Shown here piece after piece: positions 1-64,000 of a stretch of 64,000 nucleotides of DNA. Under the pieces are notes generated by a model. The model ran no database searches. It saw only the letters and a list, made by a program, of their open reading frames with translations, and was not told the DNA's origin. The translations under genes and the position numbers were made by a program. Numbering within the stretch: position 1 is the stretch's first letter; every line of letters starts with the position of its first letter. Source of the stretch: Phytoactinopolyspora limicola (GTDB lineage: Bacteria > Actinomycetota > Actinomycetes > Jiangellales > Jiangellaceae); the NCBI RefSeq assembly GCF_011320225.1, contig NZ_JAAOEN010000004.1, positions 248,001 through 312,000 on the forward strand. The letters are read 5' to 3'.

Positions 1-101
1 TGCGCCTGCAGTTGGGTGCCCATCGCACCGTCGGCCACCAACACCCGTTGGTGCAACGCCTCCAGGAACGGGCTGCGCACCCCGGTCTGCCCCTCAGCCA
101 C
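1..101 (-). CDS. metH: Homocysteine S-methyltransferase / methionine synthase, N-terminal fragment
   Basis: Only the first 33 or so codons are in the window; the gene runs off the left edge. The translation contains LHQRVLVADGAMGTQLQA, the N-terminal signature of the homocysteine-binding barrel of cobalamin-dependent methionine synthase, which transfers a methyl group to homocysteine. The GTG at 99-101 is preferred as start because GGGAGG lies 8-9 nt upstream; ATG at 129-131 and GTG at 108-110 are alternatives. It is the last visible gene of the minus-strand run betaine synthase, metK, adoK, so it probably recycles homocysteine formed during betaine synthesis. A shorter betaine-type methyltransferase or a MetH-MetF fusion cannot be excluded from so short a piece. 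Confidence 0.7.
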   Translation of the reverse strand, partial: MAEGQTGVRSPFLEALHQRVLVADGAMGTQLQA

Positions 102-186
102 GGCACTCACCTCCCGGCCCTCCGACACCATTGTGGTCCACTACCAGCTCGAACGTGATGGCGTTGTAGCTAGCCTGCACGTACAT
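94..186 (-). CDS. Possible 30-codon leader ORF upstream of metH
   Basis: ATG at 184-186 follows a purine-rich GAGGAAGG and opens a 30-codon frame that ends at 94-96, so its stop overlaps the proposed metH start at 101 by 8 nt in another frame. This could couple translation or act as an attenuator. The 208-bp gap between adoK and metH that holds it also has two near-identical copies of an approximately 20-bp unit (around 225-265). I do not recognise the peptide and the ORF may be chance. Confidence 0.22.
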   Translation of the reverse strand: MYVQASYNAITFELVVDHNGVGGPGGECRG

Positions 187-308
187 CCTTCCTCGTCGTC
201 CCTGTACGGCCCGCGTCCGACGCCGGTCGGACATCCAACGGCGCTGGTCGGACGTCCAACGCCGCCGGTCGCTTCCAGCTCCGCGTCCAGCGCCTGCGTA
301 CCGCTGGT

Positions 309-1289
309 TCAGGACGCGGGGAACAGAGTGCTGATCTCGGCCGTGGCGTCCTCGCCGTAGGCATCGGCGAACCGCCGAGCGATCACCTCCGGCCGTACCT
401 CGTAATCCTGCCCACCGAGTGTTTCCAGCACGGTGGTCGCCAACACGCTTCCGACCTGCATCGACCGCTCGATCGAAAGATCACGGGCCTGCCCCGTGAA
501 GAAGCCGACCCGGAAGGCGTCACCGATGCCCGTGGGGTCGACCTCGTGTTTAGCCGGCACGCTGGGCACCGTCACGGCCGAGCCGTCGTGACGTTCCAGC
601 CGAGCTCCAGCCGCGCCGAGCGTGGTCATCCACGCATCCACCCGGCCGAGGACGTCGGCTTCGGTCCAGCCCGTCTTCTCCAGCAACAGGCCGTGCTCGT
701 ACTCGTTGGTGAACAGGTAGGCAGCGCCGTCGACCAGCTGGCGCAGCTCGTCGCCGGTCATCCGGGCGACCTGTTGCCCGACGTCGGCGACGAACCGGTA
801 CCCGCGGTCCCGGCACTCCTGGGTGTGCCGGAGCATCGCCATCGGATCGTTCGGGCAGATCAGGACGAGGTCCAGGCCACCGGACCGCTCGGCCGTCGGC
901 GCCAGCTCGATCTCGCGGGCGTCGGCCATCGCACCCGCGTAGAACGACGCGATCTGGTTCTGCGTCTCGTCGGTGGTGCAGATGAACCGTGCGGTGTGTT
1001 TGTCGTCCGAGATGAGCACCGAGTCGGTATCGACGCCGTGGGCCTGCAAGAACTGCTGGTACTCACCGAAGTCGCGGCCCACCGCCCCGATCAGGAGTGG
1101 CGTCAACCCCAGCTTGGCGAAGCCGAGGGCGATGTTCCCGGCGGTTCCGCCGCGGCGGATGTCGAGGTGATCGATCAAGAAGGACAGCGACAGCTGATCG
1201 AGCCGGTCAGTCACGAACTGATCGGCGAACCTCCCCGGAAACACCATGAGATGGTCGGTGGCGATGGAGCCGGTTACTGCGATACGCAC
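309..1289 (-). CDS. adoK: Adenosine kinase, PfkB/ribokinase family
   Basis: 326 residues, the usual length for actinobacterial adenosine kinase (mycobacterial AdoK type). It phosphorylates adenosine to AMP in the cytoplasm. Visible signatures are the N-terminal VTGSIATDHLM, the substrate-side GGTAGN around residue 47, HTARF and the C-terminal anion-hole motif DPTGIGDAF with its catalytic Asp. GTG start at 1287-1289 follows AGGAG in a purine-rich stretch. It lies 81 bp downstream of metK and upstream of metH; adenosine is released when S-adenosylhomocysteine is hydrolysed, so the kinase pulls that reaction forward and relieves product inhibition of the methyltransferases. The hydrolase itself (ahcY) is not in the window. 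High similarity by memory to Mycobacterium AdoK makes the call firm. Confidence 0.9.
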   Translation of the reverse strand: MRIAVTGSIATDHLMVFPGRFADQFVTDRLDQLSLSFLIDHLDIRRGGTAGNIALGFAKLGLTPLLIGAVGRDFGEYQQFLQAHGVDTDSVLISDDKHTARFICTTDETQNQIASFYAGAMADAREIELAPTAERSGGLDLVLICPNDPMAMLRHTQECRDRGYRFVADVGQQVARMTGDELRQLVDGAAYLFTNEYEHGLLLEKTGWTEADVLGRVDAWMTTLGAAGARLERHDGSAVTVPSVPAKHEVDPTGIGDAFRVGFFTGQARDLSIERSMQVGSVLATTVLETLGGQDYEVRPEVIARRFADAYGEDATAEISTLFPAS

Positions 1290-1370
1290 GGGGTCTCTTC
1301 TCCTCGTCGTCGGCGTGGGTCAACCGCGAGCGGGTGCTGGCGGCGGGCCGCAGGGATGCGGGCCGGCGCC

Positions 1371-2567
1371 TCAGACCCGAGCCGCGGCGCGTAGCTGATC
1401 GACGCGGTCGGTGCGCTCCCAGGGTACGTCGATGTCGGTGCGGCCGAAGTGGCCGTACGCAGCCGTCGGGGCGTAGATCGGGCGCAGCAGGTCGAGATCG
1501 CGCACGATGGCCGCGGGCCGTAGGTCGAAGACCTCCTCGATGGCCATCTGGATCTTGGCCGGGTCGACCTTCTCCGTGCCGAACGTCTCGATGAACAGCC
1601 CTACCGGAGCAGCCTTGCCGATGGCGTAGGCAACCTGAACCTCGATCTTGTCGGCCAGCCCCGCGGCAACGGCGTTCTTGGCTACCCACCGCAGCGCGTA
1701 GGCGGCCGAGCGGTCGACCTTGGACGGGTCCTTGCCGGAGAAGGCCCCACCACCGTGGCGTGCGTAGCCGCCGTAGGTGTCGACGATGATCTTCCGGCCG
1801 GTGAGGCCGGCGTCGCCCACGGGACCTCCGATGACGAACCGGCCAGTGGGGTTGACGAGCAGCCGGGTGGAACTCGTGTCCAAGCCGAGAGCTTCGATCT
1901 CCGGCTTCATCACCTGGTCACGGACGTCGACCGTCAGCATCTGATCGAGGTCGATGTCCGCGGCATGCTGGCTGGACACGACGACGGTCTCCAGACGGAC
2001 CGGCTTACCGTCCTCGTACTCGACGGTGACCTGGGTCTTGCCGTCCGGACGCAGGTACGGAAGCGCACCCTCCTTGCGGACCTGCGTCAGCCGACGAGAC
2101 AGCCGGTGGGCCAGAGCGATGGGCAACGGCATCAGCTCCGGTGTTTCGGTGCAGGCGAAGCCGAACATCAACCCCTGGTCGCCGGCGCCCTGGGCGGCGA
2201 TCGCGTCGTCTTCTCCCTCAACCCGTGCCTCGTATGCGGTGTCGACGCCCTGCGCGATGTCGGGAGATTGCGCGTCGATGGCCACGTTCACACCACAGGA
2301 GGCTCCGTCGAACCCCTTGGCGGACGAGTCGTAACCAATCTCCAGGATCCGCTCCCGCACGACGGCCGGGATGTCGACGTAACCCTTGGTGGTGACCTCG
2401 CCGGCGATGTGGACCTGGCCGGTGGTGATCAGCGTCTCGCAGGCGACGCGAGACTTGGGGTCCTGTTCCAGCATCGCGTCCAGGATGGAGTCGCTGATCG
2501 CGTCGCTCATCTTGTCCGGGTGACCCTCGGTGACCGACTCACTGGTGAATAGACGTCGATAAGCCAT
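1371..2567 (-). CDS. metK: S-adenosylmethionine synthetase
   Basis: 398 residues, standard MetK length. It makes S-adenosylmethionine from methionine and ATP as a cytoplasmic tetramer. Signatures seen: [20 protein letters not shown] at the N terminus (methionine and ATP site), [12 protein letters not shown] around residue 120 and [19 protein letters not shown] (P-loop-like and K+ site) near residue 275. ATG at 2565-2567 is chosen because GAGAGAG is 9 nt upstream; a TTG three codons earlier is also open. In most actinomycetes metK sits alone or near coaBC/priA; here it directly follows the betaine synthase (92 bp), which fits a supply role for three methyl transfers per betaine. Confidence 0.96.
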
Positions 2568-2659
2568 GTGTGCCAACTCTCTCTTCTCTATCTACACGAA
2601 TCGCGCGATGTTGCGCCGTTAGGTCCGTTCATCGACCGGGCGGGCCCAGCCGCAGCGTG

Positions 2660-4369
2660 TCACCGACGGGCGACGAAGATGCCCCATGCGAGGTTTCCGG
2701 CGTTGCCGCCGTTGACCCAATTCTTCAAACCGGCCCTCATGCGTTCCTGGTACTCGCTGCTCACCCGGCCGGCAAGGGCCGAGGAGTTGCGTTCCAGTTC
2801 GGCCAGCACCCGTCCGTAGTGCTGTGCCAATTGGGCGCTCTCGTCGCGGAATTCGACCGTTCCGAGTCCGAGCCGGTTCAGTTCCCGCCGATAGAACGCA
2901 GGCGACGCCATCGTCTCGAGCTGAAGTCTGGCCAGAATCGGTTCCAAGGCCGAGCGCGGACAGTCGTCGGTGGCCATCGGGTCGGTAAAGATGAACGTGC
3001 CGGTCGGTCGGAGCACCCGGGTGGCCTCTTCGAGCACCCGGCTACGGTCACCGCTGTGCAGGAAGGCATCCTGCGACCACACCACGTCGTACGAATTGTC
3101 CTCAAACGGAAGATCCTCGAACGACCCGTCGACAACGTCGATGAGGTCGTCCAGGTTCTGCTCCCGGCTGAGTTTGCGGTTACGTTCGTTCTCCACCTCG
3201 CTGAGGTTCAGGCAGGTCACCCGGCAGCCGAACGTCTTGGCAAGGTAACGGGCCGATCCGCCGTAGCCGGAGCCTAGGTCGAGCACTCGAGTATCGGCGT
3301 TGAGCTTGAGCTCCGACGCCATCTGCTCGACCGTACGGCGGCTGGCCGCGGCGATCTCCTCGTCCGGCGTGGCATAGAGCCCGACGTGGATGTCCTCCCC
3401 GCCCCAGATGATCGCGTAGAAGTTGTCGGCATCTTCGGAGTTGTAATAATCCCGGGCCACATTGACGGTCGTCGAGTACACGTCGGTGAGCTCCTCGTCC
3501 GGCCGGTAGCGCTTCTCGGCGACGTGAATGAAGAAGTCCGGCTCGTCCTCGCGATAGGTCTGCTGGAAATCCCCGTAAGTCTCGATACGCTGAAAACCGA
3601 CCTCCCGCATGAGCCGTCGCATGTAGTTCTTCCGCAGCGGGTACATGTTGAGGTGATATTCGGAGCCGTCAGAGAACTGGTATCGGAAACGCGCGAGCCC
3701 GTCATCAACATGTTCCGGCACAGCCGACACGTCTTCACCACAGTAGTAATACGTGTGTTTGCTCGAGAATCCGCTATCCAGAATAGAATCGTAATTGCGC
3801 TGATCGATGATGAGAATTCCATCGTGCTTCAGCATCGCATAGAACTCTGCCAGCGCTTTGCGGCGGTCGCGTTCGGTGAACAGGTGGGTGAAGGAATTCC
3901 CCAGACAGACGATCGCGTCGTATTCACCGTGAACGTCGCGGTTGAGCCAGCGCCAGTCCGCGTTGACCACCCGAAGGATGTGGCCGCCGTGTTTGATGCC
4001 GTTCTCGAAGGCCTTGGCCAGCATCTCCGGACTGCCATCGGCGCTGACCGTCTCGAAGCCCTCCTCGAGCAGGCGCACCGAGTGGAATCCGGTGCCCGTA
4101 GCTACGTCCAGCACCTTCCGCACGCCGTGTTTCTTCAAGTGCTCGACGAAGAACGTACCTTCACTCTTCGCCCGCCGCTTCCAGTCGATCAGCTCGTCCC
4201 ACTTGTTGACGAAGCCGGTGACGTACTCCTCGGTGTAGTGGTCTGTGGTCCGCACTTCCAGCGGGTTGTCACCGAAATCCTGATGGAGGTCCTGCTCACC
4301 GGATGAATCCGGCTCGGACTCCCGGGCTGCGCCCGCGTCGACGACGGTTTCGCTGATCTCTCTCGCCAT
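2660..4369 (-). CDS. Glycine/sarcosine/dimethylglycine N-methyltransferase (fused betaine synthase)
   Basis: 569 residues with two complete class I methyltransferase domains. The N-terminal half (about 50-290) has VLDVATGTGFHSVRLLEEGF and matches glycine sarcosine N-methyltransferase; the C-terminal half (about 305-569) has LDLGSGYGGSARYL, LNLSEVENERNR and WSQDAFLHSGDR, the hallmarks of sarcosine dimethylglycine N-methyltransferase. Together they convert glycine to the osmolyte glycine betaine with three S-adenosylmethionine. In Halorhodospira these are separate proteins; the fused form of about 565 residues is known from Actinopolyspora halophila. The start ATG has GGGAG 6-7 nt upstream. First gene of the minus-strand methyl-cycle run; the N terminus is acidic (many D/E in residues 1-40), as expected for a salt-adapted protein. 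Confidence 0.94.
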   Translation of the reverse strand: MAREISETVVDAGAARESEPDSSGEQDLHQDFGDNPLEVRTTDHYTEEYVTGFVNKWDELIDWKRRAKSEGTFFVEHLKKHGVRKVLDVATGTGFHSVRLLEEGFETVSADGSPEMLAKAFENGIKHGGHILRVVNADWRWLNRDVHGEYDAIVCLGNSFTHLFTERDRRKALAEFYAMLKHDGILIIDQRNYDSILDSGFSSKHTYYYCGEDVSAVPEHVDDGLARFRYQFSDGSEYHLNMYPLRKNYMRRLMREVGFQRIETYGDFQQTYREDEPDFFIHVAEKRYRPDEELTDVYSTTVNVARDYYNSEDADNFYAIIWGGEDIHVGLYATPDEEIAAASRRTVEQMASELKLNADTRVLDLGSGYGGSARYLAKTFGCRVTCLNLSEVENERNRKLSREQNLDDLIDVVDGSFEDLPFEDNSYDVVWSQDAFLHSGDRSRVLEEATRVLRPTGTFIFTDPMATDDCPRSALEPILARLQLETMASPAFYRRELNRLGLGTVEFRDESAQLAQHYGRVLAELERNSSALAGRVSSEYQERMRAGLKNWVNGGNAGNLAWGIFVARR

Positions 4370-4528
4370 GCACTACTCCCAGTGTTCGCAGCCTGCCGAG
4401 CGTGCCGTGGCCGAAACGTCGTTGGGTCAGCCTCCAGCAGCCCTCGTCAGCCGGATCCGTCGCGGGCCGCGCGTGTCCTCACGCCGCATTCTCCGCCCGC
4501 CTCGCGCCTGACATACGTCGGCAATTCA

Positions 4529-4542
4529 TTGGACCGGTCCAA
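4529..4542. promoter_or_regulatory. Perfect 14-bp palindrome, candidate operator
   Basis: TTGGACCGGTCCAA is a perfect dyad with no loop, the size and form of a GntR or TetR family site. It lies 160 bp upstream of the betaine synthase start and just downstream of the proposed -10 element at 4585-4590, so a bound repressor would block transcription. No matching regulator gene is adjacent. Confidence 0.35.
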
Positions 4543-4584
4543 GTGGCGACGTGACCTGCTGCCCGGCCGCATCGCCCTCTCATC

Positions 4585-4613
4585 ACGCTAAAGGATGCGA
4601 TCGGACATATCAA
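4585..4613 (-). promoter_or_regulatory. Possible promoter of the betaine synthase operon
   Basis: On the minus strand TTGATA (4608-4613) and TAGCGT (4585-4590) are separated by 17 bp, a reasonable housekeeping-sigma match. It would give a 5' leader of about 200 nt before the ATG at 4369. No riboswitch fold was recognised in that leader. Confidence 0.3.
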
Positions 4614-4952
4614 CTCTCCCCCTCAGAATAGCCCCTGACCAGCACACTTTCCGACGAATTCGAGGCAAGATCAAGAGCGGATCGGCAATCCGCAACGGGG
4701 GGCTAGAGCACATGTGAATCAATGCCGTAAAGTAGTGATGTTATCCCACCTCGTTTGCGGCATACGCTGGCGGACCGCGCTTCGCGGAGAAGATTCCAAC
4801 ACCAGATCAAGCACTGGGCAGAACAATCAAACTGACATTTTCGCGATACCCAAGAATGTTCCTTTCTACGCAACCGTTCCGCGGTGCGCAACATTTTCCA
4901 CTTTTATTTCGCTCTCTGTCCACACACATTCGCCGCCTCCCCATTGCCGACG

Positions 4953-5077
4953 TGTCAGGCCGGACAACTCCCTGAGCTGCGACATCACTCCCATCGACCC
5001 GGGCAGGTCCATCGCGGTCCAACGCGTCAGGGCCGATGTCGACATCCACCCTGGTCACACACTTGTCCGGCCTGACA
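4953..5077. promoter_or_regulatory. Two identical 15-bp operator-like dyads in opposite orientation
   Basis: TGTCAGGCCGGACAA at 4953-4967 recurs as its exact reverse complement at 5063-5077. Each copy is itself an imperfect palindrome (TGTCMGGCCKGACA). Their centres are 110 bp apart, which fits paired repressor binding or DNA looping upstream of the membrane-protein gene at 5171. The bound factor is unknown. Confidence 0.4.
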
Positions 5078-5170
5078 GGTCGAACGCGCGGGTGGGCGCT
5101 ACGCAGTCTCTCCGGCGCGCCGCACCCGGCCGACATGTCACGCGGTGCCCGAACGTGGTCGAATACGGAC

Positions 5171-5671
5171 ATGCTCTCCGCCGATGACGCCTATCAGATC
5201 GTGGCCGCGGGGGTGGTCGTCCTGGTCGGGCTCTGCCTGACGATCGCGTGGGCGCCGGCCCGCGGCCACTACCCTGGTGGCCTGCCATCCCGTGCGTTCG
5301 TCACCGTCGGCCTCATGACCGTGTTCTGGGACCCTGGTGGCCTCGGCATCGTCGGCGCCGTGCTGACCGCGATGGGGGTGGCTATCTGGTGGTGTGGTCG
5401 TCCAGAACCCGAACTGCCCCGGCCGCGTCGCGCCGGACTCGTCGTGGCCGCCGTCGCCTCCGGCATCATCGTCCTCGCCACCGACCTCGGATGGGGCGCA
5501 CTCGGCCGGATTCCGGACGACGCCAGAGCGTTGGCCACCGTGGTGGTCATCGGGGTGGTGCTGCTGGGTACGCTGGCCATCGCCGACCGGGCCCGCGTCA
5601 CCTACCGGGACGCCCTGCGGCGGCGGTTTCGGCCCGTTCCTGGCCCGCCGCCTCCTCCGCCACCGTTATGA
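5171..5671 (+). CDS. Small integral membrane protein of unknown function
   Basis: 166 residues with about four to five hydrophobic segments (for example [19 protein letters not shown] near the N terminus, [49 protein letters not shown]) and a basic, proline-rich cytoplasmic tail ending in seven prolines. I do not recognise a family. ATG at 5171 is preferred over upstream ATGs because the hydrophobic core begins soon after it and TCGAAT sits 6 nt before it. Its last 6 bases overlap the convergent end of miaB. Twin dyads at 4953-5077 may regulate it. Confidence 0.55.
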
Positions 5672-7189
5672 CGGCGAGCAGGATCGCGGACCCTCGGCTA
5701 CCACTGCCCCCGCGCCGCTGTCGCCTGCTTCGGGTGCCCCCAGCGCCGGCATACCCAGCAGGACGCCCCGTGGCGGCGTCGACTGCGCTGTTGCGCGCTC
5801 ATGCGCATCACCGGCCGCCGTGCGTCGGACGTCGTACCGTCCGCCATCCAACGCGGAATCGGCCACTAGATGGTGTGGCGCCGCCTGGCTGACCGTCACG
5901 GTGACGACATCGCCAGGCCGGGGAGCCGGCCCCGTCTCGGGCACCCCGAAGTGCACCAGCCGGTTGTCTCGTGCTCGCCCGGACAGCCGCTGGTATCGAG
6001 CATCTTTGCGTCCTTCGCCGACGGCCACCAGCACCTCGACGTCCTGGCCCACCAGAGACCTGGCCTCCGCCAAGGCGACCTCGTCCACGAGGGCCGCCAA
6101 CCGCTGGTAGCGCTCTCGTACGACCTCCGGCGGCACCTGATCGGCCATCTCCGCGGCCGGAGTGCCAGGCCGCTTGGAGTACTGAAACGTGAACGCCGAA
6201 GCGAACCGGGCTTCGCGGACCACCTGGAGCGTTTGCTCGAAATCTTCGTCCGTCTCACCCGGGAATCCGACGATGATGTCGGTGGTGATGGCGGCGTGCG
6301 GCATGGCCTCTCGCACCTTCGCCACGATGTCGAGGTACCGCTGCTGCCGATACGAGCGGCGCATCGACCGCAGGATCCGGTCCGACCCGGATTGCAGCGG
6401 CATGTGCAGCTGCGGCATCACCGACGGGGTCTCGGCCATCGCGGCGATGACGTCGTCGGTGAAGTCACGTGGGTGTGGACTGGTGAACCGTACCCGCTCC
6501 AGTCCTTTCACCGCTCCGACGGTGCGCAGCAGCTTGCCGAACGCGTAACGATCACCGAACTCGACGCCATACGCATTGACGTTCTGGCCCAGCAGCGTCA
6601 CCTCGATGACACCGTCGGCGACCAGCGCCTCCACCTCGGCCAACACGTCGCCGGGCCGGCGGTCGCGCTCCCGTCCACGTAGCGCGGGCACGATGCAGAA
6701 CGTGCAGGTGTTGTTGCAGCCCACGCTGATCGCCACCCATGCCGCGTACTGGCTGTCCCGTCGAGACGGCAACGACGATGGGAACACCTCCAGCGCCTCG
6801 ACGATCTCGACCTGAGCTTCCTGCTCAACCCGGGCCCGCTCCAGCAGCACCGGCAACGAACCGACATTGTGAGTGCCGAAGACGACGTCGACCCAGGGGG
6901 CGCGGCGCACGATCTCGTCGCGGTCTTTCTGCGCCAGGCAGCCGCCCACGGCGATCTGCATGCCGGGCCGGGCCGCCTTTACCGACGCCAGGTGCCCGAG
7001 ATTGCCATACAGCTTGTTGTCGGCGTTCTCGCGCACCGCGCAGGTGTTGAGCACGACGACGTCGGCCTCCGCACCGTCGGCGGCCGCCCGCGCGTAGCCG
7101 GCGGCGTCGAGTAGGCCGGCCAGCCGCTCGGAGTCGTGGACGTTCATCTGGCACCCGAAGGTGCGCACGTAGTAGCTGCGTTCGTTCAT
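5666..7189 (-). CDS. miaB: tRNA-2-methylthio-N6-dimethylallyladenosine synthase
   Basis: 507 residues. A radical-SAM enzyme that adds a methylthio group to i6A37 of tRNAs reading UNN codons. The N-terminal MTTase domain starts at [18 protein letters not shown] with cluster-binding Cys; the radical-SAM motif is [19 protein letters not shown] (CxxxCxxC) near residue 160; FPGETDEDF and a C-terminal TRAM-like region follow. ATG at 7187-7189 matches the family start; an open frame extends upstream through GC-rich microsatellite to about 7360 but that part is low-complexity and not expected. The C-terminal end beyond the TRAM region (about 60 residues) is a poorly conserved tail. Confidence 0.94.
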
Positions 7190-7241
7190 CTCGGCATCCA
7201 GGGTACGCCGTTGCGCGGTCTTCTCGCGCCGCACCCACGCC

Positions 7242-7288
7242 CGGTGGCGGAGGCGGTGGCGGTGGCGGTGGCGGAGGCGGTGGCGGTG
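7242..7288. repeat. GGCGGT-type microsatellite
   Basis: Short tandem run of GGC/GGT/GGA triplet-like units directly upstream of miaB. It is a low-complexity tract that can slip; nothing suggests it is translated. It lies between the miaB start and the palindrome at 7313-7368. Confidence 0.6.
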
Positions 7289-7312
7289 ACGGCCCGACAC
7301 CCCCCCACCCCC

Positions 7313-7368
7313 GGTGATCGTCGCCGTCATCGTGTCGCTATAGCGACACGATCCCGTCAACGATCACC
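7313..7368. terminator. Concentric palindrome at the 3' end of the TRAP operon
   Basis: A 24-bp perfect, loopless palindrome (7329-7352; half-site ATCGTGTCGCTA) is enclosed by outer arms GGTGATCGT (7313-7321) and ACGATCACC (7360-7368) that share the same centre. The stop codon of the TRAP permease (7357-7359) lies between the right-hand arms. RNA from the operon would fold into a long hairpin, so termination or 3'-end protection is likely, without a U tract. It resembles the other TGATC-ended palindromes in the window. Confidence 0.6.
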
Positions 7369-9612
7369 CGTGGTGACCGCGGCCTGACGCCGCGCCCTGG
7401 GACCGGTCCACCACTGCCAGGCGAAGATCGACACGCCGACGGCGAGGCCGAGGAGGTCACCCACCACCGACGCATGCAAGAGCAGCAGCCCGGCCGCGGC
7501 CAGGGCCAGCCGGATGAGCGGATTGATCGGCCGGTCGATGAAACCCACCACCGCACAAGCGACACAGAAGATCCCGAACGTCGCCGTGACGAAGGCCAGA
7601 ACGATGCCCCCCCACGTCGCGTCCTGCATCAACAACTCCGGCGACAGCAGGAACATGTACGGCACCAGGAATCCGCCGAGGGCGATCCGGGCCGACTGTA
7701 CGCCGGTCCGGATGGGATTGCTCTGCGCGATACCCGACGCGGCGTAGGAGGCCAGGCAGACCGGTGGGGTGATGTCCGCGAGGACACCGAAGTAGTACAC
7801 GAACATGTGCGCGATGAGGATCTGCGTCGTGCCACTCTCGAAGCCACCGGCGATCATGATGGCGGGCGCCGCGAGCGTCGCGGTGATGACGTAGTTGGCC
7901 GTCGTCGGTACGCCGATCCCGAGAATCAGGCAGGCGATCATGGCGAGGAACGCCGTGGTCAGCAGGTGGCCACCGGACAGCGAGACGAGCTCGTTGGCCA
8001 GCCGTAGCCCGATCCCGGTCAACGTGATGACCCCGGCGATCAGACCGGCCGCGGCACACGCGACGATGATCGGCAGCGCCAGCCGGGCGGCGTCCACCAG
8101 TCCGTCCAGGACCGCCATCGGGGTGAGTTTGTCTTCCATGGCCCGCCACTTGCGGAAAGCCAATGCGACGAGCTGGGCCAGGAGGTTGATCGCGACGGCG
8201 GCACCAATGGCATACGTGGCGGCGCGCATCGGCGTCTGGCCGTCGAGCAAGATGAGGAAGATGACCACGATCGGGATGATCAAATAACCCTTGCGGGCGA
8301 TCAGCCGGCCCACTTTGGGCAGTTGGTGACGCGGCAACCCGCCGATCCGTAGGCGCTTCGAGTCGTAGTGGATGATGACGTACTGCGCGACGAAGAACAG
8401 GATGGCCGGGATGATCGCGGCCTTCATGATCTCCGAGTACGGCTGGCCGGTAATGTCGATCATGATGAAGGCTGCGGCCCCCATCACCGGCGGCGCGATC
8501 TGGCCCCCGGTGGACGACGCGGCTTCTACCGCACCGGCGTACTCACCTTTGTAACCGGACTTCTTCATCATCGGAATGGTGAAGGCGCCGTTGCCGACCG
8601 TGTTAGCCACCGAACTGCCCGTGATGGTGCCAGAGAAGGCGCTGGTCAGAACGCCGACCTTGGCGGTGCCTCCGGTCATCCACCCGGTGGCACCGAAGGC
8701 GAACTCGGTGAAGAACCGTTCCATCCCGGTACGTTGCAGCATCGCGGCAAAGATCATGAACATGAAGATGAACGTCGACGAGACCGCGATCGGGGTGCCG
8801 AACACCCCTTCCAGGCCGAGCAGCTGGGTGGAGATGATCCGATCGATCGAGTAGCCACTGTGCTGCAAGAAGCCCGGCATCTGATCGCCGTAGAACGCGT
8901 AGGCCAGCATCACCGCGGCGACCGCGACGAGCGGCGTGCCGATCACCCGCTGAGCCGCCACCAACACGAGCATGACCGCCAGCGCACCAACGGCGATGTC
9001 GGTCTCGGGATGGATCGCTCCCCGCCGCATGATCTCGTCCGAGCTGGTGAACAAATACAGCAGCGCACCGAAGCTCAGCAGGGCGAGCACCACGTCGGCG
9101 ACCGGCATCCCGGCTAGCTGCCATGGGAGATGCCGGGCCGCCTGAACCAGAAGCACCACGCCCACCGCGGGGAGCACGGTGTGCAGACCGGCGTCGCCAT
9201 TGGCCACCAGGAAGGCCAGCCCGGCCAGAACCAAGCCGGTCAGGATCCAGCTACGCCGAGCCTGCTGCTGGCTGAAGGCCGTTTTTGCCGGGTAGAGCAG
9301 GAACGTCAACCCCAACCCGAAACCCAGGTGGAAGGTCCGCTGCTGGTAACTCGGCAGCTGACCGTACAAGGCGGTGTACAGGTGGAAGATGCTCAGCGTC
9401 AACGCCAGGAGGAAGAACGCCCAACGCCACCACACCTGCAGATTGGTGCGGGTCTTCAGTGCTGCGTCGGTAAACCCGATCTGCTCGAGTTTCTCGACGT
9501 CCTCTTTGAGTTCTTCCCTGATCTCCGGCGGCAATTCATCGGGAACCTGATCGAGCGCACGCCGGCTATCCGTCGCCGGCGGGTTCCCCTGCGCCTGTTT
9601 CTCGTCGGCCAT
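7357..9612 (-). CDS. TRAP transporter permease, fused small and large subunits (TAXI type)
   Basis: 751 residues, the size of fused 4TM/12TM TRAP permeases. The N-terminal 60 residues are cytoplasmic and acidic, then several helices corresponding to the small (DctQ-like) subunit, then a DctM-like domain from about residue 230 with [35 protein letters not shown] and [19 protein letters not shown]. It moves a substrate inward using an ion gradient with the binding protein encoded at 10213-11181. It is the third gene of a minus-strand operon (15 bp after the DUF1850 gene). Na+ coupling is usual for the family and would suit a halophile. Substrate is unknown. Confidence 0.9.
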
Positions 9613-9626
9613 CGCCTCCGCCTCGA

Positions 9627-10193
9627 CTAACGTTCCTGAACGGCGAACTCGACGTGTTCGCCCCGACGGACCAGATCAAGCAGCCTGACCCGTTCATCAT
9701 CGGAGAAGATCAGCATGTGATCGACGGCCTCGCTCCCGACTCGGATCGCCACGGTGCCGATCGGATAACTGTGATGCAGGACACGATACGCGCCGTCCTC
9801 ATGGAGGAAAGTAGTCCTCCGGTCTCCATACGATTCCGGCCCGGCCGGTAGATTCGGTCCGAATTCGTCGAACCGGAGTTCCTCCAAGACGATCTGTGGC
9901 TCGGCGTCCACCGCGAAAACCTCGACCACCGGCCGCCTGGTCACCGAATGGGTGTGTTCCAGCCGGAAGACCTCTCCGAGTTCAACCGGCCGCTCGTACA
10001 CAACGGACGACTCGCCGTGGTCATAAACCTCGAACCAGACCCGGTCCGCCGGCCGAAGCGACGACCCCACCACGGCACCCGTCAGGGCCATCACCACCAC
10101 CAGCGCAACCAGCGCCGACGGCAACCACGACGATAGGACACGTGACCGTGGTGCGGCCGGACCGGCCGACCGCACCACGTCACCGTGTCTCAC
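9627..10193 (-). CDS. DUF1850 domain protein of the TRAP-TAXI operon
   Basis: 188 residues: a basic N terminus, one membrane segment (ALVALVVVMALTGAVVGSSL) and an extracellular domain with RLEHTHSVTRRPVVEVFAV and FDEFGPNLPAGPE, typical of DUF1850 proteins, which are very often encoded between a TAXI binding protein and its fused permease. GTG at 10191-10193 is chosen, 19 bp after the binding-protein stop; no strong ribosome site is visible. Role in transport is assumed from context only. The frame stays open further upstream but that part is antisense-like low-quality sequence overlapping the binding-protein gene. Confidence 0.75.
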   Translation of the reverse strand: MRHGDVVRSAGPAAPRSRVLSSWLPSALVALVVVMALTGAVVGSSLRPADRVWFEVYDHGESSVVYERPVELGEVFRLEHTHSVTRRPVVEVFAVDAEPQIVLEELRFDEFGPNLPAGPESYGDRRTTFLHEDGAYRVLHHSYPIGTVAIRVGSEAVDHMLIFSDDERVRLLDLVRRGEHVEFAVQER

Positions 10194-10212
10194 GCGCTGG
10201 TTGCTCGGTGCG

Positions 10213-11181
10213 CTACTCCAGCGCTCCGACTTCCTCGTAGTACCGCTCGGCACCCGGGTGGACCGGGATGTCGCCGATGGCGTCAGTGGCGGTATCGATC
10301 TGGATTTCACCGCCGACCGCGTGGGCTTCGGCGATGATCTCATTCTGCTCGTACAGCACGCGGACGATATCGTAGGCGGTGTCCTCGTCGAGATCGGACG
10401 TCGCGTAGAGCGCTGCCCAGTTCGATACGAGCGTGGCCGGTTCGTCGATTCCGGTGTAGGTGCCGGCCGGCGCTTCGAATTCCGCCAGCGTTCCGTCGTC
10501 GGCCAGGGTCTGCTGCAACAGGTCACCCTCGAGCGAAACAAGCGTCAGATCCACCGAGTTGGCGACCTCCTCCAGGCTTCCGGCCGGGAACGCCAGAATG
10601 CCGAACGACGCGTCGATGGAGCCGTCACGCAGTCGGTCCGCCGCCTCCCCGAAGGTGTCCTGGAAGACATCGACGTCGATGCCCGCCCGATCGAGCAGCG
10701 CTTCGGCGAAGATCGCCGTACCGCTGCCGGGCGGTCCGATCGCCACGCGCCGGCCGTCCAGGTCTTCTACCGTCTCGATGTTCGCATCGGCACGGGCGAC
10801 GATCTGGTTGACCTCGCGGTAGATATTGCCCAAGAACATGACGTCATGATCTTGCCCATCGAACTCGCCGGTGCCTGCTACGGCACGGCCGGCGGAGCCG
10901 TTGATCGACAGGATCAGGTCGACCTCTCCGGCCGACAAGAGCTCGATGTTGTCCGTCGACGCGCCGGACGCCTGGGTACTGACCCGGAGACCGTCGATCT
11001 CGTTCGACCACACCTGCGCCATGGCGCCACCGAGTGGGAAGTACGTTCCACCAGTGGATCCGGTAGCCATGGTCAATAGGCCACTGGCGCTGTCGTCATC
11101 GCCCCCGCATGCAGCCAGCAGCAGCGCCGGAGCTGCCACCAGCGCGGCTAGGCGACGCGCCATCCTGCGGTCCGCCCTCAT
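10213..11181 (-). CDS. TAXI-family TRAP transporter solute-binding lipoprotein
   Basis: 322 residues. A basic N terminus, hydrophobic stretch and lipobox LLLAAC mark it as an exported lipoprotein, as Gram-positive binding proteins usually are. MATGSTGGTYFPLGGAMAQ and GPPGSGTAIFAEALL are characteristic of the TAXI group, whose members bind carboxylates such as glutamate or 2-oxoglutarate. ATG at 11179-11181 is chosen because GAGGAGG is 9 nt upstream; an ATG two codons earlier would be too close to it. First gene of the TRAP operon, followed by DUF1850 and the permease. Confidence 0.9.
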   Translation of the reverse strand: MRADRRMARRLAALVAAPALLLAACGGDDDSASGLLTMATGSTGGTYFPLGGAMAQVWSNEIDGLRVSTQASGASTDNIELLSAGEVDLILSINGSAGRAVAGTGEFDGQDHDVMFLGNIYREVNQIVARADANIETVEDLDGRRVAIGPPGSGTAIFAEALLDRAGIDVDVFQDTFGEAADRLRDGSIDASFGILAFPAGSLEEVANSVDLTLVSLEGDLLQQTLADDGTLAEFEAPAGTYTGIDEPATLVSNWAALYATSDLDEDTAYDIVRVLYEQNEIIAEAHAVGGEIQIDTATDAIGDIPVHPGAERYYEEVGALE

Positions 11182-11518
11182 TGTCATCGTCCTCCTCGGT
11201 GGGTCCATAACTCATCACGTGGTCGCCACGAAGGCTCCGAACAGACGTGCCGACGCTTCCGCCGCGCCGCAGCCACGCGGGGATACCCACTGATCTGGCG
11301 CCGCGTCGCGACAGCGGCGTTCGTGACGTTCAGTTGACGGTATGACCACCGATAACGTGCGGGCAAGGGAATCGATCATTGCGGTGATCAGGGACGCGGA
11401 ACCGAGTCGGATTCGTAGTGTGTTCGTGACCGGCCTCGGTCGCCCGCGAACATGCTGATCACGACGGTCGGCCTCGGTGTGACGACTGGCGTCCGTCACC
11501 GGCACGCCAAGGGCTTGA
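11182..11518. other. Non-coding region between rny and the TRAP operon
   Basis: 337 bp holding the presumed promoter of the TRAP operon and the end of the rny transcript. No gene, clear terminator or strong promoter match was seen. It contains GATCATTGCGGTGATC (around 11375-11390), reminiscent of the ends of the palindromes described elsewhere, but without a partner arm. Confidence 0.5.
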
Positions 11519-13105
11519 TCAGCGGGCGAACTCAGTGGCCCGCGACTCGCGCACCACCGTGATGCGGATCTGACCGGGGTAGGTGAGTTCTTCCTCAACC
11601 TGCTTGGCGATGTCTCGGGCGAGTACCTGCGCCTGGAGGTCGTCGACGACGTCCGGCAGCACCATGACGCGGACCTCACGCCCGGCCTGCATGGCGAATA
11701 CCTTCTCCACGCCGTCCTGCGCCAAGGCGATCTCCTCCAATCGCTCGAGGCGCTTCACGTACGCTTCGAGCGACTCGCGCCGAGCCCCTGGACGGCTGCC
11801 CGAGATGGCGTCGGCGGCCTGAGTGAGCACCGCTTCGACGGTGCGCACCTCAACCTCGTTGTGGTGTGCCTCAATGGCGTGGACCACGTCTTCACTCTCG
11901 CCGTACCGCCGGGCGATCTCCCCGCCGATCAGGGCATGGCTGCCCTCGACCTCGTGGGTCAGAGCCTTGCCGATGTCGTGCAACAGCGCGCACCGTTTGG
12001 CAAGTTCGACGTCGAGTCCGAGTTCAGCAGCCATGATTCCGGCCAGGTGCGCCGACTCCAACACGTGTTGGAGCACGTTCTGACCGTACGACGTGCGATA
12101 CCGCAGACGGCCCAGCAAAACAACCAGGTCTGGATGGACGTCGGTGACACCGACCTCCACGAGCGCGTCCTCACCGGCGCGCACACAGAGGCTCTCGACC
12201 TCGGCCTTGCTGCGGTGGTATTGCTCCTCGATTCGGTGCGGATGGATCCGGCCGTCGAGGACCAACTGCTCCAGTGTCAATCGGGCGATCTCCCGTCGCA
12301 CCGGATCGAAACACGACAGCAGGACCGCCTCGGGCGTGTCGTCAATGATCACATTGACGCCGGTGATCTGCTCGAACGCCCGGATGTTGCGGCCTTCCCG
12401 GCCGATGATGCGACCCTTCATCTCGTCACCAGGGAGGTTCAGGACCGAGACCACGGCCTCGGCCGTCTGCTCGGATGCGAGCCGTTGAATCGCCAACGTG
12501 ATGATCTCGCGCGCCCGCCCCTTGGCCTCGTCGGTGGCTTCTCGTTCGATCTCGCGCGCCTTGATGGCCGCCTCTCGTTTGGCCTGGCCCTCGATCACCT
12601 CGATGAGCTCGCCCTTAGCCTCATCAGCCGTCAGCCCTGCGACACGTGCCAGCTCGGCCTTCCGTGCCTCTTCGAGCTCTTCGAGCTCGACGATTTTCGC
12701 CGCAACCGCCGCTTCTTGTCGGGACAATTCGTATTCGCGGCCTTCGAGCGCCCGATTCTCGATATGCAACCGTGCCTCGCGCTGCCCCAGGCGCGCTTCG
12801 CGCTGTTCGAGATCAAGGCGCTTTTCGAGCAATTGCGCATTGGTCTCTTCCGCGTGTTGCTCGAACTGCTCAGCCTCGGCGCGGGCCAGCGTCAGAATCT
12901 CAGTCGCCTCACTCTCCGCCGCCGCGGTGATCTGAGTCGCTTCATCCTGCGCAGCCTGCTGATACGCCGACGTGGCCGCTTCCTGCTCACTGACGGCCCG
13001 ATCAGTACGGGCGTTGGCCCGGCGGACCAGCACAACGGCGACGACGAGAACCACAACGACGGCGACGACGAGGCCGGCCACGAGGATCGCAGTGCCAGTC
13101 TCCAT
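11519..13105 (-). CDS. rny: Ribonuclease Y
   Basis: 528 residues, the normal length. A membrane-anchored endoribonuclease that starts mRNA decay. Order of domains: N-terminal membrane helix (ILVAGLVVAVVVVLVVAVVL), a long charged coiled coil (about 30-200), a KH RNA-binding domain (GDEMKGRIIGREGRNIRAF) and an HD domain with LLHDIGKALTHEVEGSHA and AIEAHHNE carrying the metal ligands. ATG at 13103-13105 follows AGGGAG at 7 nt. Rny next to recX/recA and miaB is usual actinobacterial order. Both RNase Y and RNase J (47023-48711) are encoded in this window. Confidence 0.95.
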   Translation of the reverse strand: METGTAILVAGLVVAVVVVLVVAVVLVRRANARTDRAVSEQEAATSAYQQAAQDEATQITAAAESEATEILTLARAEAEQFEQHAEETNAQLLEKRLDLEQREARLGQREARLHIENRALEGREYELSRQEAAVAAKIVELEELEEARKAELARVAGLTADEAKGELIEVIEGQAKREAAIKAREIEREATDEAKGRAREIITLAIQRLASEQTAEAVVSVLNLPGDEMKGRIIGREGRNIRAFEQITGVNVIIDDTPEAVLLSCFDPVRREIARLTLEQLVLDGRIHPHRIEEQYHRSKAEVESLCVRAGEDALVEVGVTDVHPDLVVLLGRLRYRTSYGQNVLQHVLESAHLAGIMAAELGLDVELAKRCALLHDIGKALTHEVEGSHALIGGEIARRYGESEDVVHAIEAHHNEVEVRTVEAVLTQAADAISGSRPGARRESLEAYVKRLERLEEIALAQDGVEKVFAMQAGREVRVMVLPDVVDDLQAQVLARDIAKQVEEELTYPGQIRITVVRESRATEFAR

Positions 13106-13522
13106 CGTCGGCTCCCTCACGTCAGCGCCCATGCGGGCGTCACCTCGGCGGAAACCGTTCCGCAACCGCGATGATAGTCCGGCATGCGGACTACGCAGCC
13201 CTGCCCCACCATATCGAACCGCTCAGCCACTGCGGTGTCACTCGCCGATGCGCGGACTGACGCGCCGTCGATGAGTCTCCGGCTCGCCGCCCTCCGGCGA
13301 TGCTCCGGTGCTGGTGCCCCGATGTCGTGTTGCTATGTCGATCCGCGGTGCGGAGTACTTTCCACCTTTTGTATTGAGGCTACGTAAGGGCGAACATCAG
13401 GTCAAGGCAGGGTGGCCTTACCGTGGCCGGAAGGCAACACGTACGCCCCCTTTGTGGATACGTGTTTCCCGTTTAAGGCGATAAGTGCCGCCGCTATCTA
13501 GGCCGAAAGTGATATTGCAAGA
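13106..13522. other. Non-coding region between recX and rny
   Basis: 417 bp without a supported gene. It holds a good promoter match for rny (13377-13405). The part near 13440-13520, after the recX stop, has no strong hairpin. Nothing else recognised. Confidence 0.5.
13377..13405 (-). promoter_or_regulatory. rny: Predicted promoter of rny
   Basis: Minus-strand TTGACC (13400-13405) and TAGCCT (13377-13382) with a 17-bp spacer match the housekeeping sigma consensus well. The leader to the rny start at 13105 would be about 265 nt. Confidence 0.4.
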
Positions 13523-14098
13523 TCATTCTTCTGGAAACTCATCCGGGAGCACGGCTGTGTCGGCACCTTCGGCCTCGAGCATCTCGCGAACCACACGGTA
13601 AGCCAGTCCGGCCGGATATCCCTTGCGGCCCAGCATGCCGATCAGGCGGCGGCTGCGGACTGCCGGATCGAGCCCACGGGTGCCGCCGAGGCGTTTGACG
13701 ACAAGCTCTCGCGCCATCTCCTCCTCACGCTCGGCCGGCAGCGCCGCGAGCGCTTCGGCCGCTACGTGCGCCTCCACCCCACGCTGACGAAGCTCGTGCC
13801 CAAGAGCACGCCGAGCGAGTCCACGCCCGGCGTGCCGAGACTCAACCCATGCCGCAGCGAATGCAGCGTCGTCGATCAGGTTGACGTCGCTGAACCGATC
13901 AAGAACCCGGGCCCGCACATCTTCCGGGACCCCCTTGCCCGCCATAGCTCGGTCAAGCTGGGCCCGTGTCTGCGGGGCGGCGCTCAGCCGCTGGAGCGCT
14001 ACCGAGCGGGCAACACTCTCCGGATCATCCGAGTGTGCAGCCTCCGGACCGCGCTTCGAACGATCCGGAGCCTCCTTACGCTGACGTCGACCGGCCAT
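13523..14098 (-). CDS. recX: Regulatory protein RecX
   Basis: 191 residues. RecX binds RecA filaments and limits their activity. The three-helix repeats are recognisable: ALQRLSAAPQTRAQLDRAM, FSDVNLIDDAAFAAAWVESR, RALGHELRQRGV and a C-terminal GMLGRKGYPAGLAYRVVREM. The N terminus (first 25 residues) is basic and variable. Its ATG overlaps the recA stop (TGATG), so translation is coupled and RecX level follows RecA. Confidence 0.92.
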   Translation of the reverse strand: MAGRRQRKEAPDRSKRGPEAAHSDDPESVARSVALQRLSAAPQTRAQLDRAMAGKGVPEDVRARVLDRFSDVNLIDDAAFAAAWVESRHAGRGLARRALGHELRQRGVEAHVAAEALAALPAEREEEMARELVVKRLGGTRGLDPAVRSRRLIGMLGRKGYPAGLAYRVVREMLEAEGADTAVLPDEFPEE

Positions 14099-15138
14099 CA
14101 GAAGTCGACCGGCGCCTCCTCAACCGCCCCCACGTCGATCTTGGGCCCAACGCCCAGCTTCTCTTTGATCTTCTTCTCGATCTCATCGGCCAGGTCTGGA
14201 TTTTCCTTCAGGAAGTTCCGGGCGTTCTCCTTGCCCTGGCCCAGCTGATCACCTTCGTAGGTGTACCAGGCGCCCGACTTACGGACGATGCTCTGTTCGA
14301 CACCGAGATCGATCAGGCCACCTTCCCGGCTGATCCCCTCGCCATAAATAATGTCGAACTCCGCCTGCTTGAACGGAGGGGCAACCTTGTTCTTCACAAC
14401 CTTGACCCGGGTTCGGTTACCAACCGCGTCCGTGCCGTCCTTGAGCGTCTCGATGCGGCGGATGTCGAGCCGGACCGAGGCATAGAACTTCAGCGCCTTA
14501 CCACCCGACGTGGTTTCAGGTGAACCGAAGAAGACACCAACTTTCTCCCGGAGCTGGTTGATGAAGATCGCCGTCGTCTTCGACTGGCTCAACGCACCGG
14601 CGATCTTACGCAACGCCTGGCTCATCAACCGTGCTTGCAATCCGACGTGACTGTCGCCCATCTCGCCCTCGATCTCAGCGCGGGGCACCAGCGCGGCGAC
14701 CGAGTCGATGACGATGACGTCCAGAGCGCCGGACCGGATCAAGGTATCGGCGATCTCCAGCGCCTGCTCCCCCGTGTCCGGCTGGGAGACCAACAGCGCG
14801 TCGGTGTCCACGCCGAGAGCCTTGGCATACTCCGGATCCAGTGCGTGCTCGGCATCGATAAAGCCGGCCACACCCCCCGCACGCTGCGCGTTGGCCACCG
14901 CATGTAGCGCAACCGTCGTCTTCCCGCTGCTCTCCGGACCATACATCTCGACCACCCGGCCACGCGGCAGTCCGCCGATGCCGAGCGCCACATCCAAGGA
15001 GATCGCCCCTGTCGGGATGATCTCGACCGGCGCACGGGCCTCCTCGCCCAAGCGCATCACCGACCCCTTACCGAACGCACGCTCGATCTGAGCGAGCGCA
15101 GTGTCAAGGGCCTTCTCGCGATCTGCGGGAGCTGCCAT
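14098..15138 (-). CDS. recA: Recombinase RecA
   Basis: 346 residues. ATP-dependent strand exchange and SOS co-protease. The N terminus [20 protein letters not shown], Walker [33 protein letters not shown] and [19 protein letters not shown]-type loop region are all present. No intein is present, unlike some mycobacterial recA genes. ATG at 15136-15138 is preferred because AGGTGG lies 6 nt upstream; an in-frame ATG 18 codons earlier has no ribosome site. A LexA box lies at 15283-15296. Confidence 0.97.
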
Positions 15139-15274
15139 GGATACCACCTGGGATTGACGGGCCGCGCCGCGGCCCTGAGTTCGTTTGGCCATCGATCGAG
15201 ACGTTACGCCCCGGCACCGACAAGGTCGAGATCGAATCGCCGCCTTGTGGATAACGTCCGCCTCAACACGAGCA

Positions 15275-15296
15275 CGTTATACCGAACCTCTGTTCG
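15275..15296 (-). promoter_or_regulatory. recA: SOS (LexA) box and -10 of recA
   Basis: CGAAC-N4-GTTCG at 15283-15296 is a complete match to the Gram-positive/actinobacterial LexA core. On the minus strand TATAAC (15275-15280) immediately follows and is a credible -10 element, so LexA would cover the promoter. This supports DNA-damage induction of recA-recX. Confidence 0.8.
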
Positions 15297-15328
15297 AACG
15301 CTAGCGACACGCCGCAGCCCAGACCCGG

Positions 15329-16939
15329 TCAGAGAGTGCCGTGAACCACGTCCCCGCCCATCACCGTGGCCATCACCGGTATGTCCGCCAACGCCGAGGG
15401 GGCGACCACGTAGGGGTCCGCACCCAGCACCACCATGTCCGCATGTGACCCTACGGCCAGCCGGCCCACTCGATCATCCATCCGGCACGCCTTGGCCGCG
15501 CCGGTGGTGTAGGCGGCCAGCGCCTCGTCGACAGTGAGCACCTCGTCCGGGCCAATCGACACGCCACCCGAACTGGTCCGCTGCGTCATCAGCTGCATAC
15601 CCCGCAATGGCGCACCGTCGACCACTGGCCGGTCCGAGCTGCCAGCCAGCGGGATGCCACGTTCGAGGAACGAGCGCCCTCGGTACATCCAGGTGGTTCG
15701 CTCCTCCCCCATGATGCGGGCATAGTCGTCGCCGAACACCTCCAGGAACGTTGGCTGAACCACCGCGACGAGACCGAGCTCGGCGAACCTGGCCAGTTGA
15801 TCCGGCCGGACCAGGCCGCTGTGCTCCACACGATGCCCGGCATCCGGCCGTGCGACCGCCTCTTGTGCCGCGCTCACCGCGTCCAGCGCCTGGTCGACGG
15901 CGCGGTCGCCGATGGCGTGGATCGCCAATTGCCATCCCGCCCGGTGTGCGTCGACCACCAGCGCGGTGACCTCGGCATCGTCGTAGGTGAGTTGCCCGAG
16001 GCCACCGTCGGCGTACGGCTCGGTCAGCGCCGCGGTACGAGCACTCATCCCCCCGTCGAGCCACATCTTCAGCGCCCCAACCGACAGCCGGTCATCACCT
16101 AGTCCAGTACGCAGGCCCAGGTCGATAGAGCGCGGGATACCGTCGGTCGGGTCGGCTCCGGATGGACGGAGCATGGCCGCCGGGATCATCGCCTGCACCC
16201 GGACCGGCAGCCGCCCCTGCTCTAGTGCGCTCTGGTAAGCCGCGAGTTCCACCGGCGAGAACCCGGCCAGACCGGTGGCGATGCCTGCGTCGGCGCACGT
16301 CGTCACACCTTCGGCGGCGCACTGACGGGCCGCCGCCGCGATAGCGTCGACCACTTCTTCGATCCGGTATGGCAGCCGCCGCGATCGAGCCAGCGCCATC
16401 GCCTCCTCGACCAACACACCCGTCGGATGGCCGGCGTCGTCGCGCACCACACCGTCGCCGTAGGCGGAGAACTCGTCGGCGTCGATCGCTTCCAGGACCG
16501 GCCGCGAGACCAAACACGCGTGTCCGGACACGTGGGTGATGAAGACCTTGCGGCCAGCCGCCACCCTCTCGAGGTCTTGCCAGGTGAGATGTGCACCCAG
16601 TGGCCTCTGGTCATAGCCGGCCAGATCTACCCAACGACCTTCCGGAGTCTCGGCGACCGCCCTGGCGACCGCCTCCAACACCGCGTCCCGCGTCCGGCAG
16701 TCGGACAAGTTGATCAGCGATCCGGCCACACCGGTCCAGGTCAGGTGGGTATGGGCATCGATGAACCCGGGAAGCACCGTCGAACCATCGAGGTCGACCG
16801 TTCTGGCGGCCGGCAACCCCGTGACGTCGTCGTCCAGGCCGACGATTCGACCACCCCAGATGCCGATAGCCGACACTTCTGGACGCTGTGGGTCCATGGT
16901 CCGGGCCCGGCACCCGGTGATCAGAAGATCCAGCTGCAA
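15329..16939 (-). CDS. Amidohydrolase family protein (YtcJ-like)
   Basis: 536 residues, usual for the amidohydrolase 3 group. Metal-site motif GFIDAHTHLTW near residue 60, then ITHVSGHACLVSR, EDAG-like and the late AGSSDRPV with a metal-ligand Asp; DMVVLGADPY closes the composite beta-sandwich. Such enzymes hydrolyse C-N bonds of N-acyl or formamide substrates; the real substrate is unknown. A TTG at 16937-16939 is preferred as start since AAGGGGAAG precedes it at proper distance and QLDLLITG follows; ATG at 16964-16966 is the alternative. It is divergent from the M19 dipeptidase, with a dyad operator between them. Confidence 0.8.
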   Translation of the reverse strand: MQLDLLITGCRARTMDPQRPEVSAIGIWGGRIVGLDDDVTGLPAARTVDLDGSTVLPGFIDAHTHLTWTGVAGSLINLSDCRTRDAVLEAVARAVAETPEGRWVDLAGYDQRPLGAHLTWQDLERVAAGRKVFITHVSGHACLVSRPVLEAIDADEFSAYGDGVVRDDAGHPTGVLVEEAMALARSRRLPYRIEEVVDAIAAAARQCAAEGVTTCADAGIATGLAGFSPVELAAYQSALEQGRLPVRVQAMIPAAMLRPSGADPTDGIPRSIDLGLRTGLGDDRLSVGALKMWLDGGMSARTAALTEPYADGGLGQLTYDDAEVTALVVDAHRAGWQLAIHAIGDRAVDQALDAVSAAQEAVARPDAGHRVEHSGLVRPDQLARFAELGLVAVVQPTFLEVFGDDYARIMGEERTTWMYRGRSFLERGIPLAGSSDRPVVDGAPLRGMQLMTQRTSSGGVSIGPDEVLTVDEALAAYTTGAAKACRMDDRVGRLAVGSHADMVVLGADPYVVAPSALADIPVMATVMGGDVVHGTL

Positions 16940-16976
16940 CGTCTTCCCCTTTTCCGTAATGATCATGATTCATTCC

Positions 16977-17015
16977 AGTACAGCTCCAGATATCCGCACT
17001 AGTACAGATATCTGG
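16977..17015. promoter_or_regulatory. 30-bp dyad operator with CTAGTAC core between amidohydrolase and dipeptidase
   Basis: CCAGATATC (16986-16994) and GATATCTGG (17007-17015) are perfect inverted arms around CGCACTAGTACA, whose CTAG is the exact centre. AGTACAG also recurs as a direct repeat at 16977 and 17001. The same ACTAGTAC core lies at the promoters of the PaiB-like gene (19000-19011) and of mocR (21103-21114), so all may bind one regulator, most likely the MocR protein. Confidence 0.55.
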
Positions 17016-17098
17016 AGGCATCCGCAGGGCCGCCGACAACGAGCATCTAGTGTCAAGGATGGAATCCACCGAAGACGCACCAAACGGCAGGAGTAAAG

Positions 17099-18289
17099 GT
17101 GAACGACACCATGGATCGCACACCACCAGCGCACCTCGTCGTCGACGGACACAACGACATCGCCTGGGAGCTGCGCGTCCAGGCGTCATACGACCTCGAC
17201 ACCTTAGATCTCGCCCGCCACCAGCCCAGCCTGCACACCGACATCGGCAAACTCCGCTCCGGCGGCGTTGGAGCACAATTCTTCTCGGTCTTCGTGCCTG
17301 GCACGTTGCCCGGCTCCGAAGCCGTCACCGCCACTCTGGAGCAGATCGATGGGGTGTACCAGATCATCAACCGGTACCCCGACACCTTCGCCTTCGCCCG
17401 CACGGCCGCGGACGTCCGCACGGCCATGGCCGACGGCCGGATCGCCGCGCTCCTCGGCGCCGAGGGCGGCCATTCGATCGACCACTCGCTCGGCGCGCTG
17501 CGGATGTTGCGCAAACTCGGCGTGGCGTACCTGACCCTGACCCACAACCAGAACAACACCTGGGCCGACTCCGCCACCGACGTCGAACTGCACGGCGGAC
17601 TGAACGAGTTCGGCCGAGACGTCGTCCGAGAGATGAACCGGATCGGAATGCTCGTCGACCTTTCACATGTCGCCGTCACCACCATGCGCGACGCCCTCGC
17701 GGTGAGCAGTGCGCCGGTCATCTTCTCGCACTCGTCCTGCCGCGCCATATGTGGCCATCCACGTAACGTTCCCGACGATATCCTCACCCAGCTTCCCAAC
17801 AACGGCGGCGTCGTCATGATCACGTTCGTGCCGTCGTTCGTCTCCCAGGAGTGCGCCGACCACGGCGCCGCTGCCGACGCCGAGCGGATCAGACTAGGAC
17901 TGCCCCCGGTCACCGCGTTGGCCGCTGCGGCCGACGAACCCACCGAACCGGCCCATCCCACGACGTCGACCCGCGACGCTGCCGCGGCGGAGTTCGCCCG
18001 GTGGCAAGAGGCCAACCCGGCGCCACAGGCGACACTGGCCCAGGTTGCCGACCACATCGACCACGCCCGCGAGGTAGCCGGGGCACGGCATATCGGTCTT
18101 GGTGGCGACTACGACGGCACAGCCGACCTTCCCGTCGGCCTCGAGGACGTGTCCACCTATCCGGCGTTGCTGGCAGAGCTCCGGTCCCGCCACTGGTCCG
18201 AAGCCGACCTAGCCGACCTGACGAGCGGCAACATCCTGCGAGTTCTCTCCGACGCCGAAGCCGTCGCCGACCCCGGGTTCGGCACCTAA
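17099..18289 (+). CDS. Membrane dipeptidase-type peptidase M19
   Basis: 396 residues. Zinc-dependent renal-dipeptidase family; members cleave L-L, L-D dipeptides or related amides. Metal and substrate residues are visible: [12 protein letters not shown] near residue 15, [12 protein letters not shown] (bridging Glu) near 120, [21 protein letters not shown] near 205 and GLGGDYDG near 340. GTG at 17099 has GGAG 7 nt upstream; an internal ATG lies four codons later. Divergent from an amidohydrolase and probably co-regulated with it. A role in peptide or N-acyl amino acid use is inferred. Confidence 0.9.
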
Positions 18290-18300
18290 CCCCGCTTCCG

Positions 18301-18967
18301 CACCTGATCTCCGTTTTGACGCCTGATCGTTCTTGTGGCGACGATCAGGTGCGCGGTGGTGGCGACGGCCAGTGTCGACGCGCGGTGGTGGCGTCTGATC
18401 GTCGCCACGATGTGAGACGGCTGGCGATCAGATGCGTGAACCGTCGTATGGCGGCCGGTAGCGCATCTGATCCTTTCGAGGCGGCACCGTGCTATGCGGA
18501 TGCGGCGGGGGCCTGCGAGGCGGATGCGGCGGTCGCCGGCGGGGCGGATGCGGTGGTGGCGTGCGGGGTGCCGGTGCCGCCGACTTCCCCAGGGGGTTGT
18601 CCAGGGTTCACCGGGGTAGTCCGGGGCGTCAGGACCCGGGGTGGTGCGTTGACCGCCTCCACAACTGCGACATTTCACCCACGCCAACAAGCGGTCAGCG
18701 CACCATGCCTCGCCCGGCGGCCCTGCCGTCGTTCACAACGGGCACCCGCGAGCCCAGCACGTCCGGCAAGCGCCATCGCGACGCGATCAGATGCGCTACC
18801 GGACGCCAGGCGACGGTTCACGCATCTGATCGCTAGCTGTCCCGCGTCGCATCCACATCGTGGCGACGATCAGACGCCGCTACCGCACGTCGACACTGGC
18901 CGTCGCCGCCACCGCGCATCTGATCGTCGCCACAAGAACGATCAGGCGTCAAAACGGAGATCAGGTG
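18301..18967. repeat. 667-bp inverted-repeat element with nested hairpins
   Basis: The left arm (18301-18472) and right arm (18785-18967) are reverse complements with few mismatches over the outer 80 bp and recognisable pairing throughout. Each arm contains three smaller hairpins with (C)TGATC ends, for example CCTGATCGT/ACGATCAGG and GATCAGATGCG/CGCATCTGATC. The 312-bp middle is GC-rich with GCGGATGCGG-type repeats and no convincing gene. No transposase is inside and no clear target duplication was seen. It may be a MITE-like or decayed mobile element, or a structure-forming locus. Confidence 0.7.
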
Positions 18968-18999
18968 CAGCAAGGAGTGTGGTGGTACGGTACTTAAAA

Positions 19000-19013
19000 T
19001 GTACTAGTACAGT
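19000..19013 (+). promoter_or_regulatory. Operator and leaderless promoter of the PaiB-like gene
   Basis: TGTACTAGTACA (19000-19011) is a perfect 12-bp palindrome. Its right end forms the -10 element TACAGT (19008-19013), 7 nt before the ATG at 19021. A repressor bound here would sit on the -10 box. The same arrangement occurs at mocR. Confidence 0.6.
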
Positions 19014-19020
19014 TCTCCGT

Positions 19021-19677
19021 ATGTATACGCCACGCCAGTACCGAGCCCCTGGCGCAACCGATGAGTCCCGGCTGATCCGGCAGAACCCGTTCGGCTTGAT
19101 TGTGAGCGCCGACGGATCTGTGCCGGTGGCGACCCATGCACCGATGCTGCGCGCGCCAACGTCCAACGGCCCACCACCCGACGGCGAGCCCCTCCCCGGA
19201 ACCACCGTCATTGGCCATATGGCCAGGGTCAACCCACAGTGGCGAACGTTCGAGAGTGGCCCGTCGGTGCTAGCCGTGTTCTCCGGGCCACACGGATACG
19301 TCTCGCCCACCGTCTATGGCGTCACGCCGGCGGCACCAACCTGGAACTACGCTGCCGTGCACGTGAGCGGGCCGGTCCGGCTCATCGACGACGCGGACGA
19401 AGCGCTCGCGGTTATCATGGCGACGATCGAGGTCACCGAAGCGCTCACCCCAGCGGCGTGGGATCCGACCGACTCTATGGACTACGTTCGGCGTATCTTG
19501 CCCGGCATCGCGGCGTTCGAGATCACGGTCGAGTCGGTCACCAGCACCTTCAAGCTGAGCCAGGAGAAGCCCGACGACGTCCGGCAGCGGGTGATCGAGG
19601 CGTTCGCGGCCAGCCCCCGCGGACAGGACAAAGAACTGGCCGGGCTGATGACGACCACCGGCCGGGTACATCAATAG
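19021..19677 (+). CDS. FMN-binding PaiB-family protein
   Basis: 218 residues, starting MYTPRQYRAPG as PaiB proteins typically do, with GLIVSADGSVPVATHAPML, GHMARVNPQWR, SPTVYG, VPTWNY-like WNYAAVHVSG and the C-terminal FKLSQEKP motif. The fold is a flavin-binding split barrel; Bacillus PaiB is described as a negative transcriptional regulator, but most homologues are uncharacterised and may be oxidoreductases. ATG is 7 nt after a -10 element, so the mRNA is probably leaderless. It shares an operator with the MocR gene that converges on it (43 bp between the stops). Confidence 0.88.
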   Translation: MYTPRQYRAPGATDESRLIRQNPFGLIVSADGSVPVATHAPMLRAPTSNGPPPDGEPLPGTTVIGHMARVNPQWRTFESGPSVLAVFSGPHGYVSPTVYGVTPAAPTWNYAAVHVSGPVRLIDDADEALAVIMATIEVTEALTPAAWDPTDSMDYVRRILPGIAAFEITVESVTSTFKLSQEKPDDVRQRVIEAFAASPRGQDKELAGLMTTTGRVHQ

Positions 19678-19720
19678 TGGCCAAACCGGCGCCCCGTGAT
19701 CGCTTCGGGGAACTGGGGAG

Positions 19721-21094
19721 CTACGTCAGATGGCTGGCCGAGCGATGCTCCAGGACCGCCGCCAGATCGGCGGCCAGCCGGGTGCTCTCGTCCGGCCGAA
19801 GCGTGGCGGTGGTCACCCGCACGAACGGTGCGCTGCGCATCCGGTGCACCTCACCGGCGCGTAAGCCCCAACCTCGGGTTTGCATCTGTTGGATGACCGG
19901 TGCCTCGTGCTCCACCGGGATGGTCACGTTCAGCCCGGACCGCCCCCGCGCCATGATGCCCCGCTCGGACAGCTGGTCCAGCAATGTCTGCCGTCGTTCG
20001 TGGTAGACCCGTTCGGCGTGGCGGACCGTGTCCCGCACCTCTGGAACAGCCCAGAGGGCGACGACGAGATGCTGCAACAGGTGACTGACCCACCCGGTGC
20101 CCAAGAGCTGGCGTCCACTGACCCGGCTCAACGTGCGTGGGTCCGCGGCGACAAACGCCAGCCGCAGGTCCGGTCCTAGGAACTTGCTGGCCGAGCGGAG
20201 CACCGCCCACCGCTGCCGACCTACGGATAACGAAACGTACGGTGCCCCGGCGATCAGCGACGCATGATCGTTCTCCACCACCGTCATGTCTGGATGCCGG
20301 GCCAGTACCGCGCGCAGCGCTACCGCCCGCTCGTCGTCGATTGCCGCACCAGTTGGGTTGTGTGCCCGCGGAGTGACGACGAAGGCCACGGGCTGACGCC
20401 CAAGTGCACGTTCGAGATCGTCGGGGACAACACCGGCAGCGTCAACGGCCACCCCAACCGGCTCCAGCCCCATCGCCCGAACGAGATCCAGTACCCCGGT
20501 GTGCCCAGGATCCTCGATGACGACCCGATCACCTGGCCGGGCCCACGCGCCGAGCACCCGCTCCGCCCCATCCAAGGCGCCCCCCACCACAGTTGGTGGA
20601 CCGGTGTGGTGTCCGAGCTGATCGGCGACGTCGGCAAACAACTCTTGAGCCATCTCGGCCAGTTCCGGGACGATCGTCGGCGCGCCGTAAAGGTAACGGG
20701 GCGATTCAACCGTTGCCAGAACCGCGGACAGATCCGGGAGCAGCTCGGGATCCGGGTTTCCATCGCTGACATCACGCAGATTCGATGACGACGGTGCCGG
20801 GGCGCGGACCGCGGCCGACTCGCCCTCGACGGGCCGAGCAGTCGACGACGGAGCAACGGGAGGCCGGCCGCCGACCCTGGTGGCCCGACCGGCCTCACTC
20901 AGCACGACGCCCCGCATCCGCAGATCGCGATAGGCAGCGGCCACAGTAGACGGGCTGACACCCAGCCGGGCGGCTAGCTCACGCACGGATGGCAACGGCT
21001 GGAGCGGCACGAGATCTCCCACGGCCACCGCCGTCTCGACGCTGGCGGCGATGTCGCGTGAGGTCTTCCCCGCGATCAGCGTGTCGGCACCCAT
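19721..21094 (-). CDS. MocR-family transcriptional regulator (GntR domain fused to aminotransferase)
   Basis: 457 residues. N-terminal GntR winged helix (about 10-75: PLPSVRELAARLGVSPSTVAAAYRDL-type region) and a fold type I aminotransferase-like domain (about 120-455) with the pyridoxal-phosphate lysine in SASKFLGPDLRLAF and AHNPTGAAI-type substrate loop. Members sense amino acids or vitamin B6 and activate or repress neighbouring genes. Its own promoter carries TGTACTAGTAC, as does the PaiB-like gene, and a related dyad lies before the dipeptidase, so it is the best candidate regulator of this cluster. The ATG is 6 nt from the -10 box. Confidence 0.9.
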   Translation of the reverse strand: MGADTLIAGKTSRDIAASVETAVAVGDLVPLQPLPSVRELAARLGVSPSTVAAAYRDLRMRGVVLSEAGRATRVGGRPPVAPSSTARPVEGESAAVRAPAPSSSNLRDVSDGNPDPELLPDLSAVLATVESPRYLYGAPTIVPELAEMAQELFADVADQLGHHTGPPTVVGGALDGAERVLGAWARPGDRVVIEDPGHTGVLDLVRAMGLEPVGVAVDAAGVVPDDLERALGRQPVAFVVTPRAHNPTGAAIDDERAVALRAVLARHPDMTVVENDHASLIAGAPYVSLSVGRQRWAVLRSASKFLGPDLRLAFVAADPRTLSRVSGRQLLGTGWVSHLLQHLVVALWAVPEVRDTVRHAERVYHERRQTLLDQLSERGIMARGRSGLNVTIPVEHEAPVIQQMQTRGWGLRAGEVHRMRSAPFVRVTTATLRPDESTRLAADLAAVLEHRSASHLT

Positions 21095-21100
21095 CCCGCA

Positions 21101-21114
21101 ACTGTACTAGTACG
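21101..21114 (-). promoter_or_regulatory. Operator and leaderless promoter of mocR
   Basis: TGTACTAGTACG at 21103-21114 matches the 12-bp operator at 19000-19011 in 11 positions. On the minus strand its end forms -10 TACAGT (21101-21106), 6 nt before the ATG. The TAG inside the operator is also the stop codon of the upstream surface-protein gene. Confidence 0.6.
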
Positions 21115-22354
21115 GACGGGTCGCGGCGGCCGAACGGCGCACCCGCAAGGCGGTCACGAGACCTCCGACACCGACGGCGACGGCACCCATCAGCGCCAAC
21201 GTCGCCGCGGCGGCTCCGGTGTCCGGCAGTTTTCCGCCACCGGCCCCGCCGTCATCTGTCCCGCCGTCGTCCGTTCCGCCGTCGTCCGTTCCGCCGTCGT
21301 CCGTTCCGCCGTCGTCCGTTCCGCCGTCGTCCGTTCCGCCGGCGTCCGTTCCGCCGTCATCCGTCCCACCGTCATCCGTCCCATCGTCAGTCCCACCATC
21401 GTCAGTCCCACCGTCGGTGCCGCCGTTGCCGGCGTCGACCTGCACGCTGATGCGGCCCTCTCTACCACCGTATTCAGCGGTGATGGTGCTCACCCCGGCA
21501 GCCACGCCCGCTACGTCACCGGCGGTGACGGTAGCCACTGTGTTGTCGTCCGAGGACCACTGGGCCTGATCGGTGACGTTGATCTCGGCCCCATTGATAA
21601 GGATCGCGGTTGCCCGTAGCGCGACGGTCTCCCCCACCGGTACCGGGTAGGGTTCCGGCTTCGGTTCCGGAGTTTCGATCTCCACCTCGTCGACCGGAAG
21701 TTCGTGGGTGTCCACCACCACCACGGTCAGCGGCACAACAACCATCGGCGTGGCCGCATCGTTGCTGCTGACGCAGAGGCTTACCTCATGTGTACCGAGC
21801 TCGAGTTCTACGTCGGCCGTGCCATGCCAGTCCAAGAAGATCTCCCCTGACGTTTGGCCGGCGCCGACCTCTCCCGAGCTCGGACTAGTGCCAAGCCATG
21901 CCACGGCCGTCGGACCGGCGCAACCAGTGCTGCTCGCGAGGATGCTCCATTCGAGTGTCGACCCGCCGAGATTATGGATCGTGACGTGCTCCCCACCCTC
22001 GTACGAGCTGTGGATGTAAGTGCGTCCATCACCCACCGTGCCATAGAAATGGAACGACGACGGCTCGGTGGTCACGGCTATCTCGGGCGATCCAGCAACC
22101 TCGAGAGGATCCACAACCGGATCCTCCGTAGGGTCCGGCATGTCCGGTTCGGCATCGTCAACCTCCTCAGGTGAGTCGGTGACGTCGAGGGCTGGTTCCT
22201 GGGCGTCGGCCACCCCGCCGGCCGGATCCCCTTCGTCGGCTGCTGCCGCGGGCCCTCCGGTGAGCGGTAAGCCGAGACAGATCGCCGCCGCCACGGCGAC
22301 GAACCCTCCGGGGCGAGCCGAACGTGGCGGTTGGGTCGCAGTGCGTACGTGCAT
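21107..22354 (-). CDS. LPXTG-anchored surface protein with bacterial Ig-like domains
   Basis: 415 residues. Signal peptide (about 1-39, ending near PAAAADE), an acidic Pro/Glu/Asp-rich linker, a beta-sandwich region (about 95-220; HVTIHNLGGSTLEWS resembles BACON domains), a Big_2-type Ig domain (about 245-310; WSSDDNTVATV and GVAAGVSTITAEYGG), a repetitive GGTDDGGTDD spacer (about 315-370) and sorting signal LPDTG, hydrophobic helix, RVRRS tail. It should be attached to the cell wall by sortase. Function, perhaps adhesion or ligand binding, is unknown. GGGAGG precedes the ATG. Its stop codon lies in the mocR operator. Confidence 0.85.
   Translation of the reverse strand: MHVRTATQPPRSARPGGFVAVAAAICLGLPLTGGPAAAADEGDPAGGVADAQEPALDVTDSPEEVDDAEPDMPDPTEDPVVDPLEVAGSPEIAVTTEPSSFHFYGTVGDGRTYIHSSYEGGEHVTIHNLGGSTLEWSILASSTGCAGPTAVAWLGTSPSSGEVGAGQTSGEIFLDWHGTADVELELGTHEVSLCVSSNDAATPMVVVPLTVVVVDTHELPVDEVEIETPEPKPEPYPVPVGETVALRATAILINGAEINVTDQAQWSSDDNTVATVTAGDVAGVAAGVSTITAEYGGREGRISVQVDAGNGGTDGGTDDGGTDDGTDDGGTDDGGTDAGGTDDGGTDDGGTDDGGTDDGGTDDGGTDDGGAGGGKLPDTGAAAATLALMGAVAVGVGGLVTALRVRRSAAATRPY
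21244..21420. repeat. 15-bp tandem repeats coding GGTDD spacer
   Basis: About eleven imperfect copies of a 15-bp unit with core CGTTCCGCCGTCGTC. They encode the Gly-Thr-Asp spacer before the cell-wall sorting signal of the surface protein. Such arrays change length by slippage and would alter how far the domain projects from the wall. No spacers, so not CRISPR. Confidence 0.85.
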
Positions 22355-22438
22355 CGTCGCCTCCCAGCGTCATAGCCGGTCCAGCCGCGCGGCGCAGGAT
22401 TTTCGCCGTCGCCGGATACCCCCACCGACCCACGGGTG

Positions 22439-22480
22439 GTTGACCATATCCGCGGTCGCACGGAGGACGTGATGGTCAAC
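22439..22480. promoter_or_regulatory. Inverted repeat upstream of the surface-protein gene
   Basis: GTTGACCAT (22439-22447) and ATGGTCAAC (22472-22480) are perfect 9-bp arms 24 bp apart, in the gap between the ABC exporter end and the surface-protein start. It may be a terminator for the exporter operon or an operator for the surface gene; no U tract is present. Confidence 0.3.
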
Positions 22481-22626
22481 TGACGCCCGAGGCGTCCTTG
22501 AGGTTGCATCCGAACAGACCTGACGTGCTCACTGCTGCCCCGATATTCAGATCGCGCCTGCTGGGTTGTCGCCGACAACCGGCGAGACCGTGCATGGCAG
22601 CGCTGACGCGCCCGGGGACGGCCCGC

Positions 22627-23436
22627 TCAGGTGAGCAGCAGCCGCTCGATCCGGCGTGCGGCGAAGACCGCTCCGATCATGCCCATCACCAGCAGATAGA
22701 TCACATGCACCAGCAAGGACGCGCCGACGTCGCCCAGCATCAGAGCTCGGATCATCGCCGCTCCGTGATACAGCGGCGTGGCCTGCACCACCCACTGCAA
22801 GGCAGCAGGATAGGCCGACAGCGGGAAGAAGGTAGCGGAGAACAAGAACATCGGCAGGATCGTGAGGTTGATGTACTCGAAGTCTTGCCAGGAACGCATG
22901 AAGGTGGTGGCCGCCATGCCGACGGCGGCGAACGCGAAGCCGATCAACACCGCAGCCGGCAACGCCAACACCGCCCACCACGACTCCACCACCCCGGCTA
23001 CTGCCGCCACCAGCAAGAACACCGTCGAGTACAGCCCGCCACGGATCAGTGCCCAACTGATCTCGCCCACGGCGACGTCTCGTGGACCCAGGGGTGTGGC
23101 CAGCACGGAATCGTAGAGCTTCGCGTACTTCAGCTTGAAGAACAGGTTGAACGTGGAGTCCATGACGGCACCGTTCATGGCCGCCGCCGCCATCAGGGCG
23201 GGTGCGACGAACGACGCGTAGGCGACCATCCGCCCGTTGCCGGCGTCGATGTCGCCGATCAGCGCACCCATGCCCACACCCAGCGAGAACAGGTAGAAGA
23301 CCGGCTCGAAGAATCCACTGACGAGGGTGGTCCACGCGTGTTTGTACGCCCGGACGTTGCGCTCGACCAGGGCCCGCGCCATACCCGCGCCGGCCGGGAA
23401 CGGCATCATCCGCGACACTCGTTGCGCCGTGCCCAT
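22627..23436 (-). CDS. ABC-2 type exporter permease (DrrB-like)
   Basis: 269 residues with six predicted membrane helices and the ABC-2 pattern (LVSGFFEPVFYLFSLGVGMG near the N terminus, PMFLFSATFFPLSAYP late, followed by the last two helices). The family exports drugs or lipids with a DrrA-type ATPase. The ATG overlaps the stop of the preceding permease (TGATG), so the three genes ATPase, permease, permease at 25219-22627 form one coupled minus-strand operon. Substrate unknown. Confidence 0.88.
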   Translation of the reverse strand: MGTAQRVSRMMPFPAGAGMARALVERNVRAYKHAWTTLVSGFFEPVFYLFSLGVGMGALIGDIDAGNGRMVAYASFVAPALMAAAAMNGAVMDSTFNLFFKLKYAKLYDSVLATPLGPRDVAVGEISWALIRGGLYSTVFLLVAAVAGVVESWWAVLALPAAVLIGFAFAAVGMAATTFMRSWQDFEYINLTILPMFLFSATFFPLSAYPAALQWVVQATPLYHGAAMIRALMLGDVGASLLVHVIYLLVMGMIGAVFAARRIERLLLT

Positions 23437-24269
23437 CAGACCACCAGCTTCGCGCGGAAGCCCCGCATAGCCAGAGTTATCCCTAGCGCCAACCAGGCCA
23501 GGAGGTAGGCCAGATGGCCGAGCGCGGGTAGCAGCGACAGGGTCTCCAGAGCCAGGCCACGGCACAGTTCAACCGAATGCCACAACGGCGTGAACTTGGC
23601 GATCACCTCAAGCACCACCGGTAGTTGGTCAACCGGGAAGAACGTTCCGGAGAAGAGGAACAGTGGCAGCATGACGAACCGGAACAACATGCTGAACCCG
23701 GACGGTCCTTCCTGCCGGGCGGCGTAGGCGAACACCGGCGCGGCGAACGCCAGCCCGGTCAAGATGGCCACTGGCACCGCCAGCACCACCCACCAGGACT
23801 CGATAGCCCCAAAGGCGGTGGCGATCACCACGAACGTGGTACTGGTGATGGTCAACCGGAACGCGATGAAGGCCAGGTGGCCGAGGACGATGTCCGCGAT
23901 GCCCAGCGGCGCGGCCGTCATGGCGTGGTACTGCCGCTGCCACTTCATGGCACCCAGTACTGGGAACGTGGACTCGGAGATGGCCGTCTGCATGGCCTGC
24001 GCCGCGAGAATGCCGGGTGCCAAGAACATCAGATAGCTGATGCCTTCGATCCCTCCGGCCGGGCCGTCGTCGACCAGCGACCCCAGGCCGATGCCAATGG
24101 CTACCAGAAACAGCAACGGGCTCAGGAACCCACTGATGATGGAGCCCCGCCAGACCCGCCGGTAGCTCATCATCCAATAGGCCAGGGCGCGGTCCCACAT
24201 CCTGCCCGGCCGACGTGTGACGGGCCTCGGGGACGCGATAGGTGTGTGCGCAGTGTTCACGGCCGGCAT
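23436..24269 (-). CDS. ABC-2 type exporter permease
   Basis: 277 residues, paralogous to the following permease: SIISGFLSPLLFLVAIGIG near residue 45, SYLMFLAPGILAAQAMQTAI, and PLFLFSGTFFPVDQLP. The two would form a heterodimeric channel. ATG at 24267-24269 overlaps the ATPase stop (TGATG); a TTG one codon earlier is less likely. Confidence 0.88.
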   Translation of the reverse strand: MPAVNTAHTPIASPRPVTRRPGRMWDRALAYWMMSYRRVWRGSIISGFLSPLLFLVAIGIGLGSLVDDGPAGGIEGISYLMFLAPGILAAQAMQTAISESTFPVLGAMKWQRQYHAMTAAPLGIADIVLGHLAFIAFRLTITSTTFVVIATAFGAIESWWVVLAVPVAILTGLAFAAPVFAYAARQEGPSGFSMLFRFVMLPLFLFSGTFFPVDQLPVVLEVIAKFTPLWHSVELCRGLALETLSLLPALGHLAYLLAWLALGITLAMRGFRAKLVV

Positions 24270-25219
24270 CAATCGATCAAGGTGCGGCCGGTGAGGTGAA
24301 GGAAGACGTCCTCCAGAGTGGATCGGCGCACCAGCACCGATAGTGGCGTCAGCCCGCGGTCGTGGACGGCCGCCGCGGCGGCGTCTCCGTCGTCGACGTA
24401 CAACAGGAGCCGGTCCGGCAGGACCTCGATACGCCGGGCGAGATCGGCCACCTTGGCCTGGTAGGGGGCGTGGTCGTCGACGGCGAACCGCAGCTCGAGG
24501 ACCTCGCGGGTGGAATGTTCGGCGATGAGCTGCCGCGGCGACCCCTCAGCGACGATAGCGCCGCCGTCCATCACCACCAGCCGGTCGCACAACTGCTCGG
24601 CCTCGTCCATGTAGTGCGTGGTGAGCACCAGCGTGACACCGGACCGTTTCAACCGGAACAGCCGGTCCCACAGCACGTGCCGAGCCTGGGGGTCCAGGCC
24701 GGTGGTGGGCTCGTCCAGCAGCAGAAGCTCCGGCTCGTTCACCAACGACCGAGCGATGGTCAGGCGGCGCTTCATGCCACCGGACAATGGCTCGACCACA
24801 CTGTCCGCCCGGTCCGCCAACTGGGCGAACTCAAGCAGCTCAGCCGCACGTTCACGTACGACGGCTTTAGACAGTCCGAAGTAGCGGCCGTAGACCAGGA
24901 TGTTCTCGCGTACGGTCAGTTCCTCGTCCAACGTGTCTCGTTGTGGCACGACGCCGAGCCGGCTGCGGATGCGGGATCCGTCGGCACCGGGATCAAGGCC
25001 AAGGATGCGCAACGAGCCGTCGCTGGGCGGAGAGACGCAGCCGATCATGCGCATGGTGGAGGACTTGCCCGCACCGTTGGGACCGAGGAACCCGAACGCT
25101 TCGCCCCGGTGTACATCGAGGTCGATGCCATCAACCGCGACGAAGTCACCGAACCGCTTGGTGAGTCCGCGCGCGCTGATCAACGGCGCGTCTGTTGCCT
25201 CGAATGCCCTCAGTGTCAC
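24269..25219 (-). CDS. ABC exporter ATP-binding protein (DrrA-like)
   Basis: 316 residues. Walker A GPNGAGKSS, Q loop, signature LSGGMKRRLTIARSL, Walker B LLLLDEPTTGLDPQAR and H-loop TTHYMDEAEQLCDR are complete. The C-terminal extension (about 225-316) with RRSTLEDVFLHLTGRTL is typical of the DrrA drug-resistance group. It powers the two permeases encoded immediately downstream. GTG start at 25217-25219; the ribosome site is weak. Confidence 0.92.
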   Translation of the reverse strand: MTLRAFEATDAPLISARGLTKRFGDFVAVDGIDLDVHRGEAFGFLGPNGAGKSSTMRMIGCVSPPSDGSLRILGLDPGADGSRIRSRLGVVPQRDTLDEELTVRENILVYGRYFGLSKAVVRERAAELLEFAQLADRADSVVEPLSGGMKRRLTIARSLVNEPELLLLDEPTTGLDPQARHVLWDRLFRLKRSGVTLVLTTHYMDEAEQLCDRLVVMDGGAIVAEGSPRQLIAEHSTREVLELRFAVDDHAPYQAKVADLARRIEVLPDRLLLYVDDGDAAAAAVHDRGLTPLSVLVRRSTLEDVFLHLTGRTLID

Positions 25220-25290
25220 GATCGATGACGTTACCTGCCGGCGCTGACAGACTCATCCGAGTTTCCGCGGCATCGTTGTTCTCCGCGGGC

Positions 25291-25503
25291 TCAGCGTTCG
25301 GAGGGCGGAAGTCGGAGTGCATCACACACGGCACGCCAGACCACCTTGGCGTCCTCGCCCGCATTCAACGCTTGGTGCACGGTACGCCCACCCAGCGCGT
25401 CCAGCACGTAGTCCCGGGCCCATGAATCGGCATAGGCCGGCCCGAGGTGCTGCTCCATCCGCTGCCAGAAGTCCGTCAACCGCACCCGATCAGTATGTGT
25501 CAT
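25291..25503 (-). CDS. DUF3046 family protein
   Basis: 70 residues, a short conserved actinobacterial protein (VRLTDFWQRMEQHLGPAYAD, LGGRTVHQALNAGEDAK, VWRAVCDALRLPPSER). In relatives it is commonly found near recA; here it is about 10 kb from it. ATG at 25501-25503 or GTG at 25480-25482 could be the start; the family usually begins at VRLTDF. Function unknown. Confidence 0.88.
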   Translation of the reverse strand: MTHTDRVRLTDFWQRMEQHLGPAYADSWARDYVLDALGGRTVHQALNAGEDAKVVWRAVCDALRLPPSER

Positions 25504-25562
25504 GCCGCGCCGCGCCCGGCACCGGCCTCACATCGCCGCCGTGGCCGGCGCGGGCGTTTCGG

Positions 25563-26276
25563 TCACAACGAGCTGACCAGCATGGCCGTCATGCTGACGC
25601 TCATCACCACATCGCTGGCACGTGCCCACGTCACCGATGACGGACGACGGATACGCGCCTGGGTGACGACGGTAGCCGTGGTCACCGTGCTGGTCGGTGC
25701 GGCGCTGGTAGCCGCCGCAGCCCGGACAGGATCCACGGCGTCGCCGGTGCACAGCCGGATGCCCGCGACGAGCGCAGCCGCCGCGAAGTAGTACGCCAGG
25801 AACCACGCCGCGGACTCCGGCGGGAACATGACGTGGACAGCATGGTCAGCATGGTGACCACCGGCACCGGACGCGTGGTGGGCGCCCAGCACGCCGTGGC
25901 CCGTCATGTACATGTAAGCCATCGCGGCGCATCCGACCAGGAGATGCACCGCGAGCGGGCCGAGCGGCTCTCCTTCCGCCGGCCGCGGCAGCCGAACCGT
26001 GATCCCACCCCGCACCATCGACGCGAAGATCAACACCCCGAGTACGCCGAACGTCAGAACTCCGACGGCAACCGGGACGCGGTGCGCGTGGGACGAGAGC
26101 ATCACCGCCATGCCGAAGGCCATCGTGACATGTGTGGCGTGGCATACCAGGGCGCCACCCAGCTGCCTGCCGCCGCACCGTCTCCTACACGAGCGACCAG
26201 CCTGGACGAGTGCGTAAACGCCGGCGAGTGTCAGCAAGACGATGAGGATCCACCGCCCGACCTCCACCGCTGGCAC
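25563..26276 (-). CDS. DUF5134 family integral membrane protein
   Basis: 237 residues, about six hydrophobic helices (WILIVLLTLAGVYALVQAG; VTMAFGMAVMLSSH; VGVLTFGVLGVLIFASMV; LLVGCAAMAYMYM; AWFLAYYFAAAALVAGIRL) and many His between helices (ATHVTMAF, GHHADHAVHVMF). The pattern fits actinobacterial DUF5134 proteins, whose members often accompany copper or cytochrome genes. GTG at 26274-26276 is chosen; a cysteine-rich loop SCRRRCGGR follows the first helix. Metal handling is possible but unproven. A 36-codon ORF ends 19 bp upstream and probably shares its mRNA. Confidence 0.7.
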   Translation of the reverse strand: MPAVEVGRWILIVLLTLAGVYALVQAGRSCRRRCGGRQLGGALVCHATHVTMAFGMAVMLSSHAHRVPVAVGVLTFGVLGVLIFASMVRGGITVRLPRPAEGEPLGPLAVHLLVGCAAMAYMYMTGHGVLGAHHASGAGGHHADHAVHVMFPPESAAWFLAYYFAAAALVAGIRLCTGDAVDPVRAAAATSAAPTSTVTTATVVTQARIRRPSSVTWARASDVVMSVSMTAMLVSSL

Positions 26277-26295
26277 CTTTGCGAGCCCTGCGCGA

Positions 26296-26406
26296 TCAGG
26301 CCGGAACCGGCTCGACGATAGCGCCGTCCATCTCGCTGGCGACGAGATCTCGCAACTGGTCAACACTCATCTGGATGACGTGCTGGAGATACCCGGTGGA
26401 TTCCAT
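26296..26406 (-). CDS. 36-residue small protein of unknown function
   Basis: ATG at 26404-26406 is preceded by GGGAAGG at about 8 nt, a strong ribosome site, and the frame MESTGYLQHVIQMSVDQLRD...AIVEPVPA is helix-compatible and free of rare codons. It ends 19 bp before the DUF5134 start on the same strand. No homologue is recognised; the strong ribosome site is the main support. Confidence 0.45.
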   Translation of the reverse strand: MESTGYLQHVIQMSVDQLRDLVASEMDGAIVEPVPA

Positions 26407-26467
26407 GGCCCTACCCTTCCCGCCAATGACCGATCCGATGCCGATCACCATAATCACGATTAGGAAG

Positions 26468-26481
26468 CGACACTAGTGTCG
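26468..26481. promoter_or_regulatory. Perfect 14-bp palindrome CGACACTAGTGTCG
   Basis: A loopless dyad in the 212-bp divergent gap between the 36-codon ORF and lhr. Its position suits an operator for one or both directions. The regulator is unknown. Confidence 0.4.
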
Positions 26482-26618
26482 TTCACCACGAAGCGTTCGA
26501 TGTGACGGCGGCCGATCATGCTGGTCATGCGGCATAGAACCCGCGCCACCTCGGTGGCATCATGCCCGGTCGGCGTGGACCCCCGAACCCTGTCGGTCTG
26601 GCACGGCAGGATAGTGGC

Positions 26619-29600
26619 ATGGGCGACGTCCTGGAGATGTTCGGTCCGGCTACCCGTTCGTGGTTCGCCGGCACGTTTGGTACGCCCACCCGTGCGCAAG
26701 AACACGCGTGGCGCTCCATCGCCGCGGGCAAACACTCCCTCGTCGTCGCGCCCACCGGGTCCGGAAAAACCCTCGCCGCCTTTCTCTGGGCGCTAGACCG
26801 ACTGGCCACGGAGCCGGCCCCGGCCGAACCACTACATCGCTGCCGGGTGCTCTACGTCTCGCCCCTCAAAGCACTAACCGTCGACGTCGACCGCAACCTC
26901 CAGGCTCCGCTCGACGGCATCCGCCGCGCCGCCGCCCAGCTTGGCCTCGACGTCCCCTCCGTGAGCACCGCGGTGCGTACCGGGGATACGCCGGCCGACG
27001 AGCGTCGCCGGTTCGCCCGGCGGCCCGCCGACATCCTGATCACCACACCCGAGTCGTTGTTCCTGCTGCTTACCTCCCAGGCACGCGACGCGCTACGCGG
27101 TGTTCGCACCGTCATCGTCGACGAGGTCCACGCGGTGGCCGACACCAAACGAGGTTCTCACCTCGTGCTCTCCCTCGAACGGCTGGACGCCCTGCTCGAT
27201 GCTCCCGCACAACGTATCGGACTGTCCGCGACCGTCCGCCCGATCGATGAGGTAGCACGTTTCCTCGGTGGCCACCAGCCGGTCGACGTCGTGGCCCCGG
27301 CGAGCCAGAAGCGCTGGGACCTGCGCGTCGTTGTCCCCGTCCCCAGGCTCGCCGAGCTCGACGCCACCAATCCGGCCCCCAGCAAACCTCCACCCACCAG
27401 CCCGGCCCCTACTAGCCCAGCCCCCACCAACGCCGCGCCTACCACGTCGTTCAGGGCGCACCTGGCCGGCAGCGAGCCGGCGTCCTCGGCTTCCGACACC
27501 GGCTCGGCTCCCACGACGGACCAACGCGCCGGGCCGGACGAGGCCGCCGAGTCCGTCGGCGACGGCTCGATCTGGCCACACGTCGAGCGCCGGGTCAGTG
27601 AACTGATCGACGAGCACCACTCCACCCTCGTGTTCGCCAACTCCCGCCGGCTGGCCGAACGGCTCACCAGCCGGCTCAACGAGATTTCCGAGGAGACGCC
27701 CCGCACCACCAGCCCGCCGGCCGCCATCCCAGCCCAGTCGGGTACGGCACACGGTGCCGCGCCGGTACTCGCCCGGGCCCACCATGGTTCGGTCAGCAAG
27801 GAGCAGCGGGCGCTGATCGAAGATGACCTCAAGTCCGGGCGGCTCCCCGCCGTCGTGGCCACCAGCAGTCTCGAACTCGGCATCGATATGGGCGCCATCG
27901 ATCTCGTCGTCCAGGTCGAGTCGCCGCCGTCGGTGGCCAGCGGGCTGCAGCGGGTAGGCCGGGCCGGCCATCAGGTCGGGGCGGTCTCCCGCGGCGTGCT
28001 GTTTCCCAAGTTCCGCGGCGACCTCGTCCAGACCGCCGTTGTGTGTGAGCGGATGCAGGCGGGCCTCATCGAAGAGATGGTGGTGCCGCGCAACCCGCTC
28101 GACGTGCTCGCGCAGCAGGTGGTGGCCATCGTCGCGATGGACGAATGGCCGGTCGACGAGCTGCTCGAGCTTGTGCGTCGGGCCTATCCGTTCCAAGAGC
28201 TGCCCGAGTCATCGTTCCAGGCGGTGCTGGACATGCTGGCCGGGCGGTACCCGTCCGACGAGTTCGCCGAGCTGCGCCCGCGGCTGGTGTGGGATCGAGA
28301 CACAGGCCTGCTGCGCACTCGGCCGGGCAGCCAGCGGTTGGCGGTCACCAGCGGCGGGACCATCCCCGACCGCGGGCTGTACGGCGTGTTCCTGGCCGGC
28401 GCTGACGCCCGCCGCGGTCAGGCGAGGGTGGGCGAGCTCGACGAGGAGATGGTGTACGAGTCGCGGGTCGGCGACGTCTTCTCGTTGGGTGCCACCAGCT
28501 GGCGTATCGAAGAGATCACCCACGATCGTGTGCTGGTGTCGCCTGCTCCCGGGCTGGCCGGCCGGCTGCCGTTCTGGAAGGGCGACACCCTGGGCCGGCC
28601 GCCGGAGCTGGGCGCCGCCGTAGGGGCATTCGTCCGTGAAGTGAGCGGTTCGACCACCCCGGATGCCCGAGCCCGCGCCGAGCGTGCCGGCCTCGACGTC
28701 TGGGCCACCGACAACCTCCTGTCCTACCTGTCCGAGCAGCGCGCCGCCACCGGCCAGGTGCCGGACGACCACACCATCGTGGTCGAGCGGTTCCGCGACG
28801 AGTTGGGCGACTGGCGGCTCGTCGTCCACTCCCCCTACGGTGCGCAGGTCCATGCGCCCTGGGCGCTCGCGCTGGGCGCCCGGCTCCGGGAACGCTACGG
28901 CGTGGATGTTCAGGCCGTGTACGCCGACGACGGCGTGGTGTTGCGTATCCCCGATACCTGGGACGCCGTCGGGGACGGCACCACACCCCGCCGCTCCGAC
29001 GCGGAGCTGGTGGTCCTCGACCCCGACGAAGTAGAGCACGTCGTCACCGCCGAGGTCGGTTCGTCGGCGCTGTTCGCCGCCCGGTTCCGCGAGTGTGCCG
29101 CGCGGGCGTTGCTGCTACCTCGCCGGCAGCCGGGCCGTCGCTCACCGCTATGGCAGCAACGGCAGCGTTCGGCGCAGTTGCTCAGCGTGGCGGCCAACTA
29201 CGGCTCGTTCCCCATCCTCCTGGAGACCATGCGGGAGTGCCTCCAGGACGTCTACGATCTCCCGGGCCTACACCGGCTGATGCACGACATCGCCGCCGGG
29301 CATATCCGGGTCGTCGAGGTCGAGACCCCGCAACCTTCACCCTTCGCGCGATCGCTGCTGTTCGGCTACGTCGAGGCGTTCCTCTACGAGTCCGACACCC
29401 CACTGGCCGAGCGCCGGGCGCAGGCTCTCACCCTCGACTCCGCGCTGCTGTCCGAGCTGCTCGGCCACACCGAACTGCGCGAGTTGCTCGACTCCGAGGT
29501 CCTCGACCGCACCGAGGCCGAGCTACAGAAGCTGGTGGATGAACGTAAAGCCCGCGACGCGGAGGCGGTGGCCGATCTCCTCCGCCTACTCGGGCCGTTG

Positions 29601-31427
29601 TCCACGGCTGAGGTCGCCCACCGCTGCGTGGATCCCGACGACGCGCCAGGCTGGCTGGACGCGTTGGCCGCACAGCGACGCATTCTGTCCGTCGACATCG
29701 CCGGCGAGGCTCGCTGGGCCGGGGTCGAGGACGCCGCCCGGCTCCGCGATGCGCTCGGGGTCGCCCTGCCAGCCGATGTCCATCCAGACTTCGCCGAACC
29801 GGTGCCTGACCCACTCGGCGATCTCGTGTCCCGGTATGCCCGCACCCACACACCGTTCCGGCCCGACCACATCGCCGCCCGGTTCGGCCTGGGCCGCGCC
29901 GTGGTGATGGGGGCGTTGCGCCCTCTCGTGGCGGCTGGGCGGATCGTCGAGGGGCAGCTTCGGCCGGGTGAAACCGGCACTGACTGGTGTGACGCCGAGG
30001 TCCTCCGCTTGCTGCGCCGGCGCTCGCTGGCAGCGCTGCGCAAGGAGGCCGAGCCGGTCGAACCGGCCACCCTAGGCCGCTTCCTGCCGGCTTGGCAGTC
30101 GGTCAACGGCTCGTTGCACGGGCCCGACGGGGTGTTACGGGTGGTCGAACAGCTCGACGGGGTGCCGGTACCCGCCAGTGCGCTGGAGCGGCTGGTGCTC
30201 ACCGCCCGGATGCCGGAGTACAACCCCGCCTGGCTGGACGAGCTCACGGCCGCGGGTGAGGTCGTCTGGGCCGGCCGCGGTGTCATTCCGGGCGGAGACG
30301 GCTGGGTCTCGCTCCACCTGGCCGACACCGTCGAACTCACACTGGCCGCCCCTCACGCATCTCCAGCGCAGCCACTACACCAGGCCATCCTCGACGTCCT
30401 GGGGCCCGGAGGTGCGTTGTTCTTCCGGCAGTTGGCCGATGCGGTGCGAGCGGCCTCCCCCGGCCCTGACGGCGCCACGGAGAGCGCTGCTTCCCTGGCC
30501 GACGTGGCCGACGCCGTCACCGCGCCGCCGGCACTCACCGAGCACGACCTCACGGCCGCGATCTGGGACCTCGTGTGGGCCGGGCTCATCACCAACGACA
30601 CCCTCAGCCCGCTGCGGGCGCTCATGGCCGGCACCAGGTCCGCGGTCCAGTCCAGCCACCGGGCCAAAGCCACGCCGGTCCGGTCGCGGTACCGCCGCGG
30701 CCGCGCGGGACTACCGGCACGTTCGGGCCCACCAACCGCCGGCGGGAGGTGGTCCATGCTGCCCGAGCCGGACACCGACCCGACCCGGCGCGCCCACGCC
30801 GCCGCCGAAAGCCTGCTTGACCGGCACGGTGTCGTCACCCGCGGTGCGGTCGCCGCTGAGCGGCTTCCGGGCGGGTTCGCCGCCGCTTACAAGGTCCTCT
30901 CCGCTTTCGAGGATGCTGGCCGGACCCGACGTGGATACTTCGTCGCCGGGCTCGGTGCCGCCCAGTTCGGTACGGTGGGCGCCGTCGACCGGCTACGCTC
31001 CTTCACCGATCCACCACCGACACCCGCCGCCCGGGACGGCGACCCCGGTACCGTGGTGCTCGCCGCGACCGACCCCGCCAACCCCTACGGCGCCGCACTC
31101 GGCTGGCCGGACCGCGAGGTCAGTGCCACCGGCGCCACCACCGGACACCGGCCCGGCCGCAAAGCCGGCGCCTTGGTGGTCCTGGTCGATGGTGAGCTGA
31201 CGCTGTACGTCGAACGTGGCGGGCGAACGCTGCTGTCCTGGACCGACCAGCCGGAGCCGCTGCGCCGCGCCGCCCACGCGCTGGCCGGCACGGTACGCCG
31301 CGGTGGTCTCGGTGGCCTGCGGGTCGAACGGGCCGATGGTGAGCAGATCACCGCCACCTCGCTCGGCGCCGCGCTCACCGCCGCCGGTTTCTACGCCACC
31401 CCCCGAGGGTTGCGGTTGCGCAGCTGA
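26619..31427 (+). CDS. lhr: Large ATP-dependent helicase Lhr
   Basis: 1602 residues, the length of full-size Lhr. A 3'-5' nucleic-acid helicase that prefers RNA:DNA hybrids; in mycobacteria it belongs to a DNA-damage regulon. Walker A APTGSGKT, DEVH box VDEVHAVADTKRG, SATVRPIDEV, then HHGSVSKEQRALIEDDL and QRVGRAGHQVG of the second RecA domain, followed by winged-helix, Lhr core and the long C-terminal domain. A Pro/Thr/Ser-rich insertion (about residues 250-310) separates the two RecA lobes. ATG at 26619 fits the family start MGDVLEMFGPATRSWF. Its 3' end overlaps the convergent SnoaL-like gene by 37 bp. Confidence 0.94.
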   Translation: MGDVLEMFGPATRSWFAGTFGTPTRAQEHAWRSIAAGKHSLVVAPTGSGKTLAAFLWALDRLATEPAPAEPLHRCRVLYVSPLKALTVDVDRNLQAPLDGIRRAAAQLGLDVPSVSTAVRTGDTPADERRRFARRPADILITTPESLFLLLTSQARDALRGVRTVIVDEVHAVADTKRGSHLVLSLERLDALLDAPAQRIGLSATVRPIDEVARFLGGHQPVDVVAPASQKRWDLRVVVPVPRLAELDATNPAPSKPPPTSPAPTSPAPTNAAPTTSFRAHLAGSEPASSASDTGSAPTTDQRAGPDEAAESVGDGSIWPHVERRVSELIDEHHSTLVFANSRRLAERLTSRLNEISEETPRTTSPPAAIPAQSGTAHGAAPVLARAHHGSVSKEQRALIEDDLKSGRLPAVVATSSLELGIDMGAIDLVVQVESPPSVASGLQRVGRAGHQVGAVSRGVLFPKFRGDLVQTAVVCERMQAGLIEEMVVPRNPLDVLAQQVVAIVAMDEWPVDELLELVRRAYPFQELPESSFQAVLDMLAGRYPSDEFAELRPRLVWDRDTGLLRTRPGSQRLAVTSGGTIPDRGLYGVFLAGADARRGQARVGELDEEMVYESRVGDVFSLGATSWRIEEITHDRVLVSPAPGLAGRLPFWKGDTLGRPPELGAAVGAFVREVSGSTTPDARARAERAGLDVWATDNLLSYLSEQRAATGQVPDDHTIVVERFRDELGDWRLVVHSPYGAQVHAPWALALGARLRERYGVDVQAVYADDGVVLRIPDTWDAVGDGTTPRRSDAELVVLDPDEVEHVVTAEVGSSALFAARFRECAARALLLPRRQPGRRSPLWQQRQRSAQLLSVAANYGSFPILLETMRECLQDVYDLPGLHRLMHDIAAGHIRVVEVETPQPSPFARSLLFGYVEAFLYESDTPLAERRAQALTLDSALLSELLGHTELRELLDSEVLDRTEAELQKLVDERKARDAEAVADLLRLLGPLSTAEVAHRCVDPDDAPGWLDALAAQRRILSVDIAGEARWAGVEDAARLRDALGVALPADVHPDFAEPVPDPLGDLVSRYARTHTPFRPDHIAARFGLGRAVVMGALRPLVAAGRIVEGQLRPGETGTDWCDAEVLRLLRRRSLAALRKEAEPVEPATLGRFLPAWQSVNGSLHGPDGVLRVVEQLDGVPVPASALERLVLTARMPEYNPAWLDELTAAGEVVWAGRGVIPGGDGWVSLHLADTVELTLAAPHASPAQPLHQAILDVLGPGGALFFRQLADAVRAASPGPDGATESAASLADVADAVTAPPALTEHDLTAAIWDLVWAGLITNDTLSPLRALMAGTRSAVQSSHRAKATPVRSRYRRGRAGLPARSGPPTAGGRWSMLPEPDTDPTRRAHAAAESLLDRHGVVTRGAVAAERLPGGFAAAYKVLSAFEDAGRTRRGYFVAGLGAAQFGTVGAVDRLRSFTDPPPTPAARDGDPGTVVLAATDPANPYGAALGWPDREVSATGATTGHRPGRKAGALVVLVDGELTLYVERGGRTLLSWTDQPEPLRRAAHALAGTVRRGGLGGLRVERADGEQITATSLGAALTAAGFYATPRGLRLRS

Positions 31428-31894
31428 TCGGCGGCCCGTCGGGTGGCGACATCCACGAGGGCGCGTTGCCCTTCCTCGTAGGCGACCCGAAGGGTGATCC
31501 CGTCGATCCGCCACCCCTCGCCGGCGGCCGGGACCAAGGTCATCCGATAACGGCCCGCAACCATCCACGTCGCCCGGTCGCCGTCAGTATCGACGACGTG
31601 GTGGGCACGGACGGTGGTGGCAGCCTCAACACCGTTGTCGCCGTGCCGGCTCAGGACGACGGGCCCGGTCAGGTGCTGAGTTGCGGAGAAACCCGGCAGC
31701 AGCCCCTGCCAGCGTTCAACGAGCTCGGATGCTGCCATGGTTTCGGCCGAACCGCCCCAGAGGGCCGTGTAGTCAACGGTGACCTGTTCTGCGAACGAAG
31801 CTCGGACAACGTCCCAGTTGAGATCATCCACCGCATGGAGCAGCGTCGTCACTACCCCAGCCGGGCCGGTTTCGCCATTCGTGGTCATGGTCAT
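31391..31894 (-). CDS. SnoaL/NTF2-like protein
   Basis: 167 residues. The cone-shaped NTF2 fold is suggested by LLHAVDDLNWDVVRASFAEQVTVDYTALWG and the later VAGRYRMTLVPAAGEGWRIDGI. Proteins of this sort are isomerases, hydratases or ligand carriers. Its ATG overlaps the stop of the upstream alpha/beta hydrolase (ATGA), so they are co-translated and may act on one substrate. No catalytic residue can be assigned. Confidence 0.78.
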   Translation of the reverse strand: MTMTTNGETGPAGVVTTLLHAVDDLNWDVVRASFAEQVTVDYTALWGGSAETMAASELVERWQGLLPGFSATQHLTGPVVLSRHGDNGVEAATTVRAHHVVDTDGDRATWMVAGRYRMTLVPAAGEGWRIDGITLRVAYEEGQRALVDVATRRAADQLRNRNPRGVA

Positions 31895-32805
31895 CGCCGT
31901 GCCTGGGCGAGGGTCGTCGAGAAATGCACGCCCACGGCCTCGACCGCGAAGTCCACCTGTGCGGGCTGATCGTAGAAGTCGATCTGGCCGCCGTCCCCCC
32001 ACACCATCTCCACCGGCCCGGCCAGCTCATCGCGCAGCCGCTGGATGTTGTCCGGAAAAACACAGCCGTCGCCGTGGACGAACAGCGTCGGCACTGAGAC
32101 CCGCGCTGCCTGCGCCATCCCATCGAACCCGAGCCAGGGTAACCAGCTCAGCTCCGCCATCTCGTTGGCCCACTCCGGGACCGCGCCACGTCCGGGATCG
32201 CCGTAGTAGTCGAGCTCGATGAACATTCCGGCGCGCTCATCGCCCGGGGCGTAGGCGGGAACCGTGATGACCTCACCTGTTCGCTGATACCGGTCGAGGG
32301 CTTGCTGCCCCCGAGTCAGCCGCAGCTGGACGCCGTCGTCGCCCCCGTAGAAGGGAGCGACGGAGGGGGTGTCGTGGAACCATCCAGCGACACTCGCGAA
32401 CGACGTGATGGCCGCCCCCGTAGCGATCGCGGCCGCGCCGTACTGAGCGCCGGCGCAGATCCCGAGGTAGCCGAGCTCCCCCGGCCGGACGAAAGACAGG
32501 GTGGATACATACTCGGCTGCGGCGCGAATGTCGGCGATCTTGCGACTGGGCACCTCGGCATGGCGCAGTTCTCCGCCGGATTGGCCCCAGCCGGTGAAGT
32601 CGAAGGTGATAGCGGTGTACCCCCGGCGGGCCAGCGCCTCGGCGTATCGGGTGGCCATCTGCTCTTTGATGGTCAGCCACGACCCGGCGATCACCACGGC
32701 CGGCTGACGTTCGGTGTTCTTCTCGGCCTGCCGGTACACCCGACCGGCTACCACGTCGCCACCGCTGGTGAACACGATGGGCGTCGGCGTGATGTCCCTG
32801 ATCAT
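31891..32805 (-). CDS. Alpha/beta hydrolase with cysteine at the nucleophile elbow
   Basis: 304 residues. FTSGGDVVAGRVYR, PAVVIAGSWLTIKEQMA, YTAITFDFTGWGQSGG and VPTLFVHGDGCVFPDN mark an alpha/beta hydrolase of the dienelactone-hydrolase-like (YcjY) group. The nucleophile elbow reads GICAGA, so Cys replaces the usual Ser (GxSxG), as in dienelactone hydrolase. Acid and His are less clear: the C-terminal region has VWGDGGQIDFYDQPAQ but no obvious late catalytic His where GH would be expected. GGGAAGG lies 8 nt before the ATG. Preceded by an AraC regulator on the same strand and followed by the SnoaL-like gene. Confidence 0.82.
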   Translation of the reverse strand: MIRDITPTPIVFTSGGDVVAGRVYRQAEKNTERQPAVVIAGSWLTIKEQMATRYAEALARRGYTAITFDFTGWGQSGGELRHAEVPSRKIADIRAAAEYVSTLSFVRPGELGYLGICAGAQYGAAAIATGAAITSFASVAGWFHDTPSVAPFYGGDDGVQLRLTRGQQALDRYQRTGEVITVPAYAPGDERAGMFIELDYYGDPGRGAVPEWANEMAELSWLPWLGFDGMAQAARVSVPTLFVHGDGCVFPDNIQRLRDELAGPVEMVWGDGGQIDFYDQPAQVDFAVEAVGVHFSTTLAQARR

Positions 32806-32917
32806 GCAGCTACCTTCCCGTCTGGCTCAAGCGCTCTTCGGCGCCCGTCATATGTGACGTTCGCACGACGCCCAGCATCGTTGGAGGGTCGAATCTTGCT
32901 GTTTGTGCCGGATCAGC

Positions 32918-33745
32918 TCACCGTGAACGCAGGGCCGACGGGGTGAACCCGGTGTGGCGACGCAACAGCCGCCGGAAGTGCCCGACATTGGAGTAGCCGA
33001 CCGCATACGCGACGTCCGGCCCACTCAACCCGGTGCTCAGCAGCAATGCCTTTGCCCGCTCGAGGCGGCGCAGCGTGACGAACTCGTGTGGCGCCAGACC
33101 CGTCGTCGCTTTGAACGCGCGCGCGAAGTGGAATGGGCTCAGCCGGGCCTGTGCGGCCAGGTCGTCGAGGACCAGGGGCTCAGATAGCCGATCGTCAACG
33201 AATGCCGCGATCCGGTCGACGAGCACCCGGTCCAACCGGCCGTTGCGACGCCGGCGACGTAGCCGCGCAGGGCAGTAGTGCTCTACCAGGTGTGTGACCA
33301 GCCGATGCGCCAGCGTGCTCGCATACATGTCGTCGGGTACTCCGGCCCGGGCCAGGTGGGCCCGGCGTAGCGCAGCGGCCAGTCCGAACACCGTGGCGTC
33401 GCGGACCGCCGCGGCTGGTTCGATCTCGACATCGGCGACGTCGTCCACCTCAGCTGCTGTTCGCAACAGTTCGAGATCCGGGTAGATCTCCAGCGCCTCC
33501 GTGGGCCCGGGCACCTCGGCCCAAGAGACTTCATCGGTTCCGGTCACGAACACGGATCCGGCCGGAACCGCCAGGTACCGTGCCCGGCCGCCTTCGGTGT
33601 AGACGAGGCGATCGTGTGTGCTGAAGGACACCCCAATCTGGAACGGCTTGGTCACTGTCACGCCGCGGTCCGGCGGTAACCAGCTGTACTCCGAACGCAT
33701 GCCGGGCCAACGCTGGATGTTGTATGTCGCACGGTCGACTCGCAT
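32918..33745 (-). CDS. AraC-family transcriptional regulator
   Basis: 275 residues. N-terminal half (1-165) is a sensing domain of cupin-like type (SFSTHDRLVYTEGGRARYLAVPAGSVFVTG); C-terminal half has two HTH motifs (LDDLAAQARLSPFHFARAFK and VAYAVGYSNVGHFRRLLRRH) ending FTPSALR. GGAGGG precedes the ATG. It lies 112 bp upstream of the hydrolase/SnoaL pair and probably controls it. Confidence 0.9.
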   Translation of the reverse strand: MRVDRATYNIQRWPGMRSEYSWLPPDRGVTVTKPFQIGVSFSTHDRLVYTEGGRARYLAVPAGSVFVTGTDEVSWAEVPGPTEALEIYPDLELLRTAAEVDDVADVEIEPAAAVRDATVFGLAAALRRAHLARAGVPDDMYASTLAHRLVTHLVEHYCPARLRRRRRNGRLDRVLVDRIAAFVDDRLSEPLVLDDLAAQARLSPFHFARAFKATTGLAPHEFVTLRRLERAKALLLSTGLSGPDVAYAVGYSNVGHFRRLLRRHTGFTPSALRSR

Positions 33746-33781
33746 GTCCGGGCACCCTCCACCGGAGACGCTACGATGCGA

Positions 33782-34720
33782 CTACTCGGCTGGCAAGGCC
33801 CAGTAGCGTACGTAGTCGACGAGGAACTCCGCTGGCATCGGCGCAGCTCCCGGCGGTGGATCGGGCGTCCAGTACGGATCTCCCATGGCCAGCGTCAGCC
33901 GCATGTGCCACGGGCTGTCGAACGTCTCCTCCCACACCCACGGCAGCGCTGTTGTGTCGTGGGTGCCGTCCGGAGTGACGTGGGCGACGAGGACACCGTC
34001 GAAGAAGGCCTTGAAGTCAGTGGGGGTGTATTCGATCGCCCACGTGTGGAAATCGCCGGCGGTGGTGTACGGCGGCGACAGCTCGGGCACATGGTGTTCG
34101 TACGTCCATGCCGCCCGCTCCCCGAAAGGAGCCACGGTCCGCTCGTGCAAGGTCAGCGTCGAGGTCTCGGCGAGGTCCGGGCTCCTGGGCCGGTCGGTGG
34201 GATCACCCCACGCCTCCATGATGTCGATCTCCCCCAGTGCGGGGCCGTTGCGCAACCAGAACGCCGGCCACACGCCGCTGCTGCTCGACGCGGCGGTGGG
34301 GATCTTCGCCCGGATCTCCCAGCGTCCGAACTGCTCGTTGTGTGTTGCGGCGGTGTCCAACGCTCCGGTACGCCACCAGCGTTCTTTCTCGCCCGAATAC
34401 ACCGAGGTGTCCAGCTGTGTCATCTCGATCCGCAGCATGCCATCGTCCACGGTGACAGCGTCGGCCGAGAGGACGGCCCAGTCCCAGGAGTAGCTGCCGT
34501 GGGTGGACCGATCCCACACCGTCCACTTGTGTGGATCGACGATGTCGCCGGTGAACTCGTCTCGCCAGGCCGGTACACCCCACACCGGGATGTCGCCGGG
34601 GTCTTCCTCATAGGGCATCGAGGCCGGCACCGTGAGCAGCACGAACAGCGCCATCATGGCCGGTATCAGCGCTGCCACCATGGCGTGCCTACCTGTGTTG
34701 GTCCCCCGGAGCCCCCTCAT
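33782..34720 (-). CDS. Secreted glycoside hydrolase family 16 protein
   Basis: 312 residues. Signal segment (about 10-36), then a GH16 jelly roll. The catalytic motif GEIDIMEAWG (ExDxxE) is intact, with WPAFWLRNGPALGEIDIMEA upstream context and DFHTWAIEYTPTDFKAFFDG, both typical of laminarinases/beta-glucanases. It should hydrolyse beta-1,3 or mixed-linkage glucans outside the cell. No carbohydrate-binding module is attached. Ribosome site GGAGG is about 15 nt away, so initiation is somewhat unusual. Confidence 0.92.
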   Translation of the reverse strand: MRGLRGTNTGRHAMVAALIPAMMALFVLLTVPASMPYEEDPGDIPVWGVPAWRDEFTGDIVDPHKWTVWDRSTHGSYSWDWAVLSADAVTVDDGMLRIEMTQLDTSVYSGEKERWWRTGALDTAATHNEQFGRWEIRAKIPTAASSSSGVWPAFWLRNGPALGEIDIMEAWGDPTDRPRSPDLAETSTLTLHERTVAPFGERAAWTYEHHVPELSPPYTTAGDFHTWAIEYTPTDFKAFFDGVLVAHVTPDGTHDTTALPWVWEETFDSPWHMRLTLAMGDPYWTPDPPPGAAPMPAEFLVDYVRYWALPAE

Positions 34721-34754
34721 TAGACCGCATTATCCTCCAACCTCGGCCCGGTGC

Positions 34755-34832
34755 GTGATCATTGCTGGATTTCGGCCCTCACGACCGGGGATCGTTGCCG
34801 GTTCGTGTCGCTCTGGAGGCAGCAACGATCAC
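34755..34832. repeat. Interrupted inverted repeat with GTGATC ends
   Basis: GTGATCATTGCTG (34755-34767) and CAGCAACGATCAC (34820-34832) pair over 13 bp with one mismatch; another GATCGTTGCCGG lies in the 52-bp loop. It occupies the gap between the flavin-reductase end and the GH16 start. It may terminate the clgR-flavin reductase transcript; its ends resemble the palindrome at 62435-62502. Confidence 0.5.
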
Positions 34833-34857
34833 CCGAGGGTCCGCGCGGTTCGGCCCA

Positions 34858-35466
34858 CTAGGACGGCGCAGGACCACCCGGCGTGAAGTAGGCCCGGTCA
34901 CCGTGGACAAGCGGGGTGCCACCCGTCATGTCGTCCGGGACGTGGACCACCTCGCCGATCGCGATCGTGTGGTCGCCGGCCTCGACGAGCTGGAACGGCG
35001 CACACGTCACGGCAGCTACCCCTCCGGTCAACACGAACTCGCCGGTGTTGCTGCGGCGGGCCGGCCACGCGCTGAAGTCATCCCGGTCACCCGGGTATCG
35101 ATGCCGGGCGAAGTACTCGGCCGCGTCGAGCTGATCACTGGCAAGAAACGTCAGCGACCAGCCGTCCGCGACGAACAGGGCGTCATGGATGAAACCTTCC
35201 CGCTTCACGCAGACCAGAACGAGCGGCGGCGACAGCGACACCGATGACACCGCCGTCACGGTTAGCCCACAGGCGCGGCCGATCGGGTCCAAGGTGGTGA
35301 GCACCGCCACACCGCCGGACAGCCGCGCCATAGCCTCGCGGAACCGCGAATTATGCTCCTGGCTGGCCGCGGCCTCGAGCCGGTCCGCACCGGCCGGCGC
35401 CAACGCGTGCACCGATGGCCACGATGGCCGTCGCTCCCAGTCAGGCTCCGACGCTGCTGGCCGCAA
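34858..35466 (-). CDS. Flavin reductase family protein
   Basis: 202 residues. After a variable 40-residue start, FREAMARLSGGVAVLTTLDP, GLTVTAVSSVSLSPPLVLVCV and GDHTIAIGEVVHV give the FMN-binding split barrel of flavin reductases, which supply reduced flavin to monooxygenases or reduce their own substrate. Partner oxygenase is not nearby. It begins 16 bp after clgR on the same strand; the exact ATG is uncertain because the first 40 residues are not conserved. Confidence 0.87.
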   Translation of the reverse strand: MRPAASEPDWERRPSWPSVHALAPAGADRLEAAASQEHNSRFREAMARLSGGVAVLTTLDPIGRACGLTVTAVSSVSLSPPLVLVCVKREGFIHDALFVADGWSLTFLASDQLDAAEYFARHRYPGDRDDFSAWPARRSNTGEFVLTGGVAAVTCAPFQLVEAGDHTIAIGEVVHVPDDMTGGTPLVHGDRAYFTPGGPAPS

Positions 35467-35482
35467 CTCGACAGCTGCTGCG

Positions 35483-35794
35483 TCAGCCGACGGCGACGAC
35501 GTCGCGCGGACGGGAGTCCTCGCGAGGACGCAGCTCGGTCAGTGCGCCTACCGCAGCCGCCTCTACCCGCATCATCTCGTCGCTGACCTCGCGGAGAATC
35601 TCCGACATGGGCAGGTCGAGTGCTTTGCAGATGGCGGCCAGCAGCTCCGACGAAGCTTCCTTCCGGCCGCGCTCTACCTCTGAGAGGTATCCGAGACTGA
35701 CTCGTGCCGCTGCCGAAATCTCGCGCAGGGTGCGGCCCTGAGCGACCCGACGGCGTCGGATCACGTCACCGATGAGGCGCCTGACGAGTACCAT
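35483..35794 (-). CDS. clgR: Transcriptional regulator ClgR (XRE family)
   Basis: 103 residues. A Cro/C1-type HTH ([40 protein letters not shown]) matches ClgR, which activates clp protease and other proteostasis genes. Ribosome site GGGG about 8 nt from ATG. ClgR downstream of pgsA and cinA is conserved gene order in actinobacteria. The normal ClgR C terminus that ends in a Clp degron (two Ala) is not seen; this one ends VVAVG. Confidence 0.92.
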
Positions 35795-35928
35795 GGGCCA
35801 CCCCTTTCAAGGTCGGTCTCGACACTTGCGTAGTACCACCGTACCGCGCGTCGAGCAAAACGCGGCGACGAGGCAGGTTCACATTGACATAACGGGTCGA
35901 GCTCGCCATCGATTCCCGCCGGAGCCGG

Positions 35929-36444
35929 TCAGCTGACGAGATGTGGGCCCGGGGCGGACACCATCTCCAGGGCCGCGCGTACCGTCGCGGCTCGCACCGC
36001 GCGGCGGTCGCCCGACAGCCGCTCGTCGCCGGCGAACGAACGCACCACCTGACCACCCGACCATGCCAAGGCGACGTAGACGGTGCCCGGCGGGTGGCCG
36101 TCCTGCTGCGTCGGACCGGCCACTCCCGTCGTGGCCACTCCGAGGTCCGCTCCCAGCCGGGAACGGATGCCGGCGGCCATCGCCGCCGCCGTCGGCTCCG
36201 CAACCGCCCCGTGGGCGGCGATCACCTGCGCCGGCGCGTTGGCCAGCAGTTCCTTGGCTGACGTGGCATAGGCCACGACGCCACCGAGGACAACAGCCGA
36301 CGAACCGGGCACCGACGTGAGCCACGCGCACACCAGTCCGCCCGTCAGGGACTCGGCCGTGGCGATGGTCAATCCGCGTTCGCGCAACACCCGCACGGCG
36401 TCGCCGGCCTGGGCCTCCAACACGGCCGCTCCCCTCTCGTTCAC
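35929..36444 (-). CDS. cinA: Nicotinamide-nucleotide amidase, CinA C-terminal type
   Basis: 171 residues, stand-alone CinA C-terminal (PncC) domain. It deamidates nicotinamide mononucleotide. TIATAESLTGGLVCAWLTSV, GGVVAYATSAKELLA, AMAAGIRSRLGADLGVATTG and GVAGPT are all family signatures. GTG at 36442-36444 fits the usual length; a longer in-frame start to 36543 would overlap pgsA. It lies 31 bp after pgsA. Confidence 0.92.
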   Translation of the reverse strand: MNERGAAVLEAQAGDAVRVLRERGLTIATAESLTGGLVCAWLTSVPGSSAVVLGGVVAYATSAKELLANAPAQVIAAHGAVAEPTAAAMAAGIRSRLGADLGVATTGVAGPTQQDGHPPGTVYVALAWSGGQVVRSFAGDERLSGDRRAVRAATVRAALEMVSAPGPHLVS

Positions 36445-36475
36445 GATCGTCCGTCGGCGGCTCGACGACGTGTTC

Positions 36476-37075
36476 TCACCCGGCCGACGAACCGTTGCTG
36501 GCCGCCCGGCGCAGCCGAAGCGCCTGGAGCACGTAATCGGCACCCGTGATCAACGTCACTGACACCGCCAGTGTCATGGCGACGTAGAGCACGGGGTCAA
36601 ACCCGGCCCCCAGGGGCAGGACGTACAGGCCCAGCGCCACCGCCTGCAAGGCGGTCTTCACCTTGCCGCCCCGGCCAGCCGGCATCACCCCGTACCGGAT
36701 GACAACGAACCGCATCGCCGTGATGCCCCACTCGCGAGCCAGCACCAACCCGGTGACCCACCAGGGCAGCTCACCAAGGATCGACAGCCCGACGAACGCC
36801 ATGCCGGTTAACGCTTTGTCGGCGATCGGGTCGGCGATCTTGCCGAAGTCGGTGATGATGCCGCGCCGCCGGGCAAGCTCACCGTCGGCCCGGTCGCTGA
36901 GCATGGCGAGAGTGAACGTCACGAAGGCGGCGACCCGCGACGCGGTGTCGTCGCCACCAGAGCGCAACAGCAGCCAGCCGAACACCGGAACCAACAGGAA
37001 CCGGAGCACCGTCACCGCATTGGCCAGGTTCCACGCACTCGGCGGCGGCGGCGTCGAACGGCGAAGGTCGGCCAT
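36476..37075 (-). CDS. pgsA: CDP-diacylglycerol-glycerol-3-phosphate 3-phosphatidyltransferase
   Basis: 199 residues, integral membrane. Makes phosphatidylglycerophosphate for anionic phospholipids. The CDP-alcohol transferase motif DGxxAR-x8-GxxxDxxxD is present (DRADGELARRRG, then TDFGKIADPIADK). About five helices. The start has -10 TAGGCT 6 nt upstream, suggesting a leaderless mRNA. In many relatives rimO lies directly upstream; here an ABC system on the other strand separates them. Confidence 0.94.
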   Translation of the reverse strand: MADLRRSTPPPPSAWNLANAVTVLRFLLVPVFGWLLLRSGGDDTASRVAAFVTFTLAMLSDRADGELARRRGIITDFGKIADPIADKALTGMAFVGLSILGELPWWVTGLVLAREWGITAMRFVVIRYGVMPAGRGGKVKTALQAVALGLYVLPLGAGFDPVLYVAMTLAVSVTLITGADYVLQALRLRRAASNGSSAG

Positions 37076-37081
37076 CCCGAC

Positions 37082-37087
37082 AGCCTA
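37082..37087 (-). promoter_or_regulatory. pgsA: -10 element of pgsA (leaderless)
   Basis: TAGGCT on the minus strand, 6 nt before the ATG. Confidence 0.5.
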
Positions 37088-37191
37088 ATGGGAGCACACC
37101 CCCGGTGATCCGCCATGTACGGAGTGCCCCATCGCGACGCCGAGCCGGATCGGGACGGCGATCGGGTGTATCCCCCGTTCCGTGCGCCGAA

Positions 37192-37197
37192 TAGGCT
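37192..37197 (+). promoter_or_regulatory. -10 element of the ABC ATPase gene (leaderless)
   Basis: TAGGCT, 6 nt before the GTG at 37204; identical to the divergent pgsA box 105 bp away. Confidence 0.5.
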
Positions 37198-37203
37198 GAT
37201 CTG

Positions 37204-38025
37204 GTGTCCACCGATTCGGTTCCCGGCACCGAAGAGCACCTGGCCGCTACCTGGCCGGGTGCCCCACCCGCCTTGATGCTGCGCGGTCTCGTCAAACGGT
37301 TCGACCGCACCGTCGCCGTCGCGGGTTTGGATCTCGACGTTCCCACCGGTTCGTTCTTCGGCCTCGTCGGGCCGAACGGCGCCGGCAAAACCACCACGTT
37401 GTCCATGGCGACCGGCCTGATGCGACCGGACGCCGGCACCGCTTTCGTCGTCGGCCTCGATGTCTGGCGCGACCCGGTGGCCGCCAAGCGACTGCTCGGC
37501 GTCCTTCCCGACGGGATGGCCCTATTCGACCGGCTGACCGGTGCTCAGCTGCTCGAATACATCGGCCGGCTCCATCAACTCGATCAGGAACTCGCCCGCC
37601 AACGTGCCGCCGAGTTACTCGACGTACTCGCTCTCGCCGACGCCGCCGACACTCTGGTCGTCGACTACAGCGCTGGTATGACCAAGAAGATCGGCCTCGC
37701 CTGCGCGCTGATCCACGGCCCGCGCATCCTCATCCTCGACGAACCGTTCGAATCGGTCGACCCCGTGTCGGCTACCACCATCCGCAGCATCCTGCGCTCG
37801 TTCGCGTCGGGCGGCGGCACCGTCGTCGTGTCCAGTCACGTGATGGCCCTCGTCGAACAGCTGTGTGATCACGTGGCGATCATCGCCGGCGGCCGCGTAC
37901 TGGCCTCCGGAACGCTCGTAGATGTACGTGGCATGGGCTCACTCGAAGAACGCTTCGTCGGACTCGTCGGCGGACACCGCGACCTGGGAGAGGGCCTGGC
38001 GTGGTTGCGCCCCTCCCCGGGCTGA
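37204..38025 (+). CDS. ABC transporter ATP-binding protein
   Basis: 273 residues. Walker A GPNGAGKTT, signature region VVDYSAGMTKKIGLACAL (an unusual YSAGM in place of LSGGQ), Walker B ILILDEPFESVDPVSA and H-loop SSHVMALVEQLCDH. It serves the permease encoded next, with which it overlaps by 25 bp. The variant signature is common in ABC-2 systems of this type. Start GTG is set by the -10 element 6 nt upstream. Confidence 0.9.
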   Translation: MSTDSVPGTEEHLAATWPGAPPALMLRGLVKRFDRTVAVAGLDLDVPTGSFFGLVGPNGAGKTTTLSMATGLMRPDAGTAFVVGLDVWRDPVAAKRLLGVLPDGMALFDRLTGAQLLEYIGRLHQLDQELARQRAAELLDVLALADAADTLVVDYSAGMTKKIGLACALIHGPRILILDEPFESVDPVSATTIRSILRSFASGGGTVVVSSHVMALVEQLCDHVAIIAGGRVLASGTLVDVRGMGSLEERFVGLVGGHRDLGEGLAWLRPSPG

Positions 38026-39680
38026 CCCCGCCAGCTGCCTCCACACCGCCCCGGCCGGGCACCGTGGCCCTGCTCCGCCTGTTCGTGGGCCTCAAGCTGC
38101 GGTTGCTCGGCAACGGACTCAAGGGATCCAACGCTCGCCTGATCGCCGGCCTGGTGGGGGTGGCCGCCGGCGGCGGGATCACGATCACCGGGGCCTACCT
38201 CGTCGCACAGTTACGGCAGGCCAGCGCCGACGACGCCGCACTCATCCTGACCGCCGGTGGCAGCGTCGTCGTCGCCGGGTGGTTTCTGCTTCCGCTCCTC
38301 GTCTTCGGAATCGACGAGTCGATCGACCCACAACGGTTCGCCCTCCTCCCCCTGCCCCGCCGGACTCTTCTGGCTGGGATGCTGACCGCGGGCTTCGTCG
38401 GTATCCCCGCGGTAGCGATGCTCGTCGTGGCCGGTGCCACCACGATCACGTGGTCACGGGGTCCGCTACCCGTCCTCTACGCCGCTGTGGGTGCCCTGCT
38501 GGCCACCACCTTCTGCGTGGTCGCGAGCCGGGCCGTCACCACCGTCCTGGCCGGGGTGTTCCGTTCCCGGCGGCTGCGCGACCTCGTGTCGATGATCGGG
38601 ATGCTGTTGATCGGCTCAGTGATGTTGCTGCAGTTCGGCCTACCGTCCGTGGCGCAGCTGGCCACCCGTGACGTCATCGAACGCGTCACGACGGTGCTGG
38701 CGTGGACCCCCCTCGGAGCGGCCTGGGCCGCCCCACACGACGCGCTGCGTGGTGCCGCGGCCACCGGCCTACTACGCCTGCTCATCCTCGCCGCGGCCGT
38801 AGTGGTCCTGGCGCTGATCTGGGACCGGGCGCTTCGGTATTCACTCGAGAGCGGCGGCACAGCGGCCGGATCGGGGCCCCGGGCCGGCCCCCGCACCGCA
38901 CCCGCCGGGCACACATTGGCTCCGCGTTGGGCTCGGTGGATGTTACCGGCTACGGTCACCGGTGCGGTGGCCGCACGCATCCTGCACCTGTGGTGGCGCG
39001 ATCCACGCCAGCGCGTCAGCCTACTGATCGTCCCGGTGATCCTCGTCGGCGTGGTCGCCGGACCGTCGCTGGTCGGCTACCGGGACGAGGTCCTCGTGCT
39101 GGCCGGACCAGGTGTCGGCACGCTGATCGGGTTGATGATGCTCAACCACACCGCCTACGACGGCACCGCCCTGTGGACACACCTCGCGGTCTCGCTCCCC
39201 GGCTACGTCGACCGCGCCGGACGGGCCCTCGGCACGGCCACGTGGGCGGTCCCCGTCGTCGTCGGAGCCGCCGCCGGAACCTGCCTCCTCATCGGCCGTC
39301 CCGACCTGATCCCCGCAGCGGTCGGCGCGTCGGTGGCCACCGTCCTTACCGGCCTGGCCCTCGCCGCCGTCACCAGCGTCGTCATCGCGTTTCCCGCGCC
39401 TCCCGCCAGCGCCAACCCGTTCATCACCCCCAGCGGTGGCAACGTCGTCGTGGTGCTCCAGCAGTTCATCGGTGGCCTAGCCGTCGGCCTGCTGTCGCTG
39501 CCGGTGTACTTGACGCTGGGATTCGCGCTCTGGTGGCGGCCCGAGGTGGGATGGGGGTTGCTCCTAGCGGGCCCGGCGTATGGACTGCTCCTTCTGCGCG
39601 TCGGCTGCCGGATCGGCGGCCGCTACCTCGATGACAACGCCCCTGAGCTGCTGCGGCGGATCACCCCGGCCCGCACCTGA
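38001..39680 (+). CDS. Large ABC-2-like permease
   Basis: 559 residues with about twelve hydrophobic segments (for example LIAGLVGVAAGGGITITGAYL, ATTFCVVASRAVTTVLAGVF, LLIVPVILVGVVAGP). No solute-binding or ATPase motif. Overlap with the ATPase stop implies coupled expression. Such large unfused permeases with an ATPase are common in actinobacteria and their substrate is not known. Confidence 0.8.
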   Translation: MVAPLPGLTPPAASTPPRPGTVALLRLFVGLKLRLLGNGLKGSNARLIAGLVGVAAGGGITITGAYLVAQLRQASADDAALILTAGGSVVVAGWFLLPLLVFGIDESIDPQRFALLPLPRRTLLAGMLTAGFVGIPAVAMLVVAGATTITWSRGPLPVLYAAVGALLATTFCVVASRAVTTVLAGVFRSRRLRDLVSMIGMLLIGSVMLLQFGLPSVAQLATRDVIERVTTVLAWTPLGAAWAAPHDALRGAAATGLLRLLILAAAVVVLALIWDRALRYSLESGGTAAGSGPRAGPRTAPAGHTLAPRWARWMLPATVTGAVAARILHLWWRDPRQRVSLLIVPVILVGVVAGPSLVGYRDEVLVLAGPGVGTLIGLMMLNHTAYDGTALWTHLAVSLPGYVDRAGRALGTATWAVPVVVGAAAGTCLLIGRPDLIPAAVGASVATVLTGLALAAVTSVVIAFPAPPASANPFITPSGGNVVVVLQQFIGGLAVGLLSLPVYLTLGFALWWRPEVGWGLLLAGPAYGLLLLRVGCRIGGRYLDDNAPELLRRITPART

Positions 39681-39771
39681 TCGGTGCCGAATGGGGTGGC
39701 GTTCGCGGGCCGCGCCATAGTTGTGAACCACCATGATCGCCGTTCGCCGTGCGGATCACCGCGACCCGGCC

Positions 39772-39777
39772 TACGCT
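39772..39777 (+). promoter_or_regulatory. -10 element of zinc-ribbon gene (leaderless)
   Basis: TACGCT, 6 nt before the GTG at 39784; decides that start over the ATG at 39733. Confidence 0.5.
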
Positions 39778-39783
39778 GAACTG

Positions 39784-39984
39784 GTGAGCGCTGATCCTCT
39801 TCCAGCCGACCCCTCGCCGTCCTGTCTCAGCTGCGGCCGCAGCATGTCGTCCGACACCCCGATCGACGCCCTCGCCTGGGCCGCGGAGATCCGGGGCGGG
39901 CGTCGCGTGTGGCTCTGCCCGCGATGCACGCGAGCCCACGCCCGCGACATCGAAGGCAAACTCCCCGCCGATCACTGGCTCTAG
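39784..39984 (+). CDS. Small zinc-ribbon protein
   Basis: 66 residues. Two CxxC pairs (CLSC and CPRC, about 35 residues apart) suggest one structural zinc. The C-terminal RAHARDIEGKLPADHW is conserved in short actinobacterial proteins of unknown function encoded near pgsA/cinA. GTG at 39784 is 6 nt after TACGCT. Converges on rimO. Confidence 0.7.
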   Translation: MSADPLPADPSPSCLSCGRSMSSDTPIDALAWAAEIRGGRRVWLCPRCTRAHARDIEGKLPADHWL

Positions 39985-40019
39985 TGTGTCGCGCCGGCGT
40001 CACGATCACGCTGCCATTG

Positions 40020-41486
40020 TCAACGCAGCTGACGGGCGGTGAGGTCCGCGCCGGCGCTAGCGGCGACGACGGCCGGAACCACGTCACCGACGGCCGGAAC
40101 CGCCGACCATCGAGCCTCATCGATGCCGTCCGGTCCGAGCAGTTCGGTGGTCCCGTCGACGTCGGGCCCCTGATGGGCGGCCCGGCCCTCGATCCGGCCG
40201 TCGGTGACCGACTCCACCATCACCTCGACCTGCTCACCGATCCGGTCTTCGGCACGCTGCGTCACGAGATCGTCGACGAGTGCGCTGATGTGCTCGACAC
40301 GCTGGGCGATCTCGTCGTCGTCGAGCTTTCCGTCCAGTTTGACCGCCTCGGTGCCGTCCTCGTCGGAGTATCCGAACACGCCCACAACGTCCAACCGGGC
40401 GCGCGAGAGGAAGTCGTCGAGCTCGGCGACGTCGTCGTCGGTCTCGCCAGGAAACCCGACGATGACGTTGGAACGGATACCCGCGGTGGGGACCTGCTGG
40501 CGGATCGATTCGATCAGCTCCAGGAACGGTTCGGTAGACCCGAACCGGCGCATCCGCCGCAACACCGGGGCACTGGCATGCTGGAACGACAGGTCGAAGT
40601 ACGGCACCACACCCGGCGTCGACGTCATCGCTTCCACCAGCGACGGGCGCATCTCCGCCGGCTGGAGGTACGACACCCGCACCCACTCGATGCCGTCGAC
40701 GGCGGCCAAGTCGGGCAGCAGAGACTCGAGCAGCCGGATGTCGCCGAGGTCCTTGCCATACGACGTGGAGTTCTCGCTGACCAGGAACAACTCCCGACTC
40801 CCCTGCTCGGCCAGCCACCGGGCCTCGGCGAGGATGTCAGCTGGACGACGGGACAGGAACGAGCCACGGAACATCGGTATCGCGCAGAACGAACACACCC
40901 GGTCACAGCCACTGGCGAGCTTCAGCGGCGCCGTGGGACCACCGTCCAGTCGCCTCCGGACCGTTCTGGGCCCGGAGACCGGCGCCAACCCAGCGGGGAG
41001 GTCGGGCGCCGACGGAACAACCGTGTTGTGCCCCGGAACCGCCCCGGCGGCGTCCTGGCGCTCGACCGGAGCCACCGGCAACAGCTTGCGGCGGTCTCTG
41101 GGGGCATGCGGCACATGTGTGGTCCCGCCGAGAATGCCACGCAGCCGCTCGCCGATGTCGGTGTAGTGGTCGAAGCCGAGGACGGCGTCGGCTTCGGGGA
41201 GGGAATCGGCTAGTTCCTTGCCGTAACGTTCGGCCATACACCCGACCGCGACGACGGCCTTGGTGGTGCCGTCGTCCTTGAGGTCGGCCGCGGCCAACAG
41301 CGAGTCGACCGAATCCTTCTTGGCCTGCTCGATGAAGCCACAGGTGTTGACCAGGACGGTTTCTGCCTCGGCGGGGTCGTCGACGAGTTGAAAACCCTCA
41401 GCGTCGAGGCGCCCCGCGAGTTCTTCGGAGTCGACCTCGTTACGAGTGCAGCCCAGCGTGACGATTGCGACGGAGTGTTCGCTCAT
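40020..41486 (-). CDS. rimO: Ribosomal protein S12 methylthiotransferase
   Basis: 488 residues, as in streptomycetes. Radical-SAM enzyme that methylthiolates an Asp of S12. N-terminal [20 protein letters not shown] and [16 protein letters not shown] hold the first Fe-S cluster; [18 protein letters not shown] (CxxxCxxC) holds the SAM cluster; FPGETDDDV and a TRAM domain follow. An insertion of about 60 residues after [10 protein letters not shown] is usual in actinobacteria. ATG at 41484-41486; an upstream in-frame extension runs into the 68-bp repeat and is not used. Confidence 0.94.
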
Positions 41487-41528
41487 GAGAGTCACCAGGT
41501 TACCGGGATGAGGCTCGATGGGATTAAC

Positions 41529-41596
41529 CCTGGTGCGCTGAGCGCTCGCCCCATCCACCCAAATAACGGTTTCCAACGAGCGTTCACCGCACCAGG
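41529..41596 (+). repeat. 68-bp hairpin repeat, copy 1
   Basis: CCTGGTGCGCTGAGCGCTCG pairs with the reverse complement at the other end (2 mismatches in 20 bp), around a 28-bp middle ending ACGGTTTCCAA. Same length and orientation as copies 2 and 3. Its right arm contains the last codons and TGA stop of the AbiEi-like gene, so that gene's C terminus (GLVR) comes from the repeat. Confidence 0.85.
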
Positions 41597-42561
41597 CCAG
41601 AACGATCGAACGCGACGGACGGCACGCCGAACATCTTCGACGCGATCTTCGACTGCCGAACGATACGGTCCAGCACGGTCCGCGGCTGGTACATCATCTC
41701 GGCCGGCGTCCACCGCACGACGACGAACCCGGCCTCCTCGATGCGCATCTGCCGCTTCTTCTCCTCGACCAGTACTCGGTCCCGCGGCCCGTACAACGAC
41801 TCACCGTACTTGACGAACCCGTCGACCTCACCGACCAGCCGGTGGCGCCGCCAGAGGAAGTCGGACCGGACACCGCCCCAGCCGTCGCCGATCACCCACG
41901 CGTTGCATTCGGGAAGCGGGAAACCGAGCTCGACGAAGACCGCGAAAGAGGCGGACTCGCCAGGCGACTCCCGCAGTCCAGACGCGTGTTCGGTCACCAG
42001 ATGAACCTGCCGTGTGTTCGACCAGCCGGTCATCCTGTCTCCGACCCTGACCAGCTCATCCGAGTCGATGGCCTGACGGCGCAGTCCGGCGTCGGCAACG
42101 ACCAGCCCGGCGGCAAACCCCTGATTGCGGGCGATATCCAGCGATGTTCGTGCCGGCGATGCGCAGGGCACGTTGCGTGCCACCACCATTTCACCTTCGC
42201 GCAGCCCGCTCGCGGTACGCACTCGGAGGCCGGGGTAGGAACGCTGGCCACGTGCCCGCGGGATCGCGGACAGCTCAGCCACGTCCGGTTGGCCTTTCGG
42301 CACCGGCAGGTCGTTCAGCAAGGCCGCCGAGTAGCCGCTGGCCCAGCCACGCTTGCCAATGGCGAGCCAAGCGGCATAGACCTCAATGGCGTGCCGGTCA
42401 GCCGGCGTGGTCGCGCTCTTCTCCCACATGGTCCGATCGCAGTAGACACCGCGGCGAACCCGCACGATGGCGCCGGTCCGGTAGGCATGCTCGATGGCGG
42501 CTTTGGACAGTCCGTTTGCGATCAGGTCCGCGACCTTGCCGACCCCGGCAATACCTATCAT
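41584..42561 (-). CDS. AbiEi-like protein with C-terminal DUF559/Vsr-type nuclease-like domain
   Basis: 325 residues. N-terminal winged helix ([23 protein letters not shown]) typical of AbiEi antitoxins and of a large actinobacterial family; C-terminal [31 protein letters not shown] resembles the Vsr/DUF559 endonuclease-like fold, with Glu, Asp and Lys in place. No toxin partner (AbiEii) is next to it, so a stand-alone role is likely. ATG at 42559-42561 follows GGAAGG; an earlier in-frame start exists. Flanked by copies 1 and 2 of the 68-bp repeat. Confidence 0.72.
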
Positions 42562-42665
42562 GCCCGCCGATCCTTCCCGGCAGAGCTCGACACCGCAAAT
42601 GGCTATCCACAAGTTATCCACAGGAGCGCCGCGGCCAACTCCGCCGTCAGTGGGCAGGTGGCCAG

Positions 42666-42733
42666 CCTGGTGCGCTGAGCGCTCGCCGCATCCACGCAGA
42701 GAGCGGTTTCCAACGAGCGCTCACCGCACCAGG
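42666..42733 (+). repeat. 68-bp hairpin repeat, copy 2
   Basis: Best preserved copy: 20-bp arms differ at one position. Lies between the start of the AbiEi-like gene and the end of the unknown gene at 42749. Confidence 0.85.
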
Positions 42734-42748
42734 CACCAGACGTCGACG

Positions 42749-43357
42749 TCACGAGCCGTCGCGCTGGCCTACCGCGTCCAAGAGATCGAAATAGCCGTCG
42801 ACCGCATTCCAGAGATGGTTCTCCGGATAGATGCCGTACCCCTTGTGCTGGGAACGCCATCCACGTTTCCAGTACTCATCACGCACGTGCCGGAGGTAGA
42901 CCCGGCTAGCATCAAGTTCCAACGCAAGCTGAGCCGCTTCCTCCTCCGGCGACGGCGCAGGCAACCGGTAAGACTCGGCGTCACCAGCCGACAATGCCAC
43001 CAGCGCTTCGGTCTCCGTCCCGTCCAGCGACCAAAACTTCAGTGGACGTCTGATGTGCTGATTCCACACCGGCCAAGCCGACGGCCTGAGCCGATATGAC
43101 ACCGGAGTCCGATCCAGCCGAAGCTGGTACTCAAGCCACGACGTGTGCTCCGGCGGGTATGTCCCCCACACCAGCTCGCTGGCCGGCACATCGAGCACGA
43201 ATACGACGTGCACGAACTCGATCTCCGGCACCGCTTCGAGAACATCACCGGTTGCATAGGCGGCGATCAGCACCGGCTTCTCGACCGGAAACCTGCGGAC
43301 CTGCTCGCAACCCTCGGCGAGCGTATACAGCCGGCGGATCGCTGTCGCACGACGCAT
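42749..43357 (-). CDS. Conserved-looking protein of unknown function
   Basis: 202 residues, soluble, no signal peptide. Tryptophan- and tyrosine-rich (ELVWGTYPPEHTSWLEYQL, PSAWPVWNQHIRRPLKFWSL, DEYWKRGWRSQHKGYGIYPENHLWNA). The N terminus MRRATAIRRLYTLAEGC and the C-terminal LWNAVDGYFDLLDA suggest a compact fold. I do not recognise the family. Framed by repeat copies 2 and 3, between the AbiEi-like gene and ftsK, so probably an acquired pair of genes. Confidence 0.7.
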   Translation of the reverse strand: MRRATAIRRLYTLAEGCEQVRRFPVEKPVLIAAYATGDVLEAVPEIEFVHVVFVLDVPASELVWGTYPPEHTSWLEYQLRLDRTPVSYRLRPSAWPVWNQHIRRPLKFWSLDGTETEALVALSAGDAESYRLPAPSPEEEAAQLALELDASRVYLRHVRDEYWKRGWRSQHKGYGIYPENHLWNAVDGYFDLLDAVGQRDGS

Positions 43358-43395
43358 ACCGGCATTGTGCCCGACATTCGGTGGTCCGTCATTGG

Positions 43396-43463
43396 CCAGG
43401 TGCGCTGAACGCTTGCCGCCCCCACCCAGATAACGGTTTCCAACGAGCCCTCACCGCACCAGG
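43396..43463 (+). repeat. 68-bp hairpin repeat, copy 3
   Basis: Same unit as copies 1 and 2, with more arm mismatches (first arm CCAGGTGCGCTGAACGCTTG) but an identical ACGGTTTCCAACGAG segment shared with copy 1. It lies between the unknown gene's start and the ftsK stop. Confidence 0.85.
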
Positions 43464-43487
43464 CACCAATGGTTGGCGCGACAGGCC

Positions 43488-45998
43488 CTAGTCGCCGCGC
43501 AGCGTCGACAGCACCTCGGCGAGGTCGTCCGGCTTCACCAGCACGTCGCGGGCCTTGGAGCCCTCCGACGGACCAACGATGCCCCGGCTCTCCATGAGAT
43601 CCATCAGCCGGCCCGCCTTCGCGAACCCGACCCGCAGCTTGCGTTGCAGCATCGACGTGGATCCGAACTGGGTGTTCACGACCAGCTCAGCCGCCTGACA
43701 GAGCAGATCGAGGTCGTCGCCGATGTCTTCGTCGATCTCCCGCTTGGCCGTGGTCGGCGCGGCGACGTCGTCGCGATACGACGCGGCCAACTGCTCCTTG
43801 CAGTGGTCCACCACGGACGCGATCTCGGACTCGGTGACCCACGCACCCTGCACGCGGATCGGTTTGCTGGCTCCCATGGGGAGAAAGAGCCCGTCGCCCT
43901 GACCCACCAACTTCTCCGCACCCGGCTGATCCAGAATCACTCGGGAGTCGGCCAGCGACGACGTGGCGAATGCCAGCCGCGACGGCACGTTGGCCTTGAT
44001 CAGGCCGGTGACGACGTCGACCGACGGGCGCTGGGTGGCCAGAACCAAATGAATGCCGGCGGCCCGGGCCAGCTGGGTGATCCGCACCACCGCGTCTTCC
44101 ACGTCGCGGGGGGCCACCATCATCAGATCGGCCAGCTCGTCGACGATCACCAGCAGGTACGGGTACGGCGTGAGGACCCGTTCGCTCCCTTCGGGCACCT
44201 TCACCTTGCCCGCACGGACCGCCTTGTTGAAGTCGTCGACGTGCCGGAAGCCGAACTCGGCAAGATCGTCGTAGCGCATGTCCATCTCGCGTACGACCCA
44301 TTGCAGCGCCTCGGCGGCTTTCTTCGGATTGGTGATGATCTGGGTGATCAGGTGCGGTACACCCTCGTAGGCGGACAGCTCCACGCGCTTCGGGTCCACC
44401 ATGATCAGGCGTACCTCGTCGGGTGTGGCCCGCATGAGGACCGAGGTGATCATCGAGTTGATGAAGCTCGACTTACCCGACCCGGTGGCGCCGGCCACCA
44501 GCAGGTGCGGCATCTTGGCGAGGTTGGCGACGACGAACCCGCCCTCGACGTCTTTGCCCAGGCCGGCGATCATCGGGTGGTGATCCTTACGCGCCACCGA
44601 CGATCGCAGCACGTCGCCAAGGCTGACGATCTCCTTGTCGGTGTTCGGGATCTCGATGCCGATCGCGGACTTCCCCGGGATCGGCGACAGGATCCGGACG
44701 TCGGCGCTGGCCACCGCGTAGGAAATGTTCTTGGTCAGCGCGGTGACCTTCTCCACCTTCACGGCTGAGCCGAGCTCCACCTCGTAGCGGGTGACCGTCG
44801 GCCCACGCGTGTAAGTGGTGACCTCGGCGTCGATGTTGAACTGCTCGAACACCCCGCGCAGCGCCTCGACAACCGCGTCCGACGCCGGCGTGCGTGCTTT
44901 GTGGGCGCTGCCCTGGCGTAGAACGTCGCTGGACGGCAACGTGTAGGTGATGTCCCCCGAGAGGGCGAGTTGCTCCACGCGCTGAGGCACCGGAGTGTGA
45001 GGAGGTGGCTCTTCCACCACCGTCGCCGCGGTGTCCTCGGGCGCCGGATCCGGTGGGGGCGGCGGCGCCACCTGAGTAGGAGTCTCGGCCTCCGGCTTCT
45101 TCTTCGGCTTCTCGCGAAGCACCGGTGAGTCGTACGGCTCCTCGTCGGTGGGAACGAGGGCGGCTTCTTTCTGTTTACGCCGCCGTGGGCTGATCGGCCG
45201 CTCTTCCTCTCCGTCGAGACGACGGAACCCGAGGACGACGGAGATCCGGTCCCAGGCGACGGCAGCGTAGCTGGGAACCTCGTAGAGCGGGATGCCGGTG
45301 ACGACGAGGATCCCGAAGAGGGTCAGGAGAATCAGCAAGGGGACCGCGACCCAGGACGTGAGTAGGTCGGCCAGCACCGTCGACGCGACGTACCCGACCG
45401 CACCGCCGGAGCGTTGCAACGCCTCCGCACCGTCGACCGGTCGAGGCATTCCGCCGGCCAGGTGGGCCAGGCCGAGCGCACCGAGCGACAAACACGTCCA
45501 CCCCACCACCTGTTGGCTGGTCGGCCGGTTGACGTCGGGCCGGCGCATCGTCCGCCACGCGGCCATGACCAGCAATACGGGCACCACATACCCGGCGGTG
45601 CCGACCGCGCCGGCCACGGCATCGTGGATGACGCCGGCCACAGCTCCGTCGACCGACCACCACATCACCGCGGCGACAACCACCCCGACGCCGATGAGCG
45701 CGAGACCCGCGCCGTCGCGGCGCTGCTCGGTGGGGATGTCTTTGGCGGTGGACCCCAGCCGCCGCGCCACCCCACCGATGAGGTGGGCCAGGCCCATCCA
45801 GATGGCTTGGATGCCCCGCCCGATGGCGCGGAACAGCCGGATGCCGGCACCGGGCTGGGCCGGCCGGCGAGCCGGTGGACGGCGGGCCGGCGGCCGTCGC
45901 GAGGACGTGCCGCGCGATGCGGGGCGTTTCCGCGCCGCCCCGGCATTACCTCGCGATCGCGCGGACGCGGCGGGTGCGGTGGTGGTACGGGTCGCCAT
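43488..45998 (-). CDS. ftsK: DNA translocase FtsK/SpoIIIE
   Basis: 836 residues. Pumps chromosomal DNA through the septum. Four helices in the N-terminal 250 residues, a Pro-rich linker (about 275-330), the motor with Walker [13 protein letters not shown] and Walker [14 protein letters not shown], and the winged gamma domain ([20 protein letters not shown]) that reads polar sequence motifs. The ATG lies 7 nt after TAGCCT, suggesting a leaderless mRNA. Confidence 0.95.
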
Positions 45999-46005
45999 AA
46001 AGATC

Positions 46006-46011
46006 AGGCTA
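46006..46011 (-). promoter_or_regulatory. ftsK: -10 element of ftsK (leaderless)
   Basis: TAGCCT on the minus strand, 7 nt before the ATG at 45998. Confidence 0.5.
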
Positions 46012-46112
46012 CACGCGACACACTCGTATCTTCAGTCACACACGCCCCGGCGTGCCCGGTTTGCGTCACGTGCCCTCGGCGAACACGGCCTTTCCTGGGC
46101 ACTAGCTTGGCT

Positions 46113-46118
46113 TAAGGT
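46113..46118 (+). promoter_or_regulatory. -10 element of the 46126 hydrolase (leaderless)
   Basis: TAAGGT, 7 nt before the ATG. Confidence 0.5.
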
Positions 46119-46125
46119 CCGGCTC

Positions 46126-46983
46126 ATGGTGTTCATTCCCGTACACGGCACTCAACTCGCCTACGACGAGGCCGGTTCCGGCCCGGCCGTCATATTCGTC
46201 CACGCTGGTATCGCAGACCGACGGATGTGGGAGCAGCAGTTCACCGCACTCGCCGCCGGCCATCGCGTCGTCCGTTATGACTGGCGCGGCCACGGCGAGT
46301 CCGCGGACGCCACCGGCGCTGCCGCCCACCACGACGACCTCATCGGTCTGATGGATGCCCTCGACATCAACCGTGCGGCCCTGGTCGGATGCTCCTACGG
46401 GGGTGCGTACGCCGTCGACGCCGCCTTGTCCGCACCGCACCGCGTCACCTCCCTCACCCTCATCTGCTCGGGCCTGTCCGGGCACGTTTGGCCACCGGAA
46501 ATGCAGAAACTGGCCGAAGAACATGTCTACGGCGCGGTGCCCGCTGAACGGCTACGCCAGTATGCCGACGGAACCGCCGAGCACGTCGACCCCGATGACG
46601 TCGAAGCGATGGCGCGGGCACAAGCCAGCCTGATGGTGGCCGGGCCGGACCGGAGTCCGGACGCCCTCTCCCCCGAGGTGTGGGAACTGGCGGTCGACAT
46701 GTGCCGGGTTGTCTTCCGCCGCATGTGGAGCCGCGGCTCCGCGCTGGTCCCGCAGTGGACCGAACCACCAGCCGTAGGGCGCCTCGGCGACGTCGCGGCT
46801 GCGACACTCGTCGTTAACGGGCTGGCCGACATCCCACCGGTGCAGGAGGTGTCCGGGCTGTTGGCCAGCGGTATCCCCGGTGCGCGCCGAGTGGACCTAC
46901 CGGACACCGGCCACCTGCCACCCGTGGAGCGCCCCGCCGAAACGACCCGGCTGATCGCTGATCACCTTGCCCAGCAGGGTTGA
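46126..46983 (+). CDS. Alpha/beta hydrolase
   Basis: 285 residues. HG oxyanion loop FVHAGIADRRMW, DWRGHGES, nucleophile elbow GCSYGG (Ser), an acid in VVNGLADIPP and late His in DTGHLPPVERP make a full triad. Resembles haloperoxidase/peptidase-like esterases; substrate unknown. Stands alone between ftsK (divergent) and rnj (convergent). Confidence 0.87.
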   Translation: MVFIPVHGTQLAYDEAGSGPAVIFVHAGIADRRMWEQQFTALAAGHRVVRYDWRGHGESADATGAAAHHDDLIGLMDALDINRAALVGCSYGGAYAVDAALSAPHRVTSLTLICSGLSGHVWPPEMQKLAEEHVYGAVPAERLRQYADGTAEHVDPDDVEAMARAQASLMVAGPDRSPDALSPEVWELAVDMCRVVFRRMWSRGSALVPQWTEPPAVGRLGDVAAATLVVNGLADIPPVQEVSGLLASGIPGARRVDLPDTGHLPPVERPAETTRLIADHLAQQG

Positions 46984-47022
46984 CGCGGCCCAGTGACACG
47001 GACCCGGCCCCTGCGGCGATGC

Positions 47023-48711
47023 CTAGGATTCGACGACCACCGGAATGATCATGGGTCGGCGGCGCAACCTGCCGCCCACCCAGCGGCCGATGGTGCGACG
47101 CATGGTCTGCTGCAGCTGGTAGGTGTCGGCATTGCCACCTTCCGCAGCCTGCTCGACCGCCTTCACCAGCGCGGGCCGGATCTCGTCGAACACGCTGTCG
47201 TCCTCCGCGAACCCGCGTGAATGGATCTCGGGGCCACCGGTGACCTTGCCGGTGACGGAGTCGATCACGACGACCACCGAGATGAACCCCTCCTCGCCGA
47301 GGATCCGGCGGTCTTTCAACGACGCTTCGGCCAAGCCACCGACGTTGGAGCCGTCGACGTATACGTAGCCACAGGGAACCGCACCTACCACCCGGGCCCG
47401 GCCGTCGATCAGATCGACGACGACACCATCCTCGGCGATGGCCACCCGCTGCCGCGGCACCCCGGATTTGATGGCGATCTCGGCGTTGGCGTGCAGGTGT
47501 CGGGCCTCGCCGTGGATCGGCATCACGTTGCGCGGCTTGACGAGGTTGTACGTGTACAACAGCTCACCGGCAGCGGCGTGTCCGGAGGTGTGGACCATGG
47601 CGTTGCCCTTGTGCACAACCGTGGCGCCGGCGCGGGTCAACCCGTTGATCACCCGCGACACGGCGTTCTCGTTGCCGGGGATGAGCGAGGACGCGAGAAT
47701 CACGACGTCGCCGTCGGTCACCCGGATCGCCGGGTGGTCGCGGTTGGCGATGCGGGACAACGCCGCCATGGGTTCGCCCTGCGAACCGGTCGACATCAGC
47801 ACCAACTTGTCCGGCGGAACGTCGTCGATACTCTTCAGGTCGACCAGGGTCTTGTCCGGCACGGTGAGGTACCCGAGGTCGCGGGCGATTCCCATGTTGC
47901 GCACCATCGACCGGCCGACGAACGCGACCTTGCGGCCGTGTCGTACGGCGACGTCGAGCACCTGCTGGACGCGGTGGACGTGGCTCGCGAACGACGCGAC
48001 GATGACTCGGCCCGGCGCGGCGGCGAACGTGCTGTCGAGCACCGCGGCGATGTCGCGTTCGTGTGGTGTGAACCCGGGCACCTCGGCGTTGGTGGAGTCG
48101 ACCAGGAACAGGTCTACCCCGGCGTCGCCCAGCCGGGCGAAGCCATTGAGGTCGGTGAGCCGGCCGTCGAGCGGCAGCTGGTCCATCTTGAAATCGCCGG
48201 TGTGCAACACGACGCCGGCCTCGGTGTGGATGGCCATCGCCAGACCGTCCGGAATCGAGTGGTTGACCGCGAGGAACTCGACGTCGAACGGGCCGAATCG
48301 TTCCCGCTGCCCCTCCTTGACCTCCAGCTGGTAGGCGTCGATCCGGTGCTCTTTGAGCTTGGCCTCGATCAGCGCCAGGGTCAGCCGGGACCCGACCACC
48401 GGGATGTCGGCCTTCTCCCGCAGCAGGAACGGCACCGCGCCGATGTGGTCTTCGTGGCCGTGGGTCAACAGGATGGCCTCGACGTCGTCGAGCCGGTCCC
48501 GGATGTACTCGAAGTCCGGCAGGATGAGGTCGACACCCGGCTGGTGGTCTTCGGGAAACAACACACCACAGTCGACGATCAACAGCCGACCGGCATGCTC
48601 GAAGACCATCATGTTCCGGCCGACCTCGCCGAGACCGCCGAGTGGCACCAGCCGCAGCGCCCCCGGGGCGAGTGGTGGCGGTTCGGGCAGCTCGGGATGC
48701 GGGTGGCTCAC
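47023..48711 (-). CDS. rnj: Ribonuclease J
   Basis: 562 residues. Metallo-beta-lactamase and beta-CASP nuclease with 5'-3' exo- and endonuclease activity in RNA maturation. LLTHGHEDHIGAVPFLL carries the HxHxDH zinc motif; ALSRIANRDH and HTSGHAAAGELL belong to the beta-CASP part; the last 60 residues are the C-terminal domain. Overlaps the dapA stop by 4 bp, the usual dapA-rnj actinobacterial pair. Confidence 0.95.
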   Translation of the reverse strand: MSHPHPELPEPPPLAPGALRLVPLGGLGEVGRNMMVFEHAGRLLIVDCGVLFPEDHQPGVDLILPDFEYIRDRLDDVEAILLTHGHEDHIGAVPFLLREKADIPVVGSRLTLALIEAKLKEHRIDAYQLEVKEGQRERFGPFDVEFLAVNHSIPDGLAMAIHTEAGVVLHTGDFKMDQLPLDGRLTDLNGFARLGDAGVDLFLVDSTNAEVPGFTPHERDIAAVLDSTFAAAPGRVIVASFASHVHRVQQVLDVAVRHGRKVAFVGRSMVRNMGIARDLGYLTVPDKTLVDLKSIDDVPPDKLVLMSTGSQGEPMAALSRIANRDHPAIRVTDGDVVILASSLIPGNENAVSRVINGLTRAGATVVHKGNAMVHTSGHAAAGELLYTYNLVKPRNVMPIHGEARHLHANAEIAIKSGVPRQRVAIAEDGVVVDLIDGRARVVGAVPCGYVYVDGSNVGGLAEASLKDRRILGEEGFISVVVVIDSVTGKVTGGPEIHSRGFAEDDSVFDEIRPALVKAVEQAAEGGNADTYQLQQTMRRTIGRWVGGRLRRRPMIIPVVVES

Positions 48712-49640
48712 AGGAGGCCCGCCTCGGCGAGGTCCGCGCGCAACTGCGCGACCTGCTCGTCGGTGGCGGGCGGAAGGGGCGAGCGGGTCTGCCGACTGGG
48801 GATGATCCCCAGGGCTTGAGCAGCGGCCTTGGCCATGATAGCTCCTTGTGTTCGGGTCATGATCGCGCGCACTGCCGGGATCAGCTGCCGGTGCAGGCGC
48901 AGGGCTCGAACCAGGTCGCCGGAGTCGACGGCGCGGGTCATCTGCGCGTATTCGCGGGCCGCGACGTGCGCTACGACGCTCACGACACCCACCGCGCCGT
49001 GGGTCAGCAGCGCCAGGTTGAGTGCGTCGTCACCGCTGTAATAGGCCAATCCGGTCCGGGCCATCACCTCGGAGGAGGCGAAGACGTCGCCCTTGGCGTC
49101 CTTGACCGCGACGATCCGCTCATGTTCGCCCAGCTGGTACAGGGTTTCGCTCCGAATGGCGACCCCGGAGCGGGCGGGAATGTCATACAGCATGACCGGA
49201 AGGTTGGTGGCGTCGGCCGCGGTACGGAAGTGGTGGACCAGCCCTTCCTGCGGCGGCTTGTTGTAGTACGGCGTGACGACCAGCAGGCCGTGCGCGCCGG
49301 CCTTCTCGGCCGACCGGGCCAGCTCGACGGTGTGGTGGGTGTCGTAGGTGCCCACCCCCGCGACTACCTTGGCCCGGCCTTTCACCGAGTCGACGACGGC
49401 ACGGAGCAGCGCGTCCTTCTCCGCGTCGGACGTGGTGGGGCTCTCGCCGGTGGTGCCACTGATCACGAGACCGTCGCAACCACGCTCGACCAGGTGCTCG
49501 GCTAGCGCCGCCGCCCCGTCGAGGTCGAGGCTGCCGTCGTCATGAAAGGGGGTGACCATCGCCGTCAGGACCCGTCCGAACGGCGCCGACGCGGGCGTGC
49601 CGGTGGTCGCCGCGGCGAGGGTGAAGAGCTCGTCGGCCAT
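48708..49640 (-). CDS. dapA: 4-hydroxy-tetrahydrodipicolinate synthase
   Basis: 310 residues. First step of the lysine/diaminopimelate branch, condensing pyruvate and aspartate semialdehyde. [47 protein letters not shown] and the Schiff-base lysine in [13 protein letters not shown] at 49638-49640 is 7 nt after TACCCT. First gene of dapA-rnj; dapB is at 61632. Confidence 0.95.
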
Positions 49641-49647
49641 GCACCGA

Positions 49648-49653
49648 AGGGTA
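49648..49653 (-). promoter_or_regulatory. dapA: -10 element of dapA (leaderless)
   Basis: TACCCT on the minus strand, 7 nt before the ATG. Confidence 0.5.
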
Positions 49654-49711
49654 CCGCGTCCCTGGTACCCCGCGAGCGGCGCGTCCCTCAGCCCGGCGTG
49701 CCGCGCGGTGT

Positions 49712-49717
49712 TAGATT
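49712..49717 (+). promoter_or_regulatory. thyA: -10 element of thyA (leaderless)
   Basis: TAGATT, 7 nt before the GTG at 49725. Confidence 0.5.
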
Positions 49718-49724
49718 GCCAGGC

Positions 49725-50519
49725 GTGCGGCAGTATCTCGACCTCCTTCGGCACGTGCTGGACCACGGCACGCGCAAAGCCGATCGCACGGGCACCGGCA
49801 CACTCAGTGTTTTCGGGCACCAGATGCGGTTCGACCTCGACGCTGGATTCCCAGCGGTCACGACGAAGAAGTTGCACATGAAGTCCGTGGTCCTCGAGCT
49901 GTTGTGGTTCCTCCGTGGTTCGACGAACGCTCACTGGCTGCGGGAACGTGGTGTCACCATCTGGGACGAGTGGGCCGGCGCCGACGGCGAGCTCGGGCCG
50001 GTGTACGGCTTCCAGTGGCGGTCATGGCCCGCACCCAATGGCCGGTCCGTCGACCAGATCGCCCAGGTCATCGACTCCATCCGCACCAACCCGGACTCTC
50101 GGCGGCACGTCGTCAGCGCGTGGAACGCCGCCGACATCGACGAGATGGCGCTGCCGCCGTGCCACACGCTGTTCCAGTTCTACGTCGCCGACGGCAGGTT
50201 GTCCTGCCAGCTGTACCAACGTTCGGGCGATGTCTTCCTCGGCGTTCCGTTCAATATCGCGTCGTATGCGCTGCTCACCCACATGGTGGCGCAGGTGTGC
50301 GGGTTGCGCCCGGGAGAGTTCGTGCACACGCTCGGTGATGCTCACCTGTACCTGAACCACGTCGAGCAGGCCCGCCTGCAGCTGAGCAGAGAGCCGCGGC
50401 CGCTGCCCACACTCCAGCTCAACCCGGAACGTCGCAGTATCGACGAGTTCGAGTATGACGACGTGCATCTCCTCGACTACCACCCGCACCCACCTATCAA
50501 AGCGCCGATCGCGGTATGA
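49725..50519 (+). CDS. thyA: Thymidylate synthase
   Basis: 264 residues, exactly the E. coli ThyA length. Methylates dUMP to dTMP with methylene-tetrahydrofolate. [27 protein letters not shown], catalytic Cys in [27 protein letters not shown] and [10 protein letters not shown] are all present; the C terminus ends [11 protein letters not shown] start fixed by the -10 box and by protein length. folA overlaps its stop by 4 bp (ATGA). Confidence 0.97.
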
Positions 50520-51025
50520 CAACGGAGCACCCCGGGGCCACGGTGACGCTGATCGCGGCCGTCGCACGGAACGGCGTGATCGGCAGCGGCGGTGACATCC
50601 CCTGGCGCATACCGGAAGACTGGCGCCGGTTCAAACAGTTGACCATGGGGCACGTGCTGGTGATGGGCCGGCGGACGTATGACTCCATCGGCCGTCCGCT
50701 CCCCGGCCGCACCACGGTCGTGGTCACGCGGCAACCGGGATGGGTGGCCGACGGCATTCACGTGACGACGTCGGTGGCCGACGCGATGGAGTTGGCCGCC
50801 TCGATCGACGACACCGTGTACGTGCTCGGCGGGTCGCAGATTTATACGCAGACGTTGGGTCTGGCCGACCGGCTGGAGCTGACGGAGGTCCATGCCGAGC
50901 CGGCCGGCGACACGTTCTTCCCCGACGTCGATTGGTCGGAATGGGACGAGGTGTCGCGGGAGCCGCATGACGGATTCGACTTCGTCACCTACACCCGCAG
51001 CGCGCGGCGGCCAGTTCGTGCATGA
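50516..51025 (+). CDS. folA: Dihydrofolate reductase
   Basis: 169 residues. Regenerates tetrahydrofolate oxidised by Thy[21 protein letters not shown], catalytic Asp in [24 protein letters not shown] and [14 protein letters not shown] are typical. Coupled to thyA. Its last 41 bp overlap the convergent PrsW gene. Confidence 0.96.
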
Positions 51026-52097
51026 CCTCGGCATGCCAGCGTGGCGCGTCATGCCCGACCATCCCGCGCGAAATCCGGTCCGACAAGAAGGCAAGCTCGG
51101 TGACGACGGTCTGATAGGCCGCTACCGCGCGCACCGCGGAACGCCCGCCACGCGCCCCCGCGGCCAGCCGCCAGCGGCGCCGAGCCCGCATCGAACTCAA
51201 CCACGCCACCTCGTCCGCGCCGATCCAGCCGGCCGCCGCGAACCGGGGCAGTTGCTCAGCGACGATGCGCCGTTCCCGACGCCGCTTCCACAACGCCAAC
51301 ACCACCATGCCGACGAACAGCGGCACCATCACCAAGAAGTAGATCGAGAAGAACGCACTGCCGTCATCCCACACGGCGGCCCCGTTCCACAACGCGTGCA
51401 GCGCCACCGCCACGACATAACCGGCCGCCGGTAGCAACACCGCGTTCCAGAAGCCACGCCGCCGCGCGGCCAGGCCGACCGCGACGCCGATGAAGACGGT
51501 GAACAGCGGATGCGCGAATGGCGTGACCACACCACGCAGCACAAAGGTCAGCCACGCGTCGGTGTAGACGGAGTCGAAGGCGCGGCCCAAGTACAAGATG
51601 TTCTCGACGAACGCGAAACCAGCCGCGACCATCCCGGCATACACAACACCGTCGACGATGCCGTCGAGCTGACGACGGTTGAACCACAACATGCCGACCA
51701 GGAACGCCCCTTTGAGGGCCTCCTCCACGACCGGGGCCGAGATCACCGCGGACGCCGCTGGACCGTAGGTGACACCCACCGCCGAGTTGATCAGCAGCGC
51801 ACCCAGGGTGGCTACTCCGGCGCCCCACATGAAGGCGAACAGCAGGTTACGGCCGGGCTCCGGCTCCCATCGGTCCAACCATAGGAAAGTCCCGATGAGC
51901 AGCATCACCGGCAGCAACGCGAGCACGGCAGCGGTGACCACCGCGTCTCTGGACACCTCGGTAGCAGCAATGCCGATCACCGCCACCGCACAGACGGCCG
52001 CCACCACCATGCCGAGAATGGGCCAGAACACCCATCGGCGTTGCTGGACCACGAACGGCTCGTGGTGTCGCTGAACGGTTCCCCCCGTGATAACCAC
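50985..52097 (-). CDS. prsW: PrsW-family intramembrane metalloprotease
   Basis: 370 residues, about eight helices. Metal and catalytic motifs APVVEEALKG (EExxK), GFAFVEN (FxxxEN) and two His (TPFAHPLFT, VALHALWN) fit PrsW, which in Bacillus cleaves an anti-sigma factor; substrate here is unknown. A C-terminal cytoplasmic tail of about 100 residues is Arg/Ala-rich. GTG at 52095-52097 lies 7 nt after TACGCT. The 5' quarter overlaps the 3' extension of the ArsR-type gene in another frame. Confidence 0.88.
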   Translation of the reverse strand: MVITGGTVQRHHEPFVVQQRRWVFWPILGMVVAAVCAVAVIGIAATEVSRDAVVTAAVLALLPVMLLIGTFLWLDRWEPEPGRNLLFAFMWGAGVATLGALLINSAVGVTYGPAASAVISAPVVEEALKGAFLVGMLWFNRRQLDGIVDGVVYAGMVAAGFAFVENILYLGRAFDSVYTDAWLTFVLRGVVTPFAHPLFTVFIGVAVGLAARRRGFWNAVLLPAAGYVVAVALHALWNGAAVWDDGSAFFSIYFLVMVPLFVGMVVLALWKRRRERRIVAEQLPRFAAAGWIGADEVAWLSSMRARRRWRLAAGARGGRSAVRAVAAYQTVVTELAFLSDRISRGMVGHDAPRWHAEVMHELAAARCGCR

Positions 52098-53355
52098 GCC
52101 GCAGAGCGTACACGGGGGGTGACGGAGGACTCCATATCCGCGGCGGCAGCCGGCGACGGCGGCCAACAAGGCACGCCGACACCCGGTGCACGTCGTCATC
52201 GTCGTCCCTGCCGTTGTGGCCACCGCGGCTGGTGCCGCCGGTCTGGCTGTCCCGGCCGTCGTGCACGTCGCGGCGGTGATGGTCCGCACCGCTGTCTCGT
52301 CCATCCCGGCCGGACAGCAACGACGACGCCATCGGCGTGCGCTGATAGAGCACGCTCCGGCCACGCCGGTGCCCTTCGACCAACCGGGCGGACTTGAGGA
52401 TCCGCAAATGCTGGCTGACCGCTGCCGGGCTCACGTCGAGTTGGGCCGCGAGATCGGTGGTCGTGGCGGGGAGCACCAAGGTCGTCAGCAGCGCGGCCCG
52501 GGTCCGCCCGAGCAGCGCGTCCAGGCTCTGGGCGTGGTCGGTGTCGGGTAACGCGTAGAGCCCACCGACGCCACGGGGCGGGTAGCTCACGGTGATCCGG
52601 CCGGCGTCGTCACAGCCGGCGTTCAGGCCCGGCCAGGCGAAGAAGCACGGTATCAGCAGGATCCCACCGCCGCGCGCCTCCAACTTCCCGGTGACGCTGC
52701 CGGGTCTGCTGATCCGCAGCCGGTCCCGGAGCAGGCGGACATCGGGGTGCAGATCATCGAGCAACCGGGCGAGACCCCCCGTCGCGAACTGCTCCATGCG
52801 ATACGACACGTCGGCCGCACACAACGCCCGTAGCCGCGCCCAGATCGCCTCGATGGCGTAGTCCCAGTAGGTGGCCATCTGCTCGACGAGTTCCCCGGTG
52901 AAGCCGACTGGGTCGGCATGGACGCGCCGCCATGGACGGGGGATCGATCCGGCCGGGAAAGACTGCTCGATCTGCTCGCGAATCAACCCACAGGGGGTGG
53001 TGGCCAGGGCGGACAATTCGTCGTCGATCGTTGGCCACGGGCGGCAGGGAAACGGGGTCAGGAAGCTGATCTTGGCGGTCCGCCAGCTCCAGGCCGGGTC
53101 GGTGACCACGGTGGTCAGGAGCGGCCACCGCTCCAGGCATTGCCGCGGGTCGACGCTGCGCAGCCATGGCACGAAGGGATGCCGGCGGCGGGCTTCGTGC
53201 AGGACACGCACGCTGGCTACCAGTTCCCGCACTGGCGAGTGCGCGAACCGGATTCGGGCCATGTCCGTCAAGCTCAGCACCACGTCGTGGACGTGCTTGC
53301 GGCTCGTGACCCGGCTGCCATGACCCTGGTACGGAGGGAGGTCGGAGAACGGCAT
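51847..53355 (-). CDS. ArsR-type (DUF5937-like) regulator with run-on C terminus
   Basis: 502 residues as open frame, but only the first about 345 look real. N-terminal regulatory domain (RIRFAHSPVRELVASVRVLH, ISFLTPFPCRPWPTIDDEL) and a C-terminal winged HTH (TDLAAQLDVSPAAVSQHLRILKSARLVE region) match ArsR/DUF5937 proteins of about 330-350 residues. After LYQRTPMASSLL near 52315 the frame runs another 155 codons, Arg/Gly/His-rich, 251 bp into prsW. Either a stop codon was lost or there is a frameshift near 52300. ATG at 53353-53355 follows AAAGGA. Confidence 0.75.
   Translation of the reverse strand: MPFSDLPPYQGHGSRVTSRKHVHDVVLSLTDMARIRFAHSPVRELVASVRVLHEARRRHPFVPWLRSVDPRQCLERWPLLTTVVTDPAWSWRTAKISFLTPFPCRPWPTIDDELSALATTPCGLIREQIEQSFPAGSIPRPWRRVHADPVGFTGELVEQMATYWDYAIEAIWARLRALCAADVSYRMEQFATGGLARLLDDLHPDVRLLRDRLRISRPGSVTGKLEARGGGILLIPCFFAWPGLNAGCDDAGRITVSYPPRGVGGLYALPDTDHAQSLDALLGRTRAALLTTLVLPATTTDLAAQLDVSPAAVSQHLRILKSARLVEGHRRGRSVLYQRTPMASSLLSGRDGRDSGADHHRRDVHDGRDSQTGGTSRGGHNGRDDDDDVHRVSACLVGRRRRLPPRIWSPPSPPVYALRRGYHGGNRSATPRAVRGPATPMGVLAHSRHGGGGRLCGGGDRHCCYRGVQRRGGHRCRARVAAGDAAHRDFPMVGPMGAGARP
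52105..52110 (-). promoter_or_regulatory. prsW: -10 element of prsW (leaderless)
   Basis: TACGCT on the minus strand, 7 nt before the GTG at 52097; located inside the run-on tail of the ArsR-type gene. Confidence 0.5.
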
Positions 53356-53743
53356 GGTGCCCGTCCTTTCTGACAAGTTGTGCCATCGCCACACTTCCGG
53401 GCCTGCTGGCCGCCCGCGGTCCGGACTATGCCCGTCTCGCCCGCGGTTGAGCGGCTCGGCCCTGGTGACGACCTTGATTCGAGCGAGGCTCCGAGATCCG
53501 CGCCGTTATGTCGCACAACCGTACTACAACAGGCAGGTTCGTCGATCCATGGCCGCCGCCGCGCACGCGAACAGCCGTCCACCGTGGGCGACCCGAGAAT
53601 TTAGGCCCGCCTTAAACGTTGGTCCCGACTTCCACCTCCCCCCACGATGTCGACCGGCAGCCACCGGCGAACACCCGCGGGCTCAAGCGGGCCCTCGCCC
53701 GCCGGCGGCTTGAGTGATCACCAAGAGAAGTCAGGAGAAACAG
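53356..53743. other. Divergent 388-bp region between the ArsR-type gene and the GH99-like gene
   Basis: No supported gene. It must hold promoters in both directions. An imperfect dyad TTTAGGCccGCCTTAAA at about 53600-53616 could be an ArsR-type operator. No strong -35/-10 pair was identified. Confidence 0.45.
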
Positions 53744-56035
53744 TTGACTGTGGATCAACGTGGTCGGCGCCTTCGGGTGTCGCGCCTCGCGGCCGGGATC
53801 GCCGCGACGGCGCTGGTCGGCCACACACTACTTGCCGGCGTCGCAACCGCTGACGAATCGATCGAGATGGAGGTAGGCCCCACCGCGGCCGAGCAACGCT
53901 TCGCGCAGGAGCCCCGGCCGCTGATCGAACTGACCGCCAGCAGCGGCGAAGGCCGCCTATACACCGCCGACATCGTCGAAGCACGGCGTGCCGTCGCTGA
54001 GTTCGGCATGACCGAAACCCCCGGCGTGCTGGGCTACCTGCCGCGCGCCGAAGCCGACGGCACGATCCCCGTGCACCGGCTCAAACCCCGTAGCGACGCC
54101 ACCGCATGGCTATTGAGCGTCAACGACGACGAGCGCACCCGGCTGGTCGACAAGGGGTGGGTCGACGAAGGTGTGGGCGCCTACGTGTGGACCGAAGACA
54201 CCGCCACCGACGACATGATCGCGCTGGCCCGATTCAGGATGCCCGACCGCGAAGATTGGCGGATCGCTCCAGCCTCCCGCACGGACGAGTTTCTCGATGC
54301 CGGCTACGAGCTGGACGGCACCCTGGGCTACGTCTACGACGACTGGATCAAAGCGGGCGCCATCTACTTCCCGATGTGGCACGAGGGAGGACACCACAAG
54401 GAGTCGCTGTGTGAAGCCGAGTACGGCCGCCGCGACTATTGGTGTGGCGTCCGCGACTTCTTCGACGGCCACCCGAACGGCGCCGACAACTGGCCCGACA
54501 CCGATTTCGGCCACCTCAAGCCGTCGATCGGCTATTACGACGACTCCGACCCGCGGACCTGGGAAAAACACATCACCCAGGCCACCTCGGCTGGCCTCAG
54601 CTTCTTCAGCGCCTATTGGTACTGGAACGGCGAGACCCAGCAGGAGTACTCCAGCGACGTCGGCCTGGCCGCGTTCCTCCAGGCAGGCAACGTACACGAC
54701 ATCGACTTCACGGTAGCGGTGTGTGCACACCCCTGGGGGCCGCTCACGATCCCGGCCGACCAGTTCCCGGTGGTCGCCGAGACACTCGTGACGAAGTATC
54801 TGGCCCAGCCCAACACGTTGCGGGCCAACGACGGCCGCAAGATCCTGAGCCTGTGCGACACACGTGGACTGGGTAGCAACACCGACGCGGACATCGCGGC
54901 GTTCATCGAGGAGGTGCGGACGCAGGCACGGGACTCGCTGGGTGAAGAGATCTACGTCACCATCAGCCATGGGGCCACGGACGCGAACCGGGCGCCCGGA
55001 CTCGGCGCCGACGGTGCGTACTGCAGCACCGACGGCCCGGCGATCGAGGACCCCGACCAGTCCTACGCCAAGTACGTGGCGAATCAGCGGGGCCTCTTCG
55101 GCGCCGTCTCGTCCGACCTCGACCTCATGCGCTGCGGGATGTCCAACTTCGACGAGCGCACCAGGTACGGCGTCGAGATCAGCCATGACAACAAGGACGA
55201 GGTGCGTTACTTCACCGACTACGCCAAAGACGACTTCCGCGGCGTGGTGCGCAACATCCGCGAGGACATGGCGGAGTCCACTCGTCCGAAGAACATGGAC
55301 AACTACGCCCTGTTCTTCGCCTGGAACGAGTGGGACGAGGGCGGGAACATCGAGCCCAACGTCCGAGACGGCTGCTTCTACCTGGACGCCATCCGCGACG
55401 GGCTCGGCCTGAAGACGGGTTCCGGATGCGTCGAGACACCTGGGTCGTCTCTTACCGCGGACGACCAGCACGTCGAGACGCGGTCCGGCGAGCCGGTAGA
55501 GATCACGCTGACGGGCTCCGGCTTCGACGACGAGACCGTCACCTGGACGGTTGAGGCGGGGCCCGAGCACGGTGAGCTCACCGGCGAGGCACCGGAGTTG
55601 GTCTACACGCCGGCAGCCGAGTTCACCGGTGATGACCACTTCGCCTTCACCGTCGGCACCGACGGCGGTACGTCGGCTCCCGCCACCGTGACGATCACCG
55701 TCCACTCGTCCGGCGACCCCGAACCGCCAGAGGAGCCGGGTGACGAAGATGGCGACTCCGGCACCGAAAGCGGTGGCGAATCCGGCACCGATGGCGGCAA
55801 CGACGACGGGAGCGAGTCGGCCGCCGAGGACGGTACCGCAGCCGGCGGCGACGACGGTGCGGAGAACGGCGACGCCGACGGAACGGAATCCGGCACCGAT
55901 GAGGGCACCGAGAACGGCGACGACGAGTTGCCCAACACCGGCGCCGGCATCGTGGTCCTGGCCGGGGCCGCAGCACTCGCATTGATTGCCGCGGGCGCCG
56001 CCGGACTCCGGATCCGCGCCACGTCAGCACACTAG
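53744..56035 (+). CDS. Secreted, LPXTG-anchored GH99-like (WbsX-type) protein
   Basis: 763 residues. Signal peptide (about 1-37), unknown acidic region (40-195), a GH99/WbsX-like barrel (about 205-560) with YDDWIKAGAIYFPMWHEGGH, SFFSAYWYWNG and FFAWNEWDEGGNIEPN, a cadherin-like Ig repeat (about 580-660: VYTPAAEFTGDDHFAFTV), an acidic Asp/Glu/Gly/Ser linker (660-725) and LPNTG sorting signal with helix and basic tail. Such barrels handle mannan or similar glycans. TTG at 53744-53746 is chosen because AGGAG is 7 nt upstream; an upstream GTG has no site. Followed by a hairpin terminator. Confidence 0.85.
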   Translation: MTVDQRGRRLRVSRLAAGIAATALVGHTLLAGVATADESIEMEVGPTAAEQRFAQEPRPLIELTASSGEGRLYTADIVEARRAVAEFGMTETPGVLGYLPRAEADGTIPVHRLKPRSDATAWLLSVNDDERTRLVDKGWVDEGVGAYVWTEDTATDDMIALARFRMPDREDWRIAPASRTDEFLDAGYELDGTLGYVYDDWIKAGAIYFPMWHEGGHHKESLCEAEYGRRDYWCGVRDFFDGHPNGADNWPDTDFGHLKPSIGYYDDSDPRTWEKHITQATSAGLSFFSAYWYWNGETQQEYSSDVGLAAFLQAGNVHDIDFTVAVCAHPWGPLTIPADQFPVVAETLVTKYLAQPNTLRANDGRKILSLCDTRGLGSNTDADIAAFIEEVRTQARDSLGEEIYVTISHGATDANRAPGLGADGAYCSTDGPAIEDPDQSYAKYVANQRGLFGAVSSDLDLMRCGMSNFDERTRYGVEISHDNKDEVRYFTDYAKDDFRGVVRNIREDMAESTRPKNMDNYALFFAWNEWDEGGNIEPNVRDGCFYLDAIRDGLGLKTGSGCVETPGSSLTADDQHVETRSGEPVEITLTGSGFDDETVTWTVEAGPEHGELTGEAPELVYTPAAEFTGDDHFAFTVGTDGGTSAPATVTITVHSSGDPEPPEEPGDEDGDSGTESGGESGTDGGNDDGSESAAEDGTAAGGDDGAENGDADGTESGTDEGTENGDDELPNTGAGIVVLAGAAALALIAAGAAGLRIRATSAH

Positions 56036-56351
56036 AGCTGCTGGCCTCGATCAGCGGCCGGGTTCCGCGTCGAGCCTCGACATGGAACCCGGCCGCGTCG
56101 GCGTGACCGTGGCCGCCTCCCCCAGCTGTGAGACTCACAGGGCGGCCACGGTCACCCCCACCTCGGCAGCCATTCACGGCATCTCAACCCCCGATCGGGC
56201 GAGGTTGACTCGTCCGTTTACCCGATGGGACGTCCGGTTACGGATCACGATAATTCGTGGCATAGTGATCATGGGCGGAGGGAAGAGTCATTTCCGGGGT
56301 TTATTCACAGACTCGACCTTCATTAAGCGTGGGCTGCCAGAGGGAGGGTCT
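56036..56351. other. Region between GH99-like gene and nitric-oxide synthase gene
   Basis: 316 bp. Holds the bipartite terminator at 56103-56155 and, presumably in 56200-56300, the nos promoter; this part is less GC-rich than the flanks and includes ATAATTCGTGGCATAGTGAT, which contains plausible -10 hexamers (TAATTC, CATAGT). No gene. Confidence 0.5.
56103..56155 (+). terminator. Bipartite hairpin terminator
   Basis: GTGACCGTGGCCGCC (56103-56117) pairs perfectly with 56141-56155, and inside the loop CTGTGAG pairs with CTCACAG. The stacked stem lies 70 bp after the GH99-like stop. There is no U tract, usual for high-GC actinomycetes. Confidence 0.75.
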
Positions 56352-57524
56352 GTGACAACCGATGGCCGACAGCGGGGCCTTCCTGTCCCGCCGCCACAAC
56401 CAGTCGATCTCGACGAAGCCGAGGAGTTCTTCCGGCTACGGGCCGCCGAAGACCGTTCGGCACCTGACCCGTTCATCCGATTGGCCGCCGCGGTACGCGA
56501 GCACGACGAACGAGGCGTGTTCACCCACACCAGCGCGGAGTTGGAATTCGGGGCGCGGGTGGCCTGGCGCAACGCGAATCGCTGCATTGGCCGCTTGTAC
56601 TGGCGCAGCCTCGTCGTCCGCGACCGCCGGCACGTGCGTTACCCGGACTCGATCGCCAACGAATGTGTCGAGCATCTCCGTCTGGCGACCAACGACGGCC
56701 GCATCCGTCCGGTCATCACCATCTTCGGGCCCGACGAACCCGGCCGGCCGGCACCACACATCCGGAATGAGCAACTCGTCCGCTACGCCGGTTACCGCCG
56801 CGACGACACCATCGTCGGCGATCCCCACTTCGAGCCGTTCACCCGCTGGGTCGAGAGCCTAGGCTGGGCCGGCAAGGGCACCGCCTTCGACGTGCTCCCA
56901 CTCGTGATCGAGACCGCCAAAGACGGCATCACCCTGTTCGACATCCCAGAGGACGCGGTACTGGAGGTCGAACTCAGCCACCCCGAATTGTCGTGGTTCG
57001 CCGACATCGGGCTGAAATGGCACGCGGTGCCGGCCATATCGTCGATGCCGTTGCGTATCGGCGGGATCACCTACCCCACCGCGCCGTTCAACGGCTGGTA
57101 CATGGGTTCGGAGATCGGCTCGCGCAACCTCGTCGACCCCGACCGCTACGACATACTCGAACTGGTCGGACGGCGCCTAGGGCTCGACGTCAGCGACGAT
57201 CGCACGTTATGGAAAGACCGCGCACTCGTCGAGATCAACCGTGCGGTACTCACCTCGTTCGACCGAGCCGGGGTGAAGATCGCCGACCACCACGGCGAGT
57301 CGGAACGTTTTATGGCGTTCGTCGCCAAAGAACGTAAAGCCGGCCGGACTCCCACGGCCGAGTGGTCATGGGTCGTTCCACCGATGTCTGGTGCGTCGCT
57401 CCCCATTTACCACGAGTACTACGACGAATCGGTGCACCTACCCGGCTTCCTCCCCGCCAACCAGTGGGAACCACCCAGCACTGACTGGGGTGGCGGCTGT
57501 CCACACGCGGCGGACAGCTCCTGA
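56352..57524 (+). CDS. nos: Bacterial nitric-oxide synthase, oxygenase domain
   Basis: 390 residues, no reductase domain, as in other bacterial NOS. It oxidises arginine to NO and citrulline with heme and a pterin. The heme-ligand Cys is in WRNANRCIGRLYWR; ITIFGPDEPGRPAPHIRN, FDIPEDAVLEVELSHPELSWF, substrate Glu region FNGWYMGSEIGSRNL, and KIADHHGESERFM match. GTG at 56352 follows GGGAGGG closely; ATG at 56271 in frame is possible. NO may protect from oxidative stress or antibiotics. Isolated gene, no pterin or reductase partner nearby. Confidence 0.95.
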   Translation: MTTDGRQRGLPVPPPQPVDLDEAEEFFRLRAAEDRSAPDPFIRLAAAVREHDERGVFTHTSAELEFGARVAWRNANRCIGRLYWRSLVVRDRRHVRYPDSIANECVEHLRLATNDGRIRPVITIFGPDEPGRPAPHIRNEQLVRYAGYRRDDTIVGDPHFEPFTRWVESLGWAGKGTAFDVLPLVIETAKDGITLFDIPEDAVLEVELSHPELSWFADIGLKWHAVPAISSMPLRIGGITYPTAPFNGWYMGSEIGSRNLVDPDRYDILELVGRRLGLDVSDDRTLWKDRALVEINRAVLTSFDRAGVKIADHHGESERFMAFVAKERKAGRTPTAEWSWVVPPMSGASLPIYHEYYDESVHLPGFLPANQWEPPSTDWGGGCPHAADSS

Positions 57525-57545
57525 TCGTCGTCCGCCGGAGGTCTA

Positions 57546-57661
57546 TCCCCCGGACCCCCCGGACCCGCCGGGCCCCCCGGACCCGCCGGGCCCCCCGGAC
57601 CCGCCGGGCCCGCCGAACCCGCCGGGCCCGCCGAACCCGCCGAGCCGGACCCGCCGAGCCG
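57546..57661. repeat. GC-only tandem repeat
   Basis: CCGGACCCGCCGGGCC-like units in tandem between nos and the GNAT gene. Potential for strong secondary structure and slippage; it may terminate nos. Not part of a supported gene. Confidence 0.75.
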
Positions 57662-57714
57662 GCCAAACGACGACTGGACGCCGCCCACATCCGCAAGATC
57701 GGTAAGGCAGGCCC

Positions 57715-57720
57715 TAGGGT
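57715..57720 (+). promoter_or_regulatory. -10 element of GNAT gene (leaderless)
   Basis: TAGGGT, 6 nt before the GTG at 57727. Confidence 0.5.
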
Positions 57721-57726
57721 AGAGGG

Positions 57727-58284
57727 GTGGATGAGCAACCCGTCGCCGACAAAAGTGTCCGTCTCGCGTGGGCTGCCGACGCCGACGCCATCGGCAGCGT
57801 CCAGGCCAGGGCGTGGATGCGCACGTACGGTGAGTTGCTTCCTCGCACGGCCCTCAATCACATCGACCCCACAACCTTCGCCCAGGCCTGGCGGCACGCG
57901 GTGACCCGCCCGCCAACCGCGCGGCACCGGGTTCTGGTAGCACTCAGCCATGGCGACGTCTCCGGGTTCGCCGCGACGGCTCCGTCGGACGACCCCGATG
58001 CGGCCCCTGACGACGGCGAGATCGTGGCGTTCCACGTCGACCCCAACGCGCTCGGGCAGGGCCACGGCTCCCGCCTGATCGCGGCGGTAGCCGACACGCT
58101 GCGTGCGGACGGGTTCACCAAGGCCCGCATGTGGCTCGTCGTAGGGGACGACGACATGCGCCGGTTCCTCGAGCCAGCGGGCTGGGCGGCCGACTCAGCG
58201 CACCGCACACTGGATCTCGCCGACGACGGCAGCGCCACCCTGCGCCAGATCAGGATGCACACCGATCTGACCCCCACATCCTGA
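57727..58284 (+). CDS. GNAT-family N-acetyltransferase
   Basis: 185 residues. SVRLAWAADADAIGSVQARAW at the start and acetyl-CoA motif VDPNALGQGHGSRLI (Q-x-x-G-x-G type) with following ARMWLVVGDDDMRRFLEPAGW are typical. Substrate unknown. GTG is placed 6 nt after TAGGGT. Converges on the methyltransferase gene. Confidence 0.88.
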   Translation: MDEQPVADKSVRLAWAADADAIGSVQARAWMRTYGELLPRTALNHIDPTTFAQAWRHAVTRPPTARHRVLVALSHGDVSGFAATAPSDDPDAAPDDGEIVAFHVDPNALGQGHGSRLIAAVADTLRADGFTKARMWLVVGDDDMRRFLEPAGWAADSAHRTLDLADDGSATLRQIRMHTDLTPTS

Positions 58285-58308
58285 CGGTCGCGGCTAGGTG
58301 GCCCTGAC

Positions 58309-59481
58309 TTACGGCATCCGTGGCAGCCGCGGGGTCAGTCGCCATAGGACCGTCCGTTCGCGCGCTCGGGCAGCATGAAGCGGATCGGTGCTATCGGTGA
58401 TGCGTGAGTGGCGAGGAGCTGTTTCGTGTGTGCCGGCGACGGCGAGACCGGCGTCGGCGATCCGCGCGAGAAGCTCGTCACGGGTCCGGAGGCCGAGGTG
58501 CTCGGCGAGGTCGGAGAGGATCAGCCAGCCTTCGCCTTGGGGTGTCAGGTGATCTGGAAGCTCGGTGAGGAAGCGGTTCAGCACGGTGGACGCCGGGTCG
58601 TAGATCCCGAGTTCCAGCGTCGAGGTGGGGTGGCCGGGCAGCCAGGGCGGATTGCACACGATCAGGTCTGCACGCTGGTTGCCAGGCCACAGGTCGGCCT
58701 CGGCGATCCGGACCCGGTCGACAAGCCCAAGGTGCTGAACGTTCTCGCGTGCGCACTGCACCGCGCGAGGGTTGAGGTCGGTCGCCACCACTTCTCGGGC
58801 ACCACGCTGGGCCAGGAGGGCGGCGAGCACTCCGGTTCCGGTGCCGATGTCGAACACGACGGGAGGGTCGACGCGCCGCGGGAAAGCCGCACCGGCAACC
58901 AGATCGACGTACTCGTCGCGGGTCGGAGCGAAGACGCCGTACGCGGGGTAGATCCGGGTGCCTAATGCCGCGACTTCGATACCTTTGCGGTGCCACTCAT
59001 AGGCCCCGATGACACCGAGCAGCTCGGGCAGTGAAACAAGCGATGCCGCACCGGGACCGTCGTCCGTCGGCGCATGTACCGGAGGCCCATAGGCGTGCCT
59101 GCACGCCGCACACACGTCCGGTGCTCGGCGTAGGCGAATCGAGTAATCAGACTCCAGGGCGATCAGAATTTTCCCGAGGAGCGCGGCCCGTTCCGAACGT
59201 GCCTTTCTGTGTGCGCGAAAGACGTCGGCGGGTTGAGCGTCTCGTGGGGCACGCGATGGTCGCTGAACGATGCGGCGATCCATCGCACGCATGAGTTGCC
59301 GGGCGTTATGGAAGTCACCTCGCCAGAGCAAACCTGAACCTGACCGGGCGAGCCGGAGAGCCGCCGAGGCGGAAATCTGATCGTCGACGGCAACGATGCG
59401 GGCTGGCACCGACCCGCCATTCTCGGCGCGCCAGAGTGCGGTTCGGCGGGTGCCGTCCTCGCTCCAGCTGGCGGTCGTCAT
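58309..59481 (-). CDS. Class I methyltransferase with NPPW motif
   Basis: 390 residues. The C-terminal half has VVFDIGTGTGVLAALLAQRG (SAM site) and VCNPPWLPG, the NPPY-type motif of N-methyltransferases acting on glutamine or adenine, like PrmC or RsmC. The N-terminal 190 residues hold a two-Cys segment CAACRHAYGPP and an unassigned domain. EVAALGTRIYPAYGVFAP precedes the catalytic half. Target (protein or RNA) is not known. A 20-base segment near its start (59560-59590) duplicates the end of the GNAT region, see findings. Confidence 0.82.
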   Translation of the reverse strand: MTTASWSEDGTRRTALWRAENGGSVPARIVAVDDQISASAALRLARSGSGLLWRGDFHNARQLMRAMDRRIVQRPSRAPRDAQPADVFRAHRKARSERAALLGKILIALESDYSIRLRRAPDVCAACRHAYGPPVHAPTDDGPGAASLVSLPELLGVIGAYEWHRKGIEVAALGTRIYPAYGVFAPTRDEYVDLVAGAAFPRRVDPPVVFDIGTGTGVLAALLAQRGAREVVATDLNPRAVQCARENVQHLGLVDRVRIAEADLWPGNQRADLIVCNPPWLPGHPTSTLELGIYDPASTVLNRFLTELPDHLTPQGEGWLILSDLAEHLGLRTRDELLARIADAGLAVAGTHETAPRHSRITDSTDPLHAARARERTVLWRLTPRLPRMP

Positions 59482-59594
59482 GGGGGGCTCCGGGGAACGT
59501 CGACGGTGGCTTCGGTGCCTCTTGGAAGGCCACCCGCAGCGCCACCTGCGCCAGGATCGGGATGCACACCGATCCTACCCCTGCATCCTGACGG

Positions 59595-60176
59595 TCAGCG
59601 CTGGGTCCGAAGGTACGCCGACCCGCGCGGCGAGAGCCGGTAGCCCACGTCCAGGCTCTCCGTCAGGCCCAGGTTCTTGAGCTTGCGCACGTCGATCTTA
59701 AATTCGGCGCGTTCCCGCCCGACCATCTCGGCGAGGTCCGCGGCCCGCCGGGCCGGATGCTGCTCGATGAGGCGAAGCGTCGGCCGGGTCCAGGCGCCAT
59801 GCCTCGACGCTCGGTCCAACCGGTCCAGCCGTTGGCTTATCTCGGTGACGTCGGTGTTGCTGAGGTCCGCGGCGGCGGCCAGCTCAGCCCGCGGGTCAGG
59901 CCCTGACGACCGGCGGAACTCGATGCGGTAGGTGAGCCGGTCGGCGCCGTCACGGAGATCGGATATCAACGCGGACGTGTTCTCGTAGCCAGCCGCACGG
60001 GCGTCGGCGGCACCGATAAGCCTCGGATCGACGACGTCCACGGCGACCACGTCGATGATCCCGCCGGGTGTCCGGTACGAGCGTCCGGCCACCACCTGCG
60101 CTCGTTTCCATCGCCGGAACGTGACGGTGACCGACCCGTCGGCGATACCGGCCCAGAACCGCTTCGCGAACAGCAC
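59595..60176 (-). CDS. ASCH-domain protein with C-terminal winged-helix-like region
   Basis: 193 residues. N-terminal LFAKRFWAGIADGSVTVTFRRWKRAQVVAGRSY fits the ASCH (PUA-like RNA-binding) pattern; the C-terminal TLRLIEQHPARRAADLAEMV, KLKNLGLTESLDVGYRLSPRG resembles a winged helix. A role in RNA binding or regulation is plausible. GTG at 60174-60176 is 6 nt after TAAGCT. Confidence 0.75.
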   Translation of the reverse strand: MLFAKRFWAGIADGSVTVTFRRWKRAQVVAGRSYRTPGGIIDVVAVDVVDPRLIGAADARAAGYENTSALISDLRDGADRLTYRIEFRRSSGPDPRAELAAAADLSNTDVTEISQRLDRLDRASRHGAWTRPTLRLIEQHPARRAADLAEMVGRERAEFKIDVRKLKNLGLTESLDVGYRLSPRGSAYLRTQR

Positions 60177-60182
60177 ACGTCG

Positions 60183-60188
60183 AGCTTA
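60183..60188 (-). promoter_or_regulatory. -10 element of the ASCH gene (leaderless)
   Basis: TAAGCT on the minus strand, 6 nt before the GTG. Confidence 0.5.
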
Positions 60189-60273
60189 ATAGGCCGCGCC
60201 TCTAAGGCCGGGCGGCTCGGCCCGGACCAGCGGCGGGCTTTCCCGGCCGGTGCCGGAATGGCACGATTGGGCG

Positions 60274-61122
60274 GTGCCTGTCTCGCCTCTCACACCCCAG
60301 CTTCGCGACCAATACGTGCGGCGCCTCAACGTCGAGAGGACGGCCGCACCCTCCGTCGCGGGCCTGCGTGACCTGCACCGCGCTCACCTCGACCACGTGC
60401 CGTTCGAGAACCTCGAGATCCAGCTGGGCCGCGCCACCACCATCGATCCCGCCGAGTCGGCGACGCGGATCGTTAATGGTCGCGGCGGGTATTGCTTCCA
60501 CCTCAACGGGGCTTTCGCCGCGCTGCTGACCAGCCTCGGGTACAACGTCACGCTGATCCGAGCCGCCGTACCCGACGGAACCGACACCATCGTCTGGGGC
60601 AACCACCTGGCCTTGCTCGTCGAGATCGACGGCGCCACCTGGCTGACCGACGTGGGGTTCGGCGACGGTTTCCGCGACCCGCTGCCCCTGCGGCCCGGCG
60701 TGGTGGAGCAGCCGCCGTTCACGTATCGGTTAGAGGACCGCGACGGGCAACGGTGGCGATTCGACCACGACAAGATGAGCAGTGTCGGCGGCTACGACTT
60801 CGACGTCACCCCTACCCAGCTGGCCGAGTTCGAGCCGCAGCACACCCGCCTGTCCACCGACCCGGAATCCGGCTTCGTGCAGAAACTCGTGGTGCAGTCC
60901 CGGCGGCCCGACCACACGCTCGTCCTCCGGGGTTGTGTGCGCACCCGCATCGACGGCGACGGCCGGACCAGCCGCGAGGTCACCAGCGCCGACGAGTGGC
61001 TCGGCATCATGACCGGCGAGTTCGGCCTCGACCTGACGAGTATCGGCGACGACGTCTTGCTCAAGCTGTGGCGCCGCGTCCGGGCCACCCACGACGAGTG
61101 GGTTCGCGCCGGCCGTCCCTGA
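60274..61122 (+). CDS. nat: Arylamine N-acetyltransferase
   Basis: 282 residues. Transfers acetyl from acetyl-CoA to arylamines and hydrazines. Triad: Cys in GRGGYCFHLN, His in WGNHLALLVE, Asp in WLTDVGFGDGF; early VPFENLEIQLGR also typical. GTG at 60274 is chosen (CACGAT 6 nt upstream); a GTG eight codons earlier is possible. Confidence 0.94.
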   Translation: MPVSPLTPQLRDQYVRRLNVERTAAPSVAGLRDLHRAHLDHVPFENLEIQLGRATTIDPAESATRIVNGRGGYCFHLNGAFAALLTSLGYNVTLIRAAVPDGTDTIVWGNHLALLVEIDGATWLTDVGFGDGFRDPLPLRPGVVEQPPFTYRLEDRDGQRWRFDHDKMSSVGGYDFDVTPTQLAEFEPQHTRLSTDPESGFVQKLVVQSRRPDHTLVLRGCVRTRIDGDGRTSREVTSADEWLGIMTGEFGLDLTSIGDDVLLKLWRRVRATHDEWVRAGRP

Positions 61123-61143
61123 ATGGCCAGAGCTGACCGGTGG

Positions 61144-62504
<1,361 letters not shown>

Positions 62505-62551
62505 CTAGAGTTGAGCGGCGTAGCCCGTCACCCACTGGAGTCCACGTCACG

Positions 62552-63016
62552 GTGTTCAACATCGTCTTCCACGAGCCAAAGATCCCACCCAACACCGGCA
62601 ACGCGATCCGGATGGTGGCCGCTACCGGTGCCCACCTTCACCTGATCGAACCACTCGGCTTCGACCTCGACGACGCCAAACTGCGCCGCGCCGGCCTCGA
62701 CTATCACGACCTCGCGAAGGTCACCGTCCATCCAGACCTCACATCCGCATGGCAAACGCTGCTGCCGGCCCACGTGTACGCCTTCACCACCGACGGCGCG
62801 GCGCCCTTCACCGACATCTCCTATACCCCGGGCGATGTGCTGCTGTTCGGCACGGAACCCACCGGATTACCCGCCGAGGTGCTGGCCGATCCGGCCGTCA
62901 CCGCCCGGGTGCGGATTCCGATGCTGCCGGGGCGGCGATCGCTGAACCTGTCCAACTCCGCCGCCGTGGCCGCCTACGAGGCGTGGCGCCAGCACGGCTT
63001 CTCCGGGGCGCTCTAG
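62552..63016 (+). CDS. trmL: tRNA (cytidine/uridine-2'-O)-methyltransferase
   Basis: 154 residues, minimal SPOUT (SpoU) enzyme for the wobble base of tRNA-Leu. MFNIVFHEPKIPPNTGNAIR (motif 1 Asn), LLFGTEPTGLP (motif 2) and IPMLPGRRSLNLSNSAAVAAYE (motif 3) form the knot. GTG start, GGAG 11 nt upstream. Confidence 0.94.
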   Translation: MFNIVFHEPKIPPNTGNAIRMVAATGAHLHLIEPLGFDLDDAKLRRAGLDYHDLAKVTVHPDLTSAWQTLLPAHVYAFTTDGAAPFTDISYTPGDVLLFGTEPTGLPAEVLADPAVTARVRIPMLPGRRSLNLSNSAAVAAYEAWRQHGFSGAL

Positions 63017-63067
63017 GAGGCAACGCGGCGACCCCGCCTCGCCCCACTAGCCAACGGGTGGAGCCAC

Positions 63068-63484
63068 GTGCGGCGCACCGTCGGTGAGTGCGACGATGAC
63101 CTCGTGCATATTCGGCTTCCGCGCTGGCTGGCCCGGTTCAACCGGATCGGCACCAATCGGGTGATGGGCCTCTGGGCACCGTATCTGCCGCCGTGGGCCG
63201 TCGTCGGGCACCAAGGCCGCCGCTCCGGTGTGGCCTACCGCACGGTGGTGTTCGTCTTCGTCCGCCGGCGCACCGCTGTCATCGCCCTCACCTACGGCCC
63301 CACCGACTGGCAGCACAACCTCGAAGCCGCCGGTGGCGGCACTCTCACTCGGCTCGGCCGCACCTGGCAGCTCACCAACCCTCGGGTGGTGAACGGCGTC
63401 GACGCCGCGCAGCTGCCCGCCGGTACCCGGTGGACGGCGCGGGTGTTCGGTTCGGCGCTGGTCGCCACCCTCACCGCCCCATGA
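63068..63484 (+). CDS. Nitroreductase-family deazaflavin (F420)-dependent oxidoreductase
   Basis: 138 residues. IRLPRWLARFNRIGTNRV, VVGHQGRRSGVAYRTVVFVF and TYGPTDWQHNLEAAGGG fit the Ddn-like split-barrel family that uses F420H2. GTG at 63068 has GGAG 5-6 nt upstream; GTG at 63104 is an alternative closer to the conserved part. Its last seven codons lie inside the 88-bp palindrome. Confidence 0.85.
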   Translation: MRRTVGECDDDLVHIRLPRWLARFNRIGTNRVMGLWAPYLPPWAVVGHQGRRSGVAYRTVVFVFVRRRTAVIALTYGPTDWQHNLEAAGGGTLTRLGRTWQLTNPRVVNGVDAAQLPAGTRWTARVFGSALVATLTAP

Positions 63485-63550
63485 TCATGAACACTTTGCC
63501 GTGTCATGACACGGCAAAGTGTTCATGATCATGGGGCGGTGAGGGTGGCG
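63463..63550. repeat. 88-bp perfect loopless palindrome between convergent genes
   Basis: All 44 base pairs about the centre 63506/63507 (TCA/TGA) match. Half-site includes CACCGCCCCATGATCATGAA and CACTTTGCCGTG. It spans the end of the F420-type gene and its downstream gap; the M16 peptidase gene ends at 63576 on the other strand. Likely a bidirectional terminator, but its perfection exceeds what that needs. Confidence 0.9.
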
Positions 63551-63575
63551 GAGAGCATGGGGGCGGGGTGCGGCG

Positions 63576-64000
63576 TCAGCGGAGGGTGGGCTCGAACCGG
63601 CTCGCGTCGTCGAACGGCCCCACCACGGCCAGCGCGGGCGGGCTGGTGAGCAGCTCGGCCGCCAGACTCCGCACGTCGTCCATGGTGACCGCCTCGATCC
63701 GGGCCAGCAGCTCGTCAACGCTCAACAGATCGCCGTACACCAACTCGGCTTTGGCCAACCGGCTCATCCGGGCGCTGGTGTCCTCCAACCCCAGAACGAG
63801 GCCGCCCCGCATCTGCCCCTTGCCACGGGCCAGCTCGTCATCGTCGAAACCCGACTCGGCGACGTCGGCCAGCACCGTCCGGGTCAACTCCAGCACCTGG
63901 GTCGCCTTCTTCGGCTGGCAGCCCACGTACACGCCGAACAGTCCGGCCGGCGCATGTTGAGCGGCGAACGAGTACACCGAATACGCCAGGCCACGTTCCT
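63576..64000 (-). CDS. M16 family metallopeptidase, C-terminal part
   Basis: About 141 residues of the C-terminal domain; the gene continues past the right edge. ERGLAYSVYSFAAQHAPAGLFGVYVG, the hallmark of the second M16 domain (R/Y substrate pair), then FDDDELARGKGQMRGGLVLGLEDTSARM are typical of processing-peptidase-like enzymes. The catalytic HxxEH would be in the part outside the window. Located near dapB as usual in actinobacteria (beside polynucleotide phosphorylase). Confidence 0.88.
   Translation of the reverse strand, partial: ERGLAYSVYSFAAQHAPAGLFGVYVGCQPKKATQVLELTRTVLADVAESGFDDDELARGKGQMRGGLVLGLEDTSARMSRLAKAELVYGDLLSVDELLARIEAVTMDDVRSLAAELLTSPPALAVVGPFDDASRFEPTLR

Follow-up and report, generated by a model that had tools for sequence, protein, structure and literature searches.

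Dispersed, fixed-length hairpins flank an AbiEi-like nuclease gene between rimO and ftsK in Phytoactinopolyspora limicola and may be maintained by its product

The window analyzed here is a 64,000-nucleotide stretch of the Phytoactinopolyspora limicola genome (contig NZ_JAAOEN010000004.1, positions 248,001 to 312,000) in which two genes lie between rimO and ftsK, framed by three hairpins in the same orientation. The positions of the hairpins (41529, 42666 and 43396) and their length of 68 bp, which had been predicted from the sequence, were confirmed, as was the arrangement around an AbiEi/Vsr-like gene and a second gene, now recognized as DUF7711. The features of the window are as follows.

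18642..18705, plus strand: fourth hairpin of the family to which copies 1 to 3 belong, assigned to subfamily B; no others were found in the window
41529..41596, minus strand: hairpin copy 1, on the downstream side of the AbiEi-nuclease gene; 64-bp core at 41531-41594
41584..42621, minus strand: gene for a 345-aa protein with a predicted AbiEi-like winged helix and DUF559/EDxHD (Vsr-fold) nuclease, the candidate cognate enzyme
42666..42733, minus strand: hairpin copy 2, separating DUF7711 from the AbiEi-nuclease gene; core at 42668-42731
42749..43357, minus strand: DUF7711 gene, a probable passenger, present at the same locus in the relatives G003 and G004 and absent from G002
43396..43463, minus strand: hairpin copy 3, separating ftsK from DUF7711; core at 43398-43461
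62435..62502, strand not given: perfect hairpin with TTTGACTACCGGATCC, belonging to a separate dispersed family

Each of copies 1 to 3 consists of a 64-bp family core with 2 bases on either side. Inverted ends of 20 bp had been described for all three, and these are present in copy 1 (20 nt, 90% complementary) and copy 2 (21 nt, 95%), but copy 3 is weaker and was not returned as a pair of its own by the inverted-pair scan. The sequence part said to be shared is similarly restricted, with the 15-nt ACGGTTTCCAACGAG being exact in copies 1 and 3 only, and copy 2 having GCGGTTTCCAACGAG. When folded as RNA on the gene strand the three copies have z-scores of -6.4, -7.7 and -3.1, and for each of them none of 200 shuffles was as stable. 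Three genes on the minus strand, the AbiEi/Vsr-like gene, DUF7711 and ftsK, each have one of the copies at their 3' end, and copy 1 overlaps the end of the first of these genes by 13 bp. There are no terminator-like sites (a GC hairpin followed by a T run) between 41000 and 44000, the plasmid records searched contain no match to the second 68-mer, and the only Rfam matches are to microRNA models, all sub-threshold and six of the seven on hairpin 2.

In the relatives G002 and G004 the nuclease gene also lies between rimO and ftsK with a hairpin on either side, and the G003 locus runs from ftsK through DUF7711, a hairpin and the nuclease gene to a second hairpin, with rimO approximately 5 kb further on; the stretch from G001 ended short of ftsK. 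The flanking copies are direct in the window, G002 and G004, and inverted in G003. Relative to the genes, the asymmetric core is reversed at the corresponding junctions of G002 and G004, and we therefore reject the hairpin as an RNA-sense element. The earlier suggestion that the hairpins form mRNA-stabilising ends survives as a possible side effect, but leaves unexplained why the hairpins accompany a nuclease gene, why they are flipped between orthologous sites and why their length is rigid.

The terminal bases of the hairpins are TGGTGCG in P. limicola itself (G000), G002 and G003, and TGGCACG in G004, both beside the gene (L054 and L062) and in the two dispersed copies read (L049 and L058). 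Three of the four copies read in G009 also have TGGCACG ends, and the G005 copies have TGCACG. Beside orthologous genes the ends are thus TGGTGCG, TGGCACG, TGCACG or TTGGCAAGG according to lineage, and the ends of the dispersed copies read vary with lineage as well.

No nuclease or DUF7711 match was found in the 12 Jiangella regions examined, ten of which are informative (ftsK lies outside the stretch in L102 and L105). No clear empty site was found, which counts against the interpretation given below. A counterpart of copy 3 was not found at the ftsK-DUF7711 junction of G003 or G004, which hints weakly that copy 3 is a recent gain, these junctions being otherwise unlike that of the window. 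Among members of the genus the nuclease is 60-64% identical and DUF7711 53-60%, compared to 76-89% for rimO segments and 81-86% for ftsK. Judged by these values the nuclease-DUF7711 cassette appears to evolve fast relative to rimO and ftsK, and we count this in favor of the interpretation given below; DUF7711 changes as fast as its neighbor, however, so that fast evolution is not special to the nuclease.

The N-terminal part of the protein, in a 334-aa version, matches AbiEi in PADLOC at 1.1e-10, and Pfam returns DUF559 (E 0.0015) and AbiEi_4 (E 0.0017), both below their cut-offs. At E <= 1 the Pfam matches of the flanked gene are DUF559, AbiEi_4 and MTES_1575 only, with no Y1 (HuH) transposase, and none of the NCBIfam models matched the 345-aa protein at this threshold. 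A search for a RAYT-like transposase had been recommended; it was made for the flanked gene, and the gene in the position of a RAYT encodes instead a predicted AbiEi-EDxHD nuclease. Its Pfam neighbors are a rimO-type radical SAM gene, DUF7711 and FtsK, and there is no adjacent AbiEii toxin gene.

An AlphaFold2 model built from ten sequences has a mean pLDDT of 65, with values for 10-residue blocks of 45-94 across residues 219-329. Foldseek placed AbiEi (6y8q) first (E 0.019) and the homing endonuclease I-Bth0305I fifth (E 0.16, probability 0.98), with no match at E 0.001. Using VIA-align, residues 219-329 superimpose on I-Bth0305I (3r3p_A) over 97 of 97 residues with Z 10.5 and an rmsd of 2.9, and the putative endonuclease-like protein 3hrl (Z 10.3) and Vsr (1cw0; Z 8.6) also match, on a scale where a mitoribosomal chain reaches Z 8.2. 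No transposase is present among the best 50 PDB structure matches of either comparison. In the predicted model the C-terminal half is an EDxHD/Vsr-fold nuclease similar to I-Bth0305I, and residues E218, E222, D254, E265, D267 and K271, which do not vary among 16 diverse members, a fragment included, are candidate catalytic residues. The protein tree, with 2 of 11 forks supported, was left out of any claim of co-evolution.

Loci encoding related proteins were fetched by protein similarity and then scanned de novo for hairpins. In 25 of the 26 loci of one set (L130 was left out) there are 32 hairpins in 20.0 kb near the gene, versus 46 in 189.5 kb elsewhere. A stricter test required homologous hairpins on both sides within 350 bp, and was applied to 50 of 83 similarity matches in a first set (the 30 that had loci and a further 20, chosen mainly within the genus) and to 15 of 26 loci in a second, from which nine duplicates and two fragments were dropped. 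It was run in two rounds, and was passed by 18/45 AbiEi-nuclease loci in one and 10/20 in the other, or 28/65 overall; the 37/65 loci without a two-sided pair count against the association. Four of 119 controls passed, and removal of the three that proved to be AbiEi genes leaves 1/116, this one being the window's own DUF7711. The difference between 28/65 and 1/116 gives a Fisher p of 7e-14, in which related loci are not independent.

The orthologues in the window, G002, G003, G004 and G018 are flanked on both sides. Four AbiEi-nuclease genes were recovered by similarity search from the P. limicola genome, and all pass the test; their hairpins differ from gene to gene, with lengths of 64, 58, 67 and about 70 bp. 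Two-sided loci occur in Phytoactinopolyspora, Jiangella, Aldersonia, a Williamsia MAG, a Rhodococcus MAG and other actinobacterial MAGs, and the pairing of hairpin and gene holds across paralogues, species and genera. The first flank scan missed G005, which has tandem half-sites on both sides and fails the stricter test too, and the G009 pair, which was detected only with longer hairpins.

We also applied the two-sided test blindly to the 915 genes called in 1.252 Mb of the P. limicola genome, and eight passed. Five of the eight were submitted to Pfam, and two are AbiEi_4 proteins that the earlier similarity search had not listed. A model of the AbiEi set that includes these two finds three such genes in the 1.252 Mb, all three of them flanked, and the other passes amount to 5/912 genes. 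Two of the latter, DUF7711 and a fumarase-type lyase, are neighbors that share a hairpin with an AbiEi gene, and three of the eight passing genes show no visible connection with any AbiEi gene, which counts against the association. Each of the two new genes has a hairpin family that is repeated in its turn, with 18 matches for TTTGACTACCGGATCC and 52 for ATCGTTGCCG on both strands, versus 0 for the reversed control on one strand; the TTTGACTACCGGATCC copies that flank the AbiEi gene are at G000:C12:12570 and 13704.

A BLAST search of the genome with the hairpin unit recovered one further copy, and searches by end pattern and by covariance model revealed a dispersed family. The end pattern, which allowed 49 to 79 bp in all, was run on 40 genomes together with a reversed-pattern control, and identified elements in four genomes, with 0 for the control in all 40. 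The list contains 48 distinct places with widely different interiors, 42 of 64 bp and six of 65 bp; the outer 7 bases are invariant by construction, as the copies were collected by their ends, but the fixed length is not. Forty of the 48 places align without gaps, two duplicates and the six 65-mers having been dropped, and from these we built a covariance model (threshold E <= 0.01). This scored 150 candidates per genome, so that its counts of places and genomes are minima, and it matched at least 41 places in the P. limicola genome (67 matches with both strands counted; places counted by hand) and at least 7 of 22 family genomes, own included, namely all five in the genus together with G009 and G005. 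In the 1.252 Mb of the own genome, 18/18 copies are 64 bp within a search range of 61 to 67 bp, and reversed arms gave 0. The original prediction of a REP/MITE-type family was therefore right in kind, the copies being dispersed, mostly intergenic, palindromic and mostly lacking target duplications. It had also named an outcome that would speak against it, a unit occurring only here with relatives having the same genes without repeats; the unit is instead dispersed, and hairpins lie beside the gene in relatives.

Three copies in the P. limicola genome, two of them among the 18, have TGGCACG ends, as expected of relics. The 40 aligned copies, which were selected by their TGGTGCG..CGCACCA ends, have no GTAG head. 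The core ends of integron attC sites are RYYYAAC..GTTRRRY, and we rejected an attC/integron reading because the hairpin ends lack this motif. Among the loci examined, the nuclease gene with its flanking copies is the only candidate parent seen for the hairpin ends.

At core position 8, the opposing bases in 25/42 copies form neither a Watson-Crick nor a G-U pair. This mismatch is not general as a recognition bulge, because the hairpins of the C37 and C8 paralogues are near-perfect palindromes. Stem covariation in the alignment A2 is only marginally higher than in shuffles, which counts against the interpretation given below: 27 cells are changed on both sides compared to 19.7 in shuffles (9/500 shuffles are as high), and 85.0% of cells are paired compared to 84.0%, although the stem register beats slid versions. 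Such covariation does not decide whether selection acts on RNA or single-stranded DNA, because the same pattern would be expected of a duplex site made up of two symmetric half-sites. Subfamilies A and B have flanking sequence in common, and part of their spread may thus have been as larger units.

The hairpins of the other paralogues are dispersed to differing extents. That of the C37 paralogue is present as 16 elements at 15 loci of the P. limicola genome, where two flank the gene and two locus pairs with flanks in common are possible duplicates; that of C8 has 17 copies in the 1.252 Mb, with 0 for the control; and that of C9 (F3) gives one weak match in the 1.252 Mb, which counts against a general dispersal. 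In other genomes, matches to the arms of TTGGCACGCCGG and to the reversed control are 45/2 in G013, 12/3 in G010, 7/6 in G018, 4/2 in G012, 2/4 in G021 and 0/3 in G015. For CTTGGCAAGGCTG they are 19/1 in G015, 15/0 in G012, 5/0 in G010, 4/0 in G019, 3/0 in G021 and 1/2 in G018, and for CCTGCANNNNGCGTCA 15/0 in G040, 14/0 in G043, 6/0 in G041 (four of the six being the gene's own pair), 6/2 in G042, 3/0 in G045 and 0/1 in G044. G013, G015 and G012 are Jiangella genomes, and G040 and G043 are actinobacterial MAG genomes. Several genomes thus show clear dispersal of cognate hairpins, and others show none. Repeat abundance fits the presence of the gene in G000, G013 and G015, and in G012 for one of its two genes, the TTGGCACG-type hairpin there being hardly dispersed (4 arm matches versus 2 in the control). 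G018 has the gene without dispersal, and G010 has dispersed TTGGCACGCCGG hairpins and no close gene. We count these cases against the interpretation given below, together with the poorly dispersed pairs of G012 and G041.

Placement was determined for 37 copies from three families (18, 17 and 2) in the 1.252 Mb, using crude gene calls made in this analysis. Thirty-six of the 37 are intergenic, mostly at the 3' ends of genes. Convergent gaps hold 17 copies (22% expected; enriched, p 6e-4) and divergent, promoter-containing gaps hold 2/36 (29% expected; depleted, p 6e-4). Of the 13 subfamily-A copies examined, seven are located near tRNA genes, at 28-135 bp from the 3' end, with six of these in the same sense. 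There is no target duplication in 16/18 copies, with 2 and 4 bp in the other two, and a search with joined flanks found no empty site among the own-genome loci examined; with no strain-level empty site and these few duplications, movement itself was not seen.

We interpret the hairpins as REP-like selfish repeats that are maintained and propagated by the nuclease whose gene they flank, a reading to which we assign a probability of roughly two in three. Its parts differ in strength: a cognate relation between nuclease and hairpin is highly probable, and nuclease-driven spread of the hairpins is favored by a lesser degree. We infer that the protein would bind and cut the hairpins, that cutting would drive their copying, and that the system would be selfish. 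An AbiEi-type DNA-binding part is predicted to be joined to an EDxHD/Vsr-fold endonuclease in one protein, which would recognize the end box TGGTGCGBTGA, present in both arms of its cognate hairpin at the fixed 64-bp distance, and cut or nick there. We know of no strand joining by an EDxHD nuclease, nor of a covalent DNA intermediate like that of HuH enzymes, and copying must therefore go through break repair. Repair would copy the hairpin, sometimes with the gene or a neighbor such as DUF7711, into other intergenic sites, and would also homogenize existing copies, with every AbiEi-nuclease paralogue having a hairpin family of its own. Two accessory genes had been postulated at the locus; the AbiEi/Vsr-like gene is more likely that of the cognate enzyme, and DUF7711 is the probable passenger. 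The accompanying idea that the hairpins are sites through which the genes were assembled or moved is partly right, in that DUF7711 may be cargo, but the AbiEi/Vsr-like gene is likely to encode the enzyme.

The closest fold to the C-terminal half is the catalytic domain of a homing endonuclease, both genes in the window lie as cassettes between hairpin copies, and the ten Jiangella regions in which rimO and ftsK were both located lack the cassette between them. These observations would also suit a free-standing homing nuclease that cuts hairpins spread earlier by something else, with repair by hairpin homology inserting the gene or a cargo such as DUF7711 as a hairpin-gene-hairpin cassette. We consider this unlikely, since there are several diverged paralogues with their own hairpin families and an independent spreader would be needed for each, and the ends of dispersed copies vary with the lineage of the gene; both readings use the same protein-hairpin contact, and for this reason they are not separable here. 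Binding to inverted repeats at the promoter of their own gene is a property of AbiEi antitoxins, and the location of copies at gene ends and downstream of tRNA genes would be in keeping with hairpins serving as operators or terminators, bound by the AbiEi-like part to control its own gene and a regulon without any mobility. Such a role is very improbable given the avoidance of divergent gaps, the lack of terminator-like sites in 41000-44000, the flips of hairpin orientation at orthologous positions and the invariance of the candidate catalytic residues.

There is similarly little to recommend the view that an unrelated enzyme, such as a Y1 RAYT or an IS, moves these repeats like any other REP or MITE and that the AbiEi genes merely lie in repeat-rich gaps. 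Dispersed intergenic palindromes are classically REPs moved by RAYTs, as presented in the portions of PMC2817692 drawn on here, but the pairing we observe is gene-specific and two-sided with a different family for each paralogue, such pairs are present in only 1/116 controls and 5/912 other genes of the blind scan, and the 40 aligned copies have no GTAG head at their ends.

The reading that we prefer, hairpins maintained by the nuclease encoded between them, closely parallels the REP/RAYT systems, in which domesticated transposases and their dispersed palindromes provide the textbook example of such a relationship. According to the portions of PMC2817692 used, a RAYT gene is flanked by cognate palindromes, a genome has several such pairs, gene and palindromes change together, the gene evolves fast, and further copies are dispersed between genes. 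As in REPtrons (Nunvar 2010, PMC2817692; Corneloup 2021, PMC8266576; both cited for the portions consulted), the enzyme gene here is flanked by apparently cognate palindromes, which are also dispersed between genes, there are several gene-palindrome pairs per genome, the repeats follow the lineage of the gene, and the gene is fast-evolving. By the same portions of these sources, the differences are that the predicted enzyme is an AbiEi plus EDxHD nuclease rather than a Y1/HuH transposase, that the ends are TGGTGCG..CGCACCA without a GTAG/GTGG head, and that the flanking palindromes are direct in G000, G002 and G004, with the inverted arrangement characteristic of REP/RAYT systems seen only in G003. 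The hairpins are also longer, at about 50-70 bp and near-constant within a family compared to 20-40 bp for REPs, and tens of copies were found, whereas REPs usually exceed 100.

Other known systems share fewer features. The predicted catalytic domain has the fold of the EDxHD homing endonuclease I-Bth0305I (3r3p; Z 10.5) and of Vsr (1cw0; Z 8.6), but no intron or intein is seen around the gene, and the AbiEi-type fusion and dispersed hairpins set it apart from homing endonucleases. The N-terminal similarity to AbiEi (6y8q) recalls the AbiE type IV toxin-antitoxin systems, from which it differs in having a C-terminal nuclease and no adjoining AbiEii toxin gene. MITEs and integron attC cassettes likewise have short inverted-repeat units, or a gene with a downstream hairpin, but unlike MITEs 16/18 copies here have no target duplication.

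An unrelated nuclease fold would thus occupy the position of the RAYT, several times per genome and each time with its own repeat. If so, this would provide a function for AbiEi-DUF559 genes now labelled as toxin-antitoxin, and a possible origin of actinobacterial palindromic repeats. More broadly, the AbiEi-DUF559 genes of several actinobacterial genera may be not antitoxins but the enzymes of a separate, transposase-free selfish class, in which each EDxHD/Vsr-fold nuclease would keep its own fixed-length hairpins by cut-and-repair copying, the REP/RAYT life style having been invented independently; we regard the chances of this wider proposal as even. It raises the question of how a 64-bp hairpin is multiplied at constant length by a nuclease without known strand-transfer activity. 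We found no description of the hairpin-nuclease pairing in the open literature, although most subscription journals were outside the scope of this search and it may have been described before. A paper on DUF559, in the portion consulted, concerns a Vsr-like protein of Caulobacter (PMC12907096). CGTC-tagged REPs are reported, in the portion of PMC3733652 consulted, without association to transposase genes, so that REPs without a known transposase exist.

The nuclease gene of P. halophila (fetched locus L113) is accompanied, both upstream and downstream, by tandem half-sites, each one side of the hairpin palindrome, at about 21-22 bp, and a tandem run of half-sites is also present in the Jiangella genome G013:

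L113, 3749-3836 and 5182-5260: tandem half-sites beside the nuclease gene
G013:C246:5710-5870: tandem run of half-sites

These arrays suggest that single hairpin arms are recognised and multiplied.

Another of the compared genomes contains a nuclease match that is limited to the C-terminal part yet still lies between two paired hairpins, whose ends are of another type (GCATGGGTTA); together these possibly represent a decaying unit:

G001:C12:619669-620022 (L077): partial nuclease match with flanking hairpin pair

In the P. limicola genome (G000), seven of 13 examined copies of hairpin subfamily A (examples are L026, L028, L029, L035, and L036) are located near the 3' end of a tRNA gene, at distances of 28-135 bp. 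Six of the seven run in the same sense as that gene, and flanks such as GGATCTCAGCGGGG are common to several of them. The subfamily-B copy at 18642 in the window is situated in the middle of a symmetric composite of approximately 500 bp that carries outer hairpins of its own and recurs around other copies of this subfamily:

window 18335-18933: symmetric composite around the subfamily-B copy

A further hairpin family, typified by ATCATGAACAC, is also abundant:

window 63469-63544 and G000:C12:509964-512723: ATCATGAACAC hairpins

Its arm has 36 matches in 1.25 Mb. On G000 contigs C34 and C12, GCATCTGATCG is a very frequent repeat motif with 97 occurrences in 1.25 Mb, counted on both strands; the reversed patterns gave 0 in each case.
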